Source of the DNA: a virus
Strand: one strand, 5' to 3'
Virus record (IMG/VR): IMGVR_UViG_3300031621_000019
Span: 1 to 30,788 of that record
Length of the DNA: 30,788 bases
The first letter of the stretch is position 1, and each line of letters begins with the position of its first letter. Of this stretch, positions 1 through 30,788 are shown piece after piece. The translations under genes and the position numbers were made by a program. The notes below the pieces were generated by a model, which had not been told where the DNA came from, did not search any database, and worked only from the letters and a program-made list of their open reading frames with translations.

Positions 1-377
1 TCAACAACATAAAGGACGGCGATGAGCGGCAGCATGGGCATCCGCATATAGACACACCGTATGACTCTGTGTTCTGGCCCTGCGCTATATCTGACCCGTT
101 TAGCTTCACACTACCTGTGGCTATACCTGCGTGTGGGGCGGGCATGGGGTTCTGGGATGACGTTACAGAGAAGGAGATGGACTTGTATGCGCAGAGCAAC
201 CAGATACCTGAGCCGACTATATATGACTACGAGCTGGGCAGTATGTACCTGCATGATGGGATGACACCACACCGCATAGAGAACATGGGGAACATAAGAG
301 ACAACGAGTTGCGGATAACCCTACAGGGGCATGGGGTGACGATGGAAGATACGGGGCAGGTAGTGGCATATTTCTAG
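1..377 (+). CDS. C-terminal part of a possible 2OG-Fe(II) oxygenase (5' end outside window)
   Basis: The frame is open from base 3 to a TAG at 375-377, giving about 124 residues, so the start lies before the window. The visible part has an HxD (HID) near its beginning, a distal His in TPHRIEN, and an arginine about 14 residues further on in LRITLQ. This is the HxD...H...RxS/T order of 2-oxoglutarate/Fe(II)-dependent oxygenases, where the first three residues bind iron and the arginine binds the co-substrate carboxylate. Such enzymes are frequent in phages, often with unknown substrates. The motif reading is by eye and the N-terminal half of the fold is missing, so this could be another cupin-like protein. 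It ends about 50 bases before the consensus promoter at 429-456 and probably belongs to an upstream transcription unit. Confidence 0.4.
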   Translation, partial: NNIKDGDERQHGHPHIDTPYDSVFWPCAISDPFSFTLPVAIPACGAGMGFWDDVTEKEMDLYAQSNQIPEPTIYDYELGSMYLHDGMTPHRIENMGNIRDNELRITLQGHGVTMEDTGQVVAYF

Positions 378-428
378 TCCCACACTCTGCTAACGCGAAA
401 ACAACGCTGAAACTAGAAGTATGTTCAT

Positions 429-456
429 TTGACATAAGCTCAGAATGCTGTATAAT
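429..456 (+). promoter_or_regulatory. Consensus sigma-70 promoter driving the rightward genes
   Basis: A perfect -35 TTGACA (429-434) and a perfect -10 TATAAT (451-456) are separated by 16 bases, so transcription would start near 463. It lies in the 166-base gap before the first small gene and faces the long plus-strand gene run. A lone GGGATTA, the right half of the 16-bp palindrome, follows at 471-477, and the first full palindrome is at 516-531, inside the predicted leader. No other promoter of this quality was seen on the plus strand. Confidence 0.85.
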
Positions 457-496
457 GGTACATGAGATGGGGGATTAGACATTCCTTTCTCACAAC

Positions 497-516
497 ACTT
501 ACTTACTTACTTACTT
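497..516 (+). repeat. ACTT tetranucleotide tandem repeat
   Basis: Five perfect ACTT units run directly into the first base of the palindrome at 516. Shorter ACTT runs occur beside other copies: 691-698 just before the second palindrome and 6771-6782 just after the seventh. The repeat is in untranslated leader sequence. A role in spacing, or slippage-driven length variation, is possible but not shown. Confidence 0.8.
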
Positions 517-531
517 AATCCCATGGGATTA
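516..531. repeat. 16-bp palindrome, copy 1
   Basis: Perfect TAATCCCATGGGATTA in the leader, about 53 bases after the predicted transcription start and 12 bases before the ATG of the 38-aa peptide gene. Its central ATG (523) is in frame with that gene, so initiation here would add MGLEDDI to the peptide. It is followed by G. Confidence 0.95.
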
Positions 532-543
532 GAGGATGACATT

Positions 544-660
544 ATGAAAAAGCAAAACGCATTCGGCGCACGGTTACTTCGCAAGGGCAAACGCGTAAGC
601 GGCACACTCCCTGTCAACAAGGGTAACAAGCACAGGATGAAGTCTGTAGCAAAGAGCTAG
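544..660 (+). CDS. Small basic peptide, 38 aa, unknown
   Basis: ATG at 544 follows a GAGGA-type ribosome binding site at a good distance, and the frame ends at TAG 658-660. The peptide is strongly basic (many K and R), with no cysteines and no membrane segment. It is the first gene after the consensus promoter, so it is probably made early and abundantly. The frame extends in frame back to the ATG inside the palindrome (523), which would make a 45-aa form. I do not recognise a family. Basic early phage peptides often bind nucleic acids or host proteins, but nothing here shows which. Confidence 0.65.
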   Translation: MKKQNAFGARLLRKGKRVSGTLPVNKGNKHRMKSVAKS

Positions 661-697
661 AGGTGGTTGTAAAAGCAGTAACATTTATTCACTTACT

Positions 698-713
698 TAA
701 TCCCATGGGATTA
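698..713. repeat. 16-bp palindrome, copy 2
   Basis: Perfect copy in the gap before the DUF3150-like gene. Its internal ATG at 705 opens a mini-frame, MGLVIIDWRTK, whose TGA overlaps the ATG of the next gene as ATGA at 737-740. It is followed by G. Confidence 0.95.
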
Positions 714-736
714 GTCATTATTGACTGGAGAACGAA

Positions 737-1903
737 ATGAGTATTAAAGAGAACGCTTTGATTGTTAGTGTCAACGTCGAGATGCCTACCAAGGCACGTA
801 CCGACAAGAAAGCCATTGACGAGGTAGCCAAGAAGTTTGGCGTTGCCGCGAAATCAATAGACATGCGCAAAAGCCTGTACCCCAAAGAACTGCTAATGCC
901 GATTGACAATGTTGTTTACAAGGCTAGACAGCACTGCGCATGTGATACCTACATGTGGGCTAGGGGCGAGTTCCTGTTACCTTCTACAGAGTACATGGAG
1001 TTTGCTTCCACAGGTGGCGACATAGAGTTGGAGTTCCAACAAAATGTGACTGCATTCCTCAACAACTGGTCTAACGTACTAATAGGTGCAGAAAAAGAGC
1101 TGGCTGGCTTGTATGATGCTGGGCTGTACCCCTCTCTGGAGGAGTTGCGGCAGCAGTTTTCCCTCAAGTTCAAGTATCGACAAGTGACAGACGAGCAGGA
1201 TTTCCGCGTGTCTATGCAACAAGAGGAGCTTGACGACCTGCGCGCTAGGACTGAGGCTGACACGATAGACCGCATGGCTGGGCTACAGCGCACGCCAATC
1301 GCGAACCTCAAGAAAACGCTAGATATCCTTTCTGCTAAACTAGATGAGCCTATGCGGGAGATCAAGGATGAGTTCGGCAACTTATCTGAGCTGCGGCACG
1401 CTATCTTTCGCAATTCGACTGTCGATAACATCACCGATGAGTGCAAGAAAATCATTATGTTCGGAGATTCTGTTATTGGCACTAACGCCGTGTCTATGGC
1501 AATCAAAATAAAAGATAGCTTACCTGACCCCGACCACATCCGTAGTCGCGAAGCCAGTCGTACCATAGCGCAAGTACAAGCTAAGGCGTACTCCAAGGAA
1601 TGCGATGACCTTATGGCTTCTATGCGTGGGCAATGGGAAACCCCTGTTGTAGCAGTTAATCCCATGGGATTAGTGGAGGAGCATTTGGAGACTGGAGGGG
1701 TACTTGGTGTGAAGGCATATAAGGCTTCCGAGGTGGAACCCATAGATGACCTGCAAGGTACGCCAACTATTGTAAAGGTAGAGCCACCGTTTGAGCCGCC
1801 AGCTAGTATACAGATACCGCCAGTTGAGGCGACTGTAATCCGTTCCGAGAGTCAGATTAAGATTGACACTCTGGAGCAAGAAATCAACGACATGTTCGGC
1901 TAG
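737..1903 (+). CDS. DUF3150-like phage protein, partner of the MoxR/VWA module
   Basis: 388 aa with an ATG start behind a GGAG ribosome binding site. Residues 1 to about 300 match my memory of DUF3150 phage proteins: a beta-rich start, then RQHCACDTYMW, a GEFLLPSTEYMEF segment, and a long helical region with charged coiled-coil-like stretches. The family has no known activity, but it recurs beside a MoxR-type AAA+ ATPase and a VWA protein, both encoded downstream here (3582 and 4656). The tail after about residue 305 is proline- and valine-rich and looks disordered. Exactly at that junction the 16-bp palindrome is read in frame as VNPMGLV, the only copy inside a well-supported gene, which may mark an insertion or an old gene fusion. 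The family call rests on pattern memory and gene context, not on a search. Confidence 0.6.
   Translation: MSIKENALIVSVNVEMPTKARTDKKAIDEVAKKFGVAAKSIDMRKSLYPKELLMPIDNVVYKARQHCACDTYMWARGEFLLPSTEYMEFASTGGDIELEFQQNVTAFLNNWSNVLIGAEKELAGLYDAGLYPSLEELRQQFSLKFKYRQVTDEQDFRVSMQQEELDDLRARTEADTIDRMAGLQRTPIANLKKTLDILSAKLDEPMREIKDEFGNLSELRHAIFRNSTVDNITDECKKIIMFGDSVIGTNAVSMAIKIKDSLPDPDHIRSREASRTIAQVQAKAYSKECDDLMASMRGQWETPVVAVNPMGLVEEHLETGGVLGVKAYKASEVEPIDDLQGTPTIVKVEPPFEPPASIQIPPVEATVIRSESQIKIDTLEQEINDMFG
1657..1672. repeat. 16-bp palindrome, copy 3 (inside a gene)
   Basis: Perfect copy within the DUF3150-like gene, read in frame without a stop as AAT CCC ATG GGA TTA. It sits where the folded part seems to end and the low-complexity tail begins. 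It is followed by G. Confidence 0.95.
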
Positions 1904-1913
1904 GGGGTGAGCT

Positions 1914-2153
1914 ATGAAAGCAAAACCAAGTAGGACACTCAAACCCTATAACCGCAGAAAGAAGGGTCGCTGTATGGGTAGTTACATCATCAAACCACGA
2001 AAGCATATGACCTATCGGATGATTAAGAGAAAGCATCGACCCAACCGTTTCTTTGGATGGCGTATCAAACAAAGACGGGACTACAATGTAAGAAACAAGA
2101 TGTTTAAACTTTACGCTTACGTTACACCAGCGATACTAAGGAGAACGAGATGA
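1914..2153 (+). CDS. Very basic small protein, 79 aa, unknown
   Basis: ATG at 1914 follows a GGGGGTG ribosome binding site that overlaps the end of the previous gene. The product is extremely rich in R and K, with aromatic residues scattered between them, and has a single Cys and almost no acidic residues. Such composition suits RNA or DNA binding, or a charge-neutralising role, but no fold is recognisable. Its TGA overlaps the ATG of the next gene as ATGA (2150-2153), so the two are probably translationally coupled. The base composition could in principle create a chance frame, but the ribosome binding site and the exact overlap favour a real gene. Confidence 0.6.
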   Translation: MKAKPSRTLKPYNRRKKGRCMGSYIIKPRKHMTYRMIKRKHRPNRFFGWRIKQRRDYNVRNKMFKLYAYVTPAILRRTR

Positions 2154-2653
2154 AAAATGCAGATGGCAGTGACCTTACGCTCCAACAACTAGTGGCGATT
2201 ATCCAACATGAGATAAAGCACCACGAAGAACGTAAACGCAGACTGGAGTTGAACCAATACTCGCCCTTGCCAGCATCCTTTTGGGATAGGGACGAACCAA
2301 CCTTTAGCAAGGATATGCAGGACGCTTTACATAAACTGATGGTGGGCTTCCCAAACATTGGGCAACCTAAGCCGTTTTTAGATTCAGACGAATCGAAAGC
2401 ACCGTTAAAGCAGACGGTAGAAAACCTGCAAAAAATCATGGCGCGAGATGGTGAGTTGATACGCGAGATGGACAAGGAGATCAAACAGCTCAGGGACAAA
2501 AACCAGAGGCTTGCCGATAGGCTTGCCAAACCCAAAAAACAACAGAAAGAAAGTGCATTGGACGCAGAGCAAGACCTAGCCCTAAACAAGTTAGGTCAGA
2601 TGCGCGCTAGGAAGCACCTCTTTTATGTTGATCGCAAGGGAGGAAAGCTATGA
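2150..2653 (+). CDS. Unknown protein with helical/coiled-coil centre, 167 aa
   Basis: ATG at 2150 follows AAGGAG and overlaps the previous stop. The first 40 residues form a charged helix (IIQHEIKHHEERKRR). A middle part of about 40 residues is more mixed. Residues about 85-135 are a long E/K/R/Q-rich heptad-like stretch that should form a coiled coil. There are no cysteines, signal peptide or membrane segments. It is part of a run of overlapping small genes (1914-3118) and overlaps the next gene by ATGA at 2650-2653. I do not recognise a family; dimerisation through the coiled coil is an inference. Confidence 0.6.
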   Translation: MKNADGSDLTLQQLVAIIQHEIKHHEERKRRLELNQYSPLPASFWDRDEPTFSKDMQDALHKLMVGFPNIGQPKPFLDSDESKAPLKQTVENLQKIMARDGELIREMDKEIKQLRDKNQRLADRLAKPKKQQKESALDAEQDLALNKLGQMRARKHLFYVDRKGGKL

Positions 2654-2964
2654 AGAACAGTGGATTAGATACGGAGCTGACTTTGCCCGAACAGGCACAA
2701 CAACTAACCTTGTTGGCTATTAGGCTGAAGAAGCAAATTTTCAAAATGGAGGAGTTGAACGTACTTGCTATAGACACAGACTATTTCTGTGAGCGGGTAA
2801 TGATGATGTGTGGTGAAGTAGTTGATAGCTGGGGTGTAGCTAAGCCCGTAGCTAACGGTTTCGAGTGTCAGCACACAACCTATGACATAGACGCCCAGAG
2901 TGGCGCGTCCTACTGCGCGCAGTGTGGGAAAAGCAAGTTGGAGATAAACCGTGAGCGGGGGTAA
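2650..2964 (+). CDS. Small protein with a C-terminal zinc-ribbon-like Cys/His cluster, 104 aa
   Basis: Starts at the ATGA overlap with the previous gene. The N-terminal two thirds are helical (LPEQAQQLTLLAIRLKKQ and following). The C-terminus carries FECQH, about 17 residues, then CAQCGK. Cys-x-His plus CxxC is a likely single-zinc site. No catalytic motif is visible. A related layout, helix plus a late zinc knuckle, is common in small phage proteins of unknown role. It overlaps the next small gene by 14 bases. Confidence 0.6.
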   Translation: MKNSGLDTELTLPEQAQQLTLLAIRLKKQIFKMEELNVLAIDTDYFCERVMMMCGEVVDSWGVAKPVANGFECQHTTYDIDAQSGASYCAQCGKSKLEINRERG

Positions 2965-3118
2965 AGGGTCACGCGAACGCCGCGAGAATAGGCGGTACAA
3001 GGAGTTAGTGGAGGAGAACAGGCTGCTAAAGGAGAGGGTTAATTACTTGACCGCTCAAGTAGAGCAGCGTGGCCCTCTACGGCTAAAGATTGTTATGCGT
3101 GATGAGAAGGAGGTTTAA
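2951..3118 (+). CDS. Short coiled-coil protein, 55 aa, unknown
   Basis: GTG at 2951 has GGAG seven bases upstream, and the frame ends with TAA at 3116-3118. The product has a basic, arginine-rich N-terminus followed by a short leucine/valine heptad stretch (LVEENRLLKERVNYLTAQV), the arrangement of a small basic-zipper-like dimer. Its stop codon is formed by the first three bases of palindrome copy 4, and the next gene probably starts from the ATG inside that copy, only four bases after the stop. Function is unknown. DNA or RNA binding is an inference from the basic-plus-zipper arrangement. Confidence 0.6.
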   Translation: MSGGKGSRERRENRRYKELVEENRLLKERVNYLTAQVEQRGPLRLKIVMRDEKEV

Positions 3119-3131
3119 TCCCATGGGATTA
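3116..3131. repeat. 16-bp palindrome, copy 4 (stop and start codon inside)
   Basis: Perfect copy that supplies both the TAA stop of the 55-aa gene (3116-3118) and the probable ATG start of the next gene (3123-3125). A full AAGGAGG ribosome binding site lies at 3107-3113, nine bases before that ATG. It is followed by G. Confidence 0.95.
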
Positions 3132-3506
3132 GGGAAAAAGATGTTCAAACGCCGTAAGGTTAATAGGATAAAACAGGAGAGAAGTATGGGTATGACAAAC
3201 CAAATGCCGATTGGCAGCATGACGCTAGGGGCTTTAACTGAGCTTATAGATAGTCAGATAGAGTTTCAGCGAATAGAAGCGGAAGATGAGTTCCTTAGCC
3301 TTAACTACGAGGAGATGTTAGAGGCTAGTGAGATTGTCATACTGCGGGCTGAGCTTGAGGCTACTAGAACAAAACTGTCTGTAGCAGAACTAGCCCTAGA
3401 CAAGTCGCGTGAAACTGCCTCAGCACTAGCAAGTTACCTGATTACAGGCAGAACCGCCGAAGAACCAGAACTTTGGCCGATGAATGACCAAGGAGGTGTG
3501 ATCTAA
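3123..3506 (+). CDS. Unknown helical protein, 127 aa, starting inside a palindrome
   Basis: I choose the ATG at 3123, inside the palindrome, because AAGGAGG stands nine bases before it; the product begins MGLGKKMFKRRK. A second in-frame ATG at 3186 also has AGGAG six bases before it and would give a 106-aa protein without the basic N-terminus, so both forms may be made. The body is acidic and helical with an E/L/A-rich heptad stretch at about residues 70-100, and the tail is proline/acidic (EEPELWP). No family is recognised. Its TAA stop is the first three bases of palindrome copy 5. Confidence 0.6.
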   Translation: MGLGKKMFKRRKVNRIKQERSMGMTNQMPIGSMTLGALTELIDSQIEFQRIEAEDEFLSLNYEEMLEASEIVILRAELEATRTKLSVAELALDKSRETASALASYLITGRTAEEPELWPMNDQGGVI

Positions 3507-3519
3507 TCCCATGGGATTA
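3504..3519. repeat. 16-bp palindrome, copy 5
   Basis: Perfect copy whose TAA is the stop of the 127-aa gene. Its internal ATG (3511) opens an 11-residue frame, MGLVMVLHLLT, ending at 3546. AAGGAGG at 3490-3496 is 14 bases before that ATG. The MoxR gene starts 62 bases after the palindrome. It is followed by G. Confidence 0.95.
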
Positions 3520-3581
3520 GTTATGGTTTTACATTTACTAACTTAAACTTATTTACTAGGCTTAACAGCCGGAGAATTATT

Positions 3582-4592
3582 ATGCGTATTAAACATGTTG
3601 CACCTGTAATCGTTAAGCGTTACATGAACCCACAAGTCCGTAAGCGGGCTATGTTCCTACTCGGTAAGTCTGGCGTAGGTAAATCAGAGGTAGTCTTTCA
3701 GGCTTCTGATATGCTTGCTAAGCACGTACCTAATTGGCAGGGTGTTACAGACCTTCGCCTGTCGCAGATGGAACCCACCGAGCTGCGTGGTATGCCCGCT
3801 GTAGACATGGCTAAGCTGGTTGCTAGCTGGTGTCGCTTCGACCTCTTACCTACTGACGGTGCAGGGATTATCTTTCTTGACGAGCTGACCTCCGCCCCTA
3901 AGATGCTGCAAGCTGCGGCATACCAGCTAGTTCTCACACCTGCTGACTTTGGCATACCTGATACATGGATGGTGGTGGCTGCTGGTAACTTCCAGAGCGA
4001 CCGTGGCGTTACGTACCAGATGGCTGCGCCGCTGGTCAATCGTTTCAACTACTTAGAAGTTGACACAACGCTTGACGACTTCTTGGAACACGCTGTAGTC
4101 AATGGCTTACGCCCAGAGATCACATCGTTCTTACAAGATCGCCCTGACTACCTGCATCACTTCGAGGCTACTGGCGAGACCAAGCCCTTCCCTTCACCTA
4201 GGTCATGGTTTGCCTGTAGCGATGCGCTGGCGTTGGATTTGCCAGAGGAAGTGCGACCTGAGATAATCCGTGGTGACGTTGGTGAGGAAGCGGGTATTGC
4301 GTTCGATGCACACCTCCGCGTGTTTGGCGAGATGCCTCGCATAGACGACATACTTAGTGGTGTAGAAGTAGAAGTACCGACCAAGCTCAACGTAGTGTAC
4401 TGCTGCGCTATGGGTCTGGCTGCAAGGGTAGACAAGAGTAACTTCGCTAACGCGTGGAAGTTCCTGTCTAAATGCCCGGGCGATGTGCAGACACTTACTG
4501 TTAAGTTAGCGTACAAGCGTGACAAAGAGATCGCTAAGTCCCCTGCTTACTCGCAGTGGGCTATGCAGAATCAGGACGCGTTCGCCGCCTAA
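3582..4592 (+). CDS. MoxR/CobS-type AAA+ ATPase
   Basis: 336 aa; ATG at 3582 with GGAG upstream. Walker A is GKSGVGKS (residues 28-35), Walker B is IIFLDE (D100-E101), a sensor-1-like AAGN follows, and LVNRF gives an arginine-finger-like segment. This is the layout of MoxR/CobS AAA_5 ATPases, ring-forming chaperone-like remodellers that act on or with a VWA-domain partner. That partner is the next gene (4656-6047), and the DUF3150-like gene upstream completes a trio seen in other phages. The length is normal for the family. The stop TAA is the start of palindrome copy 6. The substrate in this phage is unknown; remodelling a host or virion complex is an inference. Confidence 0.88.
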   Translation: MRIKHVAPVIVKRYMNPQVRKRAMFLLGKSGVGKSEVVFQASDMLAKHVPNWQGVTDLRLSQMEPTELRGMPAVDMAKLVASWCRFDLLPTDGAGIIFLDELTSAPKMLQAAAYQLVLTPADFGIPDTWMVVAAGNFQSDRGVTYQMAAPLVNRFNYLEVDTTLDDFLEHAVVNGLRPEITSFLQDRPDYLHHFEATGETKPFPSPRSWFACSDALALDLPEEVRPEIIRGDVGEEAGIAFDAHLRVFGEMPRIDDILSGVEVEVPTKLNVVYCCAMGLAARVDKSNFANAWKFLSKCPGDVQTLTVKLAYKRDKEIAKSPAYSQWAMQNQDAFAA

Positions 4593-4605
4593 TCCCATGG
4601 GATTA
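4590..4605. repeat. 16-bp palindrome, copy 6
   Basis: Perfect copy whose TAA is the stop codon of the MoxR gene. Its ATG (4597) opens a 14-residue frame beginning MGLKTLAV and ending at 4641, 14 bases before the VWA gene. It is followed by A, as are all later copies. Confidence 0.95.
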
Positions 4606-4610
4606 AAAAC

Positions 4611-4630
4611 GCTGGCTGTAACAGGCCAGC
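4611..4630 (+). other. Stem-loop between MoxR and VWA genes
   Basis: GCTGGC pairs with GCCAGC around the 8-base loop TGTAACAG, giving a 6-bp GC-rich stem just after palindrome copy 6. No T-run follows, so it is not a standard intrinsic terminator. It could be a processing or attenuation structure. Confidence 0.5.
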
Positions 4631-4655
4631 AGACTTATTAACTGAGGTAATTGAT

Positions 4656-6047
4656 ATGACAAGTTTAGCAAAAACATTACTAGTCACTGACCCGATTGTA
4701 GACGTTGAGTACGAGCGTAAGCGGGTAGAGACTGCTTATAACAAGCTGGGCATACGGGAGCCGTTCGTTGCGGCTGTAATGTCCAAGATAAAGCGCGAGG
4801 TAGTTGTTGACCCTAGGATACCTACGGCAGCTACCAACGGTGCGTGGGTTAAGTACAACCCCAACTTCACTGCCAAGTGTACCGACCCCCAGTTGTTTGG
4901 GCTGGTACTACACGAATCCCTGCATGTAATACTGATGCACATGTGGCGTAGAGGTCAGAGGCACCCCGGTCTGTGGAACTATGCGAATGACGCGATAATC
5001 AACTTATATATACGTAGTCGTGGCTATGAGTTACCAGAGAACGGCGTGGATGTTAAGTGGGTTACGGAGGCTATGTCGTCTGAGTTAGTATATAAGCGCA
5101 TGAAAGACGAGCTGCCCGAACCACCTGAAAAGCCTGAGCCACCTGCTGGCGGTAAGCCTTGCGAGGATGGTGAAGGCGAAGGTGAAGGTGAAGAAGAAGG
5201 AGAAGAAGGTGATGATAAAGGTGGCAGCGGCAGTGGAGGTGGTGATGACGATGATGACAGTGCTGATGATGGCAGTGGCAGTGGCTCTGGTTCTGGTTCT
5301 GGCGGCAGTGCTGACGGCAGTGGTGGCGATGAGGGGCCAGAGGATGACGGCATTCCCAAAGGCGGCTGGGACAATAGCGGCGACCTACTGGACGCGGATG
5401 ACGAAGCGAGTAAAGCTGATCTCGAAGCGACTATTATTACTGCTGCCCAAATGGCTAAGACCTGCGGACAAGGTTCGGCGTTAATAGATCGCATCCTTGG
5501 CGACATAGGTAAGCCGTCTGTAAACTGGGAGGATGTGTGCAGGGAGATGCTAACTAGTAGTGCGCGTACTGACTTCTCTTTCTCACGACCTAATCGTAGG
5601 TACGTGTGGCAGAATATCTTTATGCCTTCCCTACTTAGCGAAGCAGTAGGCGCGTTGTTGATTGGCTTTGATGTGTCAGGTTCTATGTCACAATCCGAAG
5701 CGAACCAAGTAGCCGCAGAAATTACGGCTATCGCGTCAGACCTAAATCCTGAGTTTGTGGAAGTAGTGTACTGTGATACCCGCATTACAAAAGTAGAACG
5801 CTTTGAGCAAGGCGACGATGTAGTGCTGAATGTAGTTGGTGGTGGTGGCACTGAGTTTGCCCCTGTGTTTGACTACTTAGCAGCAAGCGAGGAGCAGTAC
5901 GCTGGCATGATCTACTTTACGGATATGTGCGCGCGTACTTCTCACTTAGTCCAGCCTGATATACCTGTTATCTGGGCTGACACAAGCGGTCATTACGGCA
6001 AGGAAAATCCACCGCCGTTCGGTGTCCTCGTAGATGTGAAGCTGTGA
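4656..6047 (+). CDS. VWA-domain protein with N-terminal metallopeptidase-like domain (DUF2201 type)
   Basis: 463 aa. The N-terminal domain has HESLH followed by VILMH (H86, E87, H90, H95), a zincin-like HExxH motif. A long low-complexity linker of about 75 residues follows (residues about 165-240), first Glu/Gly-rich and then Gly/Ser/Asp-rich. The C-terminal domain has the MIDAS motif DVSGS at D339, with further conserved Thr/Asp residues (GGGGTEF, FTD), as expected for a metal-binding von Willebrand A fold. The pairing of a DUF2201-like front with VWA is the usual partner of MoxR ATPases, here encoded directly upstream. The protein is cytoplasmic, with no signal peptide. Whether the HExxH is catalytically active is not known. 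The downstream 58-aa frame overlaps its stop. Confidence 0.82.
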   Translation: MTSLAKTLLVTDPIVDVEYERKRVETAYNKLGIREPFVAAVMSKIKREVVVDPRIPTAATNGAWVKYNPNFTAKCTDPQLFGLVLHESLHVILMHMWRRGQRHPGLWNYANDAIINLYIRSRGYELPENGVDVKWVTEAMSSELVYKRMKDELPEPPEKPEPPAGGKPCEDGEGEGEGEEEGEEGDDKGGSGSGGGDDDDDSADDGSGSGSGSGSGGSADGSGGDEGPEDDGIPKGGWDNSGDLLDADDEASKADLEATIITAAQMAKTCGQGSALIDRILGDIGKPSVNWEDVCREMLTSSARTDFSFSRPNRRYVWQNIFMPSLLSEAVGALLIGFDVSGSMSQSEANQVAAEITAIASDLNPEFVEVVYCDTRITKVERFEQGDDVVLNVVGGGGTEFAPVFDYLAASEEQYAGMIYFTDMCARTSHLVQPDIPVIWADTSGHYGKENPPPFGVLVDVKL

Positions 6048-6220
6048 TTGGCACAACGCTTGGTGCGTATGCGTGGTTAGATGATGTAATGGCACACTCT
6101 GATACGGATATTCACTACGCCGTAGAGTTGTGCCTAACTTATACGTGTACGTTTAGCAGTTACAAGGCGAGACAGTGGTTTCGCCGCCACTTGATTACTA
6201 GATACAAGGAGGAGGTATGA
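6044..6220 (+). CDS. Small unknown protein, 58 aa
   Basis: GTG at 6044 overlaps the VWA stop (GTGA), and the frame runs to TGA at 6218-6220, which overlaps the next ATG as ATGA. It fills the whole gap between two good genes. The product is MIGTTLGAYAWLDD..., with several aromatic residues and a basic C-terminal third (KARQWFRRHL). No strong ribosome binding site precedes the GTG, so it would rely on coupling to the VWA gene; ATG codons at 6070 and 6091 are other candidates. No family recognised. Confidence 0.5.
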   Translation: MIGTTLGAYAWLDDVMAHSDTDIHYAVELCLTYTCTFSSYKARQWFRRHLITRYKEEV

Positions 6221-6435
6221 ATCCCCACGACGTAAGTTCAAGATTAAGCAGCTTGGAAAGCAGCCTTAGAGATCAACGCGACAACTTGAGGGAGCGAATA
6301 CGCGAAAGTTCCCGTGATGAAACGGTGCTGATTCTTAAAGAATTTGTAGCTGTGCTGCGGGAGCAGTTGGCGGCGGGGGCAACCCTAACGCCAGAATTTA
6401 TTGATGATGCTATCAACGAACTTAAAAAGGATTAA
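6217..6435 (+). CDS. Small coiled-coil protein, 72 aa, unknown
   Basis: ATG at 6217 is directly preceded by AAGGAGGAGGT, a very strong ribosome binding site. The product is almost entirely helical and charged: residues about 8-35 (SRLSSLESSLRDQRDNLRER) have heptad spacing, followed by a hydrophobic helix (VLILKEFVAVLREQL) and a short acidic tail. Probably a dimer. It is followed after five bases by another small helical gene, and both belong to the MoxR/VWA neighbourhood. Function unknown. Confidence 0.65.
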   Translation: MNPHDVSSRLSSLESSLRDQRDNLRERIRESSRDETVLILKEFVAVLREQLAAGATLTPEFIDDAINELKKD

Positions 6436-6440
6436 ATGTA

Positions 6441-6749
6441 ATGAACAACGAAGATGGTATTATCAAACGACTATCTAGGTTGGAGAAAGAAACTCTTAGC
6501 CGATTGGTTAGAGTGGAAAGCAAACTGGTGCGCGGGTTTGAGGAGCTAGGTATTAGCACCGACAAAGACGATGACTGGTTATCCGTGGACAACGCCGCAC
6601 GTATAGTTTACGTTAGCACGATTGGACGTTCGCTTATGGTGCTGCTGTCTGACATGGGAAGGCTAGGAGCTACGCACTATGGTGACAACTATGAGGTGAT
6701 ACACAAGGGCGTCACTATAGCGGTAGTAGAATTACGGAAGGTTGTTTAA
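6441..6749 (+). CDS. Small unknown protein, 102 aa
   Basis: ATG at 6441 lies five bases after the previous stop, so translation is probably coupled. The N-terminal 40 residues are a charged helix (IIKRLSRLEKETLSRLVRVESK) similar in style to the preceding 72-aa product. The C-terminal half looks alpha/beta, ending in a hydrophobic strand (VTIAVVELRKVV). The similar helical starts could mean the two small proteins pair, but this is only inference. The TAA stop is the beginning of palindrome copy 7. Confidence 0.62.
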   Translation: MNNEDGIIKRLSRLEKETLSRLVRVESKLVRGFEELGISTDKDDDWLSVDNAARIVYVSTIGRSLMVLLSDMGRLGATHYGDNYEVIHKGVTIAVVELRKVV

Positions 6750-6762
6750 TCCCATGGGATTA
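6747..6762. repeat. 16-bp palindrome, copy 7
   Basis: Perfect copy whose TAA ends the 102-aa gene. Its ATG (6754) opens a 20-codon frame beginning MGLKKLL that ends at 6816, inside the next gene (ATG 6800). It is followed by A and then by an ACTT run at 6771-6782. Confidence 0.95.
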
Positions 6763-6799
6763 AAAAAATTACTTACTTACTTATTTACTGGAGAAACAC

Positions 6800-8020
6800 A
6801 TGAAAAGAATTACTAAGCAGGTTGTACTTGGTAGCAAGAAAGCTAAGTTTAACGTCAGCGATTACATTAGAGGCTTGGGTAATACTGGCTCTGGCGGCTA
6901 CTACGCGCGCAGAGGAGGCAATTCAGCGAGTCCGTTTGCCAATACCTCAGAACACTTTGAGGATACTAAGACTGCGTTTAATGAGGACTGCTACGCTAAG
7001 ATACCCAAAATAGACGACATAGTTAGTGACAAGCAGCAGCAAGCCATACAGTGCAGGGATTCCATAAAGAAGTACGGCTTCTATATGCACAGGAAATTGC
7101 ACGACGCGGTAGATGAGATACTTTTGTCCATGCCCTACTTACGTCTGTTCCCCTACTTCTCTGCAAATGAGCTGGCTAACAAAAGCTACCCCACTGGCAC
7201 AGGTGCGCCGTCAGTAGGATTTATACACGAAGGCGACGACTACCCGTGCGGTGCTGTAAGCTGGGAACACTACTCCAGCAGATACACCTTGTTCTGCCCG
7301 CTAACTTCAGAAAAGCGCAATGGCAAACACTTCACGGAAAATCCCGAAAGGTTGGCTGCTCTAGCTAGGCAGTACTTTAAGTATAGAACCCCCGCAAAGA
7401 TCGCGCCTTTCGTTGCGTTTCAGCGGGCGGGTAAGACTGAGCTAGAGGGTGAGGCTAGAGATAACAGCTACAAACTGCGCAGACTCTTAGAGAATGTTAA
7501 TTCCTACGGTGGTAACAAGGACATATCCAAAGAGGTGTACTCCCACTTACGTAGCCTACACGACCAAGGGCATGTGTTTGGTGACGGCCAGCTCAATGAT
7601 TTGTTCAGCGAAATAACTAGCCGCCGCCACGAAGAAAGCAAATACCATGAATTGTCTACGTGCATAATGTACGCAAAGATGCGCAGCGACAGCACGGTAG
7701 AATATTCGTTCTATTACAAAGAACCGAAAACAAGTTACTACACTGACGTTACTGCGTTTCAGAATAAGCACGCAGATTACGACCTTTGTTCCACTATGTA
7801 TAATACTCCTGTGTCTGGTATGCCACCTGAGTTCATTGTGCCTATGTCGCAGTTGGCATTAGAGGAACCAGCAGTTATTGTCGAAGGCTTGGGAGTAAGA
7901 ATCAACCAGTATGAGTACGTGCTTTACTCCAACGGAGCAGAGGATATTCTGGACGAGGACGCTATCAATAACATTTGCGCTGAGGAAATAATGGAGCAAT
8001 CGTTGGAGTCTAATCCTTAA
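6800..8020 (+). CDS. Unknown protein, 406 aa
   Basis: ATG at 6800 follows CTGGAGAAACAC, a good ribosome binding site. The protein starts basic, with a glycine-rich stretch (residues about 27-42), and then becomes a mixed alpha/beta protein rich in tyrosine and in charged residues. There is no signal peptide, membrane segment, Walker motif, HExxH or zinc cluster that I can see. The C-terminus is acidic. It has its own palindrome on each side (copies 7 and 8), so it seems to be a separate unit between the VWA group and the HTH/zinc-ribbon group. I do not recognise a family, and composition gives no hint of an enzyme class. Confidence 0.75.
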   Translation: MKRITKQVVLGSKKAKFNVSDYIRGLGNTGSGGYYARRGGNSASPFANTSEHFEDTKTAFNEDCYAKIPKIDDIVSDKQQQAIQCRDSIKKYGFYMHRKLHDAVDEILLSMPYLRLFPYFSANELANKSYPTGTGAPSVGFIHEGDDYPCGAVSWEHYSSRYTLFCPLTSEKRNGKHFTENPERLAALARQYFKYRTPAKIAPFVAFQRAGKTELEGEARDNSYKLRRLLENVNSYGGNKDISKEVYSHLRSLHDQGHVFGDGQLNDLFSEITSRRHEESKYHELSTCIMYAKMRSDSTVEYSFYYKEPKTSYYTDVTAFQNKHADYDLCSTMYNTPVSGMPPEFIVPMSQLALEEPAVIVEGLGVRINQYEYVLYSNGAEDILDEDAINNICAEEIMEQSLESNP

Positions 8021-8033
8021 TCCCATGGGATTA
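8018..8033. repeat. 16-bp palindrome, copy 8
   Basis: Perfect copy whose TAA ends the 406-aa gene. An extra half-site, TAATCC, lies immediately upstream at 8011-8016. Its ATG (8025) opens a 21-residue hydrophobic frame beginning MGLTNYLLVGL and ending with TAA 8088-8090. It is the copy nearest the HTH gene. It is followed by A. Confidence 0.95.
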
Positions 8034-8043
8034 ACAAACTATT

Positions 8044-8072
8044 TACTAGTAGGGCTAACTACCCTACTAGTA
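8044..8072 (+). other. Strong stem-loop upstream of the HTH gene group
   Basis: ACTAGTAGGG (8045-8054) pairs perfectly with CCCTACTAGT (8062-8071) around the 7-base loop CTAACTA; one outer T-A pair makes 11 bp. No T-run follows, so a simple terminator is unlikely. It sits between palindrome copy 8 and a GAGGT ribosome binding site (8075-8079), where it could control access to the following genes or serve as a processing site. Confidence 0.65.
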
Positions 8073-8086
8073 TCGAGGTATCTATC

Positions 8087-8236
8087 ATAAACGGAAACGA
8101 GCAACTAACCGAAGCCATCTACCAATTTTCACAAGGTCTGAGGATGATGGCTGATTCACTAGAGCTAATTGTTGATTTAGCTGAACAGGAGCAACAAGAA
8201 CGTGAAAGAAAGACTGAAAACGACAGGGAATTATAA
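8087..8236 (+). CDS. Small acidic helical protein, 49 aa, apparent ATA start
   Basis: The frame is open from the palindrome's TAA at 8018 to TAA 8234-8236, but its first ATG codons are at 8144 and 8147. GAGGT at 8075-8079 points to the ATA at 8087, seven bases further on; this ATA overlaps the TAA of the palindrome mini-frame (ATAA), where other junctions have ATGA. Read from there, the protein is NGNEQLTEAIYQFSQGLRMM and then a continuous charged helix, which looks coding. A shorter 30-aa form from 8144 (AAGG upstream) is the conservative choice. The gene overlaps the HTH gene by 35 bases. Function unknown. Confidence 0.42.
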   Translation: MNGNEQLTEAIYQFSQGLRMMADSLELIVDLAEQEQQERERKTENDREL

Positions 8237-8435
8237 AAACCGCTTAGAGCTAGAAGAAGCTATAACTAGTATGAAAGGTACACACAAGTATATAGCGTCC
8301 AAGACAGGAGTATCCGCCTGTACAGTAAGCCGCATACGAGCAGGGAAAGACATAGTGTCAAGCTCGCCCTCCTTTAAACTTTCTAAACGCTTAGACAGTC
8401 TGTGGAAAATAACTAAGAGCGTTGACGATGAGTAA
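8202..8435 (+). CDS. Small helix-turn-helix DNA-binding protein, 77 aa
   Basis: GTG at 8202 has AGGAG about ten bases upstream. Residues about 29-48 (KYIASKTGVSACTVSRIRAG) are a textbook helix-turn-helix: Ala at position 4 of the first helix, Gly in the turn and TVSRI in the recognition helix, as in Cro/CI, LacI and MerR-type proteins. The total size is close to that of Cro-like dimers. It is the only clear transcription regulator in the window, and palindrome copy 8 lies 170 bases upstream of it. Binding to the 16-bp palindrome is an attractive inference with no direct proof. The stop overlaps the start of the zinc-ribbon gene. Confidence 0.72.
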   Translation: MKERLKTTGNYKNRLELEEAITSMKGTHKYIASKTGVSACTVSRIRAGKDIVSSSPSFKLSKRLDSLWKITKSVDDE

Positions 8436-8613
8436 TTTAGAAACAATAAAGTGCCCAGTTTCTTCATGTGAAAGCGACATGCAAGAAATCATACACGCAG
8501 AAGCTAACATAAGAAAAGGCTGGTGGTGCCAAAAGTGTAATCACTGGATAACAACAACAGGTAGAGAGAAGTTCTTACCCCTCGCGTCTGACGACCCTAG
8601 GAACACTGACTAA
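8428..8613 (+). CDS. Zinc-ribbon protein, 61 aa
   Basis: ATG at 8428 overlaps the HTH gene end by eight bases. CPVSSC (C-x4-C) and WWCQKC (C-x2-C), about 23 residues apart, form a four-cysteine zinc ribbon, followed by the short hydrophilic tail GREKFLPLASDD. Size and architecture resemble small nucleic-acid-binding zinc proteins, including phage Mu Com (62 aa), the translational activator of mom; a Mom-like gene lies at 10483. The cysteine spacing differs from Com and the polymerase gene stands between, so this link is weak. It is probably cotranscribed with the HTH gene. Confidence 0.65.
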   Translation: MSNLETIKCPVSSCESDMQEIIHAEANIRKGWWCQKCNHWITTTGREKFLPLASDDPRNTD

Positions 8614-8618
8614 CTTAC

Positions 8619-8634
8619 TAATCCCATGGGATTA
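8619..8634. repeat. 16-bp palindrome, copy 9
   Basis: Perfect copy in the 31-base gap before the DNA polymerase gene, six bases after the zinc-ribbon stop. Its ATG (8626) opens a 14-codon frame that overlaps the polymerase start at 8645. It is followed by AAGGA, which can serve as the ribosome binding site of the polymerase gene. Confidence 0.95.
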
Positions 8635-8644
8635 AGGAACTATT

Positions 8645-10486
8645 ATGGATGTAATATTCATAGATTTTGAGACTTATTACGACCAAGAGTACTCACTTAG
8701 CAAGATGCAGACTGATGCCTATGTGCTAGACGATAGGTTTGAAGCCATCATGGTAAGCATACGGCTGAACGGTAAGACTGTAACCTTGCACGGTACAGAG
8801 GAATCCCTACAGTACCAGCTTACTAACTTACTAGACTGGTCTAAGTACGTGGTGGTAGCACACAACATGATGTTCGACGGCTTTATCATGGCCCAACGAT
8901 ATGGGATAAACCCACGCATGTGGCTATGTACTTTGGCACTTACTAGGATGGTTAAGCCGTTTTTACGGTCACACTCCCTGTCTAATATATCTAAGTACTT
9001 CGGTTTCCAAGAGAAAGGGCACGCAGTACACAACATGAAGGGTGTGCATCGGGCAGACATGAGTGACGCAGATTTTGAGGCGTACAAAGAATACTGCACT
9101 AATGACGTAGACCTGTGTGAGAAAATCTACAACGAGGTAATAGGATTCTGCCCGCTGCTTAGCCAAGTACTTGTAGATATGACCATCCGCATGTTTACAG
9201 AGCCTTTGTTCGTAGGTAATAAACCTATGATGGCCGACCTACTGGAGAAGGAGATAGCCCGTAAGGAAGGACTAATGACCTTAGCAATGGTGTCGCGGGA
9301 TGAGATAATGTCCAACGCCAAATTTGCTGAAAGGCTGCGGGACTTGGCGGTTACACCGCCGACTAAAGTAAGCCCGCGCACAGGTAAGACTACGTTCGCG
9401 TTTGCCAAGACCGACAAAGAATTTATGGAGTTGCTGGAGCATCCAGACAGCGAGGTTCAGGCGTTGGTAGGCGCAAGAGTCGGAGCGAAAACTACTATTG
9501 CCCAGACTCGCGCTGAGCGGTTTATAGAAATGACCGACAGAGGCCCGCTTCCTGTGTACTTGCAGTGGTGGGGCGCAAAGACGACTGGTCGCTACTCTGG
9601 CGGCAACAAAGTTAATTGGCAGAACTTACCTGCGCGTGGCTTATCCGCTGGTTTGCGTAATGCGCTAGAAGCACCATCGGGATACACGGTAGTTGTTGGC
9701 GATTCGTCTAATATAGAGCTGCGCACGGTCATGGCTCTGGCTGGACAAGAGGACGCGTTGGAGAAGTTACGTGCTGGCGTAGATATGTACTGCCATTTCG
9801 CTAGTACTTTGTATGGGCGAGAGATAACCAAGGCCGACAAGCTAGAACGGTTCTTAGGCAAGACGGCTATGCTGGGACTACAGTACGGTGCAGGTGCGCC
9901 TAGGTTCGCAGAGATGGTTCGCATACAAGGAAAGGCTATGGGCGCAGAGCCTATAGAGCTGGAGAAGGCGTACGAAACGGTGGAGCTGTATCGCGGCATA
10001 TACAGCAGAGTAACCGCCCTGTGGAGGCATTGCGAGCGTTCTATACTGCCTGATATAGCTACGCGGTGTGACCACTTGCGAGTTGATGTAAACGGCTGGT
10101 ATGTGACGCAGTACGAGGGGTTTGGTAGGCCCGGGGAACCCGGAGTTGTTTACCACAACCTGCGTTTCGACTCCGAAAAAGATGAGTATATATACGACCA
10201 AGGGCGCGTGATAGGCAAGAAGATTTACGGGCCTAAAGTAGTAGAGAATCTGTGCCAGCACGCCTCCATGCAGATCGTTATGTGGCAGACAGCTAGGATA
10301 CACCAGCGATACCCTGTTAAGTTGTCTGTGCATGATGAGGCTGTATGTATCGTGCCAGACTCCGAAGTTGCTGACTGCGTAGCGTGGATGGAGGACTGCC
10401 TGTCCACTACCCCTGAATGGTGCAAGGGTAAGATACCCGTAGTGGGCGAAGTAGAAGTAGGTAGGTCTTATGGTGCTGCCAAATGA
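8645..10486 (+). CDS. Family A DNA polymerase with 3'-5' exonuclease domain
   Basis: 613 aa. The N-terminal proofreading domain has FIDFET (D7, E9), VAHNMMFDG and a later YCTNDVDLCEKIY, matching the DEDD exonuclease motifs. The polymerase domain has motif A DSSNIELR (D353), motif B R402-x3-K406-x7-Y414-G415, and motif C HDE (H563-E565). All catalytic residues are present; there is no 5' nuclease domain, as usual in phages. The residue four after K406, equivalent to E. coli Pol I Phe762, is Leu410, a substitution used in viral ecology as a marker. The start is 10 bases after palindrome copy 9. The protein copies phage DNA together with the primase-helicase at 15191. The end overlaps the Mom-like gene (ATGA). 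Confidence 0.95.
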   Translation: MDVIFIDFETYYDQEYSLSKMQTDAYVLDDRFEAIMVSIRLNGKTVTLHGTEESLQYQLTNLLDWSKYVVVAHNMMFDGFIMAQRYGINPRMWLCTLALTRMVKPFLRSHSLSNISKYFGFQEKGHAVHNMKGVHRADMSDADFEAYKEYCTNDVDLCEKIYNEVIGFCPLLSQVLVDMTIRMFTEPLFVGNKPMMADLLEKEIARKEGLMTLAMVSRDEIMSNAKFAERLRDLAVTPPTKVSPRTGKTTFAFAKTDKEFMELLEHPDSEVQALVGARVGAKTTIAQTRAERFIEMTDRGPLPVYLQWWGAKTTGRYSGGNKVNWQNLPARGLSAGLRNALEAPSGYTVVVGDSSNIELRTVMALAGQEDALEKLRAGVDMYCHFASTLYGREITKADKLERFLGKTAMLGLQYGAGAPRFAEMVRIQGKAMGAEPIELEKAYETVELYRGIYSRVTALWRHCERSILPDIATRCDHLRVDVNGWYVTQYEGFGRPGEPGVVYHNLRFDSEKDEYIYDQGRVIGKKIYGPKVVENLCQHASMQIVMWQTARIHQRYPVKLSVHDEAVCIVPDSEVADCVAWMEDCLSTTPEWCKGKIPVVGEVEVGRSYGAAK

Positions 10487-11094
10487 GCAAACAAGACTAC
10501 AGAATAAGTTTAGTAGACAAGCAGTCTTGCGAGAGCATACTTATGAAGTGGCACTACCTAAAAGATATAAGCGTGGGCTTTAAGAGTGGCGTTAACTATG
10601 GTCTATTTACAGGCGACAAACTATGCGGCGTATGTATATACACAGCGTTGCCAGTGCCAGAACTAGTTAAAGGTATGTACGGACTGGAGCGAAACGACCA
10701 AGAAGGGTTCTTTGAGTTGAGTAGGCTCTGCCTAGAACCAGAGGTACAGAAGGTAGAACACAATCTAGCTAGTTGGTTTGTGAGTAAGACAATTAAAGAG
10801 TTGAGAAAAACACACAAGGTCAGGTCTATTCTTAGTTACGCAGATAACGACCACCACAAGGGTATTGTTTATAGGGCGTGTAACTTTAACTACTATGGGC
10901 TAACCGCAAAGAAGAAAGACTTTTGGGTGTTGCAAGGTGACGGCAGCCATAAGAAACTTTCGAGGGGGAAAACAAAGGGCGTTGCTGGGGAGTGGCGAGA
11001 CAGGAGCCAAAAACACAGGTTTGTTATGACGTTTGACAAGACGTTAAATATGCTTTGGGAGTTAACTAAAATAAAGGAACTTGAATATGAGTGA
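10483..11094 (+). CDS. Mom-like (GNAT-fold) phage DNA modification protein
   Basis: 203 aa, starting at an ATGA overlap with the polymerase gene. Key segments resemble phage Mu Mom and its relatives: FELSRL (E78, R81), a central amphipathic helix, SYADN (S118-D121), then GIVYRACNF and a glycine. Mom proteins have an acetyltransferase-like fold and modify adenine in phage DNA (carbamoylmethyl-adenine in Mu), protecting it from host restriction. The C-terminal 50 residues are basic, compatible with DNA binding. The assignment is from remembered motif patterns; a generic GNAT enzyme is the alternative. Placement inside the replication cluster fits modification of new phage DNA. Confidence 0.62.
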   Translation: MSKQDYRISLVDKQSCESILMKWHYLKDISVGFKSGVNYGLFTGDKLCGVCIYTALPVPELVKGMYGLERNDQEGFFELSRLCLEPEVQKVEHNLASWFVSKTIKELRKTHKVRSILSYADNDHHKGIVYRACNFNYYGLTAKKKDFWVLQGDGSHKKLSRGKTKGVAGEWRDRSQKHRFVMTFDKTLNMLWELTKIKELEYE

Positions 11095-11776
11095 CAAGAT
11101 GGCGCTGTCATACAGCAGACTAAGTACGTTTGAGAACTGCCCAGCACAATTTGATTACGTCAACGTGTCTAAGTCAGTGAGCATACGCGGCAGTGAGGCG
11201 ATGGACTACGGGAACCGCGTCCATGAAGTATTGGAGAAGCACGGTAAGGGAGAACTAGATGCAGGTGTTATGACTGAGGAAGATACTCTGTCTATTAAGA
11301 AGTGGGGCAGCATCGTAGATGTAATAACATCCCGCCCCGGCGTTAAGTACTTCGAGTACCAGATGGCGATAAACGAGAAACTAGAACCTGTTGGGTGGTT
11401 TGACAAAGATGTGTACTTTAGGTCTATTGCAGACGTATTAGTAGTTGACGGGGACACAGCTTACTGTTTAGATTACAAGACGGGAAAGGTGAGAGAGTCA
11501 CCAACACAGTTACAGTTTTTTGCTGCAATAGTGATGTATCACTTTCCAGAGGTTACAACTGTTAAAACGTCATTTATATGGCTACGGTTTAACCAAACGA
11601 CTAATTCAGAGTATCAGCGCAGGTATCTAGCGCCATTGTGGGACGCACTCAAGCCAAGGCTTGACGCAGTGCATGACGCTATTGACCTTGGAGTTTTTGA
11701 CTTTAAGCCTAGTGGCTTATGCCCATGGTGTCCCGCTCAAGATATATGCCCTAACGCAAGGAAGAAACACAGATGA
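11087..11776 (+). CDS. Cas4/RecB-like PD-(D/E)XK nuclease with Fe-S cysteines
   Basis: 229 aa. ATG at 11087 has AAAGGA eight bases upstream. An N-terminal SYSRLSTFENC carries C18; a GNRVHEVLEKH motif follows; the nuclease core is SIADVL (D116) and LDYKTGK (D129, K131), then a Gln-containing helix (QLQFFAAIVMYH). The C-terminus has C212-x2-C215-x5-C221, which with C18 forms the four-cysteine iron-sulfur site typical of Cas4, AddB and related exonucleases. Length and order fit phage Cas4-like/RecB-family exonucleases, which process DNA ends in recombination or replication. No CRISPR array or cas1/cas2 is in the window, so an adaptation role is not suggested. It overlaps both neighbours by a few bases. 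Confidence 0.88.
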   Translation: MSDKMALSYSRLSTFENCPAQFDYVNVSKSVSIRGSEAMDYGNRVHEVLEKHGKGELDAGVMTEEDTLSIKKWGSIVDVITSRPGVKYFEYQMAINEKLEPVGWFDKDVYFRSIADVLVVDGDTAYCLDYKTGKVRESPTQLQFFAAIVMYHFPEVTTVKTSFIWLRFNQTTNSEYQRRYLAPLWDALKPRLDAVHDAIDLGVFDFKPSGLCPWCPAQDICPNARKKHR

Positions 11777-11952
11777 CACAGAAGTGGAAGGTAGAAGAAA
11801 ACATAGCTAGAGCCGCCGCGCAGGGAGTAGCAGAAAAATTGCGCCCTATAATAGAGGAACGCGATGCAACTATTCTTGCGCTGCGAGAGTTATTGCGAAA
11901 CGCTTTAGGGTTTAGTGACAAAGAATTTGAGGAGTACATGGATGAACAATGA
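11773..11952 (+). CDS. Small helical protein, 59 aa, unknown
   Basis: ATG at 11773 overlaps the nuclease stop (ATGA), and the frame ends at TGA 11950-11952, inside the start of the VRR-NUC gene. The product begins MTQKWKVEENIARAA and is one long charged helix with a leucine-rich middle (ILALRELLRNAL) and an acidic tail. It fills the gap between two nuclease genes and its reading frame is open across all of it. No family recognised. It may be a small accessory subunit, which is an inference from position only. Confidence 0.6.
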   Translation: MTQKWKVEENIARAAAQGVAEKLRPIIEERDATILALRELLRNALGFSDKEFEEYMDEQ

Positions 11953-12244
11953 AGCAGATGTTAAAAAAGCTGTGCGTAAAGTACTAGACTCACTACCTAA
12001 GTGTTACTACTTCATGCCACCCGCCAACGGCTATGGTCGTTCGGGAATCCCTGATTTTATTGGGCATGTGAATGGGTACTTTTTTGGTGTAGAAACTAAG
12101 TTCGGCAGTCGTGACTTGACGGCTAACCAGACCCGCGAAGTTGTTAGCATCGTACAGAGTGGCGCAACTTGTTGGATTGTTAGGGACTCCACATTGGCAC
12201 ACTGGGAGGTAGAGGTTAGAGCCTTTGCGGCGTTATGCTCGTAA
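11942..12244 (+). CDS. VRR-NUC domain nuclease, 100 aa
   Basis: I take the ATG at 11942, six bases after GAGGAG. The product is a stand-alone VRR-NUC domain: GRSGIPDFIG (D38), then GVETKFG (E51, K53), then a helix with LTANQ and a final strand (ATCWIVRD). This is the D...ExK core of the PD-(D/E)XK superfamily. Stand-alone VRR-NUC proteins are common in phages, usually directly before a SNF2-like helicase as here, and cut branched or flap-containing DNA in several studied cases. The length is typical. It overlaps the helicase gene by ten bases. Confidence 0.88.
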   Translation: MNNEADVKKAVRKVLDSLPKCYYFMPPANGYGRSGIPDFIGHVNGYFFGVETKFGSRDLTANQTREVVSIVQSGATCWIVRDSTLAHWEVEVRAFAALCS

Positions 12245-13791
12245 TTAAAGAACAGAAGAAAGTAGTACTTGATACGTCTGCTAACGACGTGATCGCTGAA
12301 GTGATACCCCACTCCAAGCGAATCACTAAAGACGGCAAGGACTTAGTAGTAGTGCCGCATGGCGTGCAGGAGTTTATGGTTCTAAGGAACATGGGCATAT
12401 CCATACCCGCCCCCATACACTATTACTATGATTTCCCTGCTAGATTTAAGCCGATGCAACATCAGCTTGGTACTGCTGAGTTTCTTTCTGTAAACAAGCG
12501 GGCGCTATGTTTGAACGCTCCGGGGACAGGTAAGACTATAAGCGCGCTATGGGCCGCTGATTTCCTGCTAACTTCTAAAGAGGCTAAGAAGGTGTTGATT
12601 ATCGCGCCCCTGTCCACACTTAAAGAGGTATGGGGTAGAGAGATTAAGCAGCACATGCCGCATAGGACGTTTGTTATATGTACAGGTGCTAGGGAGAAAC
12701 GACTGAGGTTATTGAATACCCCCGGGGTGCAGTACGTAATCATTAACCATGATGGGTTCACTAATCTTAGCGTAGAACTAAATGACTTTGATGTAGTTAT
12801 TTATGACGAGGCCACCGCACTTAAATCACCTAGGTCGCGGAGGTTTAAGACATTTTTTAACTGGGCTAAGAAGCACCAGCCTTGGGTGTGGCTGCTTACA
12901 GGTACTCCAATATCACAGACCCCCGCAGATGCTTGGGCTTTAGCTAGACTAGTAGAGTCTAAGAATGTATCCAAGAGCTATACAGCGTTTAAAGAGACCG
13001 TGATGCAGAAGGTATCTCAGTTTCGCTGGCTGCCTAGGCCAACAGCATTGGAGACATGCAAAGAGGTATTACAACCGTCTATAAGATACTCACTAGATGA
13101 GTGTAAGGATTTACCTGATACTAATTTTGTTAATCGGAAATGTGAGTTGACCGCTGAACAAAAGTTGGCGTTTAAAGAAATGCAGACTAAGGCTGTAACT
13201 ACCTTTGCAGGTGGGCAAGTGACCGCAGCCAACACAGCGGTTATGCTATCCAAGCTATTACAGATTTGCTGTGGCGTGGTGTATACAGAAACTGATTCTA
13301 TTTGCTTAGATGCTAAGTTCAGGTATAATCTACTCACTGAATTGATTGACGAGATTGGCGGCAAAGTTATTATATTTGTGCCGTTGAAAGGAGTACAGTA
13401 CTGGCTCCGTGATTCACTTATTAAAGATGGATACGACCTCGCTCTGGTTAACGGGGACGTTAAAGGCAAAGAACGCGACCAGATATTTAATGACTTTCAG
13501 CATACGGATAAGCCTACTATATTGTTGGCGCATCCCAAGGTAGCAGCGCACGGACTTACGCTCACTGCCGCGAAAGATATTATCTGGTACGCACCGATTT
13601 ACTCATTAGAGCAATATGAGCAAGCAAATGCGCGCATACGTAGAATTAGCACGGAAGGCAAGACTACTGTATGGCACATACTGGCGACGAAGTTTGAGGC
13701 CGAGCTGTACCGTCGATTACGACAAAAGCAGAATGTCTTAGCTGCGTTTCTTGACCTAGTCAACGGCGTAAATTCCGACGACGATTACTGA
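12235..13791 (+). CDS. SNF2-family DEAD/H-type helicase/ATPase
   Basis: 518 aa, starting with ATG at 12235 inside the end of the VRR-NUC gene. Motif I is APGTGKT (K100), motif Ia-like IIAPLSTL follows, motif II is DEAT (D191-E192), motif III is TGTPIS, and motif VI is QANARIRR near the C-terminus. Two RecA-like domains of the SNF2 type are therefore complete. Phage SNF2 helicases of this size usually follow a VRR-NUC gene; the pair probably acts on branched DNA during replication or recombination, the nuclease cutting and the ATPase translocating. No extra domain is visible. It ends 12 bases before palindrome copy 10. Confidence 0.92.
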   Translation: MLVIKEQKKVVLDTSANDVIAEVIPHSKRITKDGKDLVVVPHGVQEFMVLRNMGISIPAPIHYYYDFPARFKPMQHQLGTAEFLSVNKRALCLNAPGTGKTISALWAADFLLTSKEAKKVLIIAPLSTLKEVWGREIKQHMPHRTFVICTGAREKRLRLLNTPGVQYVIINHDGFTNLSVELNDFDVVIYDEATALKSPRSRRFKTFFNWAKKHQPWVWLLTGTPISQTPADAWALARLVESKNVSKSYTAFKETVMQKVSQFRWLPRPTALETCKEVLQPSIRYSLDECKDLPDTNFVNRKCELTAEQKLAFKEMQTKAVTTFAGGQVTAANTAVMLSKLLQICCGVVYTETDSICLDAKFRYNLLTELIDEIGGKVIIFVPLKGVQYWLRDSLIKDGYDLALVNGDVKGKERDQIFNDFQHTDKPTILLAHPKVAAHGLTLTAAKDIIWYAPIYSLEQYEQANARIRRISTEGKTTVWHILATKFEAELYRRLRQKQNVLAAFLDLVNGVNSDDDY

Positions 13792-13803
13792 TTTACTAAC
13801 TAC

Positions 13804-13819
13804 TAATCCCATGGGATTA
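13804..13819. repeat. 16-bp palindrome, copy 10 (last)
   Basis: Perfect copy in the gap between the helicase gene and the 130-aa gene. Its ATG (13811) opens a 7-residue frame, MGLRTYL, whose TGA overlaps the next ATG as ATGA (13831-13834). It is followed by A. No further copies occur to the end of the window. Confidence 0.95.
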
Positions 13820-13830
13820 AGGACTTACTT

Positions 13831-14223
13831 ATGAACTATGAACAAGCAGCGGAACGCTACACGCTAGTACGCGGTGAAATAGACTCTCTTGATCGAGAAT
13901 ACAAAGCTGCCAAGGCTGGCCTAAAGGAGAAATTAGTTGCTCTTGAAAACTGGTTTACGGCCCGCGCACAAGAGGATGGACTTGAATCAATCAAGACTCC
14001 GTTCGGGACAGCTTATTGGGCAACGCACCAGTCTGCGACTGTTGCTTCCCGCGAGGACTTCTTTACTTTCTGTAAAGAGCATGACGCTTGGGACTTAGTT
14101 GAGTCGCGTGCGTCTAAAACGGCTGTTCGCAGCTACCTAGAATCCCACAACGAAGTACCACCGGGATTGAACTACAGTACCATTCGTGTCTTTAATTTTC
14201 GTCGCAACCAGAGAGAGAGCTAA
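13831..14223 (+). CDS. Conserved phage protein of replication cluster, 130 aa
   Basis: ATG at 13831; AAGGA lies in the bases after the palindrome. The N-terminal half is a charged coiled-coil-like helix (residues about 3-45). The C-terminal half has the pattern ESIKTPFGTAYWATHQSATVASREDFF, then AWDLVESRASKTAVRSYL, then VPPGLNY. I recognise this pattern as a recurring small phage protein found near DNA replication and ssDNA-binding genes, but no activity is established to my knowledge. A coiled-coil start followed by a small globular end is loosely reminiscent of Gam-type host nuclease inhibitors; I would not assign that name. It lies four bases before the next gene. Confidence 0.7.
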   Translation: MNYEQAAERYTLVRGEIDSLDREYKAAKAGLKEKLVALENWFTARAQEDGLESIKTPFGTAYWATHQSATVASREDFFTFCKEHDAWDLVESRASKTAVRSYLESHNEVPPGLNYSTIRVFNFRRNQRES

Positions 14224-14226
14224 ATT

Positions 14227-15123
14227 ATGTCAAATGCACTTACTAAGAACGTACCAGCGCATATCGCTGACCGCATCCGCACTCGTCAAGAGTCGGGTAA
14301 GAAATCTGCCGTAGCAGACGCAATTGTAGGGGGTGAGGGAGGTGGCTTCCCACGAATTAGTACCCGCTCTAGCCGTTATCGTCTGACTGAGGGCGGAGTA
14401 GAGACCGTTATAGGCCCAGTGCTAGATGTAGTTATCGTCGGCGCTAATCCCCGCGTGTCCAAGATTTTCTACGCAGGGCAGTATGTACAGGGGGAGAACG
14501 CAGCCCCAGCTTGTGCATCAAGTGATGGCCTAAAGCCTGACGATAGTGTGGAATCACCAGTAGCTAAGGCGTGCGCAGCTTGCCCACACAATGCGCTAGG
14601 TTCCAAAATATTGCCTTCTGGTGCCAAGTCTAAGATGTGTGCTGACCAGCGGCACATGGCTGTTGTGGCTGCCGCAGACCCCAGTAAGGTGTATGGACTT
14701 ACAGTACCTGTCTCTGGCATGAAGTCACTACGCGAGTACTTCAAAGAGCTGGGCACTTATGGCCTGTCTCCCGAAGAAGTAGTGACTGAGTTAGGCTTTG
14801 ATGAGGAAGCTAGCTATCCTAAGATAGTGTTTAAGCACAAAGGTTATGTGCCTGAGCGGGTTATTGAATTGGTGGATGAGATTTCTCACCACGATTCTGT
14901 GAAAGTTGCTACCCGTCAGATGCAACCTAGTGCTACTCTAGCTGCTCCTACCTCGGCGGCTCCAGCAATTGAGCAAAAAGTACCAGTTGATGACGCTTAT
15001 GAGGAGGAGGAAGAATTAGCCGCCGCTCCAGCCAAGCCACCTAAGAAGAAGAAGCCGCAGGTTGAACCTGTAAAAGCCTCTGACGACTTGGCGGCTAACA
15101 TAGCAGCGTTGTTTGATAACTAA
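14227..15123 (+). CDS. Possible ssDNA-binding protein with cysteine cluster and acidic tail
   Basis: 298 aa. The centre has AGQYVQGENAAPACASSDGLKP, then KACAACPHNALGSK and KMCADQRHMAVV; this spaced-cysteine pattern recurs in a phage family found among replication genes and often labelled ssDNA-binding. A C-terminal region rich in A, P, E and K (about residues 235-285) ends in an acidic/hydrophobic tip (DDLAANIAALFDN), as in ssDNA-binding proteins that recruit partners through the tail. The cysteines may bind zinc, comparable to T4 gp32, though there is no obvious homology. Placement between the 130-aa gene and the primase-helicase fits. The function is inferred, not proven. Confidence 0.5.
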   Translation: MSNALTKNVPAHIADRIRTRQESGKKSAVADAIVGGEGGGFPRISTRSSRYRLTEGGVETVIGPVLDVVIVGANPRVSKIFYAGQYVQGENAAPACASSDGLKPDDSVESPVAKACAACPHNALGSKILPSGAKSKMCADQRHMAVVAAADPSKVYGLTVPVSGMKSLREYFKELGTYGLSPEEVVTELGFDEEASYPKIVFKHKGYVPERVIELVDEISHHDSVKVATRQMQPSATLAAPTSAAPAIEQKVPVDDAYEEEEELAAAPAKPPKKKKPQVEPVKASDDLAANIAALFDN

Positions 15124-15147
15124 GGGCGTCTACCCTAGGTATAATAT

Positions 15148-15169
15148 CCCCCCACACACTTGTGGGGGG
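15148..15169 (+). other. GC-rich hairpin before the primase gene
   Basis: CCCCCCACA pairs with TGTGGGGGG around the loop CACT: a perfect 9-bp stem. It is followed by CATAATAAAG rather than a T-run, so it is an imperfect intrinsic terminator at best. It lies in the 67-base gap between the ssDNA-binding-like and primase genes. A TATAAT at 15140-15145 lies directly before it, but its best -35 (TTGATA, 15113-15118) is 21 bases away, so a promoter here is doubtful. Confidence 0.6.
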
Positions 15170-15190
15170 CATAATAAAGCGAGGTAAAAC

Positions 15191-18148
15191 GTGGACACCA
15201 GAGAATTTTTAGACCGAGTACATGCCAAGACCGATCACTTAGTTATTAGCACACACAGGCCAGACCCATCAGGCCAAACGCCCAGAGGTATATTCTGGAA
15301 CAGAGGCTCATTCAGCTACAGCGATATAGACAAGGCGGTAGCAGCGATAAGTAAGTGGGATGCAGAACCTAACACAACAGTTTACTTCTCCATAGGTTCA
15401 TTTGCAGGGCATAGTTTCGAGAAAGACGGTAAGACTAAGTGGAAAAGAAAGCAGGAATACGCTACCAAATTTAGGACGCTATGTTTAGACCTAGACATAG
15501 GGGATGGAAAACACGACACACAGAAAGAAGGGTGGATGGCCCTAAGCGCAGCACTTAGCGCGATCAAAATGCCTATGCCTTTAGTAGTATCGTCAGGTAA
15601 AGGGCTACATGCTTACTGGCCCCTAGAAGAAGAAATCGGTGTTGAAACGTGGACTATGCTATCTGATGCACTGTGCGCGGCACTGCTGGCTAATGACCTT
15701 ACGTTCGACACAAGTAAGATCAAAGACCCCTCTATGGTGCTTCGCCCTGTAGGTACACACCACAAGAAGCAGACACCTTGGCTAGACGTTAAGGTAATGT
15801 ACGACCCCGCTGATGATTTTGATGTGGCGTTTCTAACAGGTATCTTAAATCCATGGATAGACCTAGCCCCTAAGAAGAAAGCAGTGGGTAAGTTGTCGTC
15901 TGTAGCTGACGCCATACTTGGCTCTAACAATGATGTGGAACTATCATTAGTCGCCGCGAGTTGCCACCAGATAAGTTCTATCATAGCAAGCGGTGGCTTT
16001 ACTGACGCAGCGGGGCAACAAATAGAAGAACCGCTGTGGCGCGCCACTATGGGTTTCGCTAGTTTCACTGTAGACCCAGAAGCGTCTATCATAGCTATGG
16101 CGGGCGACCACCCTGACTTTGATATGGCGGCGAGTGTCGAGAAGATGGAGGGCTACTCTGGTACTGGCCCACCCACATGTAAGTCTTTTGAGCAGCACTG
16201 TGCTGCTGGCTGTGAGCAATGTCCTTACAAGGGCAACATCACAAGCCCCGCCCAGCTTAGCGCGCAGACTTCTGTTACTGTCGAGAACGAGGAGGGCGAA
16301 GCATTAGAGATTGAGCTACCTGACAGCTATGTAGTTAAGGACAACAAGATATATAAAGAAATTGTTGAGCAAGTCGAGGCTGACGACGGCACTATGCTGG
16401 AGAGTAAGTCTTGGAAGCTGATAACTAATTACCAGATGCACATTACTAATACGTTTAAGAACCACTTTGACGGGAAATCACAGTTTACTCTAGCGATTAA
16501 GTACCCCAAAGACGGCTGGCAGGAAGAAGATCACGATGCAGATGTGCTAACCCTCGCAAAAATGCAGGGATTCCTGCTTCACAGGCAGATATTTGATGGG
16601 CGAAGCCCAGCGCAGATGAATAACATAAAGGACTTCTTGATGGACTACTTATCAAAAGTGCAAGCAGCGAACCAGTCCGGCGTTGATTACCAGTATTTTG
16701 GTTGGCAGGATGACAATTCCTTCTTATGTGGCAAACTAGTTATAGGTGGCCCGTCTGGTGGCATTCCTCGAAGGCTGAGCGGCGGTGCCAAACGATTCGA
16801 CAGTATTATTGGACGCAAGGGGTCGCGGGAAGGCTGGGTCGAGGCTATGAAAATCCTCAACAGAGAGGACGCTAAGATGCTCCGCATGGTTATGCTGCTG
16901 TCTATGGGCAGTGTGCTGAGCCGTGCGGCTGGTAACAGCACTGGGCTGGTGTCTATATACTCCCACAAGACGACAACAGGTAAGACGCTTGCGTTGTATG
17001 CGATCAACAGCATGTTCGGCCATCCCAAAGAACTCCTTATGCAGCACCGAGATACCGCGAACGCCATGTATAAGATACGGGGGATACTTAACCAGTTGCC
17101 TTGTACCATAGATGAGCTTACAACTATTGAGCCACAGAAAGCTGTGGATATGACGTATGATTTTAGCTCTGGCGTAGAGAAGAACTCTATGACCCAGACC
17201 CGTGATCTACGCGACCCTGTGCGCTGGACAGGGCCGACATTCGTAACTACTAACGTATCCCTAACGCAGCAATTCGACATCGTACAGTCTAATGACAGCG
17301 CGCTACGGGCACGTTGCTTAGAGATAGTGCATGACGACAGGCGGCTGGTACAGAAAGGTGAGGATGGTATTAGCCCGTCCGATAGGTTCTTTGACGATAT
17401 TTCAGCTAACTATGGCTGGGCTTATCCAGAACTAGTTGACGCTGTGATTAAAAGCGGCGGTGATGCCAAGTTGTGGCACGGCAACCGCGACAAGTTTCAC
17501 CAGAAGTTTGGCAGGGTGTTTAAAGAAGTAGATAAGTACGCTGAGCCTATGATTATTTCTGGCTGGATGATGTGCAAGGTAGCCAAGCACTTGGGGCTTA
17601 TCAGCTTTGACGAAGATCAGGCGGTACTAGACCTAATCGCCCACCTAAAGGACACCCATGCCCAAGCCGATTCCCAGCGTAGTGACGCGCTAGATATAAT
17701 AGGGCAGTTCTTATCTGAGCAGAATGACAAGACTCTAGTGTTTACTGCTGATATGGGCAGCGCTTCTAAAGAGAATCTTGTCCAAGGGCGACAGACTGAA
17801 ATAGCCAATGTCCGTATAAAAGTAGTCCAAGATGGTGACAAGATATGCAAAGGCAGCTACATAGCTATAAACCAAAAAGCCTTAAAAGCGTGGCTAGGTA
17901 GGCAGAAGGACGGCTTGTCTAGGGTGACTAATGAGCTGTCAGAAATGGGCGCTTTACTTAACCCGCGCGAACGTGTGACCATGTATAAAGGGTGCCCCGG
18001 AAGAAACCCCGGACAAGCCTACTGTATAGTGGTAGACCTCACGCACCAGAGATACATAGATGGGCTGGCTGGCACTGAGGCTATAAAGCACAGTAAAATA
18101 CTTGAGGCTATACTAGGAGGGCCAACAAATGCCGTCGAAGAAGCGTAA
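15191..18148 (+). CDS. Primase-helicase: AEP-type primase fused to SF3/DUF927-like ATPase
   Basis: 985 aa. The GTG start at 15191 follows GCGAGGT. The N-terminal domain has CLDLD (D100, D102) and SSGKGLHAYW (H140), the metal-binding Asp pair and sxH motif of archaeo-eukaryotic primases. A cysteine cluster around residue 340 (CKSFEQHC, then CEQC) may bind zinc, as in linkers of such proteins. The C-terminal ATPase has a Walker A-like SHKTTTGKT (K598; the first Gly of the motif is replaced) and a Walker B-like CTIDE, in a DUF927/SF3-type context. The protein should prime and unwind DNA for the family A polymerase. Its end overlaps the HNH gene by 20 bases. Confidence 0.88.
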   Translation: MDTREFLDRVHAKTDHLVISTHRPDPSGQTPRGIFWNRGSFSYSDIDKAVAAISKWDAEPNTTVYFSIGSFAGHSFEKDGKTKWKRKQEYATKFRTLCLDLDIGDGKHDTQKEGWMALSAALSAIKMPMPLVVSSGKGLHAYWPLEEEIGVETWTMLSDALCAALLANDLTFDTSKIKDPSMVLRPVGTHHKKQTPWLDVKVMYDPADDFDVAFLTGILNPWIDLAPKKKAVGKLSSVADAILGSNNDVELSLVAASCHQISSIIASGGFTDAAGQQIEEPLWRATMGFASFTVDPEASIIAMAGDHPDFDMAASVEKMEGYSGTGPPTCKSFEQHCAAGCEQCPYKGNITSPAQLSAQTSVTVENEEGEALEIELPDSYVVKDNKIYKEIVEQVEADDGTMLESKSWKLITNYQMHITNTFKNHFDGKSQFTLAIKYPKDGWQEEDHDADVLTLAKMQGFLLHRQIFDGRSPAQMNNIKDFLMDYLSKVQAANQSGVDYQYFGWQDDNSFLCGKLVIGGPSGGIPRRLSGGAKRFDSIIGRKGSREGWVEAMKILNREDAKMLRMVMLLSMGSVLSRAAGNSTGLVSIYSHKTTTGKTLALYAINSMFGHPKELLMQHRDTANAMYKIRGILNQLPCTIDELTTIEPQKAVDMTYDFSSGVEKNSMTQTRDLRDPVRWTGPTFVTTNVSLTQQFDIVQSNDSALRARCLEIVHDDRRLVQKGEDGISPSDRFFDDISANYGWAYPELVDAVIKSGGDAKLWHGNRDKFHQKFGRVFKEVDKYAEPMIISGWMMCKVAKHLGLISFDEDQAVLDLIAHLKDTHAQADSQRSDALDIIGQFLSEQNDKTLVFTADMGSASKENLVQGRQTEIANVRIKVVQDGDKICKGSYIAINQKALKAWLGRQKDGLSRVTNELSEMGALLNPRERVTMYKGCPGRNPGQAYCIVVDLTHQRYIDGLAGTEAIKHSKILEAILGGPTNAVEEA

Positions 18149-18407
18149 CTACCGTAAAGAATATGATAACTACCACGGTACGGCTAAGCAAAAGAAGAAC
18201 CGCGCTGCCCGCAACTGCACTCGCGCCATTATGGTTAAGGCTGGGAAAGCAAGGAAAGGGGATAATATGGACGTAGACCATAAAATCCCAATGGCTATGG
18301 GCGGGGCTAAGTGCAACCCAAAGAACCTAAGAGTAGTCGCTAAAGGCACTAACCGCTCTTTTGCTCGCACTAAAACTGCTCGTATGAAGAAAACTAGAAA
18401 TGCTTAA
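18129..18407 (+). CDS. Small HNH endonuclease
   Basis: 92 aa; ATG at 18129 follows AGGAGG inside the end of the primase-helicase gene. The motif is VDHKIPMAMGG (D50-H51), then NPKNL (N66) and TNRSF (N75), the DH...N...N/H order of HNH enzymes. The N-terminus is very basic. There is no second DNA-binding domain, so it may be a general nicking or homing-like nuclease; it could also act with a terminase, but none is near. Its stop codon TAA (18405-18407) shares the TTAA with the stop of the opposite-strand giant gene, so the two operons meet without any spacer or visible terminator. Confidence 0.85.
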   Translation: MPSKKRNYRKEYDNYHGTAKQKKNRAARNCTRAIMVKAGKARKGDNMDVDHKIPMAMGGAKCNPKNLRVVAKGTNRSFARTKTARMKKTRNA

Positions 18408-21400
18408 TCATCTTCTCTTTCTCTGCCGAAAAGCTCGTCCAGTTCATCCCGCCGTCTTTTTCTGAGGTCGGCTAATTCTTCACGTAGGCCAGCAAAGTCT
18501 GGTGTGCCTTTCCTATACTCCGCTTTTCTAGCCCTAGAGATAGCCATACCATAGTCCCGCTTAATAAATTTGGCACTGCTACTCTTAATCTGACGCTCTT
18601 TGTCTGTGGTGGGGTTGTAGAACTTAAAGCCAAACGCCCTAGCAGCAAACATACCGTCCATCGGCTCCCCTGTGAAGTCTTTAGTGCCGTCTATCCATTT
18701 CATTAGTTTGTCTTTGTTTCTATTACTAGCGACAGGAGGCATAAACATGTCAAACACCATACCCACATTGCGCATAGTGGTGTCCATACCAGTGTCGGTG
18801 GGGTCGCTAGTCTTTCTGCCCGTAAAGGCATCAACGCTTAGGGCCATACTAGCGGCTATAACGAACGGGCCGCTAGGTGCGAGACCTCCGGGCCAGTTGC
18901 TGTACCCGAACGTACCTCCCGGCACCCCTCGTCCTGTACTAACTAGCGGTATGTAGTCGCCCATCTTCCAGTACACAGGGTCTTTATCACTGCCTAGAAA
19001 GGGTATGCGAATCATAGTGTGGGGGCCAAACGAACCAAACAATCTTTCTTGGTACGCCTCGCCCATCTTATTGCGATCTTCGTCATCTTCACCAGCAAGC
19101 ATAGAAGCAAACGTGTCAACCATTGCATAAGACGCTAGCACGTTGGCAAGCATCCACGGCTTAGTTAGGGCTATCTTTGTCAGCACAGGCACAACAGCGT
19201 ATGTCCACGATGCGAAAGGCATAACACTTTGCCGCGCCATATTTAGCGCAGCGGAGTCAATGTCGTAGTTAAGGAACGCTTCACGGCCAAACTTACCAGC
19301 TTCATCCCACTGTGCGTCTGTGAGATTCATGTCAGATGTAAGGTCTGTAGCGCCGTCAGAGTTAATTTCTTGTGCCTTACCAGCACTATGCAGGAACGCA
19401 GCTAATCGGAATACGTTATCTTCCGCAGCGTATACATCCAGAAACATTTTGTCTGCTCGGCCCGCTTTCCTACCCGCTTTCCTAACTACGCTTTCTATAT
19501 GCCCGCCCTCAATACCTAGCATAGTTAGCGTCCTACTCGCTAAGTCGCCGTTGTTTTTGTCGGTCATATCTTTAGCCATACGCTCAGCTACGTTGTGACT
19601 CACTTCAGTGGCAGAGAAGTTACCCAGCAAAGCGCCAGACGCTTCAAACTTGGCTAAAAACTCAACTTCAGCGCCAGTAAGTTTGTCGGGAGTTATTGCT
19701 GACTTGTATAGAATTTTCGCTGCGTATCTAACTGTCCCAAACGATATGCCGTGCGCCATCATAAGCGATAAATTAGATATGGCGTTGGTCATGTGAGTGC
19801 CGGGGTTACGTGTCGTCTTAGATAATTTAAACTGCCTAAGAACCTTGCTATAACGCTTGCCAAAAGAACTGCTAAACAACTGTTCCCTAGCTGCCATGTC
19901 TTGCATAGCAGCGTATACAGGGCCAGAGACTATCTTGCCTGATATATCACCCCAAACTTCTACATCAATGCCTTCGGCTTTCATAGTTACAGTGTCAGGC
20001 ATTTGCACGTATGAGCTTGTTACGCGGAGCTGAGAAGACGTAGCAACTGATTTGAGGTTTTTGGTTTTTATTGGTCTATCTTCGGGCACTGGTTTGAATG
20101 TCACTCCATCGCGCTCTGCTGAGTCTTTTAAGTACGAATTAAGTTCTTCAAGACTTTCCCAGATAACGGGCACCTCGCCTCTTTCTTCAGCATCTAAGTC
20201 TATTTTGCCGTTCGTACGTCCCGTTTCAAATAATGCTCTAAAGTACCGAGCAGACGCGTAGTACGTACCTATTGTGTTTGCTGTATTAAGTATAGCCACT
20301 CCAATATCATCGGCGGCTAATATCTTTTCTTCCAAAGTCTTAGCGTCTTTCAATGCTTGGGCTACGGTCTTGTTGGTAGTAAACGTAACAATGCCGTTAC
20401 CTTTGGAGTCATCAGCTTTCCACAATCCGCCGTTTTTATAAATTGCGAATGAAACGCCCTCTGCGTCCAGCACAGTTTCTCCCCCAAACAGTTCGGCAAT
20501 GTCACGGCGAACGTACCCTTGGTGCTTGTCGGGCATTGGCTTGCCGTTTTCATCCATTTTTACTACGCGGTAGTATTCAGCCCCTGTGTTTAGCGGCGTG
20601 CCCTCTGGCACGGAGCCGTCCGCGTCTTCAACTTCTGAGCTGTAAACCCATTCATCTGTTAAGTTTTCTTCGTCTTTCTTACGGTCTTCACCTATTATAG
20701 TTCTTAGCTTCTTCATGCCCGGAGTGCTAGACCCAATGTCAGCGTCGCCCTCGACAAATATTAAGTTTTCAGTAAATTTACCCGCGAAAAAGTTACTCAT
20801 GCTCTCAGGCAGTGAGTTTGTTTTCTCTTTGAGCGACGCTATTAAGTTGTCAGCACGGGCCGCCATGAGTTTGCCACCTGTTACATTGTCCAGAGCGTTC
20901 TTATCTCCATCCAAGTAGGCTAAGTAGGCTTGTGCGCTGTCCATGTCTGTCTCTATAAGCCGCTTTAACTTAGATGAAACTAGTTCTGCAAGCTGTACGA
21001 TGGTGTGCTTATCTGTCTTGAATGTATCAAAAGCCTGCTTTAGCGGCATCCCAAACGCTAGCTTGGGGTTCATGTATCGAACCATCGTTTCTATGTTGGG
21101 GTGCTTCTTTGTGAAGTCCACAAGCGTTTCTTTGATTTTGGCTTGATACTTAGCTGGAGTACCTTCGGGCAGCATACCGTTAACAAAATCAAACAAAGGC
21201 TTAGTTATGCCATACGTAGTGCCTTTGCTATATCCCCGCATGTCTCTATTAGTCTTGGCAGCAACGCTTTCACTAGTTACGTCAGCTTTAAGGACTGTTC
21301 CAGACAAAGGCGCGCTCTGAGTAGGATTGTCGTGAGCTTCTTGCAGTAGCGCTATCGTGGCATCTAGTACCTGAGAAGCTGAGGATTCCCCTACTCCTTC

Positions 21401-24400
21401 TACTTGCGGCAGGACTTTACGCAAAACGCCTATTATTCCCCGCCAAGTTTTCTCAACAGCGAGCTTCCAATTGTTAGCTTCTTTGGTTTTAGGCTTGGGT
21501 AAGTTGTTGAGCATTAACTTAAATGAGTACAGCGTGTTGCCATAAGATATAAGCTCAAGCACTGCGTTCTTCATGCCTTGGTTTTTGTCTTTTGCGCTGT
21601 CTCGTAATTCTCTAAGTATGTTTTGTACTTCAACAGCTTCCAGCCTTTGCTGGTCGGTTAAGCCAGTAACTTTGGCTAAGTCAGTGTTTATTACTAAGTT
21701 TACGTTATCGGCAAGAACCTTGATAGCCGCGCCCGCTGCGTTTTTCTTGCCAAAGTTCGTATAGACATACCCTTGAAGTACAGCGTGCAGTATTTCGTGC
21801 AAAGCTACTTCTGCGCTTACAAACTCAGGAAAAGTTATAGTATCGGTATTGGGGTCGTAGCTAGGCTTCGCATCTTTTTTAGTGTCAAACACTACTTTTG
21901 TTTCTGCTATCCCTGCCGCTCTTTGGCTTTTTATCACACGATCTAGCAGCTTCCTAAGCATCCTAGAAGTTACTGTCGCGTTGCCAGAATCAGCGGCCCT
22001 GTTCATAACGCCGAGCAAACCTTTGTAGTTTGCCTTTTTTAAATGCCTATTGCCGTTGGGCACATACCCATCTCTATAGGCTAGTTTTAGACTTTTTTGG
22101 GTTTGCCCGCCAGTAGGCTTGCCTAACTCTTTATTATTGGGGCGCGTACTGCGTCCCTGTGGCGCTATGTCGTAGTTTTCGTTTAGCCGCCCGTCTTTGT
22201 ATGCGGCAAACAGAGTTGATACAACAGAGTCAGCTTTACTTGCGAAGTCCTCACGGCTAGATGTCTCTGCTTTACCATTCCCAAACAGAGTATTAGCATA
22301 TTCAAAAGCAGAGGCATTAGAAGTCGAGTCTTTGCCACCCCTTACCTCCTTAGCGCCTTTTATAACAGCCATAATAGCGTTGGCGTTTGCTTCGCCACCT
22401 ACAAGTTCTATAAACTGCTCTACGGCTTGCACTAATGCGGGCATTTGTTCCGAACGTATTTCTGCTGAGGCTGCTGCTGAATCATCATCTTTTTTCTTAG
22501 CAAGCTGCTTTCCATCGTTTAGGAAAATAGAACCTAGTTTTAGAATATTAAGGTATGCCTCGCGTATGCTATCTATCTCTTGGCTATTAGCAGCGGTTCC
22601 TTCTTTATCTACTATGACGCCGCCTTCGCTGTCAGGATTAGCTTTGTACATCCTGTTAAAGCCACCTTTAGTCGGGCTTCTCAAATGTCTAGCTACCGCA
22701 GCTAAGAAGCTCTGCGACTTAGTGACCTTACCCGTTGTGCCACCCTCAGTGCTTGTAACTTCGGCTTTTAGAGCTTCGTTTTCAGTTGATTCTATTGCTC
22801 GCTCCATTTCTTTTGGCGTAAACACCATGTCGTCAGTTGCTTCCCCTCGCGCTTCTGGCGAGCCTTCGCTTACTGGGTCTGCTCCTGTCTGCCCCTGTTC
22901 TTGTCCAGTTACGTCAATTGGGCCTGTCCCTGCAACGGGGTCAGCTACTGCAACGGGGTCAGCAACGGGGTCAGCAACGGGGTCGCCTTCTACAACTGGG
23001 TCAGCTCCTGTAACGGGGTCACTTATTGGCTCGCTTTCTTGCTGTTGCTGCTGCTGTTGCTCAGCCGCAGCTCTAGCGGCTTCAACTGCCTCCTGTTGCT
23101 GGCGCTCTTGCTCAGCTTTATATTCAGACGGCAGTACGTCTTCGACATTTAAGCGCTCAAGATCAACACGCGCAGTATTAGCAGTATCGTTAGCTGCAAG
23201 CTGTTCTTCAAGAGCGGCTATTTGTCCCTCTATTCCTTCTACTATGCTTTTCTTTGCGGATACCCCTGCGGCTTTTCGCTGCTTCTTCGTCCCTTTACCT
23301 GTCGGCACTGGGGCAGCTTGCTTTGCTTGTTCTAGGTCATAATTTAGGTTTTTTATTTCCCCTGCTTTATCTTTTTGTTGTTGACGGTCTAGGCTCCCCC
23401 CTACTTGCACTTCCAGTTCCTGCCTAACTTTCTCCTTCTCTGCTGCACGTTGTACCTGTGCCTCAGCGGCGGCGGCGGCTTCAGCAGCTTCAACATCTTC
23501 AGCGGCTTGGTCTTGTCCTGTGTTTGGAGCAAGGTCAAGCTCGCCCGCTTCGTTTTCCGTTGCAGTAGTTGTGGGGACTCCCTCTGCTTCAGCTTCAGCA
23601 GCTTCTCGCTCAGCGTTGTCGTTTGTCGCTTCAGGGTCTATTTCGAGAGTCTTGTCTACCGCAGGGTTAGGTGTTAGTGCGGCAACACCTCCACTAAAGG
23701 TTCCGCCAACAAGTCCACCAGTAACAGCCGCGTTTAACCTGCGAGAGCTTTTCTCCTCGTCTGTAAGGTCGTCCCGCATAGACATTTCTAGTTCTGTCTG
23801 GCCTAGTTCAGTGACAGTTTCAGCAATTGCCCCTGTGCCCCCTACTTTACCAACGCGTTTTAACTTAGAAGCGTCATTGACCAGACCACTCATTAAGTCA
23901 ACTTGGTCGTCAGCGCCAGCAGCGACAGTACTTGATTTGCCTTTAAACGCTCCTCTGAGCATTTTACCAATGCCTAGAGGTACTAAAGCCTCTGCGGCTG
24001 CGTAGGGAATGGCTTTGACAAACGAAGTGCCAGCGTCAGGGTTGCCTCCCTCTACAGACTCGTTGTATAGAGAGCCGACACCAATACCGTAACCAGCGCC
24101 AAGCGCACCTGCCGCAGCCCCTGCACCTAGTCCACCAGTAACTAAGCCAGCACCGACAATGCTACCCATTATAGGAATTTGCTTACCTAATTGGTTTACA
24201 TAAAAATCAACTCCGCTGCCAAAGCCGTCTATGTCTTCTACTCGCTGGGCTATATCTGGGTTGTTGCTCAGTTGTGCCTGTATGTTCTGAGTTTCTACTT
24301 GCTCGTTTAAATAATCTTTTGCGCCGTCAAATCCTAACGCGTCAGCGCCAGCAGCGAGTGCGCCATAACCTAAGCCTTGTATTTGGTCAGAACCCGCAGC

Positions 24401-24574
24401 TAGGCCAGTGCCAAACGCACCGCCACCTATGCCAGTGTCCATACCAAGGTAGTCTGCCACCTCGGTCATGTTTCGCCCAGAATACTCAGCAAATTTACTG
24501 ACAAGAAGTTCGTCACTTATGTCAGGATTCCCTGCGGCGGCTCTAAGCCCATCCATGTTAAATACTCTAGCCAT
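18404..24574 (-). CDS. Giant multidomain virion/polyvalent protein, 2056 aa
   Basis: ATG at 24574 overlaps the stop of the transglycosylase frame (TAATG). The N-terminal ~300 residues contain long Gly/Ala-rich hydrophobic stretches (residues about 140-175) that could insert in a membrane. Residues about 310-610 are low complexity: E/A-rich coiled coil, a poly-Q run and DPV repeats. HEILH at residues 926-930 is a zincin HExxH. The C-terminal third has helical and hydrophobic stretches and ends in a charged tail. Such very large proteins following virion genes resemble podovirus ejected internal proteins (T7 gp16-like) and phage large polyvalent proteins, which carry enzymes into the cell with the DNA. 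Here the transglycosylase lies in the preceding frame. The role is inferred. Confidence 0.72.
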   Translation of the reverse strand: MARVFNMDGLRAAAGNPDISDELLVSKFAEYSGRNMTEVADYLGMDTGIGGGAFGTGLAAGSDQIQGLGYGALAAGADALGFDGAKDYLNEQVETQNIQAQLSNNPDIAQRVEDIDGFGSGVDFYVNQLGKQIPIMGSIVGAGLVTGGLGAGAAAGALGAGYGIGVGSLYNESVEGGNPDAGTSFVKAIPYAAAEALVPLGIGKMLRGAFKGKSSTVAAGADDQVDLMSGLVNDASKLKRVGKVGGTGAIAETVTELGQTELEMSMRDDLTDEEKSSRRLNAAVTGGLVGGTFSGGVAALTPNPAVDKTLEIDPEATNDNAEREAAEAEAEGVPTTTATENEAGELDLAPNTGQDQAAEDVEAAEAAAAAEAQVQRAAEKEKVRQELEVQVGGSLDRQQQKDKAGEIKNLNYDLEQAKQAAPVPTGKGTKKQRKAAGVSAKKSIVEGIEGQIAALEEQLAANDTANTARVDLERLNVEDVLPSEYKAEQERQQQEAVEAARAAAEQQQQQQQESEPISDPVTGADPVVEGDPVADPVADPVAVADPVAGTGPIDVTGQEQGQTGADPVSEGSPEARGEATDDMVFTPKEMERAIESTENEALKAEVTSTEGGTTGKVTKSQSFLAAVARHLRSPTKGGFNRMYKANPDSEGGVIVDKEGTAANSQEIDSIREAYLNILKLGSIFLNDGKQLAKKKDDDSAAASAEIRSEQMPALVQAVEQFIELVGGEANANAIMAVIKGAKEVRGGKDSTSNASAFEYANTLFGNGKAETSSREDFASKADSVVSTLFAAYKDGRLNENYDIAPQGRSTRPNNKELGKPTGGQTQKSLKLAYRDGYVPNGNRHLKKANYKGLLGVMNRAADSGNATVTSRMLRKLLDRVIKSQRAAGIAETKVVFDTKKDAKPSYDPNTDTITFPEFVSAEVALHEILHAVLQGYVYTNFGKKNAAGAAIKVLADNVNLVINTDLAKVTGLTDQQRLEAVEVQNILRELRDSAKDKNQGMKNAVLELISYGNTLYSFKLMLNNLPKPKTKEANNWKLAVEKTWRGIIGVLRKVLPQVEGVGESSASQVLDATIALLQEAHDNPTQSAPLSGTVLKADVTSESVAAKTNRDMRGYSKGTTYGITKPLFDFVNGMLPEGTPAKYQAKIKETLVDFTKKHPNIETMVRYMNPKLAFGMPLKQAFDTFKTDKHTIVQLAELVSSKLKRLIETDMDSAQAYLAYLDGDKNALDNVTGGKLMAARADNLIASLKEKTNSLPESMSNFFAGKFTENLIFVEGDADIGSSTPGMKKLRTIIGEDRKKDEENLTDEWVYSSEVEDADGSVPEGTPLNTGAEYYRVVKMDENGKPMPDKHQGYVRRDIAELFGGETVLDAEGVSFAIYKNGGLWKADDSKGNGIVTFTTNKTVAQALKDAKTLEEKILAADDIGVAILNTANTIGTYYASARYFRALFETGRTNGKIDLDAEERGEVPVIWESLEELNSYLKDSAERDGVTFKPVPEDRPIKTKNLKSVATSSQLRVTSSYVQMPDTVTMKAEGIDVEVWGDISGKIVSGPVYAAMQDMAAREQLFSSSFGKRYSKVLRQFKLSKTTRNPGTHMTNAISNLSLMMAHGISFGTVRYAAKILYKSAITPDKLTGAEVEFLAKFEASGALLGNFSATEVSHNVAERMAKDMTDKNNGDLASRTLTMLGIEGGHIESVVRKAGRKAGRADKMFLDVYAAEDNVFRLAAFLHSAGKAQEINSDGATDLTSDMNLTDAQWDEAGKFGREAFLNYDIDSAALNMARQSVMPFASWTYAVVPVLTKIALTKPWMLANVLASYAMVDTFASMLAGEDDEDRNKMGEAYQERLFGSFGPHTMIRIPFLGSDKDPVYWKMGDYIPLVSTGRGVPGGTFGYSNWPGGLAPSGPFVIAASMALSVDAFTGRKTSDPTDTGMDTTMRNVGMVFDMFMPPVASNRNKDKLMKWIDGTKDFTGEPMDGMFAARAFGFKFYNPTTDKERQIKSSSAKFIKRDYGMAISRARKAEYRKGTPDFAGLREELADLRKRRRDELDELFGREREDD
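22930..23032 (-). repeat. Short tandem repeat coding for DPV units
   Basis: A 12-bp unit (plus strand GCAACGGGGTCA) occurs at 22932-22943 and three times back to back at 22950-22985, the last with one mismatch, with degenerate copies up to about 23020. It encodes ADPV-type units in the giant protein, next to a run of glutamine codons (about 23040-23065). This marks a flexible spacer and a likely site of length variation. Confidence 0.8.
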
Positions 24575-25077
24575 TATCCGTTAAACCCTTCCATTATTTT
24601 TCTAGCATAAGGCTCAGTTTCTTGCCGTTGCGGCAGCGAGGCGTAATTTCTGCCTGATTTTATCCATTTGTCTGCGTTGGCGGGGCCAGCGTTGTAAGCT
24701 ATTAGCGCAGCTTCTTGGTCGTTGCCATACCGTTTAAGCATAGCGGCTATGTACTGCTGTCCAAAACGGACGTTTTCTACAGGGTCGTACGGGTCTAAAA
24801 GAGGCTCTACCCCAAAGCCGGGGTCTTTAGCTGTTTCTGGCATAACCTGCATCAAACCCATAGCACCTGCATCGCTTTTCGCACGGGGGTTTCCACCGCT
24901 TTCTGCGAGAATAATCTGGTCAACAAGTTTATCAAGTTTAGGGTTGCCAGTAGATGCAGGGGTATACCCACCCTGCGTTTCTAATCGCCTGTAGGTAGTG
25001 GCATTTGATAACCCTTCTTTTGGTGGCGTAGCCGCTTTGGGTGCTGGGGGTTGAGGGCTAGGAGACCCTCCCGTTAC
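24574..25077 (-). CDS. Lytic transglycosylase (SLT) domain, probably a -1 frameshift extension
   Basis: The frame is open from 25107 to TAA 24574-24576 and has no ATG, GTG or TTG before the internal Met at 24861. It contains the full SLT family 1 signature: LAESGGNP with the catalytic Glu, AGAMGLMQVMPET, and AYNAGP. The Met at 24861 would cut off the Glu, so an independent start is unlikely. In the upstream 589-aa gene, G GGA AAG precedes TAA; slipping by -1 there continues in this frame as VTGGSPSP..., a proline-rich linker of about 30 residues, then the domain: 167 residues in all, giving a 756-aa fusion. It would cut peptidoglycan during DNA entry, like T7 gp16. The alternative is an unusual ATT start. 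Confidence 0.8.
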   Translation of the reverse strand, partial: VTGGSPSPQPPAPKAATPPKEGLSNATTYRRLETQGGYTPASTGNPKLDKLVDQIILAESGGNPRAKSDAGAMGLMQVMPETAKDPGFGVEPLLDPYDPVENVRFGQQYIAAMLKRYGNDQEAALIAYNAGPANADKWIKSGRNYASLPQRQETEPYARKIMEGFNG

Positions 25078-26843
25078 TTTCCCGGCGTTAACCCTCTGGC
25101 TTGTGACCTATTCGCGGAGTTTTGCCCTTCTAATTCAGCTAGTTCAGCGTACAAACCTTGTAATTTTTCATAGTTTGCATTTTGGCTTTTTTCTGCATTG
25201 TAGTTGCCCAAGAAGCCATTGTATTCGCCCCCACGGCCAAGACCCTGTTGCCTCTGCCTCTGCCTACTGGCTTCTTGGGGTGTTGGCTCGCGGAGGTTGC
25301 CATCTTGGTCAGTATAGAGAGGAGGCGCTTGGTCTATCGCTTTTTCCTCAAGTTCTGTAATCTCGCTTTGTAGCCGCTGCTGTTTGTTAGCATCAGGTGA
25401 ACCCTGCAAAGGGTCGCCGTCCTGCGCGCTGTACGATACAGTTTGTGGGTCAGAGTTAGGCAAAACCTTTTTTAGAAAACTTACAAGAGTATTGTCACCT
25501 TCTTCTGGAATATCAATACCGCCGACTAAATTAGTAAATTCGTCTGCCGTCATTAGGGATTCTAATGGGGCAAATATCTGAAGTTTCATTATTTCTTTTT
25601 CGTCGTCGTCTAAGCCCGCATAGACTTCAGAGTTAATAAGGGTATCCGTCCCTTTCATTACAGCCTCTGATATCGACATTTTGTTATCAAAAATATCCTG
25701 CTTATAAGCTGCCATCGTCGTCGCCGCCGCCTTCATTTCAGTAGAGTAACTCTGAGCTGCTAAAGCGGGGTCTGTAGCTTTGGTGCGCATGTAGCGTTCC
25801 ATCATGTTTTCACTTGCGAAGGGCATCCTTTCTTGCTCTACATCGTCGTCATCGCTATAAGTGACTAGCTCTACCCCACCGTCTTTACCTTTTTCCATTA
25901 CAACATAAGTGCCCGCAGTTAGAGTTTCTTCTGCCGTGTACAGGGCAAGAAGTTCCTTCGTAGTTTTAGCGCCACTTACTTTCCCTTCCATTGATGCTGC
26001 TAGGTTATCTATTGTCGCCCTTCTAAGGCCGGTATTATGCGTTAGATACGCTGTTTTTTGCACGTCGTCTAATTCTTGGTACGCTCTACTATTAAATTTT
26101 TCTTCGTCGTTCATTCCCGACGTAGCTTTCAAAGCCGCGTAAAGCGTTTCTTGTCTTTCTCCTTCAGCAATCCTAAAGTCGTTTATTTTAAGATTTTGCT
26201 GAAAAACCTGATCGTCTTGCGAGTCCTTACGTGCGTTACGCTCGTCTTCTTTAACATCTCTGCCCTGTCTGTATTCAATGTCTTCTTGGTTCGATGCACG
26301 GATAGCTACATCGTCAGCCATGTCTGTCTGTCCGCGACTACGTAGTAACCCTTCGCGCTTACGTAACATCTCTGCTTGAGTTATAGCGGCAACTTGTTCT
26401 GGCCTTGCGCCCATGCCCATAGCTTGCCCAGAAGCAGGAGAGCGAGACTGCTGTGAGTTTGGTGCGACTGGGTAGGCTGACAGTAATTCGCTGTTTCCGG
26501 GTTGCCTCATTAGCCCCTGAGCAACTGTCTGATTTGGGTCTGGTCTAAACTGCGGATTATCAACAGGAGACATTTGCGGAATGCTGCCAGCAGGGGTTGT
26601 GCCTAAGCCAACTTGTTGCGCCTTTAGCTGCTGTGGAGTCATACTAGCCAGTCTTAACTGCTCAACGTCATAAGCGCCGCCAGCGGCAGTGGAAGATTCT
26701 ATTTCTTCGGCGTTTTTTGTCTGCAAGCCCTCTATTTCAGCTTGAACTTGCCGCTCATCGCGATTTCTCCTAGATGCTCTAAAGTTATCAATCGCGCTTT
26801 CTGCGGCTTTTTGGCCCGCGTACATACCTGCTGCAAAACCCAT
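25074..26843 (-). CDS. Virion protein, 589 aa (zero-frame product of the frameshift pair)
   Basis: ATG at 26843 overlaps the stop of the previous gene (TAATG) and has AAGGAG eight bases upstream. The product begins with MGFAAGMYAGQKAA, a small-residue hydrophobic start, followed by long Q/E/R-rich helical and low-complexity parts (about residues 30-220), a more folded middle, and a Q/R-rich C-terminal end. No enzyme motif is seen. By order and composition it resembles the middle internal core protein of podoviruses (T7 gp15-like position): an Ala-rich protein before it, a giant protein after it. Its last codons are the slippery GGA AAG followed by TAA, so a minority of ribosomes would add the transglycosylase. 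Confidence 0.72.
   Translation of the reverse strand: MGFAAGMYAGQKAAESAIDNFRASRRNRDERQVQAEIEGLQTKNAEEIESSTAAGGAYDVEQLRLASMTPQQLKAQQVGLGTTPAGSIPQMSPVDNPQFRPDPNQTVAQGLMRQPGNSELLSAYPVAPNSQQSRSPASGQAMGMGARPEQVAAITQAEMLRKREGLLRSRGQTDMADDVAIRASNQEDIEYRQGRDVKEDERNARKDSQDDQVFQQNLKINDFRIAEGERQETLYAALKATSGMNDEEKFNSRAYQELDDVQKTAYLTHNTGLRRATIDNLAASMEGKVSGAKTTKELLALYTAEETLTAGTYVVMEKGKDGGVELVTYSDDDDVEQERMPFASENMMERYMRTKATDPALAAQSYSTEMKAAATTMAAYKQDIFDNKMSISEAVMKGTDTLINSEVYAGLDDDEKEIMKLQIFAPLESLMTADEFTNLVGGIDIPEEGDNTLVSFLKKVLPNSDPQTVSYSAQDGDPLQGSPDANKQQRLQSEITELEEKAIDQAPPLYTDQDGNLREPTPQEASRQRQRQQGLGRGGEYNGFLGNYNAEKSQNANYEKLQGLYAELAELEGQNSANRSQARGLTPGK
25077..25083 (-). promoter_or_regulatory. -1 ribosomal frameshift site G GGA AAG
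   Basis: On the mRNA, the last codons of the 589-aa gene read CCG GGA AAG TAA, giving the X XXY YYZ heptamer GGGAAAG with the stop codon directly after it. This is the heptamer used by lambda for gpG/gpGT. An SD-like AGAGGG lies eight bases upstream, and a weak stem (GAGGG with CCCTC) is possible just downstream; both are features that can raise -1 slippage. Confidence 0.75.
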
Positions 26844-27874
26844 TACGCGGTCTCCTTGCCAGTTATCTCAAGCATACGCGTGTTAAGCGCGCCGTAGTTT
26901 ACAGAGTAGTATCCGTCTATGCCGAGTTCTACTGCGTATGGGTAGTTAATAACAACTTCGTCAGCCATAAGACCTACAAACGTACGATCTGGTTCTTTTA
27001 TATAATTAAACGTGTAGAAGTTAAGGTTCAAGTTCATATCTTTGTGATGGAACTCTACATTCTCTTTAAGCCTACGGTCAGACATACCCATTGCCCCACC
27101 AGCTAAGCCCATAACCGCGCCAAACTTAGCGCCTTGCATCTCTTGGTTAGATGAGTATATATCCGTCTGAGTACCCATAATGCTGTTCAAGCCACTCATT
27201 TGAGTCTGTGAACCAGCATTGTATATGCCCGCACCAGAAGAAATACCCGCTTGATAATTCTGCCCAGCAGCTTGGTAAGTGTTAGCACCCGCAGAGCCAG
27301 CCCCCACAGAACCTTGGTAGGCTGCGGAAGATGCACCTGCCAAACCACGACCTAAGCCACCTGCGTCTAGGCGTCTAGCCCAACCAAGTTGCTCAGCTTG
27401 ACTGGTAGCGTTTGTCATAGAGTTAGCTCTGGAAGCGGCTAAACCTAGTGAAGCCTGTTGTCTAGCGGCCCTAGCGGCTGGTGAGTTGGGGTTAAGTCCC
27501 CGCGCTGCGTCAGAACGCGCTAGTGATTTTTGTGTATTTGCGAAGGCGTTACCCGCAGCGGCAGAGGCTTCACCCGCCATTTTTTCGCCATAAGAAGCGC
27601 TGCTAAAATTCTGCGCGTCAGAAACTAAGCCCTGTTCTAACGGCCTAAAAGTTTCTTTGTTGTAGTCAAAGTAGTCCTTACCTTGTTCTAACTGCTGAGC
27701 TTGCGCAGCAATTTGCCCATCTCCAATCGCGTCAAGCCTAGGCTTGTTTTCTGCATACTGCCGCTCCGCAAAGTCTATTGCCCTTCCGCCTAAGTCCCTA
27801 GACGTTTCCGCTGCATACTGCGCGGCTGCTTCCATACCTGAGTAGTCAGGAGCTTCGCTTGATTTCTTACCCAT
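26843..27874 (-). CDS. Ala/Gly-rich virion protein with C-terminal S74-like chaperone segment
   Basis: 343 aa; ATG at 27874 follows GGAGAGGG. Residues 1-260 are rich in A, G, S and Q with repeated AAA and GxG patterns (GSVGAGSAGANTYQAAG), as in phage internal or ejected virion proteins. Residues 264-343 begin SDRRLKENV and continue with FYTFNYIK, FVGLMADEV and PYAVEL, the pattern of S74/endosialidase intramolecular chaperone domains, which fold trimeric phage fibres and then cleave themselves off. It is shorter than many S74 domains and lacks the long final helices, so self-cleavage is uncertain. It overlaps the GNAT-like gene by eight bases and the next gene by TAATG. Confidence 0.72.
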   Translation of the reverse strand: MGKKSSEAPDYSGMEAAAQYAAETSRDLGGRAIDFAERQYAENKPRLDAIGDGQIAAQAQQLEQGKDYFDYNKETFRPLEQGLVSDAQNFSSASYGEKMAGEASAAAGNAFANTQKSLARSDAARGLNPNSPAARAARQQASLGLAASRANSMTNATSQAEQLGWARRLDAGGLGRGLAGASSAAYQGSVGAGSAGANTYQAAGQNYQAGISSGAGIYNAGSQTQMSGLNSIMGTQTDIYSSNQEMQGAKFGAVMGLAGGAMGMSDRRLKENVEFHHKDMNLNLNFYTFNYIKEPDRTFVGLMADEVVINYPYAVELGIDGYYSVNYGALNTRMLEITGKETA

Positions 27875-28325
27875 GTGCCCTCTCCAGCCAGCGACTCGCG
27901 GTCACTGGGGTTAGTACTAAAACTTGCATATCGCCGTCGGCGGCAGCATCTTTCATTATGAATTCTTCTTCAAAGCCTATATGTTTGTCGAAAGCTATAA
28001 CATCTAGGTCACTAGTGGGCACCATGCCTGTCATACGCTTTAGTCTACACTGGTTGAAGACGTAATAACACGCCGCTGCTATAAGGTCGAGTAGTAATTT
28101 GGTCGGTTTTTCAACAGCAATGTGCGCCGTACAGTTGGATTCGTTCATATTATTAAACACTACCCCAGAAATAACAGCGCTTCCCTTCATAATACCCATA
28201 GCGTAGAAGTCTCCCCATGTCGTATCTTGCCCAGTTTGAACCGCTACCCACGCACCTATAAGCTCTTTTCGGTCAAAAACTAACCTGTTTTCAGACACAG
28301 GCGAAACTACTTCGTCAGTAGTCAC
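27867..28325 (-). CDS. GNAT-like phage protein, 152 aa
   Basis: GTG at 28325 overlaps the previous stop (TAGTG). The middle reads GVVFNNMNESNCTAHIAV, then a helix (LLLDLIAAACYYVFNQC), then RLKRMTGMVPTSDLDVIAFDKHIGFEEEFIMKDA, the strand-helix-strand order and the F/A...GF ending of the GNAT acetyltransferase fold. Such small GNAT-like proteins often lie among phage tail and internal virion genes. The acetyl-CoA loop (Q/RxxGxG/A) is not obvious, so activity may be lost or changed. Substrate unknown. Confidence 0.62.
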   Translation of the reverse strand: MTTDEVVSPVSENRLVFDRKELIGAWVAVQTGQDTTWGDFYAMGIMKGSAVISGVVFNNMNESNCTAHIAVEKPTKLLLDLIAAACYYVFNQCRLKRMTGMVPTSDLDVIAFDKHIGFEEEFIMKDAAADGDMQVLVLTPVTASRWLERAHG

Positions 28326-28522
28326 TATTTAGGCGCGCCTTGCTTAATAGCAGTCCTCTTATCTAGTACTTCCTTTGCTTTCGGCCCAATATCTATGCCT
28401 TGCGCTTGTAAAGCCTCTAGCGCAGCCCAAAGTGCCTTCTGTGACACGCCTTCGCCTTCCAGCTTCATATACTCTTTGCGCCGCGATACTGTTGGGTCAC
28501 GGCTAATGCTACGTTTCGACAT
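28325..28522 (-). CDS. Small basic protein, 65 aa, unknown
   Basis: ATG at 28522 lies inside the end of the preceding gene (14-base overlap), and its TAG overlaps the GTG of the GNAT-like gene. The product starts basic (MSKRSISRDPTVSRRKEYM), then has one amphipathic helix (QKALWAALEALQAQG) and a Lys-rich end. No cysteines or membrane segment. It is part of the tail/internal-protein block. Function unknown; a small head-tail or assembly factor is only a guess from position. Confidence 0.6.
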   Translation of the reverse strand: MSKRSISRDPTVSRRKEYMKLEGEGVSQKALWAALEALQAQGIDIGPKAKEVLDKRTAIKQGAPK

Positions 28523-28898
28523 TATAGTTAATTATTCTCGTATGAGTTAAGTATCGTGGAGCGTCAAATATAAATACAAACTCCCCGCTAACATTAGAGT
28601 CAAACTCTAGTTCGCTGCTTTCCTCTGTAACTACATAATCAGGCCACTCAACGCGTGTGTTATCGGGAATGTTCTGTATTTTGCCATTAGTGATTTTTAA
28701 CTCGGGGAACGGCATTTTGTTTTTAACCTGCCCCCCTTCCATGTAATGTAGTTCGCAGTCGATGTAAGGATGGTCTATACAAAGCGCTTTAGCGTTAGGC
28801 AGTGTAGCGGCGTATATTTCTTCGTTTTCTAGCGAACCGCCGTTAGCAGTTTGTAGAATTGCCAGAGTGTGCGTATCATAAGTTAAAATGTATTTCAT
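28509..28898 (-). CDS. Unknown beta-rich protein after the tail gene, 129 aa
   Basis: ATG at 28898 has AGAGGT upstream and follows the J-like stop by one base. The protein looks beta-rich, with alternating hydrophobic residues (KYILTYDTHTLAIL, VEWPDYVVTEESSELEF, EFVFIFDAPRY) and no helical repeats. The size and place, directly after a tail fibre or tail-tip gene, are typical of fibre-associated or assembly proteins, but I see no motif that names it. Translation is probably coupled to the upstream gene. Confidence 0.62.
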   Translation of the reverse strand: MKYILTYDTHTLAILQTANGGSLENEEIYAATLPNAKALCIDHPYIDCELHYMEGGQVKNKMPFPELKITNGKIQNIPDNTRVEWPDYVVTEESSELEFDSNVSGEFVFIFDAPRYLTHTRIINYNVET

Positions 28899-28899
28899 T

Positions 28900-30788
28900 C
28901 TACCTCTTTAGTACATTGATTGTGGCTGTAATAGTGCCGAACCTCATATTACCAGATGTCCTAGTGCATTCGACAACCCAACCAACATTTCCGTTTGTAG
29001 CGTTTGACTGATGGCAAGCGGAAATAGGGAATGAAAAAGCATTAAAGCTACCGCCTGATTGTCTAACCTCTATTGTTTCTGTCGAACGTCCACTACCGTC
29101 GTTGGCATAAATCCTAATCTGTCCAGAACCGTCTTCGCTGCCAGAAGCAGTAACATTAGCCACAATTTGCAGGGTGCCCCCTAGTGGATTGTCATTGCCG
29201 CCGGGTCGTGCGCTCTTTTTTGCGTAACCAACTACAACAGCGTTCTTACCAATCTGAAGTGTTTGTACTGCTGCGTTCGCTATTAGGGCTTCTGTTACTG
29301 CCAAATCGTCTATTTGCGCTGTACCTATAGCCGCCCTACCAATACTAGCCTGTTGAATAGCCCCGACTCCGATATAAGTAGAAACATTCTCGGGAGTTAC
29401 TTTAGCCAAGAAAGCGAAGTCTTTAAGGTCGTTATCACTGGTGAAAAAGTCTGTATAATTGTTAGCAAAGGAGTACTCGTTAGTACGCGAGTCAAAGTTA
29501 AAAGTTTTCTCTAGTCTGTCATCGAGTCTATCAACGTAATATCTTGCGCTACCTGCTGCGGCATTGGCGTCCCCCGCCTTGTCGTCGGCATCGTCGGCAG
29601 CGTCCTTTGCCTCGTCGGCGGCGTCCTTTGCGTCGTCGGCGGCTTTCTTTGCTTCTTTGTTAAGTCTTTCAATCTCTTTAATTTTATCGTCTATTATTGT
29701 TAGGATAAAATTGGGGTCTTCAATTCCTTCGGGGTCTTCAGCTCCTTCGTTGCCGCCAGATGCTAATATAGTCTCGCCAGCAGCGTTTTTAATTCTAAAA
29801 GTGCCCTTTACTACATCGAACTTCCACCCCGCTTTTTCAGGGTCATTGTACGTACCAGACTGTATATAGTCTCGTATCACTGCGCCGGATATAGATACTA
29901 CTTGGTTGTTTAGTTCAAGAGCGGGGTAAGTCAGCCCCTTGCTGCGCAATATGAAAGATACGTCCTCTTGTATGTATTCATCCCCCGCTGCTGTTTCTAC
30001 AAAACCCTGCCCCAACTTTAGAAAAAACCCCGCTTTCCCCGCCTCATTACTGAAATTGTATGACTTGAGTTCGCCTGTAATAATGTCCCCTGCGTCCAAT
30101 GAGCCTACCTTAGCGCGGGTAATAGCAGCGTTTGCTATATTTGCAGTGTCTATAGAAGCGATGCCCATCTTCGCGTTCGCAATAGAAGCGTCCATAATGA
30201 ACGCATCCCGTATATAAACACCCGCAGGGATGGCGACATCGCCTATAGTAGAGGGAGTGGTCTGCACGACAAAGGGGACAGGGTCAAAATCTATCCATTT
30301 GTTGGCAGCGGTTCTAATCTTGAAGTAGTCTGTCGTAACTTCTTCGGCGTCAGTTTCTTCTCGCCTCCATATATCTCCTTCTTTAGCCAAACTACTAGAG
30401 GGTTCGTTAGTTTGGTCAAACTCCACAGGGGCCATAAGCGCAAATCTATTAGCGAGTATGGCAAAAGTACTTTCTATTTTGCCTGTTGTTTCGTGTTCTT
30501 TAGACACAAGGCCAAACCCAGAAGCAACGCCGCCTTTCTGTATTTTTACAACGTAATTATCCTCTAGACCGTCAGTTAGCGCCCGCAATTCCCCAGCTAG
30601 TTCACTAGTAGTTAAAGCACCCGATAAAGCGTCTAGAACTTCTTCTACATCAATAGCCGTTGATGTAAAAGCACCTTCACTCCACGGCCCTTTTTGGTCT
30701 AGCAGATTTTGATACCGTATAAAATACGTAAATGTTTTCCCAGTGCCTACATTGTCAGACCATACACTCGCGAACCCGTTTATACCGG
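28900..30788 (-). CDS. Lambda J-like tail tip/fibre protein (5' end outside window)
   Basis: The frame stays open to the right edge, so the true start lies beyond 30788; the visible part is 629 residues. It opens with an FN3-like stretch (FTYFIRYQNLLDQKGPWSEG), continues with a DUF1983-like region typical of the C-terminal part of host-specificity protein J (GFGLVSKEH, FAILANRFALMAP), then IANAAITRAKVG-type repeats, an A/D/K-rich coiled coil (about 29570-29680), more AIGTAQIDDLAV repeats, and a beta-rich end that should contact the host surface. It is made first among the minus-strand genes in this window and is the best evidence for a tailed phage. Confidence 0.85.
   Translation of the reverse strand, partial: GINGFASVWSDNVGTGKTFTYFIRYQNLLDQKGPWSEGAFTSTAIDVEEVLDALSGALTTSELAGELRALTDGLEDNYVVKIQKGGVASGFGLVSKEHETTGKIESTFAILANRFALMAPVEFDQTNEPSSSLAKEGDIWRREETDAEEVTTDYFKIRTAANKWIDFDPVPFVVQTTPSTIGDVAIPAGVYIRDAFIMDASIANAKMGIASIDTANIANAAITRAKVGSLDAGDIITGELKSYNFSNEAGKAGFFLKLGQGFVETAAGDEYIQEDVSFILRSKGLTYPALELNNQVVSISGAVIRDYIQSGTYNDPEKAGWKFDVVKGTFRIKNAAGETILASGGNEGAEDPEGIEDPNFILTIIDDKIKEIERLNKEAKKAADDAKDAADEAKDAADDADDKAGDANAAAGSARYYVDRLDDRLEKTFNFDSRTNEYSFANNYTDFFTSDNDLKDFAFLAKVTPENVSTYIGVGAIQQASIGRAAIGTAQIDDLAVTEALIANAAVQTLQIGKNAVVVGYAKKSARPGGNDNPLGGTLQIVANVTASGSEDGSGQIRIYANDGSGRSTETIEVRQSGGSFNAFSFPISACHQSNATNGNVGWVVECTRTSGNMRFGTITATINVLKR

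Follow-up and report, generated by a model that had tools for sequence, protein, structure and literature searches.

How can a lytic transglycosylase domain be translated from a reading frame that lacks a canonical start codon ahead of its catalytic residue? The window considered here, meaning the whole analysed stretch of 30,788 nucleotides of viral DNA, poses this question between two genes of its minus strand (Table 1). The frame that encodes the SLT domain extends from TAG at 25110–25108 to TAA at 24576–24574, and its first ATG, GTG or TTG is an ATG at 24861, which lies 3′ of the catalytic Glu codon (24903–24901). ATT, ATC, ATA and CTG are likewise absent before an ATT at 24915, four codons ahead of the Glu. 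The preceding gene codes for 589 amino acids in the other frame, and the GGGAAAG at its end stands in X XXY YYZ phase relative to its zero frame. Lambda gpG/gpGT slips on the same heptamer. A −1 slip at this point enters the SLT frame: the next codon would be GTA (V), the junction peptide PGK-VTGG, and the product 589 + 167 = 756 amino acids long. The preliminary description of the locus had proposed the CCG GGA AAG TAA end of the 589-aa gene, the slippery phase of the heptamer with a 756-aa product, and an SLT frame free of ATG, GTG and TTG until a Met past the catalytic Glu. All three agree with the reading frames and frame positions as directly observed. Stop readthrough can be ruled out: past the TAA the zero frame soon meets more stops and encodes no SLT domain. 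RNA polymerase slippage is deemed unlikely, because a long homopolymer run is absent.

Table 1. Features of the SLT locus and its neighbours (positions are those of the window)
Feature	Position	Strand	Remark
343-aa virion protein, 5′ of the 589-aa gene	26843..27874	−	PHROG 'virion structural protein', Peptidase_S74
Upstream gene, zero-frame ORF, 589 aa	25074..26843	−	ends ACG CCG GGA AAG TAA
SD-like AGAGGG, 8 nt 5′ of the heptamer	25092..25097	−	possible stimulator
Slippery heptamer G GGA AAG, TAA stop immediately 3′	25077..25083	−	kept in L007 and L021
37-nt run identical in the window and L007	25051..25087	−	spans heptamer, stop and whole hairpin
Candidate hairpin GAGGGU-CUCCUA-GCCCUC, from 6 nt past the heptamer	25053..25070	−	−9.8 kcal/mol
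−1-frame ORF, Pro-rich linker and SLT lytic transglycosylase domain	24574..25107	−	Pfam PF01464, 4e–26
Giant protein, 2056 aa	18404..24574	−	ATG start overlaps SLT stop (TAATG)

We consider it very likely that programmed −1 frameshifting yields a minor, SLT-bearing form of the 589-aa protein; no translation or proteomic data are available, and both the slippage itself and its rate are inferred. Most ribosomes on the 589-aa gene would terminate at the TAA. Some would slip by −1 at G GGA AAG: the tRNA in the P site would re-pair from GGA to GGG and its A-site neighbour from AAG to AAA, a step probably aided by the SD-like stretch on the 5′ side and the hairpin on the 3′ side. Slipped ribosomes would read 167 further codons, specifying the Pro-rich linker and the SLT lytic transglycosylase. 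The predicted result is a minor 756-aa protein that has the same virion-binding part as the major form and, in addition, a C-terminal peptidoglycan-cutting enzyme.

Two relatives, which like the virus of the window belong to a small group of uncultured phages, share this design, L007 (contig 3300031658_000030, of which L002 and L105 are the same locus) and L021 (contig 3300020184_000033). In L007 the homologue of the upstream protein has 540 amino acids and the C-terminus ARGLSPGK, its gene ends in GGGAAAG-TAA, and the SLT domain follows in the −1 frame. Over the 3′-terminal 60% of this gene the window and L007 are at background identity, and similarity returns at the junction, where the 37-nt run listed in Table 1 is the longest identical stretch around the junction and the SLT region. 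L021 is far more diverged (its upstream protein is 27% and its SLT domain 60% identical to that of the window); its upstream gene ends TTG GGA AAG TAG, and the SLT domain again lies in the −1 frame. The −1 frame opens 15–27 nt 5′ of the heptamer in all three phages. Conservation of GGGAAAG at the junction, which the preliminary description had put forward as a check, is thus directly observed in both relatives, the diverged L021 included. Since the junctions of the window and L007 are related by descent, these cases represent two independent lineages, not three.

Candidate stimulators flank the heptamer in each phage. A purine-rich, SD-like stretch occurs 8–9 nt on its 5′ side in 3/3 cases, with anti-SD duplex energies of −6.3 kcal/mol in the window and L007 and −5.6 kcal/mol in L021; the AGAGGG of the window ranks in the top 6.6% of in-phase positions. 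About 6 nt 3′ of the heptamer all three have a predicted hairpin, a distance inside the 5–9 nt expected of a stimulatory structure. The GAGGGU/GCCCUC stem is common to the window and L007 (−9.8 kcal/mol in both) and is moderate in both, within the top 7–8% of in-phase positions; that of the window is by itself unexceptional (top 7.4%, shuffle z-score −0.2 to −0.5). In L021 an unrelated 9-bp stem, GGCUUGGGG/CCUCAAGCC, is found at the same spacing (−15.9 kcal/mol, top 0.3%). When SD-like stretch and hairpin are ranked jointly, the junctions of the window and L007 fall within the top 0.5% of positions and that of L021 within the top 0.07%.

The SLT domain itself is unambiguous by profile (PF01464, 91.3 bits versus a curated cut-off of 21.3, 4e–26). 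LAESGG, G-L-x-QVM and AYNAG are invariant across the window, L007 and L021 and were aligned to solved Slt enzymes; the PDB matches include Slt70-type enzymes and T7 gp16, the latter as a sequence match of the SLT profile (E 4.8e–6). Comparison of the SLT frames of the window and L007 gives dN 0.15 and dS 0.39, and the one indel in the linker measures 12 nt and keeps the frame. Catalytic and structural motifs remain intact down to 60% identity. These substitutions indicate purifying selection on the SLT reading frame. The inferred activity of the enzyme is peptidoglycan cleavage, and its probable task is to open the wall of the bacterium in the course of infection.

About 70 IMG/VR loci contain the block made up of the 343-aa gene, the upstream gene and the giant gene. 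We surveyed 68 upstream genes (38,132 codons) that are homologous or positionally equivalent to the 589-aa gene, and found GGGAAAG in phase three times. All three occurrences abut the stop, and the genes concerned are exactly those three that are followed by an SLT domain in the −1 frame; none of the remaining 65 contains GGGAAAG in phase. Because of this directly observed co-occurrence, the pairing of heptamer and SLT is, on the survey counts, not a matter of chance. The gap from the upstream stop to the giant start is below 70 nt except in the window, L007 and L021 and in the odd cases L059, L079 and L124, and a profile built from these SLT domains detected none in another frame between upstream and giant genes in the other loci. 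L022, a sister of L021 with an upstream protein 62% identical to that of L021, has neither SLT nor heptamer. An IMG/VR-wide pattern scan of contigs for heptamer, stop and ESGGNP at matching spacings returned no loci beyond those already known.

A different arrangement is seen in L135, L147/L150 and L152, where the SLT domain is in-frame and mid-protein in the gene preceding the giant gene, so that every copy carries it. The SLT of L147 is about 50% identical to that of the window, and no similarity of the upstream proteins of these loci to the 589-aa protein was detectable. Homologues with both parts in one frame had been named as a possible refutation of the proposal. Only these distant loci fit that description, but there the domain sits inside a different upstream protein, and they do not count against the design of the window; they represent another architecture and not its junction with the frame restored. 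Across the relatives the SLT domain is thus absent, present in every copy or, in the window type, reached only by an inferred slip.

Could the SLT domain instead be a protein in its own right, begun by internal initiation or by re-initiation at a non-standard codon after the stop of the 589-aa gene? A purine-rich GGGAGGG directly after that stop would be compatible with this, as would a GTG in the SLT frame of L021, eight codons ahead of the catalytic Glu. An independent N-terminus was the refutation foreseen in the preliminary description, and the outcome is divided: L007, like the window, has no ATG, GTG or TTG ahead of the Glu, whereas L021 does have the GTG, and weak internal initiation cannot be excluded in that phage. 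The lack of ATT, ATC, ATA and CTG in the window until four codons before the Glu also speaks against separate initiation, which moreover leaves unexplained why a GGGAAAG next to the stop is confined to genes that have an SLT. We therefore regard separate initiation as very unlikely. If the break between the frames were a sequencing error or a recent mutation, SLT would be a decayed or mis-assembled in-frame fusion, and the distant relatives that carry the domain in-frame within the upstream protein lend this some support. Their domain order, however, is different. Contigs IMGVR_UViG_3300031597_000013 and 3300031637_000347, with overall identities to the window of 99.5–99.98%, have the same junction, the −1 relation is repeated in L007 and L021, the SLT codons are under selection and the 37-nt junction is conserved. 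The near-identical contigs and the diverged homologues sharing the frame relation rule out the sequencing error that had been envisaged as a refutation, and we give the frame-break explanation as a whole next to no credence. It is also extremely improbable that SLT is no longer expressed and that the junction is kept for some other reason, such as a signal for the giant gene. The giant start does overlap the SLT stop in all three phages (TAATG in the window and L007, TAGTG in L021), but purifying selection on the SLT codons and motifs that persist in the most diverged copy argue against this.

Given frameshifting, it is quite likely that the product is a virion or ejection component that acts at entry, an inference drawn from context. 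For the 589-aa protein neither Pfam nor PHROG yielded a match, and its AF2 model, mostly helical and of low confidence (pLDDT 67, pTM 0.37), gave no significant fold match; that it is an internal or ejection virion protein is probable from gene context only. The homologue of the 343-aa protein in L013 matches a 'DNA ejection protein' PHROG too; for presence in the virion and ejection, the matches of this family are no more than indirect evidence. On the frameshift reading, the 756-aa form would enter the particle together with the 343-aa and 2056-aa proteins, belong to the DNA-ejection apparatus and open the cell wall at entry, and the slip rate would set the enzyme dose per particle. Alternatively, the −1 product may be made and serve as a lysis or intracellular enzyme without being part of the virion. 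This alternative concerns function rather than frameshifting and overlaps with our preferred explanation. It draws on the fact that only gene context places the 589-aa protein in the virion and that SLT domains occur in many contexts. L007, however, has separate genes for a holin and an amidase, which makes SLT an improbable lysis enzyme; the gene is placed between virion- or ejection-type genes, and a related SLT domain belongs to T7 gp16, an internal virion protein (PMC3080317, PMC4283147). A lysis or intracellular role is, on balance, unlikely.

Phage frameshifting is known mainly from tail chaperones and capsid variants. To our knowledge, the extensions of T7 gene 10 and of the phage A2 head protein are not catalytic domains. 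Lambda gpG/gpGT, the conserved −1 frameshift of a tail-assembly chaperone, resembles the window in that a slip close to the end of a late gene gives a minor, C-terminally extended protein (PMC5009743). Its products, however, serve as assembly chaperones and are not part of the mature virion, with T as a binding domain, whereas the extension in the window is an enzyme on a probable virion protein. Minor frameshift-extended virion proteins, as proposed here, are made from T7 gene 10A/10B (PMC4283147) and, as cited in PMC10885494, by −1 frameshifting in the major head protein of Lactobacillus phage A2, but both are capsid genes. In Orsay virus, likewise, some copies of the capsid protein are extended at the C terminus by a domain that frameshifting supplies (PMC5009743); unlike the window, this virus infects a nematode and its extension is not an enzyme. 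PMC10885494 also cites a lactococcal phage lysin linked to possible frameshifting. That lysin is a peptidoglycan hydrolase, as the SLT of the window is predicted to be, but it acts in lysis and does not extend a protein of probable virion location.

The preliminary description knew of no case of this arrangement, and we too found none of a virion-associated peptidoglycan hydrolase made as a frameshift extension in the open-access text searched, which is not proof of absence. The first 300,000 characters of a 2016 review of recoding do not mention transglycosylase, lysozyme or endolysin, and two papers on T7-like genomes treat the gene 10 frameshift. The mechanism is already known (lambda gpG/gpGT, T7 gene 10, phage A2; PMC5009743, PMC10885494), and it is the cargo that appears to be new. 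We think it reasonably likely that this phage lineage doses a virion enzyme that degrades the cell wall by frameshifting, attaching it sub-stoichiometrically to an ejection protein, whereas its relatives either carry the domain in-frame on every copy or lack it. If so, the slip decides which fraction of a virion protein bears the enzyme, a simple genetic way of dosing a virion-associated peptidoglycan hydrolase, and the number of hydrolase copies needed per particle becomes a directly testable question, with the relatives that have the domain in-frame or lack it as natural comparisons. Domains of this kind can escape gene callers or be cut short by them: the first ORF with a canonical start in the SLT frame of the window begins past the catalytic residue.

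In T7-like phages the SLT domain is at the N terminus of gp16 (PMC3080317, PMC4283147). The window is similar in that SLT lies where the second gene of an ejection-type block of three meets the third; it differs in that T7 gp16 has the domain N-terminally in every copy, whereas here it would be added to the C terminus of the preceding protein, and only through a frameshift. As in the window, the SLT of L135, L147/L150 and L152 belongs to the gene that comes before a member of the same giant-protein family; the difference is its in-frame, mid-protein position. No similarity to T7 proteins was found for the 589-aa protein (sequence families and the low-confidence fold model) or for the 2056-aa protein (sequence families only). 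The analogy of gene order is suggestive; as no homology to T7 proteins was detected, we do not class the block as T7-type.

Among the neighbouring genes, the giant protein is 86% identical to its counterpart in L007 and 39% to that in L021. It has no Pfam or PHROG match, homology to KPP25 ORF088 was not detected, and it is a probable ejected protein. A relative of it in L010 bears an ART-PolyVal domain. No homologues of the 589-aa, 343-aa and 2056-aa proteins were found in the phage collection, so that the virion block is unmatched in named phages, and a scan of GTDB genomes with the 343-aa family gave no match. The replication genes are nearest to those of Rhizobium phage RHph_TM3_14A and Pseudomonas podovirus KPP25 (DNA polymerase 34%, 30%).

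We compared the gene for the 589-aa probable virion protein with its counterpart in L007, an IMG/VR relative that shares the GGGAAAG/–1-frame SLT design. The 3' 60% of the gene (window 26180-25115, minus strand) is replaced or very diverged, against ~90% identity on both flanks, and identity returns sharply at the frameshift junction, where the diverged part ends. Judged from sequence alone, this looks like recombination or fast evolution, with the junction as a boundary. L021, a more distant relative of the same design, has an additional slippery-type heptamer in phase: AAATTTG, which lies immediately upstream of GGGAAAG and overlaps it (CAAATTTGGGAAAG; L021 12705-12726).

The HExxH-like stretch of the downstream giant protein is mostly kept among close relatives, and the relative encoded at L010, another IMG/VR locus with a related gene block, carries an ART-PolyVal domain. 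This suggests that the giant proteins may be injected, polyvalent effector-type proteins. At a further such locus, L059, a frame change near the 5' end of the giant gene (12661-13619), either genuine or an error, appears to break it.

Tail fibres are the better-known setting of the Peptidase_S74 domain found in the 343-aa protein. The DUF2201/VWA-like protein has a Pfam match at 3.4e–36; its PHROGs label, HNH endonuclease, looks wrong.

Coordinates of further genes in the window
Feature	Position	Strand	Detail
AAA ATPase, then DUF2201 metallopeptidase/VWA-like protein	3582-6047	plus	
Mom-like DNA modification protein	10483-11094	plus	Pfam Mom 2.6e–27
2056-aa giant protein	18404-24574	minus	HExxH-like stretch LHESLHAVL
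343-aa head/virion-type protein	26843-27874	minus	C-terminal Peptidase_S74 intramolecular chaperone domain
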